From contig CAKZNV010000009.1 in NCBI GenBank assembly GCA_937132085.1, positions 1-52,607 of the forward strand: 52,607 nt of DNA. The letters run 5' to 3'. Below the pieces are notes generated by a model, which saw nothing but the letters and a program-made list of their open reading frames with translations, was not told the origin of the DNA and did not search any database. This document shows, piece after piece, positions 1 to 52,607 of this stretch. The stretch is from an uncultured Rubritalea sp. (lineage in GTDB: Bacteria; Verrucomicrobiota; Verrucomicrobiia; Verrucomicrobiales; Akkermansiaceae). Within the stretch, counting starts at the first letter, position 1; the number at the start of each line of letters is the position of its first letter. The position numbers were made by a program, and so were the translations under genes.

Positions 1-128
1 CGAGGCTCAGAAATCTCGACTTCACGAGGGTATTTATCCTTACAGCTGATAACTCCCAGAGTCAGTGCTAGGAGTAGGCTCAATTTGGATAAGGTGCCTA
101 GGCGGAAACATTTGGACGGCGTATTCAT
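1..128 (-). CDS. Lipoprotein, N-terminal fragment (cut by window start)
   Basis: Reading the minus strand from an ATG at 128 gives 42 codons that run off the window. The peptide begins MNTPSKCFRLGTLSKL, continues with a hydrophobic stretch and reaches a lipobox-like V-I-S-C, followed by the charged segment KDKYPREVE. That is a typical type II signal peptide, so the product is probably an outer-membrane or periplasmic lipoprotein. The frame has no stop in the part visible. It is divergent from the HIT gene, with 92 bp between the two starts for both promoters. The function cannot be known from this fragment. Confidence 0.6.
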   Translation of the reverse strand, partial: MNTPSKCFRLGTLSKLSLLLALTLGVISCKDKYPREVEISEP

Positions 129-220
129 GGCTAAAGCCTAGTAAGCCCGATCTCTGGGTTGTGCAAGCATTCACTGTGAAATTCTTGCGCATTTTCAGAG
201 ATACGTCTAGGGTCTCTCAC

Positions 221-568
221 ATGAGTGAAATGACACTATTCGAGAAAATCATCGCTAGAGAAATACCCGCAGAGATCTTGTATGAAGATGATCTCTGCCT
301 TTGTTTCCGTGACATTGCCCCACAGGCGCCAGTGCATTTGCTAGTAGTGCCTAAGAAGCCCATTGTGAGAGTAGCGGAGGCAGCCGCTGAAGATAAAGAG
401 GTGCTGGGTCACTTACTGCTGACTGCTCAACTCGTTGCTAAACAAGAAGGCTTCGTAGATGATGGCTTCCGTGTCGTGATCAATAATGGAGCTGATGGAG
501 GAGAGGCTGTGCCGCATCTTCATGTGCATATTCTTGCTGGTAGGAAAATGACATGGCCTCCAGGTTAG
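221..568 (+). CDS. HIT-family protein (HinT-like purine nucleoside phosphoramidase)
   Basis: The 115-residue product starts MSEMTLFEKIIAREIPAEIL, the classic beginning of bacterial HinT proteins. The catalytic histidine triad H-L-H-V-H is at residues 99-103 near the C-terminus, and length is normal for the family. HIT proteins hydrolyse AMP-lysine or other AMP-N bonds as dimers in the cytosol. A longer frame opens at 65, but its first 52 residues (65-220) do not resemble the family and overlap the divergent lipoprotein start, so I place the start at 221. The gene is monocistronic or first before pfkA, with 131 bp between. Family assignment is firm; the exact substrate is not. Confidence 0.9.
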   Translation: MSEMTLFEKIIAREIPAEILYEDDLCLCFRDIAPQAPVHLLVVPKKPIVRVAEAAAEDKEVLGHLLLTAQLVAKQEGFVDDGFRVVINNGADGGEAVPHLHVHILAGRKMTWPPG

Positions 569-699
569 GGGTGTTCGACTAGGTTATATTTTTAAACGAC
601 TGAGTAACAAGGCAGAAACAAGACGCACCTATTTCTTGCATGATGGGATGATCCATCATAGAAGGGCGCACCCCATTAAACACACAATATTTTTACACT

Positions 700-1659
700 A
701 TGGAAGGCATCGCAATAATGACATCAGGCGGAGACGCAGCAGGTATGAACCCAGCTGTTAAGTTCTGCGTAGAATACGCTAAAAAAAGAGGACTAAAGCC
801 TTTTCTCATTCGCAACGGCCTCAGAGGTCTCATCGATGATGATATTAAAGTAGCTGAAAGATCTGACGTTTCAGGGATCCTACATCGTGGGGGCACCGTT
901 CTTAGATCTTCTCGTTCGAAGCGTTTCTTCGAAGATAAATACCGTCTGCAAGCTTATGAAAACCTTCAGAAACACGGTATCAACAAGCTTATCGTAATCG
1001 GTGGTGATGGATCATTCACTGCACTTAATCGTTTCTATAATGAGTATAAAGTGCCATTCGCAGGTATTCCAGCGACTATTGATAACGATATCCCGGGAAC
1101 TGATTACTGCCTCGGCGTAGACACAGCTCTCAACGTGATCCGTGAGTCCATCGACTCCATTCGTGACACAGCATTATCATTTAGTCGAGCTTTCGTGATC
1201 GAGACTATGGGCCGCAACTGTGGTTACCTAGCAATGACGAGCGCTCTCTCAAGTGGTGCTGAAATCTGTATTGCTCCTGAGCTAGACCATGACTTAGACT
1301 CGATCGGTGAGCGTCTTAAAAAGGACGTTGAAGGTGGTCGAGACTATATCATGGCTGTTGTGGCGGAAGGTTCTAATATGGCTGGTGAACTTACTCATTG
1401 GATTAAAGATAACTTGAATATGGATGCTCGTCTTACAGTGCTAGGACACGTCCAGCGTGGTGGGTCACCTACAGTGAGAGACCGTGTGATGGCGTATAAC
1501 TACGCTGTTCAGGCTGTGGAGTCACTTCTAGCTGGCAACACGAACCAAATAATGACATTCCGTGACGGCTCTTATGGGACGGCACCGATCGACATTATAA
1601 ACACCAAGTGCATAGTAGATCCTAACATCGTGGAACTAGCTTCACATTTGGCGGTATAA
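700..1659 (+). CDS. pfkA: 6-phosphofructokinase (ATP-dependent type)
   Basis: The 319-residue product has the expected length for bacterial PFK. Visible motifs: N-terminal nucleotide loop TSGGDAAGMN (8-17), GGDGS (101-105), the catalytic P-A-T-I-D-N-D segment (124-130, Asp128 as base), the substrate-binding M-G-R (170-172) and LGHVQRGGSP (248-257). Gly104 in GGDGS is the residue that marks ATP users, whereas pyrophosphate users carry Asp there; the position before TIDND is Ala rather than Gly, which leaves ATP use likely but not proven. The enzyme commits fructose 6-phosphate to glycolysis in the cytosol. It stands alone, 76 bp before pspA. Confidence 0.93.
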   Translation: MEGIAIMTSGGDAAGMNPAVKFCVEYAKKRGLKPFLIRNGLRGLIDDDIKVAERSDVSGILHRGGTVLRSSRSKRFFEDKYRLQAYENLQKHGINKLIVIGGDGSFTALNRFYNEYKVPFAGIPATIDNDIPGTDYCLGVDTALNVIRESIDSIRDTALSFSRAFVIETMGRNCGYLAMTSALSSGAEICIAPELDHDLDSIGERLKKDVEGGRDYIMAVVAEGSNMAGELTHWIKDNLNMDARLTVLGHVQRGGSPTVRDRVMAYNYAVQAVESLLAGNTNQIMTFRDGSYGTAPIDIINTKCIVDPNIVELASHLAV

Positions 1660-1735
1660 AATCAGGCCAGAGTTATACTTGCTGTTTAAAAAGTATTTCT
1701 GCATACTGAACTCATAACAAATACTAAATAAAACT

Positions 1736-2500
1736 ATGTTTAAAAGAATAGGTAACTTAATTAAAGGGTTCTTCGGGCTCTTCGTGGGTGGACTCGAAAA
1801 GCGCAATCCTAAGGCGCTTCTCGAAGTAGAGAAAGAGAATTTACGCAAACAAATTTCCAAGTTTAACGGAGGTTTAGCCTCACATGCTGGTCTTGTAGAG
1901 AATCTAATGAGTCAGGTGAAGAAGCTGGACAGAGAAGAGACAGAACTCAGAGCTAAGACTGCGGCACACCTTAAGGCAGGTAACCGTCAGCTCGCTGGTG
2001 AGTATGCGCTTAAACTAAAGCGTGTGGATCTCGCACATGATGAAGTCAAGGAGCAGCTCGAAGCATCAGAAGCTCGCTATAAAGAACTCATCAAGGCTCG
2101 TGACGTATCAATCAAGGAAGCTCGCAGAAAGATCGAAGAGCTTAGCCGCGGTATCGATGATATTCAAATCCAGAAGGCAACTGCTGAACTCAACGAAATG
2201 GCATCAGGTATGGTGACTAACCTCGGTGGATCAGGCGACACGCTTAACAGACTAGAAGAAATCGTAGAAGGCGAGCGCACTAAGGCAGCAGGCAGAGCTC
2301 GCGTAGCGAAGGATAGCATGGACTTCAGCGAAGTGAATATGAAGGCAGCTGAAGAAGAAGCTATGGCCGAAATGGCGCTAGCAGACTTCGCCGCTGAAGC
2401 TGGTATTGATCTGGAGAAAACAGAGCAAGCACCACTTCCTAAAGAGACTGAAGAGCAGGACACATCATCTGGTTCAATGGGACCTGGAGTGACTCAGTAA
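1736..2500 (+). CDS. pspA: PspA/IM30 family membrane-stress protein
   Basis: The 254-residue protein starts MFKRIGNLIKGFFGLF, an amphipathic helix typical of PspA/Vipp1 proteins, and continues as an almost unbroken charged coiled coil to about residue 215 (heptad-rich E/K/A segments such as DREETELRAKTAAHLKAG). The last 35 residues are acidic and low-complexity. Family members form ESCRT-III-like oligomers that bind and stabilise damaged cytoplasmic membrane. No pspB, pspC or pspF homologue is next to it, so classical Psp regulation is not supported here. A strong terminator follows at once, so it is probably a single-gene unit. Confidence 0.85.
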   Translation: MFKRIGNLIKGFFGLFVGGLEKRNPKALLEVEKENLRKQISKFNGGLASHAGLVENLMSQVKKLDREETELRAKTAAHLKAGNRQLAGEYALKLKRVDLAHDEVKEQLEASEARYKELIKARDVSIKEARRKIEELSRGIDDIQIQKATAELNEMASGMVTNLGGSGDTLNRLEEIVEGERTKAAGRARVAKDSMDFSEVNMKAAEEEAMAEMALADFAAEAGIDLEKTEQAPLPKETEEQDTSSGSMGPGVTQ

Positions 2501-2520
2501 TTCAAACACATTACATTTTC

Positions 2521-2560
2521 AAAAGCGCCACGTTCCTTTCTGGAACATGGCGCTTTTTTT
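2521..2560 (+). terminator. Rho-independent terminator after pspA
   Basis: AAAAGCGCCA pairs with TGGCGCTTTT. The stem extends through GTTCC/GGAAC with one mismatch, around the loop TTTCT. It ends in a run of seven T. It closes the pspA unit and isolates it from the cysteine dioxygenase gene. Confidence 0.92.
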
Positions 2561-2596
2561 ATCGCCAAAATTTTAAAACATACTAACTTACTAAGC

Positions 2597-3151
2597 ATGG
2601 AGCTAGCAGCAGAAAACGTGCATGAAAAGATCATTCCTTTTATGAAATATATGGAAGGTCTGACTGAGCGCCCTAAGCTAGAGGACTTGGTAGAACGTAT
2701 GAAGTCGTTCGACATCACAGTTGAAGAACTAGGGCAGCATGTGCAGTTTCATAGTAATCATTATAGACGAAATCTCATGTTTGAGAACGAGCATGTGCAG
2801 CTACTTTGCCTGTGTTGGAAAAGTGGCCAGCGTAGCCCTATTCATGATCATGCAGACTCTATCTGTGGGGTGAAAGTGATCAGCGGTGTCTGCTCAGAAA
2901 CGATTTATGAGCCAACACCTAGTGGCTACTTGAAACCACTTTCGACTGTAGAATACGGAGTGGGAGTGATTGGTTCACAAGATGATGATACTCACCAAGT
3001 TTCAAATTATCAAAGTGAAGGTGAGGACCTTGTCACCCTGCATTGTTACGCACCTCCGCTGACTCGCATGAAGACGTTTTCAAATGAGTCTAAGTTTTCC
3101 CAAATCTATGAGCCAATCAATGAATGGCAAATGGATGGTAGTGGTATCTAA
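2597..3151 (+). CDS. Cysteine dioxygenase (CDO family)
   Basis: The 184-residue cupin oxidises L-cysteine to cysteine sulfinate with non-heme iron. The three iron ligands are His83 and His85 in PIHDHADS and His133 in DTHQ. The carboxylate-binding Arg58 lies in Y-R-R-N (56-59), and the second-shell His149 and Tyr151 are in TLHCYAPP. Cys90 (in HADSIC) sits where mammalian CDO has Cys93, the partner of the Cys-Tyr cofactor; many bacterial CDOs have Gly there, so both cross-link residues are present. The gene is preceded by a terminator and followed after 19 bp by a YeiH-type exporter, which suggests a cysteine-to-sulfur-oxyanion disposal unit. Confidence 0.88.
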   Translation: MELAAENVHEKIIPFMKYMEGLTERPKLEDLVERMKSFDITVEELGQHVQFHSNHYRRNLMFENEHVQLLCLCWKSGQRSPIHDHADSICGVKVISGVCSETIYEPTPSGYLKPLSTVEYGVGVIGSQDDDTHQVSNYQSEGEDLVTLHCYAPPLTRMKTFSNESKFSQIYEPINEWQMDGSGI

Positions 3152-3170
3152 GCAATTAGCAACTGAGTGA

Positions 3171-4376
3171 ATGTCGGAAGAGCCACCAATTACTAAGAAA
3201 CGTTTAACGCTCTACGAGATGATCGAGAGTCAAGGCTACATCTCTCTGGATTCCATGGAAGGATCTGTCGATATGATGGATGTCTCTACGCCAGTAAAGC
3301 TGGAGGGTAAGAAATCCAGGCTGATCCCCGGAGTAGGACTAGCGCTTATCATTACTGTGGTGGCGACATTTATGCATGACTTACCATTCGCTCCATTTAC
3401 CTTGGAAAATGCTGCGCTGAAGCATCCATTAGGTATTTCTATCTTGGCTATTTTGTTAGGCATTATCGTTGGCTCTACTGCGAAACTTTCGACCAATGTG
3501 AAGTATGGTTGTAAATGGATCTCCGCTTGGTTTATCCCGATTGCAATTATTTGCTTAGGCTCACGCATGGATCTGGGAGTCCTTTCAGTGCTTGGTTTGC
3601 CGATGTTAGGTCTCGTTGTTTCAGTCATGATCATTGCGATTCTGTTAGCCTTCGGAGTTGGCAAATTGTTAGGTCTGAGTAATCAGGCATCTTATCTGTT
3701 AGGCGTAGGAACCGCAGTCTGTGGTAGCAGTGCTATTCTAGCAGTAGCGCCAGTCTGTGATTCTGAGGAAGATGATGTGGTGCTAGCAGTAGGAGCGGTG
3801 AACTTCATCGGCTTGCTCGCTATGTTCAGCTGTGTAGGAATGATCACATTGATGCCTGAGATGACGGCAGAATTTTTTGGCTCACTGACGGGAGCGACGA
3901 TCCATGCAGTTCCACAAGTAGTGGCAGCTGCTGAGAGTCACGGTGGCGATGCCTCTACGATCGCGTCTGCGGTAAAGCTGCTACGTGTGACTTTACTAGT
4001 GCCAGTGGTCTTACTCAGTGTGGTCTATCTTTCTCGTCGTAAAAGTTCATCTGCTAGCAAATTGGTCAAGAAGCCAAAGAAGCTACATAAGTATGTTCCA
4101 TGGTTTGTTTGGGGTTTTGTGATCGTTGCGGTTCTGGCAAGTGCTGGGCTGTTACCTGATTTACTATTTCCTGGCAGCGAAGCAGTTTACGATTCTATCT
4201 CTGGTTTGACGACAGCTAGTAAATGGTTGTTAGCGGTGGCAATGGCTGCGATAGGCTTACAGGTGAACATTAAAAGCCTCATCACATCAGGTGCAAAAGC
4301 CCTGCTGTGCGGAATAATTGTATGGATTGGCATGCTTGCCTCAGCTTTCGCTTTATTTCATGTGTATTTCAGCTAA
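3171..4376 (+). CDS. YeiH/UPF0324 family putative sulfate or sulfite exporter
   Basis: The 401-residue membrane protein has about ten hydrophobic segments after a cytosolic N-terminal extension of roughly 50 residues. Family signatures are G-T-A-V-C-G-S-S-A-I-L-A-V-A-P in the middle and GATIHAVPQVVAAA further on, followed by RVTLLVPVVLL. This family (Cons_hypoth698) is annotated as putative sulfate export; transport has been shown for few members. It starts 19 bp after the cysteine dioxygenase gene and 9 bp before the DUF58 gene, so the three are probably cotranscribed. The pairing with CDO supports export of sulfite or sulfate made from cysteine; the substrate is inference. Confidence 0.8.
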   Translation: MSEEPPITKKRLTLYEMIESQGYISLDSMEGSVDMMDVSTPVKLEGKKSRLIPGVGLALIITVVATFMHDLPFAPFTLENAALKHPLGISILAILLGIIVGSTAKLSTNVKYGCKWISAWFIPIAIICLGSRMDLGVLSVLGLPMLGLVVSVMIIAILLAFGVGKLLGLSNQASYLLGVGTAVCGSSAILAVAPVCDSEEDDVVLAVGAVNFIGLLAMFSCVGMITLMPEMTAEFFGSLTGATIHAVPQVVAAAESHGGDASTIASAVKLLRVTLLVPVVLLSVVYLSRRKSSSASKLVKKPKKLHKYVPWFVWGFVIVAVLASAGLLPDLLFPGSEAVYDSISGLTTASKWLLAVAMAAIGLQVNIKSLITSGAKALLCGIIVWIGMLASAFALFHVYFS

Positions 4377-4385
4377 GCTTTCCCC

Positions 4386-5252
4386 GTGATAGATACTGTC
4401 GAAGAGTTAATGAAGAAAGTGCACTTGTTAGAGATCAAGGCACGTAGGCTTTCTCGTGAATCATTTTCTGGCGAATACCATACCTCGTTTAAAGGGCAGG
4501 GGTTAGATTTTGAAGATTTTCGTGAGTATCAACATGGCGATGAAATCCGTTTTATTGACTGGAATGTCACCGCCAGAATGAACTTACCGCACATTCGCAC
4601 ATTTAAAGAAGAGCGTGAACTCACCGTGGTCCTAGCGGTCGATATCTCAGGCTCTGGAAAGTATGGTAGCCAACATTACTCGAAGCGTGAGCTAGCCGCT
4701 GAGATTGCCGCAGTGCTAGCCTTCAGCGCCAAACATAATGGCGACAAAGTAGGGCTGCTTCTATTCACCGACGACACTGAACTCTACCTCCCACCTGAGA
4801 AAAGCACCAAGCATACGCTAAGAATTATCCGAGAAATCATCGCTGCGGAGCCTAAAAGCCAAGCGACCTCGGTATCCAAGGCCTGCGACTTTCTGAGCAA
4901 AACACTCAAACGTAAATCGCTCATCTTCATGCTCTCAGACTTCATGGATCACGATTTTCATAAGAAGCTCGGAGCAATGAGCCAAAAGCATGAAACAGTG
5001 GCTATCCGCATCTTTGATCCATTAGAAGAAGAACTACCTAGAGCTGGAAAAGTAAACTTATCAGATCCAGAAACAGGCTGGCAAACCGTAGTGAATACGA
5101 ATAACTCTAATGTCCGCATGGCATATTCTAAGCTCAATGCCAGGCGATTAGAAGGACTCAAAAAGACCTTCAACAAATACAAAATCTCCAACATCTCAGC
5201 CGCCACAAACAAAGACTACCTCCCAGCCCTACATAGGTTGTTTGGAAAATGA
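4386..5252 (+). CDS. DUF58 (vWA-like) domain protein, GTG start
   Basis: The 288-residue protein carries the DUF58 signature: F-S-G-E-Y-H-T-S-F-K-G-Q-G-L (27-40), REYQHGDEIRFIDWNVTAR (46-64) and the MIDAS-like D-I-S-G-S (86-90) of a von Willebrand A fold. The GTG at 4386 gives the usual beginning EELMKKVHLLEIKARRL; an in-frame ATG at 4410 would cut into it, so GTG is preferred. DUF58 proteins normally sit beside a MoxR AAA+ ATPase and act in metal-cofactor or envelope-complex assembly. Here there is no MoxR gene; the gene is last in the CDO-exporter run, with a 9-bp gap. Role unknown. Confidence 0.82.
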   Translation: MIDTVEELMKKVHLLEIKARRLSRESFSGEYHTSFKGQGLDFEDFREYQHGDEIRFIDWNVTARMNLPHIRTFKEERELTVVLAVDISGSGKYGSQHYSKRELAAEIAAVLAFSAKHNGDKVGLLLFTDDTELYLPPEKSTKHTLRIIREIIAAEPKSQATSVSKACDFLSKTLKRKSLIFMLSDFMDHDFHKKLGAMSQKHETVAIRIFDPLEEELPRAGKVNLSDPETGWQTVVNTNNSNVRMAYSKLNARRLEGLKKTFNKYKISNISAATNKDYLPALHRLFGK

Positions 5253-5268
5253 TCTCTATTAAAAGGCT

Positions 5269-6222
5269 TTATTGAGAACGCTTGCGATGCGTTCCCACTA
5301 GCATTGCCGCTAGGGCTATCATGATTGAGCTTGATGGCTCAGGAACAGTTTCGATAACTACATTATCATAGAGACCAAATTGTAAGTTAGTGTCGCCAGC
5401 TACTGAGCTAAAGAGGTCTGCATAGATCAGTGAGAAGTTGCCTTCCACATCAACTAAGGAGCTGCCATCGCTGTTGTCAATCGTTCCTATGACTACGGAA
5501 TTACCACTCGCTGAGCTGGTTAAGGTGAATGTTGCTGTTCCTTTGTCCGCCGTGGTTCCTGCTATTGAGCCATTTGGATCCACGTCGATTTGAAAAGTAA
5601 CCCACTCGAAGCCCATATCACCAGCGTCACTAGTGCCTACTTGCCCCTGAGCACCAGGAGCTGCTTTAGCTAGAAAAGCAGATGAGAGAGCCAGATCCGA
5701 GCCATTGTTGCTCGTGAGAGTAGATGAATAGATTCCGCTAGCAAAAAACTGCTCTGAGTCATCTTTGTATAGTCGATAATCTCTAGATGATCCACCGTCT
5801 CCTGTAGCAAGTATACTAGCTCCATTTCTTCCAGTGCCCGTGCCGTTGTGGCCTACACCACCACCTATAAATTCCGTGCTAGAGCCACCTGCAATAGAGT
5901 AATTAATCCAAGCATCAAACTTTACTCGATAAGGAGTGTTACTAAATCCTAATGCGTGAACAGCTGCGATTTCAGAGGCTACTCCATTTGCGATATTAGC
6001 TTGTAGCTTTAGCCCTGTCGTTCCCGTCCCATTTGGCGCTGATGGAATTCCGTCGGCACTGTAGTCATAGCCGAAGATAGCTGAAGTGTCAGCATCAGCG
6101 ACAACAGTGAATCCTGCGTTAGTGGATAAGTCATCTGAGTAGACTACAGTCGCATGAGCTTGTGAACAAAGGAGCAATGAAGAGCTTATAATAGTATAGT
6201 AAATTGAGTTCATGTTTATCAC
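5269..6222 (-). CDS. PEP-CTERM sorting-signal secreted protein
   Basis: The 317-residue product has an N-terminal signal peptide ending near Q-A-H-A, a Gly/Ser/Thr/Asp-rich extracellular beta-type body and a C-terminal V-P-E-P-S followed by a hydrophobic helix and the basic end THRKRSQ. This is the tripartite PEP-CTERM signal recognised by exosortase/archaeosortase systems, so the protein is likely processed and placed on the cell surface or in extracellular polysaccharide. No exosortase gene is in the window. An alternative in-frame start exists three codons downstream (MNSIYY). The body may be a LamG/concanavalin-like adhesive domain, but I cannot show that. It is convergent with the DUF58 gene, stops 16 bp apart. 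Confidence 0.85.
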   Translation of the reverse strand: MINMNSIYYTIISSSLLLCSQAHATVVYSDDLSTNAGFTVVADADTSAIFGYDYSADGIPSAPNGTGTTGLKLQANIANGVASEIAAVHALGFSNTPYRVKFDAWINYSIAGGSSTEFIGGGVGHNGTGTGRNGASILATGDGGSSRDYRLYKDDSEQFFASGIYSSTLTSNNGSDLALSSAFLAKAAPGAQGQVGTSDAGDMGFEWVTFQIDVDPNGSIAGTTADKGTATFTLTSSASGNSVVIGTIDNSDGSSLVDVEGNFSLIYADLFSSVAGDTNLQFGLYDNVVIETVPEPSSSIMIALAAMLVGTHRKRSQ

Positions 6223-6354
6223 TATACCTTATATGTAAGACTCCTGTAAATAATGAAATTACAAGGGGTAGGGTTTAAGGGCTCATAGCTACACGCTCTA
6301 TCATATGAATTTAAACGATAATCCACGAGGAAATCGGACTAGAGCGAGGGAGGT

Positions 6355-6400
6355 AATCTCACATTTTTGCTATGTGAGATTTTGTGAATTTTTGTGAGAT
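6355..6400 (-). other. Stem-loop with a competing repeat after the amt stop codon
   Basis: AATCTCACAT (6355-6364) pairs perfectly with ATGTGAGATT (6372-6381) around a 7-base loop. A further GTGAGATTA copy lies immediately 3' of the amt stop codon, at about 6394-6402. In the amt transcript the two identical left arms could compete for one right arm. There is no clear U-tract on the minus strand, so it may be a processed or Rho-assisted 3' end rather than an intrinsic terminator. Confidence 0.4.
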
Positions 6401-6402
6401 TA

Positions 6403-7707
6403 CTAAAATTCGTCATAAGCACTTTCACCGTGCTCAGAAAGGTCTAGTCCTTTGTCTTCATCTTCTCTGCTTACTCTGAGTCCGATAGTCGCTTTGACGA
6501 TCAACATGATGATCACTGTTGCCACTGCTGACCACACGATCGTTACTCCTAAAGCGAGTAACTGAACGCCTAGTTGCTCAAACATTGGCTTCACTAGACC
6601 AAGTCCACCCCAAGCTTTTTGGCCAAAGAAGCTGAGTAAGATCGTTCCGAGAATTCCACCCACACCGTGAACGGCGAAGACGTCTAGTGAGTCATCAATT
6701 TTGAGTTTTGTGCGGATGATTTTCACTGCATAATAGCAGGTAAGTGCTGCTAAGACACCGATGCAAATCGCTCCCATAGGACCGACGTCGCCTGAGGCTG
6801 GAGTGATCGTTGCTAGACCTGCAATGAGTCCAGTGACCACACCGATGAGACTTACTTTGCCATACTGAACTCGCTCAAGAAGACCCCATACGAGAGCTGC
6901 TGTAGCTGCAGATAGGTGAGTCACTAGCATGGTCATTCCGGCACCTTGTCCTGCGCTTAGTTGGCTACCAGCATTGAAGCCAAACCAACCAACCCAGAGC
7001 ATACCAGCTCCTACGAATACCATTCCTGGATTATGTGGAAGGTGCTGGTGCTTGAGGAAATCATGACGTTTTCCTAGCATGAGAACCATGACAAGAGCAG
7101 AAACACCAGCTGTAGCGTGAACCACGATACCACCAGCTAAGTCCTTCACTCCCATGTCAGCCATCCAGCCACCAGCCCATACCCAGTGGCATGCAGGAGC
7201 GTAGACGACTACTAGCCAGATCGCTGTGAAAAGCATAATGGCACTAAATTTCATTCTCTCCACTACAGCTCCGATATAGAGGGCAGGTGTAATAATCGCA
7301 AAGGTCATCTGGAACATAATCCACAGCGTCTCTGGGAGCTGAGGAACAGCTTCATGTGTGGTGTCGATACCTACGCCATTGAGGAAAATTTTATCTAAAT
7401 TACCAATCCAGCCACCATCACCGCTGAAACAAAGACTGTAGAGACATACGACCCACATGATAGAAGCTAAACAGGCGATTGCCGCACACTGAATCATCAC
7501 GGAGAGCACATTCTTGGAGCGAACTAGACCACCATAAAAGAGCGCTAAACCAGGCATAGTCATAAAGAGAACCAGTGCTGTAGCTGTCAGTATCCAAGCG
7601 CTACTAGACTCGTTTACAGTAGATGCAGCAGCTTCTCCTGCAAAGCTAAGAAGGGTGCTGGACATGAGAATGGCGACTATTAGCGCTGACTGTTTTAAAA
7701 GATTCAT
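6403..7707 (-). CDS. amt: Ammonium transporter (Amt/MEP/Rh family)
   Basis: The 434-residue channel has a signal peptide (to about residue 23) and eleven predicted membrane spans. The twin pore histidines are His197 in VVHATAG and His347 in FAVHGVGG; Asp189 in D-L-A-G-G and a Phe gate in MFQMTFAIIT (131-140) are also present. The cytosolic tail ends GLDLSEHGESAYDEF, the conserved Amt C-terminus that couples subunits and binds PII proteins. The frame could open at 7872, but the first 55 residues are not family-like; the ATG at 7707 begins MNLLKQSALIVAILM, a good signal peptide. No glnK/PII gene is adjacent, which is unusual for amt. The gene is probably monocistronic. Confidence 0.94.
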   Translation of the reverse strand: MNLLKQSALIVAILMSSTLLSFAGEAAASTVNESSSAWILTATALVLFMTMPGLALFYGGLVRSKNVLSVMIQCAAIACLASIMWVVCLYSLCFSGDGGWIGNLDKIFLNGVGIDTTHEAVPQLPETLWIMFQMTFAIITPALYIGAVVERMKFSAIMLFTAIWLVVVYAPACHWVWAGGWMADMGVKDLAGGIVVHATAGVSALVMVLMLGKRHDFLKHQHLPHNPGMVFVGAGMLWVGWFGFNAGSQLSAGQGAGMTMLVTHLSAATAALVWGLLERVQYGKVSLIGVVTGLIAGLATITPASGDVGPMGAICIGVLAALTCYYAVKIIRTKLKIDDSLDVFAVHGVGGILGTILLSFFGQKAWGGLGLVKPMFEQLGVQLLALGVTIVWSAVATVIIMLIVKATIGLRVSREDEDKGLDLSEHGESAYDEF

Positions 7708-7894
7708 TGTGATGTTTCTACTAAGTTTATGGTGTGAACGAGTTGTGATAATGAGGAGAATATGCCCTTTGGAAAGAAGCGGCCGTGTCAGTATGAGGAG
7801 TGTGCGATAAGGTTGGTTGAATTGCGAAGTGTTGCAGAGGTGTAGATAAGGATCTGGTGATTCCAAATACAACCAACAAATACTTAATGTAAGA

Positions 7895-8395
7895 TCATTT
7901 TTTCAGAGGAATCACTCTGTAGCTAATCAACTGATACCCATTCTTTACCATGCTCGATTTGCTTTTAAAATCAGTTACCGAAATAACGTTCTTAGAGCTT
8001 TTTTTGGATAAGGTCTGACAAACAGTAAATTTTTCACCATTGCCTTTAGTTAGCTCTGCATAAAATATTGGGTATTGAGCATGTATTGTTTTTGGCCGAG
8101 GTAATTCAACCTTTAGTATAGATTGCGCTGTATTTTTGAAGATAAACCATTCTCTTCCAGAGTGTGATATTTCATATTTTGTTATAACTCCTCCTGTTCC
8201 TCCAAGATTTTCGTGTCCGATTACTCGTAGTTCAATTTCTTTAGATTGAATTTCTAATCCAGAGCTGGTCAGCACAGTTAATTCTAGATTGTAGTTCGTA
8301 ATCTCTCCAGTATTTGTAGAAGACTCTGATTGCCTACATCCTTTACTTAAAATGATGATTAGACAAATAATACTCGATTTTAAAAAATTAATCAT
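7895..8395 (-). CDS. Hypothetical secreted protein or lipoprotein
   Basis: I do not recognise this 166-residue product. It begins with a short basic end and a hydrophobic stretch, then S-K-G-C-R, which resembles a lipobox although Lys before Gly is unusual. The mature part is rich in beta-prone segments, with one further Cys near residue 127 and several Ser/Lys-rich patches. The coding region is more AT-rich than its neighbours. It lies 70 bp after the gene ending at 8466 and 187 bp upstream of the amt start. Export is the only feature that can be supported. Confidence 0.5.
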   Translation of the reverse strand: MINFLKSSIICLIIILSKGCRQSESSTNTGEITNYNLELTVLTSSGLEIQSKEIELRVIGHENLGGTGGVITKYEISHSGREWFIFKNTAQSILKVELPRPKTIHAQYPIFYAELTKGNGEKFTVCQTLSKKSSKNVISVTDFKSKSSMVKNGYQLISYRVIPLKK

Positions 8396-8465
8396 AGGCT
8401 CATTATATTCTAGTTTGTAAGAAACTCACTTAAGATTCAGCGGGGCTATTTTGTTTCTATGTGAT

Positions 8466-8867
8466 CTAGAACTTAGGTAGGTCTATAACATTCTCACCTG
8501 CCAAATAAACGTAAATTTTTGCATCTCCACCAGTATGAATATACGATTTTAAGACAGGGCATTTATTGTGCTTCAATGTTTCAAAGATCAGTTCGAAGAA
8601 AATTCTGAATTCCGCAGATTGTTCTTTAAACCCTTTGCCAAATGTAAGCAGGCAATGGTGTTTTTTATCATCTGCTAGGATGTCAGCGATAGAAACGATG
8701 TCCTTAAATTGGATATTTTTTCTTTTTATATCAGCGGATTCTATCCAAATAGTTTCGTGACTTACTATATGGATAGTAACGTTTTGTTTCTTTTCTTCTA
8801 TTACATCCGCACGCAAAGTAGGAGTAGAGAACAGTATCAATATACAAAAGTAAGTCAGTTTTTTCAT
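8466..8867 (-). CDS. Hypothetical small exported protein
   Basis: The 133-residue product has a cleavable signal peptide: M-K-K-L, a hydrophobic core, then a probable cut after T-L-R-A. The mature part is small, charged and predicted alpha/beta, with Cys in HHCLLTFGKGF and NKCPVL, so one disulfide is possible. I place the start at 8867 because GAGAG lies five bases before that ATG; the frame extends to 8918 but the extra 17 residues would precede the signal peptide. It is divergent from the PKD/TIM-barrel gene, with 71 bp between the starts. I do not recognise a family. Confidence 0.5.
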   Translation of the reverse strand: MKKLTYFCILILFSTPTLRADVIEEKKQNVTIHIVSHETIWIESADIKRKNIQFKDIVSIADILADDKKHHCLLTFGKGFKEQSAEFRIFFELIFETLKHNKCPVLKSYIHTGGDAKIYVYLAGENVIDLPKF

Positions 8868-8938
8868 TAGTTCTCTCATTACAGTATCTAATTTCAGTTT
8901 TGCTGTTTTTTCAATCATATTTCGGCTACGCTATATGG

Positions 8939-10849
8939 ATGAACACACAGATGCGCACTCTACTTGCCTTGCTAACCTTACTTTTTAGTAATGTCGCTCA
9001 AAGTGTCGAGTGGAATGGTGGTGAAAAGTGGGATTTGTTCGATTGCTCAGATCGTAGGGCGATGTGGGTCTGGAATCCAGCTGCAGTCACTGGCACCAAG
9101 GAAGAGAATCGTTCGTGGGATCCTACTGCGTCAGCACCTCGAAATGCTCAAGCACGCTTCTTTGAGAATTACAAAGGCTCACAGGATTTGTTTTTTGATT
9201 TTTGTGAGAACAAGTCGATCAGAGTGCTCTACTTCTATAATGCAGTGTGGGAGTGGAATATGGCAGATCTAGATAATGCTACACCTACGATTCCTAATGA
9301 AGCGGAGTTTGCTAGCTTGGTGGCGGAGGCCAATAGTCGAGGTATTCAGGTCTGGCTGATGTGTTATTTGTGGGATGATCCTAACGATTCACGTATGACG
9401 ATCACAGCTCAGAAGCAATCGATGAAACGTTTAGCAGAAGCGGTGCATAATTTCAACATAGCCCACCCAACTACACCAGTGGCAGGCATTCATGTGGATC
9501 AAGAGCCTGGTGACACGTCGGTTTACGATGACTTGCTGGATACGATGAAAATTGCTCAAGACTGGGTTGATGCGAATTCTCCAGACATCATGATTTCTCA
9601 AGCGCTACGCCCTAGATGGAGAAACCAAAATATCACCTGGAATGGAGCCACTAAACCGATGAACGAGCACATCATGGATACTATCGGCCATGGCGCCTAC
9701 ATGTCCTACAATGATAATGTTAACACCGTGAAAAACTGGATCACACCGATCACTAATTACGCCACAGCCAATAATAAGAAAATCTCTTCGGGCTTTGAAG
9801 TGAACGATCTGACAGGTCTCTGGCCCAATTCTGATGAAGAGACTTGGTGGGAAGAGATAGGCCTCGAACCAGTCGCCACTCGCTTCAAGGTGGATGCTGC
9901 TGCTCCTATTACTTTTGAAGATGCCATGCATGACATCGTGAGCACCTATGAAGCGCAGGCTGGATATGATCGCCAAGTCATTCATAGTTATGGCGACTAT
10001 TTCAAGCATTGGTTTGGCGAGCATCCACGTGACTACATTCTCAATCTTCCTGCTGGTGAGTATGTCTCTGCCACTCAGAATCCAGCCAAAGTAAATCTTC
10101 ACCAAGACTCTAGACCGCTAGTCGGGATAAGTAAATTTATAGGCGCTCCGACTGCTCATGCAGGTGCTGATCAGGTTATTTTCGATACCGATTCATTGGC
10201 TGGTGAGTCTGTTACCCTAGATGCTTCTGCTTCCACCGATAGCGATGGCAGCATTGCTAGCTATGAATGGAAAAACAATGGTAGCGTCATCGCTACAACG
10301 GAAACTCCTACAGTGTCCTTAGCCGATGGAGTGCACACGATCACACTCACGGTGACTGATAACGATGGTAAAACTGGAACTGCAACGGTTGAAATTACGG
10401 TCAACGCAGTATCTGTGACTCCCAACGATAGTGACGGGAATGGGCTGAACGATGTCTGGGAAACCACGAATTTCGGAAGCCTCGGCTCGGTTGCACCTGA
10501 TGCCGATACTGATGGTGACGGCTACACTACCTTCGAGGAAATGGTATTCGGTTTAGATCCTAATGTAAAAGACCCAGCCAATGCTCATATCGCGATCAAG
10601 ACCGTAGATATTGCAGGGACTGACATGGTGGAGTTTAAATTCCGACGACCACTAAATTTCGCCACACTAGAAGTGAGCTATCAGCTGGAAACCTCTACTA
10701 ATCTAAGTGATCTCGGAGCGGGTAAATGGACTGTAAATGCTGCTGTTGGAGTCCTTTCAGATGATGGCGTGACTCAGTGGGTGACTTTCTTACTCCCTCT
10801 GGCTCAGGATAAAACTTTTTATCGCTGTAAGGTAACACCTAGCTTGTAG
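8939..10849 (+). CDS. Secreted TIM-barrel glycosidase-like protein with PKD and Ca-type repeat
   Basis: The 636-residue product has a signal peptide (cut near A-Q-S, residue 22). Residues 35-390 look like a TIM barrel: strand-like ends such as VRVLYFYNA-type segments, IQVWLMCYLWDDP (136-148) and GIHVDQEPG (183-191), where Asp187 and Glu189 are candidate acidic catalytic residues. A PKD domain follows at about 402-493 (SVTLDASASTDSDGSI, VTDNDGKTGTATV). Then come Asp-rich calcium-type repeats, DSDGNGLNDVWE and DADTDGDGYTTFEE, common in verrucomicrobial secreted enzymes, and a C-terminal beta domain ending in a Cys-containing strand. Probably an extracellular polysaccharide-active enzyme; substrate unknown. 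The start at 8939 is chosen over 8900 for the signal peptide. Confidence 0.7.
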   Translation: MNTQMRTLLALLTLLFSNVAQSVEWNGGEKWDLFDCSDRRAMWVWNPAAVTGTKEENRSWDPTASAPRNAQARFFENYKGSQDLFFDFCENKSIRVLYFYNAVWEWNMADLDNATPTIPNEAEFASLVAEANSRGIQVWLMCYLWDDPNDSRMTITAQKQSMKRLAEAVHNFNIAHPTTPVAGIHVDQEPGDTSVYDDLLDTMKIAQDWVDANSPDIMISQALRPRWRNQNITWNGATKPMNEHIMDTIGHGAYMSYNDNVNTVKNWITPITNYATANNKKISSGFEVNDLTGLWPNSDEETWWEEIGLEPVATRFKVDAAAPITFEDAMHDIVSTYEAQAGYDRQVIHSYGDYFKHWFGEHPRDYILNLPAGEYVSATQNPAKVNLHQDSRPLVGISKFIGAPTAHAGADQVIFDTDSLAGESVTLDASASTDSDGSIASYEWKNNGSVIATTETPTVSLADGVHTITLTVTDNDGKTGTATVEITVNAVSVTPNDSDGNGLNDVWETTNFGSLGSVAPDADTDGDGYTTFEEMVFGLDPNVKDPANAHIAIKTVDIAGTDMVEFKFRRPLNFATLEVSYQLETSTNLSDLGAGKWTVNAAVGVLSDDGVTQWVTFLLPLAQDKTFYRCKVTPSL

Positions 10850-10868
10850 CAATGTTACAAAAATGAAG

Positions 10869-10924
10869 GAGGTCACGATTCTTAACCGAGTGATCTGCTC
10901 AGTAGTCGAAAGGTGACCTCTTTT
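10869..10924 (+). terminator. Likely intrinsic terminator after the TIM-barrel gene
   Basis: GAGGTCAC (10869-10876) pairs with GTGACCTC (10913-10920), followed by TTTT. The 36-base loop can fold further but is long for a classical terminator. Confidence 0.6.
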
Positions 10925-11011
10925 GGGGGGTGTGATGGTGTTTGTTTGGGGGACTTACTTTATTGTTACTATTTTGTTTATTGGGGAAATCTTATTAAAA
11001 TGGGTTCACCT

Positions 11012-11635
11012 TTAGTTGCACCAGCCGCGTCTGCGAGCGTTTTGGTATTTGACGATGCCATCGACGATACCTTCTGCCATCTTCTGGCGATACCAGCCTT
11101 TCATGCAGCGCATTCTTTCAGAGTAGTTGCTGAGAAATCCTAGTTCTACGATGACTGCAGGGTTCTTAGTATGTCTGAGCACATAGTAGCGAGCATACTT
11201 TACTCCTCTGTTGTGTGCTCTGTATTTCTTGAGAATACCAGTCTGAATGTATTGGGCTAGTGGCTTAGAGCGACTGCCGTGATAGAATGTCTCGATGCCG
11301 TGGATGTATTTCTTGTAGGTCCAGTTGTAGTGAATGGATACCATGATAGAATTACTATATCGGTTAGAGAACTGTGCTCTCTTAGAAAGTGAAATGAAGA
11401 CGTCACTTGAGCGTGTAAGCTTAGTGCTGTAGCCTTTTTTGCGCAGGAGGTAGTTGACGCGGAATGAAGTATCTAGAGCGAGGTGCTTCTCGTAGACTTT
11501 ACCGTAGCTACCACCGTTATCTCTGCCACCGTGACCAGCATCGATCACGACTGTGCTGAATTTTCCAGCTAGCGCCATGCTCGATCCTCCCGCGAGCATA
11601 GTAATTAATAAGAGTGTTTTTAAAATATAGTTCAT
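11012..11635 (-). CDS. N-acetylmuramoyl-L-alanine amidase (Amidase_3)
   Basis: The 207-residue periplasmic enzyme cleaves the bond between N-acetylmuramic acid and L-alanine in peptidoglycan. A signal peptide ends near M-A-L-A (residue 23). The zinc ligands and catalytic residues are His35 in IDAGHGGRDNG, Glu49 in V-Y-E-K-H-L, His102 in S-I-H-Y-N and Glu164 in VIVELGFLSN. The catalytic domain fills the whole mature protein, with no AMIN or SPOR domain, so it is a minimal AmiC/CwlM-type amidase. The C-terminus is unusually Arg/Trp/Cys-rich (RRRGWCN). It is divergent from the TPM-like gene, sharing a 161-bp AT-rich intergenic region. Confidence 0.9.
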   Translation of the reverse strand: MNYILKTLLLITMLAGGSSMALAGKFSTVVIDAGHGGRDNGGSYGKVYEKHLALDTSFRVNYLLRKKGYSTKLTRSSDVFISLSKRAQFSNRYSNSIMVSIHYNWTYKKYIHGIETFYHGSRSKPLAQYIQTGILKKYRAHNRGVKYARYYVLRHTKNPAVIVELGFLSNYSERMRCMKGWYRQKMAEGIVDGIVKYQNARRRGWCN

Positions 11636-11796
11636 GGCTACAAAATGTTGGTGTTCATTGAAAAATGGGGGATAACTTGATCAATAGTTAAGATGTGTAA
11701 AGTATATTAATAGTTAAGTCAAATTAATATTTTAAAAAAATTAATAAAATTTATAATTCTTTATTACTTACGGAGCTTAGAATAATCTATAAACCA
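11636..11796. promoter_or_regulatory. AT-rich divergent promoter region with a direct repeat
   Basis: This 161-bp stretch lies between the starts of the amidase and TPM-like genes. It contains AATAGTTAAG twice, at 11683-11692 and 11709-11718, 26 bp apart, and then a very AT-rich tract. The repeat may bind a regulator of both genes; that is inference. Confidence 0.35.
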
Positions 11797-14700
11797 ATGA
11801 TAGCAAGAACTATAATAATCTATATATCCTTATTTTGTAGCGCTTTAGCGACATCTGATGCTGTTTTTATAAATAGTGTTCAAAAAGTTATAAAAACCTG
11901 GGATTCTGATCAACATGTCTATGTCAAAGGTAATACAGGTTTAGCAAAGTCTGACCTGAATTCATTAGAAAAGTGGCTAGATAAGCATCATGGTAACTGG
12001 ACAATCCTGCTTATGCAATCGGCTGATGGTGAGGAATGGACGGATACACGTGGAGTTAAGTATTATGGTATGGATGCTGTGGAAAATGCTGTTGGTAGAG
12101 GGCTTTCTAATAAAACGAGTTTTGCGAGTCAGACTGATTCACGCACTAAGACTCGAAATGGAGCGATTTTTGTGATGTTTCTTAATGAACGCAAGTTTTC
12201 CTATTTTGCCTCGGATGTTTATGATGTGCACGGACTCGGAGAGAGAAACTGGAGAGGCAATCTGGACGCCAAGGCTATCTCTGCGATGCGTAATGGTGGT
12301 AGAATTATTGATGCGGTGAAAGACACGGTGACCTATGTAGAAGGGAGCCTTACTAATGAGTTGGCAAGAGTTCAGAGGAGGATTCAGCAAGAGAAGTCAG
12401 AGTTCGAGTCAGCGAGACGATGGGTAGTGAATGAGGCAGCAACCACACAGACGATTTTGACTGAACTGGAAGATGAAATTTCTAGATACAGGAGTAATCC
12501 GGAACTTAGAAATGGTGATTTGGCTAATCCAGCGATCAATGACTGGAGAGAAGTGGTGGAAACTGCTTCTGCAAATGCAAATCCCTATGTGGCTAAATCT
12601 GCTATTCAAGGTGTGGTGAGAAGTATTCAAATCCACAGAACTAAGCTTCAGAGATGGAATGAACTGCATCAAATGCTTAATGGGGTCTCGGCTGAAATGG
12701 AGAAGCTGACTCTGCATCCTAACCAAAATCATACGCATATGCACGAGCTAAGTGACAAGCTGGAGGCAGTGAGTCAGGATTATAAGACTGGTAATTCTAG
12801 TTCAATCCAAGGACTCAATGATGTGGTCTTTAGGTTGGCGGATCTTAAAGAGGAGAGGGCATTGTTTGAATTTCGTGATGAGAATGAGAGAAAGCAAAAA
12901 CAAGAGGCCGCTGAACGAAAAAAAATAGCGGTTGTGACTGGTGGATCGGCTGCTGGAGTGAGTTTGTTAGGTTTTGGTATTTATTCTAACAGAAGACGTA
13001 GAAAGAGTAAGGAACTAGCTGAGTCACTCTATCAAGAATGGAAAAGCTCTATCAAAAAACGTGTAGATATCCTTTTCAATGTAATGGATAGAGCTGGTGT
13101 AGTAGTTGGCTCCGAGAGGGATTTACCTGAGCGAGGCTATGAGGGTGAGACATTACGACATTCTATCATCGGTATCAGAGCGATCGATAAAGCATTCATC
13201 CTAACAGCTAGTGTGGATCGTGCTCTAGAAAAGGTGGAGTCACTCATTCATTCAGGTAATGTTTTCAGGAAGACAGCCAATAGTTTTAGCCGAAATAATT
13301 ATGATGAAGCAATAGACATCCTTGAACGTCACCCTCTACTAACTGATCCCTCACTAGAGAAAATGAAGGTGGCTGAGCGTGGTGAGGAAACGATGCTGGG
13401 TAATAAGCTTAAGGTTGATAAGCAAGAGCTGAGCTTCACAGCTCTGATCGCTGAGTTCGACGACACAGTGAGTAAGGCGAACGATGCTCTGGAATTAGTG
13501 GAGCATTCATGGGAGACAATTGCTGCCAGAATAGAGGAATTAGGAAATCATTTAGAGTTAGTCAGAGAAAAAGATGCGCAGGTGGAAGCTCTGGCTGAGA
13601 CTTCAGCTCCACACGATTTATTTTTGTTGAATCCCTTGTTCGATCAATGGCTACCAGCTGCTAGGACGCAACATGAGTCGGGGATGAAACTCGGTAAGCA
13701 TGATCCTGTCAAAGCGCTGAGTGAGCCGATTCAGCGTGGTGATGAGATGGTGTCAGATATGCAACTGATTATAGAAATGGTTCTATTGTTTAGAAAAACT
13801 GAGTTACCTGGTCTCATCCTCAATATGCAAAAGTTCGTCACTCTGAAGCGTGATGATCAGTGGATTAAAAATGCTTTAACTGACTTCAGTCAGCAAATTG
13901 ATTCCATTAGTGAGGATGGTCTGAGTCGCTCTGTGATAGATAGGGCTATTTCTATTCAGACTGAACTATTCGCTCTGCCTGAAAAGGTAATGAGAGCGAC
14001 TAGCTTAGCGAAACAGGCAGGGGTTACGATGCCTGTTGAGATTGATAAGGCGCATCAATTAGTCAGCCAAACTAGAGAGAACCTAGCTGTGCAGTTGAGT
14101 TTAAGTTCAGGGCAGATATTAGCTGAAAACGATGCTTGGAACCCAGATGTGATCTTGGCCGAGGCGGAGAAGACCAGACGTATTATTGAAAACCTGCTAG
14201 ATCAAGGCTCAGTATCTGTGGCTGATGAGCAGGTTGTCAGGGCGGTAGCGATGTTGACTAAGACGAATACTATCGTTGATGATACTCTGGAGGCAAATCG
14301 AGCCTATGATTCATCGCTTGAGGAAGTCATGGGGCTTGAAATTCTGGTGAATACTCACGAAGAATTAGCGAGAGATCTAATGAGTCATTTGGATGAAAAA
14401 TACCATAGTGATGCTCTTCAGATAGATCCTGAAGACAGTAGCCGTGGACAGTTAAGCGAGATTGAGGAGGCTCTACGTAGCAACACGAGACAGCTTTCAC
14501 AAGATATCGGGTTTGCTCAATTATCTCATACTAGTGGCAAACTACTCACTGCTGATGCTGCTCTAAATAATGCCAGACGTTGTCATCGTAATGTGGTGGG
14601 TTTGTTAGAGATGATCGACTCTCGTAGGAATGAATTAGAGGATTTAGAAGAGAAGAATAATCATCAGATGGAAGTGTTAGAAAACTCTGTTCGTTCACTT

Positions 14701-15582
14701 GGCAAGGTGATGGATGATCATCGGACTACTCATGCTACTCAGCAGTTTTTCCGCGAGCTAGTGAGTGTTAGTAAGGCTGTTAATGCAGAGGTGAATGTTC
14801 CGTATGGTTCATCGAATCCTTACGCAGCCGAGAAAATGCTTATCGAATCTCAAGATCGCATTACTGGGCTAGAGTCTAGAATTAAGAATGATAGAGAAGT
14901 ATACGCAGCTACAGAGTCTGCTCTGGGGCAGCTAGTAGGCCAGTATAAGCAAGGGCTAACTTTAATCAATAGAGCCTCTAACGATGGCATAGGAGATAGT
15001 TCGAAGACAGTTTCTAGTGCCAGAGAGATTCAAAATATGGAATCGGAGATTAATCGATTCCACGATCAGCTAGCTCAGGCGCATTTCACTTGGCAGGATC
15101 TATACAATGACATTCAGTCTGCCTATCATCAGCTGTCTGAGGCGATGATTATTTTGAAGAATGAGCTGCAACTAGCTCAGCGAGCATTATCTAATGTGCG
15201 CTCAGCCTCTGGATCAGTTGCGGGGGCAATGCACTGGACAGGTGCTTATGGTGTCACCGTCTCTGGAGCCTACGGCAGAAATGCACTCGGGTCGGCTCAA
15301 GACGCATTAGCTGATGGCGATTACAATTCTGCCAGTTCGTTTGCTTCAAGAGCTATCAATCAATCTCGGAGTGCTATTTCGAGCGCTGAGTCAGAAGTGG
15401 CTAGTATTCGTCGTCAGAGAGCAGCTGCTGAGAGAGAGCGTCGCAGGAGCAGACAGTCTAGTTCTTCATCGTTTGGTAGTTCTATAGGCTCATCTGGCTC
15501 ATCTGGTTCCTCTGGCTTTTCACGCTCTAGTTTCAGTAGTTCATCAGGTAGTTCATCAGGATTTTCTAGATCTGGATGGTAA
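11797..15582 (+). CDS. Giant TPM-like membrane protein with long coiled-coil region
   Basis: The 1261-residue protein begins with a signal peptide or anchor (to about residue 20). Residues 30-190 resemble a TPM domain: N-G-A-I-F-V-M-F-L-N-E-R-K followed by a segment ending R-N-G-G-R-I-I-D-A-V. A helical linker leads to a membrane span at 377-396 (IAVVTGGSAAGVSLLGFGIY) followed by the stop-transfer R-R-R-R-K. About 820 charged, coiled-coil-prone residues follow. The end (about 1215-1261) is almost only Ser, Gly, Phe and Arg, finishing SGFSRSGW, like the Gly/Ser/Phe/Trp tails of TPM proteins, although such tails normally follow a domain of about 200 residues. The topology suggests a periplasmic sensor or assembly domain joined to a large cytosolic scaffold. 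Function unknown. Confidence 0.7.
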   Translation: MIARTIIIYISLFCSALATSDAVFINSVQKVIKTWDSDQHVYVKGNTGLAKSDLNSLEKWLDKHHGNWTILLMQSADGEEWTDTRGVKYYGMDAVENAVGRGLSNKTSFASQTDSRTKTRNGAIFVMFLNERKFSYFASDVYDVHGLGERNWRGNLDAKAISAMRNGGRIIDAVKDTVTYVEGSLTNELARVQRRIQQEKSEFESARRWVVNEAATTQTILTELEDEISRYRSNPELRNGDLANPAINDWREVVETASANANPYVAKSAIQGVVRSIQIHRTKLQRWNELHQMLNGVSAEMEKLTLHPNQNHTHMHELSDKLEAVSQDYKTGNSSSIQGLNDVVFRLADLKEERALFEFRDENERKQKQEAAERKKIAVVTGGSAAGVSLLGFGIYSNRRRRKSKELAESLYQEWKSSIKKRVDILFNVMDRAGVVVGSERDLPERGYEGETLRHSIIGIRAIDKAFILTASVDRALEKVESLIHSGNVFRKTANSFSRNNYDEAIDILERHPLLTDPSLEKMKVAERGEETMLGNKLKVDKQELSFTALIAEFDDTVSKANDALELVEHSWETIAARIEELGNHLELVREKDAQVEALAETSAPHDLFLLNPLFDQWLPAARTQHESGMKLGKHDPVKALSEPIQRGDEMVSDMQLIIEMVLLFRKTELPGLILNMQKFVTLKRDDQWIKNALTDFSQQIDSISEDGLSRSVIDRAISIQTELFALPEKVMRATSLAKQAGVTMPVEIDKAHQLVSQTRENLAVQLSLSSGQILAENDAWNPDVILAEAEKTRRIIENLLDQGSVSVADEQVVRAVAMLTKTNTIVDDTLEANRAYDSSLEEVMGLEILVNTHEELARDLMSHLDEKYHSDALQIDPEDSSRGQLSEIEEALRSNTRQLSQDIGFAQLSHTSGKLLTADAALNNARRCHRNVVGLLEMIDSRRNELEDLEEKNNHQMEVLENSVRSLGKVMDDHRTTHATQQFFRELVSVSKAVNAEVNVPYGSSNPYAAEKMLIESQDRITGLESRIKNDREVYAATESALGQLVGQYKQGLTLINRASNDGIGDSSKTVSSAREIQNMESEINRFHDQLAQAHFTWQDLYNDIQSAYHQLSEAMIILKNELQLAQRALSNVRSASGSVAGAMHWTGAYGVTVSGAYGRNALGSAQDALADGDYNSASSFASRAINQSRSAISSAESEVASIRRQRAAAERERRRSRQSSSSSFGSSIGSSGSSGSSGFSRSSFSSSSGSSSGFSRSGW

Positions 15583-15592
15583 TCAGGGAATC

Positions 15593-15797
15593 TACACTAG
15601 GGAGAGTGATGCCCCGCAGCCGCGGGGCGCAGGACAGAATTAAAAAAATGAATCAGAATTTTTACGAATCTTATGTAACATTTATTTTAGCTTGCTCTAA
15701 ATCTATAATGCTCATCTCAAGTGCATGAGCCATTTGATAAGTAATTGTGTTTATTTTGAAAAATTCTGTCAATTCTGTATAAAAAGTCCCTAGTGTA
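15593..15797. mobile_element. MITE-like element with 11-bp inverted ends and TA target site
   Basis: TACACTAGGGA at 15593-15603 is the exact reverse complement of TCCCTAGTGTA at 15787-15797. If the outer TA at each end is the duplicated target, the ends are CACTAGGGA and the element resembles a Tc1/mariner or IS630 derivative of 205 bp. A second inverted pair lies inside: GACAGAATT (15633-15641) with AATTCTGTC (15762-15770). A GC-rich hairpin, GCCCCGC/GCGGGGC, is at 15611-15628. There is no transposase. A 53-codon minus-strand open frame with stop at 15671-15673 crosses the right end and matches nothing I know. I found no second copy in this window. Confidence 0.55.
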
Positions 15798-15872
15798 AGG
15801 TCCCTAGGTTGGTAATGGTCGGAATCGACTAGCTATTTTAAATCTGAGAGGTTAGCGTGGCCAAGAGTAAGC

Positions 15873-17081
15873 ATGAGCGAGGGGCAAAAAGAATTTGAGA
15901 AGTGGGCAGAGGACGTCATTTTTGGCAGAGCCAGAGGCTTCCGTGCATTTCTCATGCGTATATTCCTGCGAGGGCTTTCTTGGTTATTCAGAGGGCTAGT
16001 GGCACTACGACTTAAGCTGTTTAAAAAGGGATTTAAAGAACAGGCTCACCTAGGCACGATGGTTATCAGCATAGGTAATATCACGATGGGTGGCACTGGT
16101 AAAACTCCTGTGGTGGAGCTCTTCGCTAAGACGCTGCGAGATCGTGGCCGTAAAGTAGCGATTCTTAGCCGTGGTTACAAAAGTAAGGATCTAGACAAGC
16201 CTCAAGAATGGCTCAGTCAGCACGATGGAGAGCGAATTCCTGATGAAGAAATGCCTAAAGTAGTCAGTGCTGGAACAGGTCTAGATCTAGAAGTGCAATA
16301 CGCAGGTGATGAACCCTACATGCTCGCTAAGAATCTCGATGAAGTCTCAGTGATTGTTGATAAAGACAGAATCAAAGGTGGCAGGTTTGCGATCAATGAG
16401 CTGGATAGTGATATACTTCTGTTAGATGATGGAATGCAATTTCTCAAATTAGCGCATAGTATCGATGTTGTTCTAGTGGACTCTAACAGCCCATTCGGAA
16501 CAGGAGCGATGATTCCAAGAGGGACGTTGCGCGAGCCACCGAGTAGCCTGTGCAGAGCTGATTACATCTTCATCACCAAGTGCTATAATCCTGGTAATAC
16601 AAAGCTTATCAAGAAAATCCGCAAGCATAACAAAGTAGCAGAAATCATCGAATGCACTCACGGTCCTGTGCATCTGGAGAATGTCTTTACTGGTGATATT
16701 GTTCCGCTGAGTTTTCTGGATGGTAAGTTCGTAGCGGCGATTAGTGGGATTGCTGTTCCTGCGTCATTTGAGGAAAAACTCACTGACCTCGGAGCTAATG
16801 TATTGTTCCACCGCACCTTCTCAGATCATTATAATTTCACCCAAGAAGATATCGATAGCTTCATGAGACGCTGTATGAGCCGTGATGCTGAAATCATCGT
16901 CACCACAGAAAAAGATGCGGTGAGATTCCACCGACCTACTGAGCTGGATGTTGAAGTCTATTTCCTAAGAATCGAAGTAGATATACTCAGTGGTGAAGAT
17001 GTCTGGGATAGACTAGTAGATAGAACTTGCGACCAGAAACCACCAGTCGATCCGCTGCTGCTGCACGAGAAGATGGGTTAA
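15873..17081 (+). CDS. lpxK: Tetraacyldisaccharide 4'-kinase
   Basis: The 402-residue membrane-associated enzyme phosphorylates the 4' position of the lipid A disaccharide, so the cell makes lipopolysaccharide. The N-terminus is an amphipathic membrane-anchoring helix (about residues 20-50). The P-loop is in [14 protein letters not shown] (residues 66-79). The family segment L-L-D-D-G-M-Q follows in the middle, and [12 protein letters not shown] near the C-terminus is also typical. Length is somewhat above the common 320-350 residues because of the N-terminal part. It follows the MITE-like element and precedes a small membrane-protein gene by 16 bp, probably in one transcript. Confidence 0.93.
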
Positions 17082-17097
17082 CAGAGATTTTACAACC

Positions 17098-17388
17098 ATG
17101 ACTGATAAACAATTTTATATTATTCGTAACCTACTATCTTGGATCGTTGTTGCGCTCTTTTTGCTAGTATCTCGACACTATCTAGATGTGACAAGGCTGG
17201 AGCTTGCTGGATTTATAGGGAAGGTTTCGTTGATGATAGTCGCTGGCTTCACATTGATGATTTTGATTAGGATGATGATATTCGTCGATCCTGAGAAAAA
17301 GAAAACACCGCAGCCAGAAGCGAGTGCTAATAATGATTATAGAGGGAATGATGATGAGCTAAATTTGAATGGAACGTTCAAGAAATAG
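17098..17388 (+). CDS. Small membrane protein of unknown function
   Basis: The 96-residue product has two predicted membrane helices, at about 8-25 (LLSWIVVALFLLVSR) and 38-60, and a hydrophilic C-terminal tail with charged and Asn-rich residues (NNDYRGNDDELNLNG). It starts 16 bp after lpxK and ends at a bidirectional terminator, so it is the second gene of an lpxK transcript. I do not recognise a family; a link to envelope assembly is suggested only by position. Confidence 0.55.
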   Translation: MTDKQFYIIRNLLSWIVVALFLLVSRHYLDVTRLELAGFIGKVSLMIVAGFTLMILIRMMIFVDPEKKKTPQPEASANNDYRGNDDELNLNGTFKK

Positions 17389-17422
17389 CACTGGTTCTAG
17401 AGCTGTCTGACATGGACAAAAA

Positions 17423-17450
17423 AGGCTCTCAACGATGATGCTGAGAGCCT
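17423..17450. terminator. Bidirectional terminator between convergent genes
   Basis: AGGCTCTCA (17423-17431) pairs with TGAGAGCCT (17442-17450) around a 10-base loop. On the minus strand the stem is followed by a run of T, and on the plus strand by GTTTAAATTT. It lies between the small membrane-protein gene and the convergent secreted-protein gene. Confidence 0.85.
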
Positions 17451-17478
17451 GTTTAAATTTAATGATGTGAAAGATCTT

Positions 17479-18321
17479 TTACCTAGATGTGTTTACCGGC
17501 TGCTTTTTTTCCCATTCATTTACCTCGCCTTCATTGCCAACGAGTGTTTCACCGTTAGGTTTCGGTCTGAGCTCTGGAAGCAATTTGTATAGGTTTTCGT
17601 ATGCCACAGTGCCGATGTGTCCTTTTATGCGTAGGCATTTCATCGTAGAGCTAGACTTTGATTTTTGATAGTTAATGACTAAGACAGGATCGTTCTTGGT
17701 GAGAGTGAGGTTTCTATCTCTGATGAGTCTGACTCTTTTCTTTTTACCTGCTTTGGTGACTAAACCGAACGCATTGACAAGAGTAGCTTTGTATTCACCG
17801 ACCTTGATGTCAGGAACAATATCGATGTAGCTTCGAGGTTTGAGCGTTTTAGGTTTTTTCTTGTTGTCTCCAACAAAGAGCTGCATTGGTTCGTTCCAGA
17901 GATTGACAAATCGAGCTCCATTTTTAAGTTCACCCTTTTTAAACCAATAAGGCTTTATCACTAGCTTACCTTTCTCTCCTCTAAGGATAACAAGAGCTCC
18001 TTTGTCGGCACCTACTGGGATTTTAGTGCTCACTACTGGCACTCTAACTTCTTTGCCATCTGTTTGCTCAAGACGAAACAATGATAATGTGCGAGTGCCT
18101 AGGTAAGGATACAAGATTGTTTGTCGGAATGCTTTTATCGGGATGGGGATATTCTTTTTGCCGTAAGAGAAATACAGATCTGTGAGCTTCTCAAAGTCGT
18201 TAGAATCTTTTTGTCCATATAAATAGATGACTGAAAATTTCGTCTTCACTGCTTCTTGGGCTTGTGCGGACAGTGGAGCAAGCGTCATCACGCTAATCAA
18301 AGTTATTAATAATTTTATCAT
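17479..18321 (-). CDS. Secreted hypothetical protein, partner of the giant prepilin-like protein
   Basis: The 280-residue product has a clear signal peptide ending S-A-Q-A-Q (about residue 21). The mature part is basic and beta-rich, with a central repeated-looking Lys-rich beta pattern (GNK-, KKP-, KKK-type turns), and has one Cys (T-M-K-C-L-R). I do not recognise a family. It starts 4 bp after the stop of the 1193-residue gene, so the two are translationally linked and probably work together at the cell surface or periplasm. The bidirectional terminator downstream ends the operon. Confidence 0.6.
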   Translation of the reverse strand: MIKLLITLISVMTLAPLSAQAQEAVKTKFSVIYLYGQKDSNDFEKLTDLYFSYGKKNIPIPIKAFRQTILYPYLGTRTLSLFRLEQTDGKEVRVPVVSTKIPVGADKGALVILRGEKGKLVIKPYWFKKGELKNGARFVNLWNEPMQLFVGDNKKKPKTLKPRSYIDIVPDIKVGEYKATLVNAFGLVTKAGKKKRVRLIRDRNLTLTKNDPVLVINYQKSKSSSTMKCLRIKGHIGTVAYENLYKLLPELRPKPNGETLVGNEGEVNEWEKKQPVNTSR

Positions 18322-18325
18322 AATG

Positions 18326-21300
18326 TTATTCTATTTCTTCTGGTGAGATCCATCTAAAGGATACGATTGTGAATTTTCTGCCGTATTTTTTAGCTACTTC
18401 AGAGGTAAGTTTGCTAAATGGAGTGGTAGCATCTATGCGAGGGTCTACATATTCAGCACTACGCTGAACTACAGCTTCACACCACGCTCTAGCTACGCTG
18501 CCATTGATGGTGCTTTCACCATAAGCTCTGATGACGAATGTATCATCTCTGACAGTCAGTAAGTGACTCGTTCTCGCTAAAAGGTCGCCTTGGGTCAAAT
18601 AGCCGGGGATACCAGCATTGATATCACCAGCGAAACCATCAGCATTGTAGAAGTCTGCCACATTCTTCGTATCTACCTGACCAGCTATCGTGATTGTGGT
18701 ATTGATAGCAGATTCGTTGATCGCCTGTTGGACTACACCTAACTTGATAAGCTCGGCAGGAGCTCCAGCTTCTGTTGCTCTGTTGACAAAATCTGACATG
18801 GAATAAAATGGGCCGTAGAGTTTCACTTTCTCAGCTATTTTCTCAGCTAAACTTGCAATTTCAGTTGTAGAAAGCACTCTGTATCCATTGTAAGCTTCTT
18901 CAGAATCACTGGTAGACGTGGCATCCACTAGGTCTCCAGTAGGGTTTCCTGTTCTGCTGTATGGAACTCCTTTAGCAGCCTTACCTTTGATTAGTGCTCC
19001 CTGAGTAGAGTATAAAAACGCTTTCCAGACACGTGGATCAGTGCAGTTCACACTAATTGTTCCGCCAATCATTATGGACTTAGCATTTTGTGTTACTCCT
19101 TCTTTTGTTTTAGTGATCGTAGAACCATTTCTAATCCTTAGTCTTGGATTATAAGAACTGGTAGAGTCTTTCAGTGCTGAGAAGTAATAAGAATCTAGTA
19201 ACGAATCATTCATCCACCAGCTGAGGTCCATGTGGGTAGATGAGCCTGTATTCTGGCCATCTTCAATACTTAGATCCAGATACCTGCCTTGGCCTGTTTC
19301 CTCTTTAAACTGGATGTATGGGCTAGGATTAGAATCTCCAATAGAATAAGCTGGGTGGAGGTTGTCTCCAAACCAGTCTTCCATGTCATAGCCTTTCTTA
19401 GCAAATTCTGAATACTCGAGGCCATTTCTGATCGATATAGGAGCGTGTCTTAGCTGGATCACATTGAAAAAATGTTTTTCTGGTGTGTCCGCATCCGGCA
19501 CTTCAAAAAGAACACATCGATTGTTGTCTCCCCCTTGATCAGCACTACCAATCGAATCATCCATTCTGATGAAGTCAGTGTCTGAGAAGTTCAACAACAT
19601 ACCTGCATGGTAGTTACTGACATTACCTAGACCAAAGTCTGCATTTTTGGATCTCTTAGTGCCATTGATCTTGATCTCTTCACCAGGGTAAAAGACAGAT
19701 GAAGTTTTAGTGTATTCGTATGGGAATAATCCTGAGTGAGAAGCTCTAGGGTTATAGCTCAACCACTTTACATCATTAGGGTGAGCATTGCCTCCTCGTG
19801 GTTTGAAATTATTCTCCTGTGGAGTGTTATCACCATAATTATCCAACATCTTGAGTGAAAACCTTCTAGCCCAAGTTGAGCTAATATAGTTGTTGAGAAC
19901 TCCATCAGCAAAGATCGGTGTAGTAGGGGGATTAATGTAAATTAATTCGTCATTTACCTGAGGAATATTCTTAGAATCCATGTTAATATTTTTGATATTA
20001 ATCAGTGGCTTTTCTGAAGGAGTGGCACCAAGCGCAGGCTTGCGAACTACACCTTTATAAAGTTGTAGATTCCAATTCACGATATCGCCAGCACGAAGCT
20101 CGAATGGGATTTTGCCAGTGCCGCTCGTATCATAGATCTGAATGTCGCCTCCATCTGTTCCAAAGCCACCACCTGTGGCCAGAACGCCACCAGTTGCTCT
20201 TCCGCTCACATAGTTCAGCTGCTCAGAATCGTAGTCAGTGAGTTCTTTTTTAGTGAACATAAGATCCCATACACAGTGACCAGTAAAAGGTCCTTCAGTG
20301 AGCTCAGCTAAGATATAGCCTTCACCTAACACATCTGTTCTATCTCCCATAGGGAAACCTGAGTGAGGTTTGTAAGTTCCATTATCCATGTCTAGAAATT
20401 TATTAGAATCTCTGATGCTAAATGTCTTCACTTCACCAGGTTCGAACTCTACGTCTTTAATCACGTATCTGTGGTCAAATCTCATCGGCTTAGGTAAGTA
20501 GGATAGGAAGTTGAATCTTGATCCTGCTAACCATTCGATTTCGGCATCATCAGAGTGTAGTTCACCTGGATATTGGTTATTAGAATTAGACACTGAAAGC
20601 GTGTAACTACTGACTTTAAGTTTCTTGTTATAGGGGTTCCAGAGTTTTACAACAGGAGCCATATGTGCATTCATCACATTGACTGCTCTGCCTCTTACAT
20701 CAAAGTGATGAGGTCGGAGGTAAGGTAATTTTCCTGATGGAGCATATCTCTGTGAGTCAGTGCAAGCATACATCTCCACGAATCCTGCGATCAATGGATA
20801 CATTCCGCCTTCTTCATCTGTCTGCTCCTTCACTTCTACTTCTGAGACTCCAGAGAGTTCATAGAATGATTGAATTTGCTTCCAGAGAGGGCCAACTCCG
20901 TTCTCTTTATCCTGTAGTCCGTTCTTACCGAGTGAGAATACTTTTTCACCGATTTCATTCGTGTCATCCGTCGCTAATTGATCGATGCTAGTGTCATCGA
21001 GTGATAGTAATGCTGAAAGGTCGTATTTTAGAAGCCCTCTCTTAGTGTCGATAGGCACTGTGTAGTGCATTAAGCCGATCCAATCTTCATAAGGAGACAA
21101 GCCTCGCTGAACAGTAGGTAATGAGGAGTCATTATGTAGAATGTCTGCAGTTCCAGGTGTAATCAATTTTCGAAGGTTGGCTTCTTCCCCTCGCTGTGGG
21201 AACCAATTTGCAGTGAGTCCGAGCTCCTCGATGACTGCTTTAACATTCTGCCTATCAGGAGCGATGTGTTCAGAGTCTAGAAGGCTAGAAGTATTCACCA

Positions 21301-21907
21301 CACCAATGCTTGATTTATTGGCCAGACCATCAACGTGGTAAGCCATTTTGCCCTGATTTGCTTCTAGCGATACAGTCGGAACCCAGATCATCATCTTTTC
21401 TAGCTCTGTATGTTCTTCATACACTCTAGGTCTCATTCTGACATAGTTGTCTTTATCTACTGGCACTCCACAGAATGCTATATTTCTAACCTGTTCTTCT
21501 GATCCTGATACTAAATAACGTTGGAAACTATTGTCTCTGCGCTGTGTCCAAGTATCTCCGTCGGCTGTATCTGTTTTGAGAGCCACCATATAGCGGTTTT
21601 TGAAATCTACTGGGTCTACTCCACCGAAGCCATCCACTGACATCATTGACGATGAGATCGTGATGCTTTTATCTGCACCAGCAGCAGCCTGAAGCTCACC
21701 GATGGCGATCATTAAGCCCATTCTAGCATTCGCTTGTGCAGCTGCATAATTGTGTGCGTCTTTTGAAGTGTTCGTCTCGACAGAAGCCAGAGACATAACA
21801 GCAAAAGCGATCATTAGCATTAATGACATCACGGTAATCGTGGCAATAAGGGCGAAGCCTCGCTGCGGTTTTTCTTGATGTTTTTTCTGATTTTGAAGAC
21901 TTTTCAT
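18326..21907 (-). CDS. Giant prepilin-like surface protein (Verru_Chthon cassette A type)
   Basis: The 1193-residue protein begins with a basic leader and a class III prepilin site, Q-R-G|F-A-L-I (cut after Gly17), followed by a long hydrophobic helix (18-40). There is no Glu at +5, as in GspK-type minor pseudopilins and large verrucomicrobial proteins called Verru_Chthon cassette protein A. A large Asp/Gly/Ser/Tyr-rich extracellular body follows. Near residue 1050 a segment reads GPFYSMSDFVNRATEAGAP, similar to the helical module of GspK that caps pseudopili. The assignment to that family is from architecture, not a search. It forms an operon with the downstream secreted protein; cassette partners B, C and D are not seen here. 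Confidence 0.72.
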   Translation of the reverse strand: MKSLQNQKKHQEKPQRGFALIATITVMSLMLMIAFAVMSLASVETNTSKDAHNYAAAQANARMGLMIAIGELQAAAGADKSITISSSMMSVDGFGGVDPVDFKNRYMVALKTDTADGDTWTQRRDNSFQRYLVSGSEEQVRNIAFCGVPVDKDNYVRMRPRVYEEHTELEKMMIWVPTVSLEANQGKMAYHVDGLANKSSIGVVNTSSLLDSEHIAPDRQNVKAVIEELGLTANWFPQRGEEANLRKLITPGTADILHNDSSLPTVQRGLSPYEDWIGLMHYTVPIDTKRGLLKYDLSALLSLDDTSIDQLATDDTNEIGEKVFSLGKNGLQDKENGVGPLWKQIQSFYELSGVSEVEVKEQTDEEGGMYPLIAGFVEMYACTDSQRYAPSGKLPYLRPHHFDVRGRAVNVMNAHMAPVVKLWNPYNKKLKVSSYTLSVSNSNNQYPGELHSDDAEIEWLAGSRFNFLSYLPKPMRFDHRYVIKDVEFEPGEVKTFSIRDSNKFLDMDNGTYKPHSGFPMGDRTDVLGEGYILAELTEGPFTGHCVWDLMFTKKELTDYDSEQLNYVSGRATGGVLATGGGFGTDGGDIQIYDTSGTGKIPFELRAGDIVNWNLQLYKGVVRKPALGATPSEKPLINIKNINMDSKNIPQVNDELIYINPPTTPIFADGVLNNYISSTWARRFSLKMLDNYGDNTPQENNFKPRGGNAHPNDVKWLSYNPRASHSGLFPYEYTKTSSVFYPGEEIKINGTKRSKNADFGLGNVSNYHAGMLLNFSDTDFIRMDDSIGSADQGGDNNRCVLFEVPDADTPEKHFFNVIQLRHAPISIRNGLEYSEFAKKGYDMEDWFGDNLHPAYSIGDSNPSPYIQFKEETGQGRYLDLSIEDGQNTGSSTHMDLSWWMNDSLLDSYYFSALKDSTSSYNPRLRIRNGSTITKTKEGVTQNAKSIMIGGTISVNCTDPRVWKAFLYSTQGALIKGKAAKGVPYSRTGNPTGDLVDATSTSDSEEAYNGYRVLSTTEIASLAEKIAEKVKLYGPFYSMSDFVNRATEAGAPAELIKLGVVQQAINESAINTTITIAGQVDTKNVADFYNADGFAGDINAGIPGYLTQGDLLARTSHLLTVRDDTFVIRAYGESTINGSVARAWCEAVVQRSAEYVDPRIDATTPFSKLTSEVAKKYGRKFTIVSFRWISPEEIE

Positions 21908-22169
21908 AGTTTGCTGTGTAAATAGATCATACAGATTATTGTATTTACTTTGTATTTTTCTAATAGGTGAATTTACCTCAAATTAGGATAAACTGGACAC
22001 AATAATTGACTGGACTTATGTGAAGACCAGTTAGAGTCTGATGTTTATGTGAGGTGTGCAATTATCTATAAAACCACCGTTTTTACAGTGCTACAGGCTC
22101 ATTTATGATGTCCTTAGCTGCTATGTGGACCCCAATGCTCTGACCGTTTGACTAATTGGCTTGTAATCT
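21908..22169. other. Intergenic region between divergent units
   Basis: This 262-bp stretch separates the giant prepilin-like gene from the RND operon and must hold both promoters. I see short imperfect palindromes (AGGTGAATTTACCT near 21965; ACTGG/CCAGT flanking 22010-22030) but no convincing promoter pair or small gene. Confidence 0.3.
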
Positions 22170-23690
22170 ATGGGTCGGCTATTCAAGATTTTGCAGATGT
22201 TGCATCTTAGAAAATCAATTTTAGCACTGAAATTAATAGCGGGTAGTTTCTTATTTTCTCAATGTGGTATTGTAGGAATTAACTACAATAAGCCTAAAGT
22301 GTATGTTCCTGATGGCTGGACTAGGTCACTCGCTCAGGATCTGAATGGGAGTAACCCGAGTATCGAGCATTGGTGGAAAAAATTTAATGACAAGAATCTG
22401 AATGTGCTGGTCTCTAGAGTGAAGCATCACAATAAAGATCTAAAGATAGCGGCGCAGAGTATTTCTATCGCTCGGCTTCAGCGAGGAGTAGCAAGTTCAC
22501 AGTTTAAACCGGGTGTAGATGCCTCAGCAGGCGCAACTAGGTCTCAAAGCAGTGAGTTCGCAACTGGTGCCAATATAAATCCGAGTAACCTCTATAATAG
22601 CGCTGTAGATGCTTCTTGGGAGGCTGATGTTTTCGGAGGTCTGAAGCGCAACTTAGAATTCGCTCAACGTAATCAAGAGGCGGCTACAGAGTCCTATCGA
22701 GATCTGTTAGTCTCTCTCTATGCAGAGACGGTTGTAAATTATATTGATTATCGAACTCTCCAGCAACGTATCTCAGTGGCGAATGATCAGATAGTTTCTC
22801 AACAAGAAACGATTCGTATCGCCAAGGACTTGTTAGACGCTGGTCTGACTTCGAAGATCGATATGCTTCAGGCTCAGACTGACTTGAATACGACGAAGGC
22901 TCAGTTGCCTCAGTTTAAAGCGCAGCTTATACAGGTCAGAAACAGGCTAGCTGTATTAACAGGAGGATATCCTGATTCTGTGGTGAAATTGTTGTCTAGA
23001 TCTACTCATATTCCGTCTCCTACTAGACTAGGGTCAATAGGTTTACCTGCTGGTCTACTACGAGCAAGGCCTGATGTCCGCAAGGCAGAGAGAGAGCTAG
23101 CCGCTCAGACAGCTAAGATCGGTGTTGCTGAAGCTGAGCTATATCCCAAGTTTAGATTGTTTGGCCAATTTTCACTCCAATCAAAGAAGCTACCAAAACT
23201 AGTAGATAGCCGCAGTGTTGCTTATGCCTTTGGTCCCTCGTTCGAATGGAAAATATTCTCAGCAGGTCGCCTTCGTAAGAATATTAAGATTGAAGAAGCG
23301 AGGACTGAGCAGAACTTGCTCAGCTATGAGAAGACAGTCTTAGCAGCTGTCGAGGAGGTAGAGAATAGTATGGCTGGTATTGAATATGAACGTGACAGGC
23401 TCAGAGAGCTAGAAAAAGCACTTAGCAGTTCTGAAGAAGCGACTACTCTGGTTAAAGATAATTACAAAGAAGGTCTAGCTGATTTCCAACGTGTGTTGGA
23501 TGCGGAGCGTTCTAAGTTCAGTCTGAAGGATCAGTTGTCTGTATCGAGAGGTGAGATAGCTAAAAACTACGTGAAGCTCTATAAATCACTTGGCGGCGGG
23601 ACAACCGTCAGTGATATCTGGATCGATGCTCCTCGCGCTCAAGCTAAAGGAAAACTTAAAGATAGAAATAGAAATAATGCTAAAAACTAA
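22170..23690 (+). CDS. RND efflux outer-membrane channel (TolC/NodT family)
   Basis: The 506-residue protein is the outer-membrane duct of a tripartite pump. After a hydrophobic leader the sequence F-S-Q-C-G resembles a lipobox although Gln at -1 is atypical, and then comes the NodT-like P-D-G-W. Two OEP repeats follow, each with long coiled-coil helices (e.g. NRLAVLTGGYPDSVVKLL and the DVRKAERELAAQTAKIGVAEAELYPK segment, which in the family reads RPDVRxAE..L). The C-terminus is basic. Two in-frame starts are possible (22170 and 22197); neither has a clear ribosome site. It overlaps the membrane-fusion gene by 14 bp, so the operon is tight. Confidence 0.88.
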   Translation: MGRLFKILQMLHLRKSILALKLIAGSFLFSQCGIVGINYNKPKVYVPDGWTRSLAQDLNGSNPSIEHWWKKFNDKNLNVLVSRVKHHNKDLKIAAQSISIARLQRGVASSQFKPGVDASAGATRSQSSEFATGANINPSNLYNSAVDASWEADVFGGLKRNLEFAQRNQEAATESYRDLLVSLYAETVVNYIDYRTLQQRISVANDQIVSQQETIRIAKDLLDAGLTSKIDMLQAQTDLNTTKAQLPQFKAQLIQVRNRLAVLTGGYPDSVVKLLSRSTHIPSPTRLGSIGLPAGLLRARPDVRKAERELAAQTAKIGVAEAELYPKFRLFGQFSLQSKKLPKLVDSRSVAYAFGPSFEWKIFSAGRLRKNIKIEEARTEQNLLSYEKTVLAAVEEVENSMAGIEYERDRLRELEKALSSSEEATTLVKDNYKEGLADFQRVLDAERSKFSLKDQLSVSRGEIAKNYVKLYKSLGGGTTVSDIWIDAPRAQAKGKLKDRNRNNAKN

Positions 23691-24849
23691 ACTGAAATAT
23701 TTGTTACTGCTAGGATTGACTGGCTTGTTGACATCTTGTGGTGAAGAGGGTGAGGCCTCAGCAAAGCCGTCGCCTCAACAAATGCCTAAGACGGCTGTGG
23801 ATATTGAATTGCCAGTGGTTAAAGACTTGGTTGTTTATAATGAATTCTCTGGGAGAACAGCTGCTAGTGAAACTGTAGAGGTGATACCCCGTGTATCAGG
23901 ATTGTTAGAAAAGAAGCATTTTACCTCGGGTCAGTATGTTAAGAAAGGCCAGTTGTTATTCACGATAGATAAAGAAAAGTATGCAGCAGCAGTGAGCAAA
24001 GCGAAATCTATTGTTGGTAAAGCTGAGGCAGATGTCGAGCTAAAGACCGTAGCGTGGAAGAAGCGCAAGAAGGTATTTGACCGCTCACAAGGTGTATCAG
24101 AGATCGATGTATTAGTAGCTGATGCTGAACGAAAAGTAGCTAACTCAGAGCTGAAAGCTACTCAAGTGTCTCTCGAAGATGCTCTTAGAGATCTCAGATA
24201 CACAGAGATCATCGCTCCTATCTCTGGCCGCATCTCTAAGAGTGAAATTTCTGCAGGTAATCTTATCGCCGCTGAGTCATCTGTGATGGCAACAATCACT
24301 CAAGATGATCCTCTGTATTTTAATTTTGAAGTCAGTGAACGAGCAGTGCTTCCGTATCTAAAGCTACGACCAAAAGAAGGTAGCCCGATAATAAAAGTAG
24401 CAAAAAAAGATCTTCAACTTAGGCTCTCAGATGGATCTACCTATAGTCAGTTAGGTAAAGTTGATTTTGTAGCCAATGGAGTAGATGACGAATCTGGTTC
24501 ATATCAAATTAGAGCAAGATTTGAAAATCCAAACGGGGTTGTATCAGGAGGCTTGTTTGCAAGAGTGGCTATTCCTGAGACGATCAATAAGGCAGTGCTG
24601 GTGAAAAAGTTGGCTGTTTTAAGAGATCTTTCTGGCTACTATGTTTTTCTAGTGAATAAGTCTGGAGTGGTAGAGAAAAGAAATATTGTTCCTACCTCAT
24701 ATTCAGAGGGGGCACTACGCGTCATTGAGCCCTACAACACAGATACTGGAAAAGGTGTCAAAGCAGGTGAACAGGTAGTGGTTAGCAACCTCCAGAAGAT
24801 AGGTGCAGGCGCTCCTGTCACAATCATCTCAGCTAACAAATCTCAATAA
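23677..24849 (+). CDS. RND efflux membrane-fusion lipoprotein (AcrA/MexE type)
   Basis: The 390-residue adaptor begins M-L-K-T-K-L-K-Y followed by a hydrophobic core and the good lipobox L-T-S-C, so it is lipid-anchored in the inner-membrane leaflet facing the periplasm. It has the lipoyl half-motifs (EVIPRVSGLLEKKHFTSGQ with V-K-K-G-Q-L-L-F-T-I-D), a coiled-coil hairpin (about 90-165), the returning I-A-P-I-S-G-R-I and a beta-barrel domain. The frame opens at 23590, but that part overlaps the channel gene and lacks the signal; the ATG at 23677 gives the lipoprotein signal directly. It precedes the RND pump by one base. Confidence 0.93.
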   Translation: MLKTKLKYLLLLGLTGLLTSCGEEGEASAKPSPQQMPKTAVDIELPVVKDLVVYNEFSGRTAASETVEVIPRVSGLLEKKHFTSGQYVKKGQLLFTIDKEKYAAAVSKAKSIVGKAEADVELKTVAWKKRKKVFDRSQGVSEIDVLVADAERKVANSELKATQVSLEDALRDLRYTEIIAPISGRISKSEISAGNLIAAESSVMATITQDDPLYFNFEVSERAVLPYLKLRPKEGSPIIKVAKKDLQLRLSDGSTYSQLGKVDFVANGVDDESGSYQIRARFENPNGVVSGGLFARVAIPETINKAVLVKKLAVLRDLSGYYVFLVNKSGVVEKRNIVPTSYSEGALRVIEPYNTDTGKGVKAGEQVVVSNLQKIGAGAPVTIISANKSQ

Positions 24850-24850
24850 T

Positions 24851-27800
24851 ATGTTTAGCGTATTTTTCATTCGTAGGCCGATCATGGCAACAGTCATCTC
24901 GATTGTAATCGTATTGGGTGGTCTGTTAGCCTTGAATAAAATTTCTATCTCAAGGTATCCAGATCTAGCTCCGCCTACGATCAAAGTAGGGGCTGTCTAT
25001 CCGGGTGCGAATGCTCAGTCCATCGCTAGTGAAGTGGCGGCAACAATTGAGCAAGAGATTAATGGGCTAGAGGGAATGCTTTATATGTCTTCTGTCTCAT
25101 CTAATGATGGACGGTATGAACTGACGGTGACTTTTTCTCCAGATGTAGATCTGGATACAGCTAACGTCTTAGTTCAGAATAGAGTGTCTTCAGCAGAAGG
25201 TCGCTTACCTGAGTCTGTTAAGCGACAAGGTGTGAGTGTGAATAAAGTGAGTAGTGCAGTGGCGATGTATATCTCACTATACTCTCCAGATGGAGTTTAT
25301 GATGACCAGTTCCTCAGTAACTATGTCTCGCAACGAGTCCAAGATGAATTAGCCCGGGTAAAGGGTGTAGGTAATGTGCAGACCTTCGGTGCAGGACAGT
25401 TTAGCATGAGACTGTGGCTCAATCCAGAAAAGCTCAGCTCATATAATTTAACTGCCTCTGATGTTATCAATGCAGTGAAGGAGCAGAATGTGCAAGTAGC
25501 TGGAGGTAGACTCGGAGCTACTCCATCTGGCCAAGACACAGCCTACACTTATACGGTTAATGTCAGTGGAAAGCTGTCGGAAGTAGAGGAGTTTCAAGAA
25601 GTCATCGTTTATAGCTCTAAGAGTGGACGTATTATCCGTTTGAAGGATGTCGCTAGAGTGGAACTGGGTTCAGATCTCTATGATATTTCATCACAATTTA
25701 ATGGTAAATCCTCTACTACAATTGCAATCTACCAGTCACCAGGGTCTAATATCATTGATGTGACTGATGGAGTGAAAGCGAAGCTTAAGGAGCTCTCTGA
25801 GAGCTTCCCTCAGGGGCTCGAATATAAGGTGATGTATGATAACACGGACGTGGTGAACGCCTCTATTCATGAGGTGGTCATTACGCTTATCGTCGCTCTA
25901 ATTCTGGTGATATTTACCGTGTATGTTTTCTTGCAAAACTTCAGAGCAACATTGATCCCAGCGATAACGATTCCAGTCTCATTGATCGGAACATTTGCAG
26001 TTCTGTTAGTAGCAGGATACTCATTGAACCAGCTTACTTTATTCGGTCTAGTGTTAGTAATTGGCATCGTAGTCGATGACTCTATCGTTGTGGTTGAAAA
26101 CACTACTAAATGGATAGCAGAAGGATTTAAGCCAAAGGACGCGGCGATTAAGGCAATGAAAGAAGTGTCAGGGCCAGTCGTTGCGACGACATTAGTTCTG
26201 TTAGCAGTTTTTGTTCCTACTATGTTTATGGGTGGGATTACTGGAATGTTGTTTAAGCAATTTGCAGTGACGATTTCTATCGCAACAGTGTTTAGTTCGA
26301 TCAACGCTTTGACATTGAGTCCAGCTCTTTGCGCCATTTTACTAAGAGAGCAAAAGCCAGCAAAAGGTTTGTTTAAAGGTTTCAATAGTTTACTAGAAAA
26401 GGTAACAAATGGTTATCTGTGGATTACCAGAGGTAGTATTCGTTTCGCCTTATTATCCGTTATATTTGTCATAGGCTTGTCTGCTTATGCTATCTACGGT
26501 ATGCAGAAATTGCCGACAGGTTTTGTCCCACAAGAAGATGAAGGTTGGTGCATGGTGAATCTCCAGCTTCCAGATGGGGCCTCATTAGCAAGAACTAAAG
26601 AGGCCACTGAAGAAGTGAATCAAATGATAGCCAGTGTGGATGGAGTTCAGGATTGTATCGCAATTTCTGGCTACTCGATCATTGATGGAGCAGCGTCTTC
26701 GAATACAGGATTTTTCTTGGTGACATTTAAGCCATGGAATGAACGGGAAGAGCCTCACCTTTCTCAAGCTGCAATTTTGAGCCAGCTGAACAGGAAGTTG
26801 TTTGGTCTCCGCCAAGGTATTTCTTACGCATTCCCGATGCCGTCACTACCTGGTGTTGGAAATTCAGGTGGATTTACCTATATGCTGCAAGATAGATCTG
26901 GTGAAGGTCTAGAAAAGCTAGAAGCAACAGGTAGATCCTTCATGACAGAGTTATCTGCTGATCCAGGGATAGCGTCCGCTAACATGACATTCAGATCTAC
27001 TGTGCCTCAGGTCACAGTAAATGTAGATCGAGAGCAAGTGCTCAAATCAAATGTTTCTCTCGCTGAAGTTTATAGCACATTACAGATCTACCTAGGTTCA
27101 GCGTATGTGAATGATTTCTCTGACTTTGGTAAAATCTTCCAAGTCACAGCTCAAGCTGACTCATCCTTCAGAAATGACATTAATGCTATCAATAAGCTAA
27201 AAGTGAGAAGCAAAGACGGGAAGATGATTCCTTTGAACTCACTAGTCAGTGTAGAGGAGTCACTAGGACCTCAGACTGTATCACGATTCAATCTCTATCC
27301 TTCTGTCAAGATTATGGGAAGCGCCGCACCAGGGACTAGCTCAGGTGAAGCTCTTACAAAGATAGAAAACCTCTCAGCAAAAAAACTTCCATCAGGATAT
27401 GGATACAGCTGGGCTGATTTATCCTATCAGCAGAAATCGGCACAAGGTGGTTCGACAGCTATTTTTGCACTAGCAATCCTGTTGGTGTTCTTATTCTTGT
27501 CCGCTCAATATGAGAGCTGGTCTCTACCTATTTCGGTGGTGATGGCTGTTCCTGTAGCGATCCTAGGAGCTGTGATTGCGGTAAACATTGGAGGTTATGA
27601 TAATAATGTTTATACTCAAATTGGAATTGTCCTATTGATCGGACTGTCAACTAAGAGCGCAATTTTGATCGTGGAATTCGCTAAGCAGCTTCGTGAAGAC
27701 GGGATGAGTATTTTCGATGCAGCGATACAGGCAACGAAGTTACGCTTTAGGGCGGTTCTGATGACAGCATTCTCGTTCATTCTGGGTGTTATTCCTCTCC

Positions 27801-28159
27801 TCGTCTCTTCAGGTGCGGGAGCTGAATCTCAGAAAGTGATCGGTGCATCTGTGTTCGGAGGTATGCTAGCTGCGACAGTGATCTGTTTAGCAACGGTGCC
27901 ATTGATGTATTATTTCATTCAGAAGACCGTTGAAGGGCAGTGGTTTAAGCCTGCTAGAGCTAATGCTGAAGAGATGACTGAGGAAGAGCCTGCTACACCA
28001 GCTCTAGATGAAACTCCGAAGAACGACGTCACTAAGAGCATTTCTAAGAAGACGCCTAAGAAGACGCCTAAGAAGTCAGAGCCTAAGCAAAAAACTAGGC
28101 CAGAAGCGGTAAAAACAGAGGAGAAAAGCTCAGATGTGAAAAAGGAAGATAGCGAGTAA
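24851..28159 (+). CDS. RND multidrug efflux pump, HAE1 family (AcrB/MexF type)
   Basis: The 1102-residue inner-membrane pump begins M-F-S-V-F-F-I-R-R-P, the standard start of HAE1 proteins. The proton-relay residues are Asp409 and Asp410 in I-V-V-D-D-S-I and Lys935 in L-S-T-K-S-A-I-L-I; these match Asp407, Asp408 and Lys940 of AcrB. Two periplasmic porter/docking loops are present with twelve membrane spans. It is about 50 residues longer than AcrB because of a Lys/Glu/Pro-rich C-terminal tail with a TPKK tandem repeat (around 28050-28080). The frame could open at 24803, but that is the end of the adaptor gene; 24851 is the true start. Substrates are unknown. Confidence 0.95.
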   Translation: MFSVFFIRRPIMATVISIVIVLGGLLALNKISISRYPDLAPPTIKVGAVYPGANAQSIASEVAATIEQEINGLEGMLYMSSVSSNDGRYELTVTFSPDVDLDTANVLVQNRVSSAEGRLPESVKRQGVSVNKVSSAVAMYISLYSPDGVYDDQFLSNYVSQRVQDELARVKGVGNVQTFGAGQFSMRLWLNPEKLSSYNLTASDVINAVKEQNVQVAGGRLGATPSGQDTAYTYTVNVSGKLSEVEEFQEVIVYSSKSGRIIRLKDVARVELGSDLYDISSQFNGKSSTTIAIYQSPGSNIIDVTDGVKAKLKELSESFPQGLEYKVMYDNTDVVNASIHEVVITLIVALILVIFTVYVFLQNFRATLIPAITIPVSLIGTFAVLLVAGYSLNQLTLFGLVLVIGIVVDDSIVVVENTTKWIAEGFKPKDAAIKAMKEVSGPVVATTLVLLAVFVPTMFMGGITGMLFKQFAVTISIATVFSSINALTLSPALCAILLREQKPAKGLFKGFNSLLEKVTNGYLWITRGSIRFALLSVIFVIGLSAYAIYGMQKLPTGFVPQEDEGWCMVNLQLPDGASLARTKEATEEVNQMIASVDGVQDCIAISGYSIIDGAASSNTGFFLVTFKPWNEREEPHLSQAAILSQLNRKLFGLRQGISYAFPMPSLPGVGNSGGFTYMLQDRSGEGLEKLEATGRSFMTELSADPGIASANMTFRSTVPQVTVNVDREQVLKSNVSLAEVYSTLQIYLGSAYVNDFSDFGKIFQVTAQADSSFRNDINAINKLKVRSKDGKMIPLNSLVSVEESLGPQTVSRFNLYPSVKIMGSAAPGTSSGEALTKIENLSAKKLPSGYGYSWADLSYQQKSAQGGSTAIFALAILLVFLFLSAQYESWSLPISVVMAVPVAILGAVIAVNIGGYDNNVYTQIGIVLLIGLSTKSAILIVEFAKQLREDGMSIFDAAIQATKLRFRAVLMTAFSFILGVIPLLVSSGAGAESQKVIGASVFGGMLAATVICLATVPLMYYFIQKTVEGQWFKPARANAEEMTEEEPATPALDETPKNDVTKSISKKTPKKTPKKSEPKQKTRPEAVKTEEKSSDVKKEDSE

Positions 28160-28170
28160 CAAGATAGAAG

Positions 28171-28806
28171 ATGGTTTCAGCAGACATAAAAATCAAGTCT
28201 TTAGCCTTACTTATGGCCGAGCTAGTGCTTATAGCTAGTTCAGCGGTATGGCCTGAAATTCACTCGGATTCTTATGTGCCTGTTGTTGTGTATACTATTT
28301 TACTCTGCGCTGGAGGCTATGTTCTGTCTAATTCACAGAAGTGGATGGCCTATTATTTGGCTGTGTCGGTGATCGTAGTGATTACTACGTATCAAGGTCA
28401 TTGGTTGACGCAAGTAGCTAATATTGTATCGATAACCATCATTTATGTGATGTTGTTTTACCAAGTGGTGAAGCATAGTTTTTTTAAATCGAACATAAGT
28501 AGAGTCGATCAGATTATATCAGGTATCGTAGGTTACCTTTTGTTAGGTCTCTTTTGGGCGCTGCAGTATCGTTGGTTAGATGTGCTTAGCGATGATGGCT
28601 TTTTAAACACAGTGACCAATAAAGCGCTAGATGCAGCTGACCAAGTATACTTCTCTTTCGTGACTCTGACTACTTTAGGTTACGGAGAAATTTTACCAAC
28701 AAGCCCAATTGCTAAGGTGCTGGTGTTATTTACATCGGTCTCAGGAACACTCTACTTAGCAGTATTCATCGCTTGCATTATAGGGAGTAAGGGGAGCAAG
28801 GCGTAG
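28171..28806 (+). CDS. Ion-channel protein with potassium-type selectivity filter
   Basis: The 211-residue membrane protein has four N-terminal hydrophobic segments (about 10-28, 35-52, 57-75 and 82-101), then a pore module: helix 115-135, a pore loop carrying T-T-L-G-Y-G-E (167-173), and a last helix (183-205). The filter T-x-G-Y-G is that of potassium channels; Glu instead of the usual Asp after it is an accepted variant. It lacks a regulatory RCK domain. It starts 11 bp after the pump gene and is probably the fourth gene of the efflux operon, where it could balance charge. It ends next to the convergent DUF900 pseudogene with no room for a separate terminator. Confidence 0.85.
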   Translation: MVSADIKIKSLALLMAELVLIASSAVWPEIHSDSYVPVVVYTILLCAGGYVLSNSQKWMAYYLAVSVIVVITTYQGHWLTQVANIVSITIIYVMLFYQVVKHSFFKSNISRVDQIISGIVGYLLLGLFWALQYRWLDVLSDDGFLNTVTNKALDAADQVYFSFVTLTTLGYGEILPTSPIAKVLVLFTSVSGTLYLAVFIACIIGSKGSKA

Positions 28807-29732
28807 CTATTTTACTAGAGTCTTTAGCTTTTTAGGGTAGTCTTTAGGGAAGCTCCAGTAAAGATGGTCAGCTTTTCTCTCTAGACCTCGATATTTTGGT
28901 GATGATTTTATTTTGAGGAGCAGAATCAAATCTGAGCTAGTCCATGGGCTAGAGCGAAAGTAGCTATGACCGTTATGAATGAAAGCTCGTTTATCTGCTG
29001 AAACATCGATGAAGTCTAGGTGTTTATGGTTCAATACCCAGTTATTCACACGCTCAGAGTGGGGTTTCGCTTCGGCCATTTGGCCTAAGCGCTTCGTCTG
29101 CAAAATAAGCTGAGATAGGTTCAGCGCTTTGTTTTTGTGGCCCAAGAATACGCCATTACCACTCCATGATCATCAAGATATTCAGAAAATTCTGCACTAA
29201 CCAATAATGGGTTTTCAAATAAGGTCCTATAGCCATTGATGAAAATGACAACATCTTTAGATTTAGTTTTTTTGAGCTTTGCGTTGAGGAGTTTTATGAA
29301 CTTGTCATCGGCTATTACACTAGAGGTATCATCGTCTAGACTTGCCAGCTCCCCATAGATATTGGTGCTTTTTAAAACGCCAATTTCTTTCACATTGCTT
29401 AATGTGATCGGTTTCTTTTTTGCTCCACTAGACTGGTGCAGGTGGTTGACCTGTGCCTGACCGATACGGACGAATGTGCTTTGCTCAGATGAATAGCGAG
29501 TAGGGTAATCTGCGTTTCTAGAAGGTAGTCTGTCTGTTGCGAATAGAATGTGTTTTGTGCTAGAGAGTTTAGACGTCGTGTTGTCCTTTTTAGTATTCTG
29601 AATCTTAATGATCTCGGGTGTCTTCATCCCAAAGATATTAGCCTTAGGGGTGGGGACACAAGATATGAGGAGGCCTATAGAGAGAAAAAATAATGAACGA
29701 GATAGTCCGGTAAAGGTTAATAGGTTCGGCAT
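28807..29732 (-). pseudogene. Broken DUF900 alpha/beta-hydrolase lipoprotein gene
   Basis: Two frames carry the two ends of one DUF900 protein. The first (29732 to 29121, 203 residues) has a lipoprotein signal with lipobox L-L-I-S-C, the family's FATDRLPSRNADY segment and V-V-I-F-I-N-G-Y-R-T, then stops after A-Y-S-W. The second (29145 to 28807, 112 residues) contains NKALNLSQ, D-F-I-D-V-S-A and NGHSYFRSSPWTSSDLILL, which in the family follow the catalytic region. The Gly-His-Ser-Met-Gly nucleophile region expected between them is absent, so an internal deletion of perhaps 70-100 codons, out of frame, has destroyed the enzyme. It is last in the feo operon. Remnant function cannot be excluded. 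Confidence 0.65.
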
Positions 29733-29750
29733 GATTCTGATGATACAATG

Positions 29751-29900
29751 TTAGTCCTTCTTCGCTAAGTTTTTGACGTCACAGTGGCAGCTTGAGCTAC
29801 AGCTGTTACTATTCTTCTTCTTTCTCAAGATCTTCACTAGGAAGATAATCAAAGTAAGGAAGACGATGCCGAGGGCGGCGATGGATTGTATATTGTCCAT
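29751..29900 (-). CDS. FeoB-associated Cys-rich membrane protein
   Basis: The 49-residue product, translated from an ATG at 29900, is one membrane helix (about residues 7-24, AALGIVFLTLIIFLVKIL) followed by K-K-K-N-S-N-S-C and the Cys/His cluster Cys34, Cys38, His39, Cys40. This is the pattern of the FeoB_associated family (short anchored Cys-rich peptides next to feoB), thought to assist or regulate ferrous iron transport. It lies 23 bp downstream of the feoB stop in the same operon, which strongly supports the call despite its short length. Confidence 0.85.
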   Translation of the reverse strand: MDNIQSIAALGIVFLTLIIFLVKILRKKKNSNSCSSSCHCDVKNLAKKD

Positions 29901-29923
29901 GGGATTGATCCTTTAGTTCATTC

Positions 29924-31876
29924 TTAGGAATAGCCTAGCATTAGGCCGACTTGGTATACGAGTAGGGCGGCTACGTAGGCGAAGCCTGACATGCCGACTA
30001 GTTGTCCTGCAGCCCATTTCCATGAGCTAGTCTCTCGCATGACGACTACCGTGGTAGGGAAACACTGAAGAGCGTAGATGAAGAATACTAACAGACTCAG
30101 AAGCGTAAGTGGAGTGTAGAGCTTTTGCCCTTCCTTGGTGTTCTCGCTGTCGTTGAGTCGTTTATTGAGTCGTTTCGGCCAGGTTGCTGTTGCCATTTTC
30201 TCGCGGAGTTTCTGATCCATGATTTCCTCGTCTTCTTCCTCGATAGAGAAGGTGATGGCGAGGCTGGAAATGAAGACTTCACGAGCTGCGAATGAGGTGA
30301 GGACGGCAGTGCCTGTGCGCCAGTCGTAGCCGAGTGGCTCCATGACAGGTTCGATGCCTTTACCAATCTGGCCCATGTAGGATTGTTCTAAAGCGAGTGC
30401 TGAATCGTCTGCTGCTGGTGATCCTTCGGCTGGTTTTGGGTAGGTCTGGAGAGCCCAGAGTAGTATGGAAATTCCGAGGATGACAGTTCCTGCACGTTTT
30501 AAGAATGAGTAGGCTCGGCCTGCGATGTGGCGGAATAGGTAATCGAGCTGTGGCTTGCGGAATGGTGGCAGCTCTAGCATGAAGTGACTCTCAGTCTGGT
30601 CTTCTCGGAGCTTTTTGCTGAGGATCTTAGATGCAATAAGTGCCGTGATGATGCCTGTTGCGTAGATAGCTATCATGATGCCAGCCTTAGTCCATGCACT
30701 GGTGTCCGGTAAGAGTAGAGCGACGATGGTTGTGTAAACTGGGATACGTGCTGAGCAGCTCATCCATGGGGCGATGAGAATGGTGATGAGACGTTCTCTG
30801 GCGCTGTTAATCGTGCGTGCTGCCATGATGCCTGGTATGGCACATGCGTGGGAGCTGAGTAGAGGAAGAAACGCTCTGCCACTGAGTCCTGCTCTGGACA
30901 TAATTCCATCCATCAAATAGGCCGCTCTGCTCATATAGCCACTGCTCTCCATGAGGCCGATGAAGAAGAATAGCATGATGATCTGAGGGAGGAAAATGAC
31001 GGTTCCTTTGAGTCCTTCGATGATTCCGCTGGTCATGAGATCGCGTAGATCTCCAGCTGGCATGATGCCTCCTACCCAGTCTGAGATGACATCGAAAAAG
31101 CTCTCGACCCAGTTCATAGGATACTCAGAGAGAGTGAAAATAGTGTAGAACACAGCGAGCATGATACCGATGAAACTGATCCAACCTGTAAAGGGATGGA
31201 GGAACCAACGGTCGAGCTTATCTGTGGTGGTGAGAGTGTCTTCAGTCTCACGTCTAGCAGCTAGTTGGCAGACAGTTTTGATCTTTTCTGTGCGCTGCTT
31301 GTCTTGCTGGATAAGGTCAGTTTCGGTGTCTAGCCAGCTCGGCTGAGCGAGGTTAGGTAGAGGTAAACGTAGCGCTTGCTTCAGCTCTATCAGGCCTTTG
31401 TTGTTATTCGCTTGGATGGGAACGACGGGGACACCGAGTTCCTCAGAAATAATGGTCGGGTCGAGGCGGATGCCTTTTTTCTCGGCCACATCCACCATGT
31501 TCAGAGCGATTACGACAGGGATGTCTAGCTCGATGAGGTGAAGGGTGAGTTGGAGATGGCGTTCTAGTGCGGAAGCATCGACTACATTGACGATGAGGTC
31601 TGGAACTGCTTCGCCTTCTTGAGCTCCGAGTAGCACGTCGCTAGTGACTTTTTCATCAGGCGATTCTGGGCTGAGAGTGTAGCAGCCGGGAAGGTCTGCT
31701 ATGTTGACCTTGCGTCCATGCGGAGTGCGGAAAGTGCCAGTTTTCTTAGTGACAGTGACGCCTGAGTAATTGCCAACTTTCTGGTTTTCTCCGGTAAGAG
31801 CGTTAAATAAAGTGGTTTTACCGGTGTTTGGATTCCCTACGAGGGCAATCGTTTCATACTCTGTAGAGTCAGACAT
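29924..31876 (-). CDS. feoB: Ferrous iron transporter FeoB
   Basis: The 650-residue protein joins a cytosolic GTPase domain to a permease. G-motifs: G1 in A-L-V-G-N-P-N-T-G-K-T (11-21), G3 D-L-P-G (61-64) and G4 N-M-V-D (126-129). The membrane part has two Gate-like repeats with conserved segments such as FLPLLSSHACAIPGIMAAR and F-A-A-R-E-V-F-I-S. It is shorter than E. coli FeoB (773) but within the family range. The operon order feoA-feoB-Cys-rich partner is standard, with 30 bp between feoA and feoB. The Fur-box-like palindrome upstream of feoA should repress the whole unit in iron-replete cells. Confidence 0.96.
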   Translation of the reverse strand: MSDSTEYETIALVGNPNTGKTTLFNALTGENQKVGNYSGVTVTKKTGTFRTPHGRKVNIADLPGCYTLSPESPDEKVTSDVLLGAQEGEAVPDLIVNVVDASALERHLQLTLHLIELDIPVVIALNMVDVAEKKGIRLDPTIISEELGVPVVPIQANNNKGLIELKQALRLPLPNLAQPSWLDTETDLIQQDKQRTEKIKTVCQLAARRETEDTLTTTDKLDRWFLHPFTGWISFIGIMLAVFYTIFTLSEYPMNWVESFFDVISDWVGGIMPAGDLRDLMTSGIIEGLKGTVIFLPQIIMLFFFIGLMESSGYMSRAAYLMDGIMSRAGLSGRAFLPLLSSHACAIPGIMAARTINSARERLITILIAPWMSCSARIPVYTTIVALLLPDTSAWTKAGIMIAIYATGIITALIASKILSKKLREDQTESHFMLELPPFRKPQLDYLFRHIAGRAYSFLKRAGTVILGISILLWALQTYPKPAEGSPAADDSALALEQSYMGQIGKGIEPVMEPLGYDWRTGTAVLTSFAAREVFISSLAITFSIEEEDEEIMDQKLREKMATATWPKRLNKRLNDSENTKEGQKLYTPLTLLSLLVFFIYALQCFPTTVVVMRETSSWKWAAGQLVGMSGFAYVAALLVYQVGLMLGYS

Positions 31877-31906
31877 ACAGCTAGTTTTTAGCGGCTAGTG
31901 TTTAAT

Positions 31907-32167
31907 TTAGGCTGGGCAGACAACGATCTGATCAGCTAATTTACGGTTTAGTGCGAGTTTTACTCCACACACTGTGCAGATCATGTTTCTGCCATTGGAG
32001 TGCTTTTTCACTTCCATAGATTCACAAAATCCCATGTCACGTAATTGCTTACAAGCATTACCTACCAAGGTCTGAACACGAAAATTACAACCAACACTCG
32101 CTTGGGCAAGCGTTTGTGCAGTTTGTGCATTCTCGATTAAGATTTCGTTGGCTAGGGCGCTTTTCAT
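31907..32167 (-). CDS. feoA: FeoA-family protein, Cys-rich
   Basis: The 86-residue product has the SH3-like FeoA fold signature from about residue 26: G-C-N-F-R-V, then L-R-D-M-G-F-C, then C-T-V-C-G-V-K-L-A-L-N-R and A-D-Q-I-V-V. FeoA supports FeoB activity in the cytosol. It has an extra N-terminal helix of about 25 residues and six Cys in 86 residues (27, 39, 48, 64, 67, 84), including a C-x-x-C, which is more than usual and could let it sense iron or redox state. The start at 32167 directly follows the region carrying the Fur-box-like palindrome. Confidence 0.82.
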   Translation of the reverse strand: MKSALANEILIENAQTAQTLAQASVGCNFRVQTLVGNACKQLRDMGFCESMEVKKHSNGRNMICTVCGVKLALNRKLADQIVVCPA

Positions 32168-32225
32168 GACTTCTGGAGATACATAAACCTAATTGAGACT
32201 GGTTTGCAACTAATAATTGATCGTT

Positions 32226-32244
32226 ATTGAGAATTAATCTCAAT
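32226..32244. promoter_or_regulatory. Fur-box-like operator upstream of feoA
   Basis: ATTGAGAATTAATCTCAAT is a perfect 7-5-7 inverted repeat lying 59 bp before the feoA start and after the nitroreductase stop. Its core T-G-A-G-A-A-T-n-A-A-T-C-T-C-A closely fits the 7-1-7 Fur consensus (TGATAATnATTATCA, often TGAGAATnATTCTCA). Binding is inferred from the match and from the iron-uptake genes behind it. Confidence 0.75.
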
Positions 32245-32288
32245 CTCTGCTTATCTGTGGTTTAGAGCGACAAAATATGCTGAAAGGG

Positions 32289-32873
32289 TTACTTCCAGAT
32301 AACTTTGTCCGCCGCGGGCTTGCGGACCATTTTTGGCCAGGCTTTACCTTCCTTAGGATAGCCGATGTAGAGGAGGCCTAGACATTTGTCCTTGCTGCCG
32401 AGTTGCAGTGATTGTGCGAAATTTTCACCATAGCAGGCAGCTGGGGATGACCAGAAGAGTCCGACTCCTGCGGCACTTGCTGCTAGGTGCATGTTCTGGA
32501 CGGCACAGGCGACTGCTTCTATTTCTTCAATTTCTGGAATTTTTTCGTTGTCGCCAGGTGTCATGACGATGGCAGCTACGGCATGTGAAAAGAGTGGGTT
32601 TTTGCCCATCTTCTCATGCTTTTCTGGGCGGAACTCATCAGCTGGAGTTTCTGCCTGGTAGGCATCTTGTAGAGCTTTAGCTATTTCGTTTCGGCTGTCG
32701 CCACGATAAATGATGAATCTCCAAGGCTCAGTATGGCCATGGCTAGGCGCCCAGTTCGCACACTCAATGAGCGTGTCCCAAGTTTCTGATGAGATGGATT
32801 TTTCAGCATCCATATCGACAGGTTTGATGCTACGTCTATGTGCGATGAGTTCGGCTGCTTGATGAAGATTCAT
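32289..32873 (-). CDS. Nitroreductase-family FMN oxidoreductase
   Basis: The 194-residue cytosolic flavoprotein has the family pattern: an early R-R-S-I-K-P FMN-phosphate-binding segment (13-18), A-N-W-A-P-S-H-G-H-T-E-P-W-R-F (39-53), H-A-V-A-A-I-V, then Q-N-M-H-L-A-A-S-A-A-G-V-G-L-F-W and G-L-L-Y-I-G-Y-P. It reduces nitro or quinone compounds with NAD(P)H; the natural substrate is unknown. It is in the same direction as feoA, 121 bp upstream, but the Fur-box-like operator in between suggests separate control. The nearest upstream gene, gdhA, is divergent (107 bp between starts). Confidence 0.9.
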   Translation of the reverse strand: MNLHQAAELIAHRRSIKPVDMDAEKSISSETWDTLIECANWAPSHGHTEPWRFIIYRGDSRNEIAKALQDAYQAETPADEFRPEKHEKMGKNPLFSHAVAAIVMTPGDNEKIPEIEEIEAVACAVQNMHLAASAAGVGLFWSSPAACYGENFAQSLQLGSKDKCLGLLYIGYPKEGKAWPKMVRKPAADKVIWK

Positions 32874-32939
32874 GCCGGTGAAATTAGCTTTAAATCGCTG
32901 TGAGTCAAGAGCGAGAAAACAGTTTTCACTTTGCTGAAT

Positions 32940-32966
32940 TTTTACTTTAGTAAAATAGTTAACTAT
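32940..32966. promoter_or_regulatory. Two adjacent palindromes in front of gdhA
   Basis: TTTTACTTTAGTAAAA (32940-32955) is a perfect 7-2-7 palindrome, and ATAGTTAACTAT (32955-32966) is a perfect 12-bp palindrome sharing its first base. They end 14 bp before the gdhA ATG, in the 107 bp between the divergent nitroreductase and gdhA genes. They look like operator sites, but no known regulator is evident. Confidence 0.5.
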
Positions 32967-32980
32967 GCTTAAAGTGTCCC

Positions 32981-34243
32981 ATGAAAGAACAATTACTGCA
33001 ACATCCAGTATTTAAAATGGCGGCAGAGCAGTTCGATAGATCTGCTGATTTCCTTGGTCTAACAGAAGATGTTAGAGAGCGCTGTAAATGGCCCAAGCGA
33101 CTCATCACGGTGACGATTCCAGTGAAGAGAGATAGTGGAGAAACGGAGGTATTCTTTGGCTACAGAGTTCAGCATCACTTGAGTAGAGGACCAGTAAAGG
33201 GTGGGCTGAGATTTCACCCTAATGTGGATATCGGTGAAGTGGCTGCGCTAGCGATGTGGATGAACTGGAAGTGTGCTCTTATGGGCTTGCCTTTCGGTGG
33301 TGGTAAAGGTGGAGTGACTTGTGATCCTAGAACGATGAGTCCGCATGAGCTTGAGAATGTAACACGTAGATTTGCCTCTGAGATGTTGCCATTTATCGGT
33401 CCTGAAGTGGATGTAATGGCGCCTGATATGGGGACGAATGAGCAGACGATGGCATGGATCACGGATGTGTATTCTACTCATGCTGGGCATCTTGTTCCGG
33501 GGATTGTTACGGGTAAGCCTGTGATTCTTCAGGGCTCAGAGGGCAGAACTGCAGCGACTGGTCATGGTGTGGCGTTCCTTGCTGCTAGAGCGTTGAAGCG
33601 CATTGGTGTGAAGCATGATAGGGCGACTGCTGTGGTGCAGGGCTTTGGTAATGTGGGCTCTCATGCTGCTAGGACTCTAGAGTCTTATAGCATCAACGTG
33701 ATTGCAGTTTCTGACGTGAGTGGAGCGATTCATAATGCTGACGGATTAGATATTGAGACGCTGATGCAGTATGTGAAAGACACTGGCTCTGTGAAAGATT
33801 TCCCAGGTTCTGAGAGCATAGATCCGGAATCGATTCTTACAATGGAGTGTGATGTTCTTATGCCTTGTGCTCTAGAGCGTGTGATCACGGAGAAGAACGC
33901 GGCAGATCTGAAATGCAAAGTTTTAGCCGAAGGAGCCAATGGGCCAACAACTCCGAATGCGGATGCGATTATCGAGAAACGTGATGATATTTTCTTGATT
34001 CCAGATATTTTATGCAATGCTGGTGGTGTGACTGTTTCCTACTTTGAGTGGGTGCAGAACTTACAGCGTTTCCAATGGAGTGAGCAAGAGGTGCTCAGCA
34101 AGCTGGATACGATGCTAGCTCAGGCATTTGATAAAGTGGTGAACTATGCAAAATGGAATAAACTTCCTAACCGAGTGGCTGCTCTATCTCTTGGCATCAA
34201 AGAGGTGGCTGATGTTAAGAGCCAACGTGGACTCTATCCTTAA
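32981..34243 (+). CDS. gdhA: Glutamate dehydrogenase (Glu/Leu/Phe/Val family)
   Basis: The 420-residue enzyme converts 2-oxoglutarate and ammonium to glutamate, or the reverse. Visible residues: Lys74 in G-P-V-K-G-G-L-R-F, Lys97 in M-N-W-K-C, catalytic Lys109 in G-G-G-K-G-G and Asp149 in A-P-D-M-G-T-N. The Rossmann fingerprint is Q-G-F-G-N-V-G (219-225), and Asp244 at the end of the second strand (V-S-D-V) favours NAD over NADP. Leu or Phe dehydrogenase activity cannot be fully excluded, but the Lys/Lys/Asp set fits glutamate. The promoter region holds two palindromes. It is convergent with the PPC gene, with only 3 bp between stops. Confidence 0.93.
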   Translation: MKEQLLQHPVFKMAAEQFDRSADFLGLTEDVRERCKWPKRLITVTIPVKRDSGETEVFFGYRVQHHLSRGPVKGGLRFHPNVDIGEVAALAMWMNWKCALMGLPFGGGKGGVTCDPRTMSPHELENVTRRFASEMLPFIGPEVDVMAPDMGTNEQTMAWITDVYSTHAGHLVPGIVTGKPVILQGSEGRTAATGHGVAFLAARALKRIGVKHDRATAVVQGFGNVGSHAARTLESYSINVIAVSDVSGAIHNADGLDIETLMQYVKDTGSVKDFPGSESIDPESILTMECDVLMPCALERVITEKNAADLKCKVLAEGANGPTTPNADAIIEKRDDIFLIPDILCNAGGVTVSYFEWVQNLQRFQWSEQEVLSKLDTMLAQAFDKVVNYAKWNKLPNRVAALSLGIKEVADVKSQRGLYP

Positions 34244-34246
34244 GAC

Positions 34247-36655
34247 TTATTTTTGACGAAGTTCTTCCAGTCTAGAGAGTGGCTTTTTAGGCTTCTCTTT
34301 AGCTGGTGGCTTCGGCTTTTCTTTGTTGTCAGCGACTTTCTTTTTCGGTGGTCGGTTGACTCTGAGTGTGCCGCCTTGTCCGATAGTGTGCGGGATGATT
34401 AGCTTGCCTTGTGGGATGTTGAGTCGGCAGAAAAGGTTAGCGTGTTTACCTATTCTGGCATTGGCTGGGACAGTGATAGGGATGGCTATTTCTTTGTCGT
34501 CCTTCGTGACCTCTACTGGCTGAGCTGTGATGCCATCAGGGAGTCCGTGGAGGGTGATTTTTACTTTGCCCTCGAATGCTGTGTGCTGATCTAGTGTGCA
34601 GAGGATCGATGTATTCTTGCCCTGTGTGGTGGCTGCCATGGCGAGCTTTCCTGAGAGGTAAGGTTCCTTGACTTCTACTTGAATCACATTTGAGCTCAGC
34701 TGAACTGGACCGTCTTTAGGGTAGAGCATCGCACGAATACAGAAGTCCCATTTGCCGAGTGGAGCATTACTGTCGGCGGCTAAATAGATAGTGACTTGGT
34801 CTTTGCCTTTCGGGATGTTGGCGCTGTAGTTGGTGCCGATTCCAGCTGGCTTCCAGGGCATTTGTAGGTCTATTTTTCCATCGAAGCCTTCCGCTCGTTT
34901 GACTCTAACAGTGATAGCCATTGTTCCGCTTCGCACGATGGGTTGTGGAGGTTGGATGATTTCGATTTGTGCTGGAGCTGAGTCAGTTACCGCAATAGGA
35001 ATTTTGTCTGTCACGTATCCAGTGAAGACTTTATTGTTACTTCCTAGGAAAGGATAGACGCTTGTCTGAACTGGCTCGACCATCTTGTTGTCTGGTGTGG
35101 CGGCACTGAGTGGGAAAAGTCCAGCTGCTTTCGGTGCATTTGCTGTAGCTTCTAGGTAGATCACTGCTTTGTTGTCATTTTTCACTAAGTTGAGCTGGCG
35201 CATTTTCACTCCTTTTGGGAGTTGCTTAGCGAGCACTTTCATCTCTTCTTTGATACCTTTCTTTGTGAGGGTGACTTGGTAACAGACTTTGTTGCCTTGA
35301 GGGATGTTGAGAGCCTTCCACTTCTGAGTTTCTTGGATTCTGACGTGCATCATCTCTGCTTTTACACTTGGTTTCTGATGAGTGAGCTCGATCCGATAAT
35401 GGTGATGCGGTGAGCTGGACTTAAGCTGATCCATGATCATTACCCAGTATTCACCATCAGCAGGGACATTGAAATCTAGTTTGCTGTCGGGTAGACCTTG
35501 TGACTGATCATCATTATTAGAGATGTATTTGCCATCAGCATGTCTGAACTGCAGGACAGAATCGAGCGGAGATGCTAGTGACTGCGCATAGACTTTGGCA
35601 GTGAGCTTCTGGCCTTTCTTTGCTTTAAATTTATACCAATCTTGGTCTCCATCTTTTTCGATCGTTCCGTGGAATGCGAAAGGAGCCTCGGGAATCATCT
35701 TCTGTGATGATTTGCCTGGGCTATCGTTCGGGTTGGTTTCGTTATAGTAGCCGAAGTCAGTGACCCTGATGAACTGCGGTGAGTTGGTGACTAGATTATC
35801 TTTCGTGACTAGCAGAGGCTGGAGAGCTTCTGCAGTAGTGAATTTTTGCTTATATGAAAAGGCTGGGGTGTTCTCAGTGAGGACTCTAAAATCGGTTTCT
35901 TTACCTCGCTGAGCGCCAAGTGGAAAGATGCTTTTAGGGATGATGAAGTTGCCAACTTGTAGACGATAGTGAGAATTGTTAGATCCCTGATATGAGGCTT
36001 CTCTCACAATGAGGTAGTAGTCTCCGTCACTAGGTGCTTTGTAAGTTAGTGAAGGATCTTGTTTGTGCAGGAGGCTATCGTCAGAGGAGATGAGTTCTTT
36101 GTTAGATGAATCAGTTAGGCTGAGATGGGGGTCGTAGAAAGTCCTACCTAGTCTCATTCCTACTAGCTCTGCTGAGATGATTTGATCTTTCTTTAAAGTG
36201 ACTTTGTAGTAGTCGACGTCTTCATTGGCAGAGACGCCGTTGACTGTCTGGTTCAGCAGGATTGACTGAGCTTCCGCTATAGAGTTGTTGGCTTCTTTCT
36301 TCTCCGTGATTTCTGGAAAATTTCCTACCCAGAAGGAGGAAACATAACTGATCCCGCCATCACAGTGAACGCGGAAAAGGTATTCGCCGAGTGGAGCATC
36401 AGCAGCGATGGTGAGAGGGAAGATGATTTCTTTGGCATTCTTGATGTCTGGCTTACCAACGGTGATGCCGGGTTTGTAGAAGAGGATGGTCTTAGCATTC
36501 TGTAGTCGATTTCCGAGACATCTGAGATTTACGCTAGTGCCTCGCTGACCACCAGTCGGTAGCGCACTATTCAGCTGAGGATCATGCGCAAAGACAGTTT
36601 CCGCTATAGAACTGATTCCAAGGAATGCAATGGCGATGATGCTGACGATTCTCAT
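34247..36655 (-). CDS. Secreted protein with two PPC domains
   Basis: The 802-residue product has a signal peptide (about 1-24, cut after V-F-A). Two pre-peptidase C-terminal (PPC) domains are visible, at about 112-232 (DVDYYKVTLKKDQ, DGDYYLIVREASYQGSNNSHYRL) and 310-430 (DQDWYKFKAKKGQKLTAKVYAQ, DGEYWVMIMDQ). Four or so Ig-like beta segments follow, and the end is Lys/Pro-rich (KEKPKPPAKEKPKKP). Proteins of this kind accompany DUF1501 genes in Planctomycetes and Verrucomicrobia. It starts 14 bp after the DUF1501 stop and is almost certainly cotranscribed. The product is probably periplasmic or surface-exposed and protein- or polymer-binding; no catalytic residues are evident. Confidence 0.82.
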   Translation of the reverse strand: MRIVSIIAIAFLGISSIAETVFAHDPQLNSALPTGGQRGTSVNLRCLGNRLQNAKTILFYKPGITVGKPDIKNAKEIIFPLTIAADAPLGEYLFRVHCDGGISYVSSFWVGNFPEITEKKEANNSIAEAQSILLNQTVNGVSANEDVDYYKVTLKKDQIISAELVGMRLGRTFYDPHLSLTDSSNKELISSDDSLLHKQDPSLTYKAPSDGDYYLIVREASYQGSNNSHYRLQVGNFIIPKSIFPLGAQRGKETDFRVLTENTPAFSYKQKFTTAEALQPLLVTKDNLVTNSPQFIRVTDFGYYNETNPNDSPGKSSQKMIPEAPFAFHGTIEKDGDQDWYKFKAKKGQKLTAKVYAQSLASPLDSVLQFRHADGKYISNNDDQSQGLPDSKLDFNVPADGEYWVMIMDQLKSSSPHHHYRIELTHQKPSVKAEMMHVRIQETQKWKALNIPQGNKVCYQVTLTKKGIKEEMKVLAKQLPKGVKMRQLNLVKNDNKAVIYLEATANAPKAAGLFPLSAATPDNKMVEPVQTSVYPFLGSNNKVFTGYVTDKIPIAVTDSAPAQIEIIQPPQPIVRSGTMAITVRVKRAEGFDGKIDLQMPWKPAGIGTNYSANIPKGKDQVTIYLAADSNAPLGKWDFCIRAMLYPKDGPVQLSSNVIQVEVKEPYLSGKLAMAATTQGKNTSILCTLDQHTAFEGKVKITLHGLPDGITAQPVEVTKDDKEIAIPITVPANARIGKHANLFCRLNIPQGKLIIPHTIGQGGTLRVNRPPKKKVADNKEKPKPPAKEKPKKPLSRLEELRQK

Positions 36656-36669
36656 GACTTTGTGATGGA

Positions 36670-38001
36670 TTAAATAATGTCTTTGATGATTTCGCCACCG
36701 TCTACGATTTCAATTGGTCTACCACCGGGAGACATGAGCTCTTTATCAGCGTTGATTCCTAGCTGATGATAGATCGTTTTAGCAAAATCTTCGACTCCTA
36801 CTTTATTGTTCTCAGGTTCACCACCGAGAGCGTCTGACTCACCGTAGATGACACCTTTTCTGATGCCTCCACCAGCTAGCATGGTAGAGAAAACTCTAGG
36901 CCAGTGGTCACGTCCTGCGTCTTTATTTATCTTAGGAGTGCGGCCAAATTCTGAGGTGACGATGACCATGGTGCTGTCTAGGAGTCCGCGTTGGTCGAGA
37001 TCTTTGATCAAGGTGGCTACGGCTTTGTCGACTGGTGGGAGATTGCTCTCGATGCCTTTTTTGAGGTCTGAGTGGTGATCCCATCCGCCAGCTGTTAGAG
37101 AAACAAACCTTACGCCAGCCTCTACTAGTCTGCGAGCAAGAAGCATGCGCTGACCGGGAGCGTTGTTGCCGTATTCGTCTCGCACTTTCTGTGGTTCTTT
37201 ATTGATGTCGAACGCTTGGCGAGCATTGTCTGAGGAAATGAGCTTGTAGGCATGCTTGTAAAACGCATCCATGGAGTCGAGTGAGTCAGATTCTTCTATC
37301 GAATTAAAATGGTGATCGACGGTTTCGAGTAGTGATTTACGTCGATCAAAGCGAGCCTCATCGACTCCTTTAGGCAGATTAAGGTCACGCACTTTGAAGT
37401 CCTTGCGAGCAGGGTCAGAGCCGAGAGCGAAGGGGCCGTGAGCTGAGGAAAGGTAGCCAGAGTTCGCATGTTGGTTCGGCACACTAGGGACGCAGACGTA
37501 GGGTGGGAGATTATGCTGTGGGCCGAATTCATGTGAAATGACTGAGCCTATAGATGGGTATTCTATCGCTGGGCTAGGTCGGTAGCCAGTGAACATGTTG
37601 TGAGTTCCTCGTTCGTGGGCAGCTTCGCCGTGAGACATAGAGCGGATCACGGTCATTTTGTCGGCGATGCCAGCGAGATGCTTCATGTGTTCGCCGAATC
37701 TGTAGCCAGTGAGCTTAGTCTTCACTGTGCCAAATGGTCCACGATACTCTGAGGGAGCGAAGGGTTTAGGGTCGAAGGATTCGTGTTGAGCTAGTCCACC
37801 CGGAAGGAAGATTTGAATCACTGCCTTGCAGGGACCTTCCTTATTTTGGTAAATTTTCTGCTCCCCACGAGCTTGCATTTGTAGGAATACAGGCAATGTG
37901 AGGCCTAGTCCGCCGAGTAAGCCGACGTTAAGAAATTCTCTTCTAGAGAAGGGATTACAAGATTGATTAGAGTCTGCTAATGGATTTCCAGGACAAGGCA
38001 T
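36670..38001 (-). CDS. DUF1501 protein with Tat signal
   Basis: The 443-residue product carries a twin-arginine signal, S-R-R-E-F-L followed by a hydrophobic stretch (17-44), so it is exported folded. The DUF1501 core is seen as I-F-L-P-G-G-L-A-Q-H-E-S-F-D-P-K (64-79), S-H-G-E-A-A-H-E-R-G-T-H, G-G-W-D-H-H and V-T-S-E-F-G-R-T-P, typical of the sulfatase/alkaline-phosphatase-like fold with metal-binding His/Asp. DUF1501 genes are usually linked to DUF1549/DUF1553 genes in Planctomycetes; here the partner is only the downstream PPC gene. The reaction is unknown. The divergent M42 gene starts 145 bp away. Confidence 0.9.
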   Translation of the reverse strand: MPCPGNPLADSNQSCNPFSRREFLNVGLLGGLGLTLPVFLQMQARGEQKIYQNKEGPCKAVIQIFLPGGLAQHESFDPKPFAPSEYRGPFGTVKTKLTGYRFGEHMKHLAGIADKMTVIRSMSHGEAAHERGTHNMFTGYRPSPAIEYPSIGSVISHEFGPQHNLPPYVCVPSVPNQHANSGYLSSAHGPFALGSDPARKDFKVRDLNLPKGVDEARFDRRKSLLETVDHHFNSIEESDSLDSMDAFYKHAYKLISSDNARQAFDINKEPQKVRDEYGNNAPGQRMLLARRLVEAGVRFVSLTAGGWDHHSDLKKGIESNLPPVDKAVATLIKDLDQRGLLDSTMVIVTSEFGRTPKINKDAGRDHWPRVFSTMLAGGGIRKGVIYGESDALGGEPENNKVGVEDFAKTIYHQLGINADKELMSPGGRPIEIVDGGEIIKDII

Positions 38002-38146
38002 GATGATTTACGATTAGAGGTTTATGCTACATAAGGTAACTCTATAAATACGTTACAGTAAGAAAAAAATTTCATTCTTTAGTGAATCAGTGACTTTTTA
38101 AGTATTATGATTTGAGCTTTTGAGAATGACTAGTATGGTGCGCCGC

Positions 38147-39205
38147 ATGTCAATCAACGTAGATTTATTAGCAGAGGTCTGTAAAGCTCCGGGAGCACCT
38201 GGATTTGAGAAGGAAATTCGCAATTTAGTATTAAAGGAAATCAAAGGCCTAGTCGATGAAGTTAAAATCGATAATATGGGTAATGTGATTGCTCTGAAAA
38301 AGGGTAAAAGCAGCGATAAGAAATCAATGGCAGCTGCACACATGGATGAAATCGGATTCATCGTGACGCACATTGATGATAAAGGTTTTGTTAGATTTAC
38401 CACGCTTGGTGGTTTCGATCCTAAGACGCTTACTGCACAGAGAGTCATTATACACGGTAAGAAGGATGTGCTAGGAGTGATGGGCTGCAAGCCAATCCAC
38501 GTGATGACTCCTGATGAGAAGTCTGCGACTCTTAAGAATACAGATTTCTTCATCGATACTGGGATGCAGAAGAAAGACGTTGAGAAGCTTATCGAAGTAG
38601 GAAACCCGGTCACTCGTGAGCGAGAACTCGTAGAGATGGGCGAGTGCGTGAATGTGAAGTCACTCGATAACCGTGTTTCAGTTTTCATCCTGATCGAGAC
38701 TCTCAGAGAGATGAAGAAGAGCAAGTTGACACCAGATTATGATTTCTATGCAGCATTCACTGTGCAGGAAGAAGTAGGTATCCGTGGAGCTAAAGTAGCA
38801 GCTCTAGAGGTGCAGCCAGATTTTGGATTTGGTCTAGATACTACGATTGCTTGTGACACTCCGGGAGTGCCACCGCAGACTAGAGTGACAGAAATGGGTG
38901 GCGGTGCAGCGATCAAAATCATGGACAGCTTAACTATCTGTGACGTCAGAATGGTGAGCTACATGAAGAAAATAGCTAAGGACAAGAAAATCAAGAACCA
39001 GCTAGAAATCCTCACTGCTGGCGGAACTGATACTGCTGGTCTACAAATGATGGTGCCAGGCGGATCTATCGCTGGAGCGATCTCTATCCCTACTCGCTAC
39101 ATTCACCAATCCATCGAAATGGCGCACAAAGGCGATATCGAAAACTGTATTAAACTCCTCACTGCCTGCGTCTGTGAAGTAGAGAGCGGCGACTGGGAAC
39201 TGTAA
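38147..39205 (+). CDS. M42-family aminopeptidase
   Basis: The 352-residue metallopeptidase removes N-terminal residues from peptides in the cytosol, usually as a dodecamer. Metal ligands and catalytic residues are all visible: His65 in A-A-A-H-M-D-E-I-G, Asp174 in S-L-D-N-R (bridging), Glu208 and Glu209 in V-Q-E-E-V-G (the first as base), Asp231 in G-L-D-T-T and His320 in R-Y-I-H. The start is chosen at 38147 (MSINVDLLAEVCKAPG), where family similarity begins; upstream in-frame TTG/ATG codons at 38120, 38126 and 38135 would add up to nine residues. A terminator follows. Confidence 0.9.
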   Translation: MSINVDLLAEVCKAPGAPGFEKEIRNLVLKEIKGLVDEVKIDNMGNVIALKKGKSSDKKSMAAAHMDEIGFIVTHIDDKGFVRFTTLGGFDPKTLTAQRVIIHGKKDVLGVMGCKPIHVMTPDEKSATLKNTDFFIDTGMQKKDVEKLIEVGNPVTRERELVEMGECVNVKSLDNRVSVFILIETLREMKKSKLTPDYDFYAAFTVQEEVGIRGAKVAALEVQPDFGFGLDTTIACDTPGVPPQTRVTEMGGGAAIKIMDSLTICDVRMVSYMKKIAKDKKIKNQLEILTAGGTDTAGLQMMVPGGSIAGAISIPTRYIHQSIEMAHKGDIENCIKLLTACVCEVESGDWEL

Positions 39206-39230
39206 GTTTCTTAGTTCAGAAAAACTTTTA

Positions 39231-39278
39231 AAGCTATCTTCGGAGGGATGAAACTCCCTTTGGAGGTAGCTTTTTTTG
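39231..39278 (+). terminator. Rho-independent terminator after the M42 gene
   Basis: AAAGCTATCTTC pairs with GGAGGTAGCTTT (with G-T pairs). An inner hairpin AGGGA/TCCCT closes the loop, and seven T follow. It also separates the gene from the convergent Fur-family gene, whose stop is at 39298. Confidence 0.88.
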
Positions 39279-39297
39279 TGGCGGCTATCTCAGGAAT

Positions 39298-39720
39298 CTA
39301 GCTACAGTCGTTGCAGGTGCCGAAGAATGCTAGTTCGTGGTAGAGGTTTTTGTAGCCGGTGGAGGTGGCTATTTCCTTCTCCAGCTGGTGGACGGGGCAG
39401 GGTGCGGTGATGGGGCGGATGTCGCCACAGTCGGTGCAGATGAGAAAATCTTGATGGCGTCCGGGGATGAGCAGAGTGAAGTAAGCTGCACGCTCATGCA
39501 GGCCGAGTCGGCGCACGATGCCTTTGTCAGAGAGCTTCTGCAGGAGGCGGAAGACTGTGGCTCTGTCGCAGAGAGCTTTGAGATTAGGGTGCTCAGCCAG
39601 CGCCGCGAGTGTCATAGGTGACGTGTTCTCTAGCAGGGTCGTGAGGACGGAACAGAGTGCCTTGGTGCGTCTGAGTCCTGCTTCCTTACATTGCTCTAAT
39701 ATATTACTGAGATGCTGCAT
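39298..39720 (-). CDS. Fur-family metal-dependent repressor
   Basis: The 140-residue DNA-binding protein has an N-terminal winged helix (R-A-T-V-F-R-L-L-Q-K-L, 53-63) and a C-terminal dimerisation/metal domain. Metal ligands: His75, His89 in R-H-Q-D-F-L-I-C, Cys95 and Cys98 (C-T-D-C), His128, then Cys136 and Cys139 (C-N-D-C) for the structural zinc. The recognition helix and both C-x-x-C sites fit Fur or Zur; the sequence does not settle which. The feoAB operator lies about 7 kb away, so this could be its regulator. It follows the Minf_1886-type gene on the same strand with 57 bp between. Confidence 0.87.
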   Translation of the reverse strand: MQHLSNILEQCKEAGLRRTKALCSVLTTLLENTSPMTLAALAEHPNLKALCDRATVFRLLQKLSDKGIVRRLGLHERAAYFTLLIPGRHQDFLICTDCGDIRPITAPCPVHQLEKEIATSTGYKNLYHELAFFGTCNDCS

Positions 39721-39777
39721 ACGCAGGTAGTCTCATGCTTTTCAGAGCAATGATCAACTGTGGAGTTGAAGAATTTT

Positions 39778-40170
39778 CTACACTAGGCTCTTCGGTAAAT
39801 ATGGAGTGACGAATGCTTCATCGAAGCTGTAGACTTCTACGAAGTCTTCTCGTGTATCGCTGTCTTGTCTGCCGAAGACTCCTTCCTCGATAAGTAGGAA
39901 GACCATGTCGCCTATGTCTGAGCAACTCTTGATGCCCCATTCGGATAGTAGAGTAGTCGCCATGCAGCCGTATTCTTTGAGAGCGAATTCTCTGAAGCCT
40001 AATAGTAGCTCTTTAGCGCTAACGTGTTTGTTGTTCACTATTGTCTGATTTGACTCATCAGATACTGCGAAATCTAGAGCTTCCTTCAAAAACTCAAAGG
40101 CTTCAGGCTCAAATCGTGGGTCACGAGAGAGGATGTTTTCTAGAGCTGAATCGAAGTGCATTGGTTGCAT
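39778..40170 (-). CDS. Minf_1886-family protein
   Basis: The 130-residue product matches the pattern of the Minf_1886 family, a conserved protein limited to Verrucomicrobia and Planctomycetes: F-D-S-A-L-E-N-I-L-S-R-D-P-R-F (6-20), A-F-E-F-L-K-E-A-L-D-F-A, H-V-S-A-K-E-L-L-L-G-F-R-E-F-A, A-T-T-L-L-S-E-W-G-I, a D-I-G-D-M-V-F segment and D-T-R-E-D-F. It looks like a small cytosolic helical protein; its function is unknown. It lies just upstream of the Fur-family gene and after the 638-bp intergenic region. The link to phylum is established knowledge; the alignment is from memory. Confidence 0.8.
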   Translation of the reverse strand: MQPMHFDSALENILSRDPRFEPEAFEFLKEALDFAVSDESNQTIVNNKHVSAKELLLGFREFALKEYGCMATTLLSEWGIKSCSDIGDMVFLLIEEGVFGRQDSDTREDFVEVYSFDEAFVTPYLPKSLV

Positions 40171-40808
40171 GTAGCTACATTTAAGCAGATTGATTTTGCT
40201 GGCAAGTGTAAGTTTACGTTTACTGAAATTCTGATAAAATAGGCACTATGAACAAGTCTCAAAATCGATGTGAATAACTTTGTGATAAGTGCGTAAGTTC
40301 TTGAATTTTAAACCTCAAAAAAATATCACTGTATTTACGGCATAGTTTTAAAGTGAGGCTAGAGCTTCATTCAGGAAGTCTTAAGGATGGTAATAACTCA
40401 CTTTTAGAGCGTTTACTCAATTGGTTGTTATTTAGATAGTTATGACACCCTTATGAAGTTATTCATAGTTCTCGACAAGTTATTAACAATTATTAGGAGC
40501 GAAAAAGAATAAATTAGATAAAAAACCTTGCACGTTTAAAGCCCCTAAAATGGGGCATTGAGGGGTCTTGAAATTGTTTGTGAATAACTTGTGTAGAAGA
40601 GTTGTTGTTTGATCGCATTTTTGACTTGAACTTTTTTTGGAGATGACAAAAAAGCATAGAAACTGACGGTAAATCTATTTTAGAAATACGCATTATTTCA
40701 CATCTCAGAGTGGGGATGAAAGTGATTACATACAAAGCTGAGATTTGTAATGGTCATATGCTGGTGGGGGTGTCAGTCTGACGACCAACTTAATAACAAA
40801 TAAAAAAT
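40171..40808. other. 638-bp gene-free region with DnaA-box-like repeats
   Basis: No convincing gene is present; a 73-codon minus-strand frame (40514-40735) has no family features. Four copies of an AATAACTT-centred repeat occur: TGTGAATAACTT at 40269-40280 and 40579-40590 (forward), and in reverse at 40456-40467 (TATGAATAACTT) and 40477-40487 (GTTAATAACTT). TGTGAATAA is the complement of TTATTCACA, a relaxed DnaA box (TTATNCACA). An AT-rich tract (about 40480-40530) and a hairpin GCCCC-TAAAAT-GGGGC (40541-40556) also occur. It could be a DnaA-titration or regulatory locus. Base skew does not support an origin here. Confidence 0.55.
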
Positions 40809-41252
40809 ATGAGAGATCCAGTATTAATATGGTTTTTGGTAGGTATCGGTCTGATGCTACTCGAATTCGTGGCGCCAGGTTTGGTAGTCTTCTTTTTCGG
40901 AGTAGGCGCATTGGTCGTGTCACTAGCGAGCTATTTAGGCTTAGTAGATAGCCTATTTGGTCAGATGTTACTCTTCTCTGTAGTTTCTATACTCAGTATC
41001 TTCCTACTAAGAACGTATGTGAAAAGCTGGTTCGTAGGAGATAGTTCTGATTCAGATGATGAAATGCGCAACGAGTTTGTGGGTAAGGTCGTCAAGGTAG
41101 TGAGAGAGATCCCAGGTGGATTAGAAGAAGGAAGAGTCGAGCTGAAAGGTGCAGACTGGAAAGCTTGTAGTGATAAGCCACACATAGTGGGAGACATGGT
41201 CAAGGTGACAGCCAGAGATGGTCTAGTCCTGACAGTCAAATCAGCAGAATAA
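40809..41252 (+). CDS. nfeD: NfeD-family membrane protein
   Basis: The 147-residue product has three to four membrane helices (about 5-66, with F-L-V-G-I-G-L-M-L-L-E-F-V-A-P-G near the start) and a soluble C-terminal OB-fold domain (about 85-145) with the family G-K-V-V-K-V-V-R-E, G-R-V-E-L-K-G and V-K-V-T-A-R-D-G-L-V-L-T-V-K. This is the short NfeD1b type without the N-terminal protease. It lies 44 bp before an SPFH/stomatin gene, its standard partner; together they organise membrane microdomains and protein quality control. Confidence 0.9.
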   Translation: MRDPVLIWFLVGIGLMLLEFVAPGLVVFFFGVGALVVSLASYLGLVDSLFGQMLLFSVVSILSIFLLRTYVKSWFVGDSSDSDDEMRNEFVGKVVKVVREIPGGLEEGRVELKGADWKACSDKPHIVGDMVKVTARDGLVLTVKSAE

Positions 41253-41296
41253 AAGAGAATTTAACCAACAAACAATAAACCAACAAAAATAAAAAT

Positions 41297-42223
41297 ATGC
41301 CTGAAACAGGAACAATAATCGTAATAGTCATAGCTGTCTTCCTCTTGATTACTATTTTCAAGATGGCCAGAGTAGTGCCACAGAGACAAGCGTTCGTCGT
41401 AGAGAGACTCGGTAAGTATAATAAAACATTAGAAGCTGGCTTCCACATTTTGGTGCCATTTATGGACAAGGTGGCTTACAAGCACTCGCTGAAAGAAGTA
41501 GCGATGGATGTGCCACCTCAGAACTGTATCACTAAAGATAACATCACCATCGAGGTGGACGGTGTGCTCTACATGCAGGTGCTTGATCCTAAGAAAGCGA
41601 GTTATGGAATTGAGAATTATTTCTACGCTTCTACTCAGCTAGCCCAGACGACTCTTCGTTCTGAAATCGGTAAGCTTGAGCTGGATAAGACATTTGAGGA
41701 GCGTGATACCATTAACTCAAACCTGATCGAAGCTCTCGATAAAGCGAGTGATCCATGGGGAATTAAGATTACTCGTTATGAAATCGCTAACATTTCACCT
41801 CCACAGTCAGTGAAGGAAGCTCTAGAGAAGCAGATGAGAGCAGAGCGTGAGCGTCGTGCTCAGGTGGCTCACTCTGAAGGTGTCCGTGAGTCTCAGATCA
41901 ACATAGCAGAAGGTCACAAGCAAGATGTGATCAAGCGCTCAGAAGCTGAGAAAGAACGTCAGATGAACGAAGCGGAAGGTAAGGCAAGAGAGATCGAACT
42001 CCTCGCTATAGCGACTGCTCAGGGAATTACCCAGATCGCTAGTGCTATCCAGGGACCTGGTGGTCCAGATGCGGTGAACCTAAGAATTGCTGAGCAGTAT
42101 GTGAAGGAATTCGGTAACTTAGCGAAGGAATCTACTACCATGATTATACCAGCAAGTCTTTCAGACATTGGTGGCACAGTCGCAGGACTCTCTACTGTTC
42201 TCGATACAATCAAGGCAAGATAG
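41297..42223 (+). CDS. SPFH/stomatin-family membrane protein
   Basis: The 308-residue product has one N-terminal membrane helix (about 5-22), then an SPFH domain: V-P-Q-R-Q-A-F-V-V-E-R-L-G-K-Y, then A-G-F-H-I-L-V-P-F, M-D-V-P-P-Q, T-K-D-N-I-T-I-E-V-D-G, and R-S-E-I-G-K-L-E-L-D. A coiled-coil A/E/R/Q-rich region follows (about 180-240). This is the paraslipin/stomatin type associated with NfeD. It oligomerises at the inner membrane and often restrains membrane proteases. The operon ends at a clear terminator. Confidence 0.93.
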   Translation: MPETGTIIVIVIAVFLLITIFKMARVVPQRQAFVVERLGKYNKTLEAGFHILVPFMDKVAYKHSLKEVAMDVPPQNCITKDNITIEVDGVLYMQVLDPKKASYGIENYFYASTQLAQTTLRSEIGKLELDKTFEERDTINSNLIEALDKASDPWGIKITRYEIANISPPQSVKEALEKQMRAERERRAQVAHSEGVRESQINIAEGHKQDVIKRSEAEKERQMNEAEGKAREIELLAIATAQGITQIASAIQGPGGPDAVNLRIAEQYVKEFGNLAKESTTMIIPASLSDIGGTVAGLSTVLDTIKAR

Positions 42224-42246
42224 AGCTAGTTTAACTAGATAAATTT

Positions 42247-42281
42247 AAGCCCACTTTCTGTTTCAGGAAGTGGGCTTTTTT
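42247..42281 (+). terminator. Rho-independent terminator after the SPFH gene
   Basis: AAGCCCACTT (42247-42256) pairs with AAGTGGGCTT (42268-42277), extended inward by T-C/G-G pairs, and is followed by a run of T. It cleanly isolates the following biosynthetic operon, whose first start codon is 142 bp downstream. Confidence 0.92.
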
Positions 42282-42422
42282 CTGGCTTAAAATTGGGTTC
42301 TAATACTGATTCGAGAGGTTCCTGTAGACTTGGGCAAGAAGAACATCTAGCAGGTAGAAAGGTTAAAGTCACAGCTTGACTAAATCCAACAGTATTATAC
42401 TTACACTATCAAAGAATTTTCT

Positions 42423-43367
42423 ATGAAAGCACTTGTCAAATTTTGTAACAATTATCAATTAAAGTTAGTCTCTGACCCTACCCTAGAGTCACATGATGAT
42501 GTGCTAGTAAAGATTAAAACTTCTGCTATTTGTCGCACTGATCAATATGTCGCACAAGGTCTCATCGATTGTGAAGATAACAGAGTGTTAGGTCATGAGG
42601 CCAGCGGAACAGTCATTTCTATAGGTAATGAGGTCAATAGCATCTCTATCGATGATCAAGTGATCATCAATCCTATGAAGGCTTGCTACCGATGTGATGA
42701 TTGCTTGAAACAAGACTATCACCATTGCTCTAACATCCAGTTCATGGGGGTTGATTATGATGGGACATTTGCTGAGTATGTAGTCTGCCCTGCTAATCAA
42801 GTGTATCGGTTTTCGGATTTGAGCTTTGAACAAGCCGCCTATACCGAGCCTATCGCTGCTACTTTAGCCGTTGTGTATTCATCGATACATGATCACAAGG
42901 AAGCATCTATTGCGGTAGTTGGGTCTGGACGCATTGCTCAGCTAACTTTTCAGATCTTGGCTCGTTCAGGTTACACAAACGTCCAATTAATAGGTCTAGA
43001 AAACCTTCAAAAGCAAACTTCTGAGGGAGCAAAATTTGACTACGTTGTCGAATCTATTTCCACTCCTAACACTGCGACTGAAGACTTATTTAGCTGTATT
43101 CGATTACTCCGAACAGCTGGCACATTGATTCTTAAAAGCAGGAACCCACATCCCGTGCAGTTTCCTACTATGGAATTAATCAAGCGAAGAATTACTATAG
43201 AATCGGTTTATTATGCTCCCTTCGATGAGGCGATTCATTTTATTGAAAACAACCTCGACTTGATTGATTCACTCATCGGCAGATCTTATCCAATCGAAGA
43301 TCATGCACTAGCTTTTCATACCGCCAATCAATCCGAAGCAAACAAAACCTTTTTCATTTTCAAGTAA
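42423..43367 (+). CDS. Zinc-dependent alcohol dehydrogenase (MDR family), cluster gene 1
   Basis: The 314-residue oxidoreductase has the medium-chain fold. Catalytic zinc ligands: Cys37 in A-I-C-R-T-D and His58-Glu59 in G-H-E-A-S-G. Structural zinc: Cys88, Cys91, Cys94 and Cys102 in C-Y-R-C-D-D-C-L-K-Q-D-Y-H-H-C. The cofactor loop is V-V-G-S-G-R-I-A (165-172), degraded from the usual G-x-G-x-x-G; the second half is shorter than normal (314 against 340-350). It is first in the six-gene operon, 10 bp before the asparagine-synthase-type gene. It could interconvert the aldehyde released by the A-T-R enzyme and an alcohol, or act on a tailored substrate; this is inference. Confidence 0.88.
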   Translation: MKALVKFCNNYQLKLVSDPTLESHDDVLVKIKTSAICRTDQYVAQGLIDCEDNRVLGHEASGTVISIGNEVNSISIDDQVIINPMKACYRCDDCLKQDYHHCSNIQFMGVDYDGTFAEYVVCPANQVYRFSDLSFEQAAYTEPIAATLAVVYSSIHDHKEASIAVVGSGRIAQLTFQILARSGYTNVQLIGLENLQKQTSEGAKFDYVVESISTPNTATEDLFSCIRLLRTAGTLILKSRNPHPVQFPTMELIKRRITIESVYYAPFDEAIHFIENNLDLIDSLIGRSYPIEDHALAFHTANQSEANKTFFIFK

Positions 43368-43377
43368 TAAACAATCG

Positions 43378-45258
43378 ATGTGCGGAATCCTTACACAATT
43401 TGAAAAACAACAGGCATTGAATGATAGAAACATTAAGCTGTTTCTGGAATCTTTGAAACTGTTAAAGCATCGTGGACCTGATGCTACAGATTATGTTATT
43501 TCTAGTAACGAAACATACGCTCTAGGCCACACTCGATTAGCTCTTACTGGTAGAGAAAACGGAAGACAACCTATCTCAAATGAAACTGGTGAGATCTATG
43601 CTGTGGTGAATGGTGAATTCTACCAATATGAAACTATTAGAACCAATTTAGAGCAACAAGGTCATCGCTTCAAAACTGATTCTGATAGTGAAATTCTGGT
43701 TCATCTGTATGAGCAATATGGCATGCAGTTCACTGACTATTTAAATGGTGAATTTGCCTTTGTGCTAGCGGATCATCGTGCTGCAGAACCAGTCTTTATA
43801 GCTGGTCGCGATCGATTTGGTGTGAAACCTCTTCATTATACAGACTCTAGTAAACATCTTGTCATTGCTTCTGAGGCGAAAGCCATACTTCCCATTGCTC
43901 CAGACTGTCGAAAATGGGATACTGAAGCTCTACACCAAACTTTCACTCATCAGTATCTATCAACAAGTAAAAGCATTTTTTCTGGTGTCAAACAACTGCC
44001 TCCAGCGCATCTGCTTGTGCATGCTGAAGGGAAAACTGAACTTCTGGCGTATTGGGATTTCCCTACAGATCAGACCATGGCATCTAGAGCTGTTGAGCCC
44101 GATGAGTTATTGCATGACCTTCGCCGTAACGTATCTGATCGATTACATCAAGATGCAGCCTTTTCACTCAGTAGCGGTGTTGACTCTAGCAGTATCGTAG
44201 CTCTAGCGAGCGAGATTAGATCAGAGAATGTTCCTTGTTTCTCTATTAGTTTTGATTCAGATGATTACAATGAGGCTTCTATTATTCGCTCTACGGCCTC
44301 ACAGATCGGTGCTGACTTAAACATTGTTCCTGTTAGCAGAAATGATTTGTTAGAACACTTACCCACGGCTCTCTATTACTCAGAAGGATTTGCAATCAAT
44401 GGACAACTGGTGGGAAAATATCTGATGAATAAAGAAGTTCATCGAGCTGGCCACAAGGTTATCCTCTCTGGAGAAGGCGCTGATGAAGCATTTCTAGGGT
44501 ATGCTCATTTAGAGGCAGATTTTCAGGATCAGTCGCTCGATGCAATTGGTTCACACCCGTTGCAAGCAGGGCTGATGTTAGCAGATAGTGAATTTAGTAT
44601 TTCTAATGAATTACCTTCGTGGATGAATGCTTGGCCTAGTTTCTTACTTGCGAAGATGAGTTTTTGCGGTCAACTAAGGGGGCTATTGAAGGCTGAATTT
44701 CTACGTGAATATTCTGCACAAACTCTGGATAACACGCTAACTGAATTCCGCCGATATAATCCATATAGTAATAAAAAACCGGTGCTTAACAGTGCCCATC
44801 TTTGGTCACGAACAGCTCTTGCCAATTACATTCTGCACACTCTAGGAGATGGCACAGAAATGCCTCATTCCATTGAAGGACGTGTGCCGTTTCTAGATCA
44901 TCATTTAGTAGAAAAAGCATGGGCGATACCAACCCAGCAAAAGCTCAATAGCAAGCATTCAAAGGCTATCTTCAGAGATGCTGTGTCTAATATTCTACCA
45001 GAAGAAATAGCCTATCGTCCTAAGCACCCTCTAATTGCTCCTCCTATTTTAACAGACCCAGCTCTACATTGCCATACCCGTGATTTGATTCACAGTTCGA
45101 TGATGTCAGACGTGATGTTTATCGATCAGAAGAAGCTATCTCATTGGTTTAAAACTATGAGCCAAGCCTCTGAAAATCACCAACAAAGTGCCGATCCTAT
45201 ACTGATGACAATCCTTAGTAGTATGCATTTACAACACCAATTTAAACTAAGCTTATGA
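43378..45258 (+). CDS. Glutamine-hydrolysing asparagine-synthase-type amidotransferase, cluster gene 2
   Basis: The 626-residue enzyme has a glutaminase domain with the N-terminal nucleophile Cys2 (after Met removal) and K-H-R-G-P-D (29-34), V-N-G-E-F-Y (77-82), and a synthase domain with the ATP-pyrophosphatase loop S-L-S-S-G-V-D-S-S (263-271). G-E-G-A-D-E (about 366-371) and H-S-I-E-G-R-V-P-F-L-D near the end complete the fold. It transfers ammonia to an adenylated carboxylate to form an amide. True AsnB makes asparagine, but in clusters such enzymes also amidate other acids or form lactams, as in carbapenam synthetase. Given its neighbours I favour a tailoring role. It overlaps the methyltransferase gene by 4 bp. 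Confidence 0.9.
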   Translation: MCGILTQFEKQQALNDRNIKLFLESLKLLKHRGPDATDYVISSNETYALGHTRLALTGRENGRQPISNETGEIYAVVNGEFYQYETIRTNLEQQGHRFKTDSDSEILVHLYEQYGMQFTDYLNGEFAFVLADHRAAEPVFIAGRDRFGVKPLHYTDSSKHLVIASEAKAILPIAPDCRKWDTEALHQTFTHQYLSTSKSIFSGVKQLPPAHLLVHAEGKTELLAYWDFPTDQTMASRAVEPDELLHDLRRNVSDRLHQDAAFSLSSGVDSSSIVALASEIRSENVPCFSISFDSDDYNEASIIRSTASQIGADLNIVPVSRNDLLEHLPTALYYSEGFAINGQLVGKYLMNKEVHRAGHKVILSGEGADEAFLGYAHLEADFQDQSLDAIGSHPLQAGLMLADSEFSISNELPSWMNAWPSFLLAKMSFCGQLRGLLKAEFLREYSAQTLDNTLTEFRRYNPYSNKKPVLNSAHLWSRTALANYILHTLGDGTEMPHSIEGRVPFLDHHLVEKAWAIPTQQKLNSKHSKAIFRDAVSNILPEEIAYRPKHPLIAPPILTDPALHCHTRDLIHSSMMSDVMFIDQKKLSHWFKTMSQASENHQQSADPILMTILSSMHLQHQFKLSL

Positions 45259-46052
45259 AAGACTCTAACAGCATAAAAAGTAACACGAAGTCGGATTGGT
45301 GGACTACCTTTTACGATCAGAATCTGGCAGACATTTTACTAGATCCTGCTAGCGGAGAGGAAGTCCAGATGACCTGTAATTTTCTCACAGAAGTGCTATC
45401 CTTATCTCCAGGAGATACGATTTTTGATCAGTGCTGTGGCAATGGTAGATTAGCTCTCGAACTAGGTCTCAGAGATTTCTCTGTGATAGGCATAGATCAA
45501 GCAGACATCTACATCCAGCAAGCAACTACTGAGGCTACTAATCTAAAATCTGATTGTGTTTTTGAAACAGCAGATGCTTTCCAATACACAACTCCGACCC
45601 CTTGCCATGCAGCGATGAATTGGTGGACGAGTTTTGGCTATGCAGATGAGGACTTTCAAAACCTTAAAATGCTAAAAACAGCTTATGATTCGCTAATCAC
45701 TGGAGGGAAATTTGCACTAGATTACATGAACACTCCCAATCTGTATCGAACATTTCAACCTAGCATGATTACCAGAAGGCAACTTCCCAGCGGAGAACTC
45801 ATCTTGCTACGAGAGAGTTCTATAGATTCGATTAAGGACGTCTTGCACAAAAAATGGACCTACTACTTGCCTAATGACAACGGTGTGGTTTCCCATGATT
45901 CCTCCACTCGTCTCTACACCCCAGCTCAACTGGCTCAGCTCTTTTCTCAAGCAGGTTTTACAGATATTGAATTCTATGGAGACGTAGATCAGAGACCATT
46001 ATCACTACATAGTCCACGATGCATCGTAGTTGCAACTAAACCGCATTCTTAA
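45255..46052 (+). CDS. Class I SAM-dependent methyltransferase, cluster gene 3
   Basis: The 265-residue enzyme has the SAM-binding motif I F-D-Q-C-C-G-N-G-R-L-A (58-68) and an acidic end of strand 2, V-I-G-I-D-Q-A-D (77-84). The motif IV region reads M-N-W-W-T-S-F-G-Y, which lacks the N/D-P-P-Y of N-methyltransferases of bases, so an O- or N-methylation of a small molecule is more likely. The start codon sits inside the ATGA overlap with the amidotransferase gene, which signals translational coupling. No close family is recognised. Confidence 0.85.
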   Translation: MKDSNSIKSNTKSDWWTTFYDQNLADILLDPASGEEVQMTCNFLTEVLSLSPGDTIFDQCCGNGRLALELGLRDFSVIGIDQADIYIQQATTEATNLKSDCVFETADAFQYTTPTPCHAAMNWWTSFGYADEDFQNLKMLKTAYDSLITGGKFALDYMNTPNLYRTFQPSMITRRQLPSGELILLRESSIDSIKDVLHKKWTYYLPNDNGVVSHDSSTRLYTPAQLAQLFSQAGFTDIEFYGDVDQRPLSLHSPRCIVVATKPHS

Positions 46053-46070
46053 CCTAACAACATATCAATC

Positions 46071-46919
46071 ATGTTACCTACTGATAAACCATTTTTAAGC
46101 TCTATTCCTGGAAATAATAACGAGACACGAGACTCTATTTATCGTGGTGATATTTATCTTTCCGACTCTAACGATGCCACAACGAGCTTAGTAAAAGACG
46201 TCAAAGATCGTATCCAGAAAGAACTGGGCGTGGAGGACATTAGAAAAGCTCATCTAGAGCTCTCTGATGCGGAGTTTTTTGAACGTATGGGCAACCTTAG
46301 AAAACTGTTCTATCTTGATGAAAAGTATCACGATCATCTTAGAAACGTAATTGCGAGCTACGGATTTAATCCTAACAGAACGGCATTTGACCCTATCCGT
46401 ATTCGAGTTATTCTACCTGGAGGACACCGTAACCCAAAGGCAGCTCCCGTATATTTCCCTCATCGAGATACTTGGTATGCACACCCACAATCTCTGATCG
46501 TAGGTTGGATCCCTCTTCATGATCTATCCGCTAATGAGACATTTGAATTTTTCCCAGATTACTTCGATCAAGAGGTTCCTAACAATTCTGAAATTTTTGA
46601 CTACGCGGATTGGATCAAAGACGGCCCAGCTCTTAAAATAGGCTGGCAGAACAAAGATTCAGGTCTCTCTGCAGGTTACTCAAAAGCTAGTGCAAACCAT
46701 AATCCTGGCAGACGAATCCGTTTCTGCTGCGAGTCTGGAGAGGCTCTATTTTTCGCTGGATCACACTACCATCAAACTCTGGAACAAGATCTAGGAACTA
46801 TTCGCTATAGTCTAGACTTCAGACTAGTGAACCTAGATGACGTCAAGCTAGCAAAGGGATCACCTAATTCTGATAATCGATCTAAAGGAGACATTCTATC
46901 TGATTATATCCAGCCATAG
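46071..46919 (+). CDS. Fe(II)/2-oxoglutarate oxygenase-like protein, cluster gene 4
   Basis: The 282-residue product looks like a cupin-fold (jelly-roll) oxygenase. A facial-triad-like H-R-D is at 131-133 in F-P-H-R-D-T-W, and a distal His is at 232 or 234 in A-G-S-H-Y-H-Q-T. A likely 2-oxoglutarate-binding Arg follows at 245 or 251 in the last strand (IRYSLDFRLVNLDDV). It resembles phytanoyl-CoA-dioxygenase-like proteins, but no search was possible. It would hydroxylate, desaturate or N-demethylate the pathway intermediate. The start at 46071 is 18 bp after the methyltransferase stop, and the stop is 10 bp before the A-T-R gene. Confidence 0.65.
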   Translation: MLPTDKPFLSSIPGNNNETRDSIYRGDIYLSDSNDATTSLVKDVKDRIQKELGVEDIRKAHLELSDAEFFERMGNLRKLFYLDEKYHDHLRNVIASYGFNPNRTAFDPIRIRVILPGGHRNPKAAPVYFPHRDTWYAHPQSLIVGWIPLHDLSANETFEFFPDYFDQEVPNNSEIFDYADWIKDGPALKIGWQNKDSGLSAGYSKASANHNPGRRIRFCCESGEALFFAGSHYHQTLEQDLGTIRYSLDFRLVNLDDVKLAKGSPNSDNRSKGDILSDYIQP

Positions 46920-46929
46920 ATACCCAATA

Positions 46930-49713
46930 ATGCGTTCTTTACTCCATACGATTTGGCTACATTATCAACAAAGCCCTCAAGCTATTGTCCTCGAAGAATA
47001 CCGAGGTGAGTCCTATAGTTATGAAGATCTATGGCAGCGAGCATGCAGCTACTCTCATGACCTAACAGCATTGCCTACAAATGAAGAGTCTGAAGACCAT
47101 GTAGCTATTTTATTACCGAAGGGAATCGAATTCATCGCAGCTCTTTTAGGTATCTGGCTAGCTAAAAAAACAGCCGTAGTTATAGATCCTCAATGGCCAA
47201 ATCAGCGTATCAAAAATATCATTAAGGAAGTAGAACCTGAGCACATCATCAAAGCCGAGCCTACTTCTATCCGAGTAGAAAACATAGTCCCTCCACCTAA
47301 CCTAGATCTTCATTCTCCAGCCTATATCATTTATAGTTCAGGCTCAAGTGGTCAACCAAAGGGCGTCATCGTGCCTCATGCTGGACTTATGGATGTGTTC
47401 AGAGACCAAATTGCATTATTTGATCTGCACCCTAACAGCAAGTCATTCTGGGTTCATGGAATCGCCTTTGACGCCTCTATCTCAGATATCGGAACTGTTC
47501 TAGTAGCAGGAGCAACTCTCTGCATTGATAAGTGTTTTACCATTAAATCCAGCAAGCATTTTCTTGAACAGGTCACCGAACTACATATCACACATATCGA
47601 TATCCCCCCGTCATTGTTGTGCGTTCTTGATTCTAGTAATGCTCCAGAGTGTCTAGAAACATTGATCATAGGCGGCGAAGTCACCCCGATACCTATCATC
47701 CGTGAATGGGCGAAAAAGCTACGACTCATCAATGTATATGGCCCCACAGAGGCTACTATCTGCACTAGCATGATACGCTGTGATGAATCTTGGAATAGCT
47801 CAGATATTGGTCTACCTCTTAACAAGGTCAGCTATGATATTATCGATCCATTTACTCAGCAATCGGCTACGCAAGGAGAGCTTTATATCTCTGGAGATCA
47901 TGTGGCTTTAGCTTATCTAAAGCAACCTCAACTCACTAAAGATAAGTTCTCTATCAGAGGTGGAAAAAGAGTCTTTAAGACAGGTGACTTAGTGCGAAGA
48001 AAAGACAGTGGTTCATTTGAATATTTGGGTAGAATCGATCGCCAAATCAAGATTAGCGGCAAGCTATTTTGTCCTGAGGAAGTCGAAGCTAACTTAAGAA
48101 GCATGGAAGGTGTCGATGAAGTCTTTATCGCTCAGACTAATAACCTAACCGCTTGGGTTATTAGTAAATCATCTTCAGATGAGCTTAGACAGTATTTATC
48201 GGAATCTCTCCCTCAATGGATGATCCCCACAGAATGGATTTCGCTCACTAGTTTTCCTAAATTAAGTAATGGCAAATTAGACATCACTCGCTTAACGCAA
48301 TTAAAGGACAAGCAAACATCGCAGCGTGAGGTGAATCCTCAATCACTTGAAAACCGTCTCACGCAATTATGCAGAAATATTCTTGGGCATCAGGATTTTT
48401 CCAGCAAGGATGACTTTTTCCTCAATGGAGGAGATTCTTTATCTGCAATCCATTTTCTACTCAAAGCTGAGCAGCAAGGAATCCCCCTCACCCCAGATTC
48501 GATTCATCAATACAGAAGTCCTAAGACAATAGCTGCTCACATAGAAACAAGCACCAGCTACGGGACTAGTAATAGTAAGCTGAGCCAACGCGTTTTAGCT
48601 CTTTACGAGTCACTTTCAAAACAGGGTTATTCTGGATCAAGCTTTGCTCCCTCACACTCACCTGAGGCATACATTATTACAGGATCTACAGGCTTCCTCG
48701 GCAGCGCTATTATTGGAAACCTACTTTCTCAAACTGTGCTTCCTATCATCTGTTTAGTCCGTGGAGATCTTGCAGAAAAACATTCGTTTCTTCTCACCAA
48801 ACTGGAACATCACGGTTTCAATATTACCGAAAAACAAAGCTCTAGAATTGAATTTATTCAGGCTGATGTTACAGAAAAACGATTTGGACTAGCTCTTCAA
48901 GACTGGGAGAAACTCTGTTCGATTTCTGCAGATATAATTCACTGTGCGGCTGAAATGAATATTCTTCAACCCTATGCAGAACTAGAAAAAACCAACATCC
49001 AAGGAGCTTTAGAAATCATTAAATTAGCTCTCACCTCTCAGTATAAACGGATCATCTACGCCTCAACCCTATCAGTTTTTGTCGATAGCTACCCTACTCC
49101 AGCTATTTGCATAGAATCTGACTCATTGAGTAAAGAAGAACGCACAATCTACGGAGGCTATGCACAAACTAAATGGGTGGCAGATCAACTACTCCAAACC
49201 TATTTTCCAGATCAAACGATCAACTTGAGGCTTGGTCTCCTAACACCAAACTCAGCCACAGGCTATGCTGCAGATAATGATTGGTTTCAATGGTTAATCG
49301 CATCGCTACAAAACGGACAGTCTGAATTCAATATACAAGATGATGAATCGATGGATTTCACTCCAGTCGATTTTGCCGCTAAGGCAATAGCACAGATAAT
49401 GCTATCAGGTGACACAGGTAAAACCTATCACATCGCAAATTCTGAATCTTTACGTTTTTCCCAGATCAATTCAGCCATCAAAGTGTCTCAGAGTAATTCA
49501 TCAAATGACATATCGCACCATGGGTCATTACTTATTGATGCCGCCAACAGCTCACATGGTAGACATCATTTTTCTGTAAATTTATTTAAAACTACTCACA
49601 CTAACTTCTGCACTAAGAACACTGATTTTATCCTTACTGGGAGCAACATTCACTCACCTTCTCTCACAGATGAATTTCTGAAAACTTACTTATCTAAACT
49701 CTATACCCTATGA
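46930..49713 (+). CDS. Stand-alone NRPS-like A-T-R reductase, cluster gene 5
   Basis: The 927-residue enzyme has three domains and no condensation or thioesterase domain. Adenylation (about 1-460): A3 Y-S-S-G-S-S-G-Q-P-K-G (135-145), A4 F-D-A-S-I-S (180-185), A5 V-Y-G-P-T-E (269-274), A7 T-G-D-L (351-354), A8 G-R-I-D-R-Q-I-K (367-374) and Lys449 in S-N-G-K. Carrier protein: Ser503 in L-N-G-G-D-S-L (498-504), the phosphopantetheine site. Reductase (about 580-927): SDR fold with G-S-T-G-F-L-G (585-591) and Y744-x-x-x-K748. It would adenylate one acid, load it as thioester and release it reductively as an aldehyde (or alcohol). The C-terminal part of the reductase looks less conserved. Confidence 0.92.
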   Translation: MRSLLHTIWLHYQQSPQAIVLEEYRGESYSYEDLWQRACSYSHDLTALPTNEESEDHVAILLPKGIEFIAALLGIWLAKKTAVVIDPQWPNQRIKNIIKEVEPEHIIKAEPTSIRVENIVPPPNLDLHSPAYIIYSSGSSGQPKGVIVPHAGLMDVFRDQIALFDLHPNSKSFWVHGIAFDASISDIGTVLVAGATLCIDKCFTIKSSKHFLEQVTELHITHIDIPPSLLCVLDSSNAPECLETLIIGGEVTPIPIIREWAKKLRLINVYGPTEATICTSMIRCDESWNSSDIGLPLNKVSYDIIDPFTQQSATQGELYISGDHVALAYLKQPQLTKDKFSIRGGKRVFKTGDLVRRKDSGSFEYLGRIDRQIKISGKLFCPEEVEANLRSMEGVDEVFIAQTNNLTAWVISKSSSDELRQYLSESLPQWMIPTEWISLTSFPKLSNGKLDITRLTQLKDKQTSQREVNPQSLENRLTQLCRNILGHQDFSSKDDFFLNGGDSLSAIHFLLKAEQQGIPLTPDSIHQYRSPKTIAAHIETSTSYGTSNSKLSQRVLALYESLSKQGYSGSSFAPSHSPEAYIITGSTGFLGSAIIGNLLSQTVLPIICLVRGDLAEKHSFLLTKLEHHGFNITEKQSSRIEFIQADVTEKRFGLALQDWEKLCSISADIIHCAAEMNILQPYAELEKTNIQGALEIIKLALTSQYKRIIYASTLSVFVDSYPTPAICIESDSLSKEERTIYGGYAQTKWVADQLLQTYFPDQTINLRLGLLTPNSATGYAADNDWFQWLIASLQNGQSEFNIQDDESMDFTPVDFAAKAIAQIMLSGDTGKTYHIANSESLRFSQINSAIKVSQSNSSNDISHHGSLLIDAANSSHGRHHFSVNLFKTTHTNFCTKNTDFILTGSNIHSPSLTDEFLKTYLSKLYTL

Positions 49714-50699
49714 GCAAATCAACCAAATCAGCCACTCATGGCATGTTATTAGGAAAATTTCTACCTCCCCATTTAGGTCACGTTTATCTAGCAGACTTTG
49801 CGAGGCATTACGTTGACCATCTGACTATCATAGTAGGGACATTATCGAATGAGCCAATAGATGGAGAGCTTCGGTATCAATGGATGAAGGAGCTTTGCCC
49901 TCACGCCAATGTCGTTCATCTCAAGAAAGACCTACCTCAGGATCCTAGTGAACACCCAGACTTCTGGAATATCTGGCGAACTGAGCTAGAAGCCATTTTA
50001 CCTAATACTCCTGATGTAGTATTCGCCTCTGAATCCTACGGTCACCGACTAGCTGAAGAACTTGGAGCAAAATTTATTCCCGTAGATCCACAAAGAGAAT
50101 CAAGGGCTGTAAGTGGAACGACGATTCGAGATAACCCCTATGAAAACTGGAATCTCATCCCCAACATTGTGAAACCTTACTATCTAAAACGAGTCTGTGT
50201 TTTTGGCCCAGAATCTACTGGTAAAAGCACCCTTACCGCTAACCTTGCCAAGCATTTCAACACAATAGGAGTAAAAGAATATGCTAGAACTTATCTTGAA
50301 GAACTCGGCACAGAACTGCAACAAGAACAGCTCGTAGAGATAGCCAGAGGACAACTATCCAGCGAGACCGCACTAACTCCCTACTCTAACAAATTACTCA
50401 TTGCCGACACGGATCTCCTTCTCACCACAGTCTGGAGCCAATTTCTCTACGGCTCATGTGATCCTTGGATTACAGAAGAAGCTCAGAACCATGACTACGA
50501 TCTCTACTTACTCACTGACGTCGATGTTCCTTGGGTAAAAGACGATGTTAGATATCTTCCCAATGATCGAGAAAACTTCCTAGACCTATGCGAACAAACA
50601 TTGATAGAGAACAACAGAAACTACATCAAGCTCTCAGGGAGTTGGGAAGACAGAACCCAAAAAGCAATTGAAGCGGTAGCTCAACTTATTAGTATATAG
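49710..50699 (+). CDS. nadR: NadR-like bifunctional NMN adenylyltransferase/ribosylnicotinamide kinase, cluster gene 6
   Basis: The 329-residue protein has an N-terminal nucleotidylyltransferase domain with the H-x-G-H motif (His21-Leu-Gly-His24 after G-K-F-L-P-P) and S-G-T-T-I-R (135-140). A C-terminal kinase domain has a P-loop in F-G-P-E-S-T-G-K-S-T (165-174), as in NadR. The N-terminal DNA-binding domain of enteric NadR is missing. NadR makes NAD from nicotinamide riboside. The start codon overlaps the A-T-R stop by 4 bp (ATGA), so it belongs to the operon. It could supply NAD(P)H for the reductases or act on a pyridine- or nucleotide-bearing product; both are inference. Confidence 0.9.
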   Translation: MSKSTKSATHGMLLGKFLPPHLGHVYLADFARHYVDHLTIIVGTLSNEPIDGELRYQWMKELCPHANVVHLKKDLPQDPSEHPDFWNIWRTELEAILPNTPDVVFASESYGHRLAEELGAKFIPVDPQRESRAVSGTTIRDNPYENWNLIPNIVKPYYLKRVCVFGPESTGKSTLTANLAKHFNTIGVKEYARTYLEELGTELQQEQLVEIARGQLSSETALTPYSNKLLIADTDLLLTTVWSQFLYGSCDPWITEEAQNHDYDLYLLTDVDVPWVKDDVRYLPNDRENFLDLCEQTLIENNRNYIKLSGSWEDRTQKAIEAVAQLISI

Positions 50700-50774
50700 A
50701 AAAGCAATAGATCGGTTCAAATTATCTAAGCACTGCTATACGATGCGACTAATCCAGTGTGAACGCTTGATGGC

Positions 50775-52154
50775 TTAAAATTGAGCAAGTTGCTCGGGGA
50801 ATGGGCATTGTGTGCAGTCTGAGGTGTCGGCTAGGCAGAAGTCTTGGTAGATCTGGAGCAGGGCTTGGTGGTGCCAAGATTTCTTGAGAAATTGTTTGGC
50901 CTCCGGTCTGTCTCCGAAGAGTCGGAAGTGTGCCCGCTTTACTTTCTCGTTCACAGCAGGGGCTGGGAATGATTGGTAGGTTTGCCAGGTGATGTCATTT
51001 CTCTCGGTGATCTGCATTGGGAGGAGGTGATTGATGATGAGATCGTGAATGCGGTCTTTACCGATGAGAGCGAGGCGCTTCTCGGAGGTCTTAGAAGTGA
51101 GGGTGTAGTGGTGCGACCAGAAGTCGTCTTCTAGGCTAGTGAGCCATTCTGTTAGGTTGCTCGGTTGAGTTGTTAGAGAGCGGAATTTCTGCCAATGTTG
51201 AGCGATGGCCGCTAGTGTGGCAAGTCTGCGCTGTGGGTGGTTGATAGGGCGGTTTCCATGCAGCGTCCAATTTATAGCACGTGAGGGATCTAGCTCATAG
51301 ATAGTGCGTTCTTGCCACCATGTGTCCCAGAGGTTTTCTAGCCACTGCTGAGACTCGATGGGAGCCTTCTGGTGGATGTCTGGGTGGAGAAATCCAGCGG
51401 TGCCGAAGATGATGGCTTGGAGCCTGTCAGGTTCATGCTGGAGCTTGGAAAGCTGTGTGATGGGGAGCCTCTGAGCAATGAGGCTCATGGAGAGTTTGTT
51501 AGGTCTGTAGCCGAGAGTTTCTGCGACTGCTGTCCAGAGTGCTTGGTCGCTGCCGTGACTGTCTCGAATGGCATGGAGTCGTCTAGCCTTGAGCTGACAA
51601 CGGTGTCTAGCAGCTTGCTCTAACAGTTCTACGACACGGGTGGAGGGAGTGTTAGCAAGAGGTTTAAAGCAACGTCCTATGTGATAGGGGGCAGAGGCGT
51701 AGAGAGGAGCTTGCAAGGTGGTCTGGATCACTGTGGTGGGGATGACTACTTTAGGGACTTCGGAGTGGTCTTCAGTGCGGGTGAAATGATTGTGAGCAGA
51801 GGGCTCGAATACGACATGCAGGATAGTGCCGTTGAATGCAGGATTGGTATCGTGGCCGTGGCTTTCCCAGTCCGATGGTCTGGTGTCTATTTCTAGTGGA
51901 CCAGAGACAGATTTACCATTGATGGAGACTGAGGCATGGAGGAAATCTGGTCCTGCGCTACGGTTCCAGAATCCGAATTGATCTATATGAACGGTCTTTC
52001 CACATGTGGTTTGAAAGTCTCTACCAAACTGTCCGTTGAACCAAATAGACTGGAGTTCTAACTCATCAGGTAGGTCTAGCTGATGGGGTGAGGACTCATG
52101 CAGCAGATTCAGCGGTCTAAGCGAATCTAGTAGTGAGGCGTAAGTCTGCTGCAT
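50775..52154 (-). CDS. DUF2851 family protein
   Basis: The 459-residue product fits the DUF2851 family, common in Bacteroidetes and Verrucomicrobia: L-E-L-Q-S-I-W-F-N-G (32-41), F-G-F-W-N-R-S-A-G-P-D-F-L-H-A (60-74), G-P-L-E-I-D-T-R-P-S-D-W-E-S-H-G-H-D-T-N (85-104) and I-L-H-V-V-F-E-P, with a C-terminal Cys cluster in S-D-C-T-Q-C-P-F. The early D/E-rich segment resembles a PD-(D/E)XK-like nuclease core, but I cannot show that. Function unknown. It ends 75 bp after the cluster, convergent with nadR, and starts 15 bp after the upstream gene on the same strand. Confidence 0.82.
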   Translation of the reverse strand: MQQTYASLLDSLRPLNLLHESSPHQLDLPDELELQSIWFNGQFGRDFQTTCGKTVHIDQFGFWNRSAGPDFLHASVSINGKSVSGPLEIDTRPSDWESHGHDTNPAFNGTILHVVFEPSAHNHFTRTEDHSEVPKVVIPTTVIQTTLQAPLYASAPYHIGRCFKPLANTPSTRVVELLEQAARHRCQLKARRLHAIRDSHGSDQALWTAVAETLGYRPNKLSMSLIAQRLPITQLSKLQHEPDRLQAIIFGTAGFLHPDIHQKAPIESQQWLENLWDTWWQERTIYELDPSRAINWTLHGNRPINHPQRRLATLAAIAQHWQKFRSLTTQPSNLTEWLTSLEDDFWSHHYTLTSKTSEKRLALIGKDRIHDLIINHLLPMQITERNDITWQTYQSFPAPAVNEKVKRAHFRLFGDRPEAKQFLKKSWHHQALLQIYQDFCLADTSDCTQCPFPEQLAQF

Positions 52155-52169
52155 ATCGTTATTTGAGCT

Positions 52170-52607
52170 CTATTTCTTGGTTGGTTTTTTAGCGGGTTTA
52201 GCTGGTGGCGGAGGAGGTGGGTTGAGGATGTTGAGTATGGATTTCACCGTCTGCTCTTCTGGAGTGCCTTTGATTTCAGGAAGTAGAGCTTTAGCAATGA
52301 GGATGGCTTGCTCTTTCTTTCCTTGTTCTCTTAAAGTGTCGATGATGTGTAGCTGCATCCGTGTTTTATCTGAGTCTAGGCTGAAGACTTTGTCAGCTGA
52401 GTTAAAGAAGAGCATCGCTTCATCTGGCTTGCCAAGGTAGCGCTTATAGAGGCCGATTACTTCGTAATACTTGCCATCTTTAGTCTTCTGAGACGCGGTG
52501 CGGAATTTTCTAGAGAGGAGATCTGGATCATCGTTCCAAGCATCGAACCCCGTTTTGACAGCTAGGTAGAAACGATCTTCTTTGACTGGTGAGCTTTTCT
52601 TTTCCAG
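52170..52607 (-). CDS. C-terminal part of a TPR-like protein (gene runs off the window)
   Basis: The minus strand is open from the window end (52607) to a stop at 52170, giving 145 residues with no start, so the gene continues outside. An internal Met (52415) exists but the reading upstream of it is equally good: R-F-Y-L-A-V-K-T-G-F-D-A-W, then Y-Y-E-V-I-G-L-Y-K-R-Y-L-G-K-P-D-E-A-M and A-D-K-V-F-S-L-D, which are helix-pair patterns of TPR repeats. The end is a flexible Pro/Lys/Ala-rich tail with six consecutive Pro. It precedes the DUF2851 gene by 15 bp and is probably in the same operon. Confidence 0.65.
   Translation of the reverse strand: MEKKSSPVKEDRFYLAVKTGFDAWNDDPDLLSRKFRTASQKTKDGKYYEVIGLYKRYLGKPDEAMLFFNSADKVFSLDSDKTRMQLHIIDTLREQGKKEQAILIAKALLPEIKGTPEEQTVKSILNILNPPPPPPAKPAKKPTKK

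Follow-up and report, generated by a model that had tools for sequence, protein, structure and literature searches.

The six genes at positions 42,423-50,699 of the window (the whole stretch of 52,607 nt that was analysed) appear, from their conservation and shared divergence, to constitute a self-contained, horizontally spread biosynthetic cassette that is inherited as a unit, and it is very likely that the NadR gene belongs to this conserved cassette. We class the cassette as a minimal reductive nonribosomal peptide synthetase (NRPS) system whose NadR component is unusual; the product of the cassette could represent a new class. In the literature searched, we found no description of a reductive NRPS enzyme joined to an NAD-forming enzyme.

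Operon structure

All six open reading frames (ORFs) are located on the plus strand according to the ORF listing, and their protein families were assigned with Pfam and NCBIfam. The first gene encodes an MDR-type zinc dehydrogenase (ADH, 42,423-43,367, 314 aa; ADH_N) and is followed after a 10-bp gap by that of a glutamine-dependent AsnB-type amidotransferase (AsnB, 43,378-45,258, 626 aa; GATase_7 and Asn_synthase). The gene of a class I SAM methyltransferase (MT, 45,255-46,052, 265 aa; Methyltransf domain) overlaps the latter by 4 bp and is separated by 18 bp from that of a putative PhyH-type Fe(II)/2OG oxygenase (OXY, 46,071-46,919, 282 aa). Another 10-bp gap precedes the adenylation-thiolation-reductase gene (A-T-R, 46,930-49,713, 927 aa; AMP-binding, PP-binding and NAD_binding_4), which overlaps by 4 bp with the gene of NadR, an NMN adenylyltransferase (NMNAT) and ribosylnicotinamide kinase (RNK; 49,710-50,699, 329 aa; NMNAT and AAA_28). 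An intrinsic terminator on the plus strand (42,247-42,277), consisting of a 14-bp stem and a T-run, marks the boundary to the upstream stomatin-like gene. The tight operon behind a terminator that had been read from the sequence in the initial annotation was recovered in full; of its gene names, five agreed with Pfam/NCBIfam, and the oxygenase was confirmed by its motif and an AF2 model instead. Downstream, a DUF2851 gene (50,775-52,154, minus strand) is convergent with NadR and lies outside the operon. A FUR-family regulator gene (39,298-39,720, minus strand) is found upstream of the NfeD-like and stomatin-like genes, with no sign of control over the cassette.

Distribution and joint inheritance

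Scanning GTDB contigs yielded 19 loci; flanks were fetched and the genes mapped by tblastn. ADH, AsnB, MT, OXY, A-T-R and NadR occur together at 21 loci, namely the window and L009, L011, L013, L014, L016, L019, L020, L021, L023, L024, L025, L030, L081, L083, L084, L087, L089, L096, L097 and L100. Three loci (L092, L093, L110) contain five genes and lack MT only, three others (L086, L094, L099) have partial sets, and several are broken off at contig ends, including that of a second Legionella bin (L018). One clade of close relatives (L022, L080, L082) shows no NadR motif in the 14-16 kb covered per locus. The commonest gene order is that of the window; some genes are divergent in L011, L013 and L019, OXY comes first in L020, and L024, L030 and L084 have other orders. 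Where OXY was found alone (L095, L101-L109), it is a paralogue in a different context, and these loci do not enter the counts.

The hosts belong to the Verrucomicrobiota, Pseudomonadota (including a Legionella MAG), Myxococcota, Planctomycetota and Cyanobacteriota (one Prochloron bin); most are metagenome bins, and mis-binning could account for a lone odd host like Prochloron. Six genes kept together at 21 loci in several phyla are more than chance linkage. Protein distances correlate for all 15 gene pairs (r 0.33-0.91; Mantel test, with no more than 4 of 1000 permutations reaching the observed value), as expected of genes moving together. OXY itself is rare, with matches in 2/241 genomes of Verrucomicrobiota, 2/369 of Gammaproteobacteria, 8/246 of Planctomycetota, 2/240 of Alphaproteobacteria and 28/331 of Myxococcota, counts that include some paralogues and come from samples containing the seed genomes. 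The proposal of a single biosynthetic unit around a stand-alone A-T-R enzyme is supported by this conservation, and the orthologues are linked rather than scattered singly. In the initial annotation, a conserved block in other Verrucomicrobia had been named as a sign of novelty; conserved it is, but not as a verrucomicrobial trait, since it occurs across several phyla.

At one of the partial loci, MT and OXY stand alone (L099:8698-10286), downstream of two TldD/PmbA-like genes identified by eye. No phage record contained OXY. Plasmids yielded only distant OXY relatives (22-29% identity) and, among the best matches listed, generic A-T-R matches of 26-29% identity, so a plasmid-borne cassette was discarded. 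An anti-phage defence system was likewise dismissed, PADLOC giving only a weak generic methyltransferase match (mad2).

The A-T-R enzyme and its substrate

A-T-R enzymes release aldehydes or alcohols, and makers of amino aldehydes are known among them. The A-T-R enzyme of the window has the A-domain code DASDIGVICK, the T-domain serine Ser503 and the reductase pair Tyr744/Lys748. S503 and Y744 are found in 33 of 34 alignment rows (the remaining row being a gap) and K748 in 32. D235 is present in every row except one damaged sequence, which predicts an alpha-amino acid activated via its alpha-carboxylate. Intact A domains of the cassettes conform to DASD-[IVLG]-G-[VCILA]-[VIL]-CK and mostly to DASD[IV]GV[VI]CK (GrsA numbering); a V-to-C change in the pocket is shared by L022, L080 and L082. 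One pocket code across the intact A domains makes a single amino-acid substrate likely; the starting amino acid, released by reduction, would probably be identical in all cassettes. Naming this amino acid from the code was abandoned: the codes for Gln/Glu, Lys and Tyr fit about equally well. A text search of the literature for DASD[IV]GV[VI]CK retrieved no paper.

In its domains for AMP binding, carrier function and NAD(P)-dependent reduction, the last with YxxxK, the enzyme resembles other stand-alone A-T-R systems such as the A-T-R region of MxcG-type enzymes (myxochelin) and Lys2-type reductases, whereas the partner genes differ. One pocket and few genes in several phyla point to what is probably a single molecule whose one function is of use to hosts of very different kinds.

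Tailoring enzymes

No Pfam model covers the OXY family: no match was obtained at E <= 0.001, and neither NCBIfam nor PDB sequences gave one. Its AF2 model (pLDDT 88) superposes on PtlH (227 residues, rmsd 3.5, Z 15.9), and the Foldseek matches listed for the model are all PhyH-type Fe/2OG oxygenases. H131xD133...H234...R245xS247, invariant in 21 aligned sequences, corresponds to the iron and 2OG sites. Judging from model and motif, OXY is predicted to be a PhyH-type Fe/2OG oxygenase with a DSBH fold, a class of enzymes that hydroxylate. It shares fold and HxD...H...RxS with PtlH, KanJ and EvdO2 but is unlike them in sequence, with 7-16% identity to the listed structures. Two distant OXY paralogues (30-32%; L095:9887-10558 and L103:9500-10339) are located near genes that by eye resemble glucose-1-phosphate cytidylyltransferase, a hint that this branch may act on sugars.

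Fold neighbours of the MT model (AF2, pLDDT 92) are CypM, YunM, CcbJ, TylM1, DesVI and glycine N-methyltransferases, together with some C-methyltransferases and one thiol methyltransferase. As most of them are amine N-methyltransferases, N-methylation is favoured without being proven, and MT is probably an amine N-methyltransferase. Its step would be optional, given the three cassettes without MT.

AsnB enzymes with Cys2 make an amide from glutamine. The cassette AsnB has this nucleophile (in 28 of the 29 rows with a residue there) and the PP-loop S-[GS]-G-x-D-S, whose S265, G267, D269 and S270 are present in 30/30 rows. With its glutaminase Cys2 and synthetase domain it is like the AsnB-type amidotransferases of biosynthetic clusters, for example the hydroxyamidotransferase 7ylz, from which it differs by a motif KHPxxAPP.

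ADH is, by its residues, a diverged MDR enzyme that appears to have kept the catalytic zinc ligands and altered its nucleotide loop. The ligands C37/H58/E59/E142 are invariant, as are R170 and R240. The loop reads G-x-[GN]-R-I-A, with an invariant Arg and with the second Gly of GxGxxG in 17/28 sequences, and the structural zinc lobe is lost in about one third of the members. Zinc enzymes of the MDR type convert carbonyls into alcohols and back.

NadR as a member of the cassette

We calculated a tree from the cassette NadRs, those of solved structure and eight others that lie outside the cassette. Those of the cassettes group apart from the salvage NadRs, the outside set forming one side of a branch with SH-aLRT 99. 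At the base of the cassette group branch the NadR of L094 and a solitary one (L126:9690-10652), which shares its contig with an NrtR and whose 11.9-kb stretch carries none of the remaining five genes. A loop QxPxEHPxFWxxW is common to the cassette NadRs and was not seen in the other NadRs compared. In L030 (3325-7254), A-T-R and NadR are fused in one ORF of 1309 aa. In L110 (11043-17471), a cassette without MT, NadR is split, with the kinase half following A-T-R and the NMNAT half at the opposite end of the operon. Clade, fusion and split argue well for NadR as an integral component of the cassette; the chemistry proposed in the initial annotation, which had left NadR out, falls short on this point. 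They also bear on the idea of an ordinary minimal NRPS-like cluster, making a pyrazine or an amino alcohol, that merely picked up NadR from a neighbouring NAD-salvage operon. Such a passenger would be in line with the known amino-aldehyde-forming A-T-R enzymes and with the NAD-salvage genes beside some cassettes, but it is very improbable for a NadR that travels with the cassette across phyla in a clade of its own, fused in one locus and split in another.

Like the NadRs of NAD salvage, those of the cassettes have both domains and their catalytic motifs, and show full-length homology to 1lw7 and 8x7f and homology to most of 9x6f; unlike them, they form a separate clade, have their own loop, no adjoining PnuC, and fused or split forms in other cassettes. 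The window NadR scores below the TIGR01526 equivalog-domain cut-off (277.2 versus 341.15 bits), as do non-cassette NadRs of the same phylum. Outside the cassette, full-length NadRs are rare: they were found in 12/195 genomes of Verrucomicrobiota and 4/114 of Gammaproteobacteria, and some of these are cassette copies. A role of NadR in transcriptional regulation was rejected, as Pfam/NCBIfam detect no N-terminal HTH domain. Nicotinamide-contact residues are not named in the passages retrieved from the Lactococcus NadR paper, and no claim is built on them here.

The genome of the window (98.7% complete) encodes a NadD above the cut-off and gave no match to PnuC, and no PnuC-like gene was seen by eye at the cassette loci. 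With NadD in the host, NadR would not be needed for basal NAD, and without a detectable PnuC there is no evident riboside import. Still, the cassette NadRs keep the NMNAT and RNK catalytic motifs GKFLPPHxGH, SGTxIR, GPESTGKST and DTD, so plain turnover of nicotinamide riboside (NR) and NMN is conceivable. The other five enzymes could then make an amino-aldehyde-type metabolite, with NadR boosting nicotinamide nucleotides for the reductase and ADH, or serving, as an insensitive copy, to protect the producer against a product that interferes with NAD synthesis. NAD-salvage genes adjoining several cassettes, the contig shared by NrtR and the solitary NadR close to the cassette clade, and the one clade without NadR at the locus would all agree with such a supply or protection role. 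Nevertheless we consider it doubtful, since the fusion with A-T-R and the co-divergence with A-T-R, AsnB and MT are easier to reconcile with a step of the pathway than with a copy kept for housekeeping or resistance, and since NadD is present in the host and PnuC was not detected.

Proposed pathway

As the cassette includes an NAD-making enzyme, its product is probably a metabolite linked to a nucleotide or to NAD. In our scheme, A-T-R would activate one amino acid via the alpha-carboxylate and set it free by reduction as an amino aldehyde (or alcohol), and ADH would interconvert aldehyde or ketone and alcohol. AsnB would add a primary amide with glutamine as donor, OXY would hydroxylate, and MT would probably N-methylate in an optional step. 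NadR would then act on the pathway product or its riboside, the kinase domain phosphorylating a hydroxyl and the NMNAT domain transferring AMP to give an ADP-linked, NAD-like molecule. We infer this last step because NadR is fused to A-T-R in one cassette and split in two in another, has a clade of its own and answers no evident housekeeping need. The order suggested in the initial annotation, with acid activation and reduction to an aldehyde and with amidation, methylation and oxidation as tailoring, is a possible one. Taken as a whole, the route from an amino acid via a tailored amino aldehyde or alcohol to an ADP-linked molecule made by NadR is tentative and, on balance, rather more probably wrong in some part than right throughout. 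Against it stand the intact NadR motifs that would permit plain NR/NMN turnover, the clade without NadR motif (L022, L080, L082), the absence of a ribosyl donor enzyme from the cassette, and the restriction of ADP-ribose neighbours to a minority of loci, such genes being found with ordinary NadRs too. A second, mobile pathway leading from an amino acid to a new NAD-like or ADP-linked dinucleotide, be it a nucleotide-activated amino aldehyde/alcohol or a nicotinamide mimic, with NadR as finishing kinase and adenylyltransferase, is possible but uncertain.

The whole operon matched no characterised pathway in the open-access literature, and neither its gene set, nor its pocket code, nor a NadR in a biosynthetic cluster was found described there. 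If the product is indeed nucleotide-linked, it would belong to a new class of intracellular metabolite, encoded by a compact set of genes amenable to laboratory expression.

Neighbouring genes and relation to NAD metabolism

Genes of NAD and ADP-ribose metabolism adjoin some of the cassettes. NADAR lies beside or inside L014 and L083, with a macro domain also in L014; ADP-ribosylglycohydrolase is encoded in L016 and L030, and NrtR in L016. In L030 the ADP-ribosylglycohydrolase gene and one for nicotinate phosphoribosyltransferase (NAPRTase) are found downstream of the A-T-R-NadR fusion; the assignment as nicotinate phosphoribosyltransferase of the gene upstream of the L024 cassette was unsupported by Pfam. 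We did not retain the ADP-ribose genes as cassette parts: most loci lack them, and the operons of ordinary salvage-type NadRs (L128, L130, L132, L134) carry the same kinds of genes, for which reason such neighbours give a hint of NAD chemistry only.

They would also fit a role of NadR on its usual substrates, NR or NMN, with NAD or NMN as a structural part of the product. NAD is a known natural-product precursor, as in altemicidin biosynthesis (PMC11610977), and the NMNAT loop of the cassette NadRs retains a Trp that is also present in the solved gamma-proteobacterial NadRs. However, Pfam/NCBIfam identify none of the six proteins as a PLP enzyme of the altemicidin kind, and the cassette has no conserved NAD-cleaving gene, so that NAD as a building block is unlikely. 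The likeness to the altemicidin/SB-203208 pathway, a natural-product route tied to NAD (PMC11610977), is thematic only.

No recurring transporter or exporter, regulator or resistance gene was seen beside the cassettes when the loci were read by eye. With no conserved exporter or regulator adjoining, the product may act inside the cell. The OXY match L040, from the Legionella genome that contains the cassette L020, has one in-frame TAA, for which decay or a start-site effect is possible. In both Legionella cassettes NadR is followed by a protein (L018:7837-8394 and L020:16550-17365), that of L020 having no Pfam family above cut-off; the two are 68% alike.
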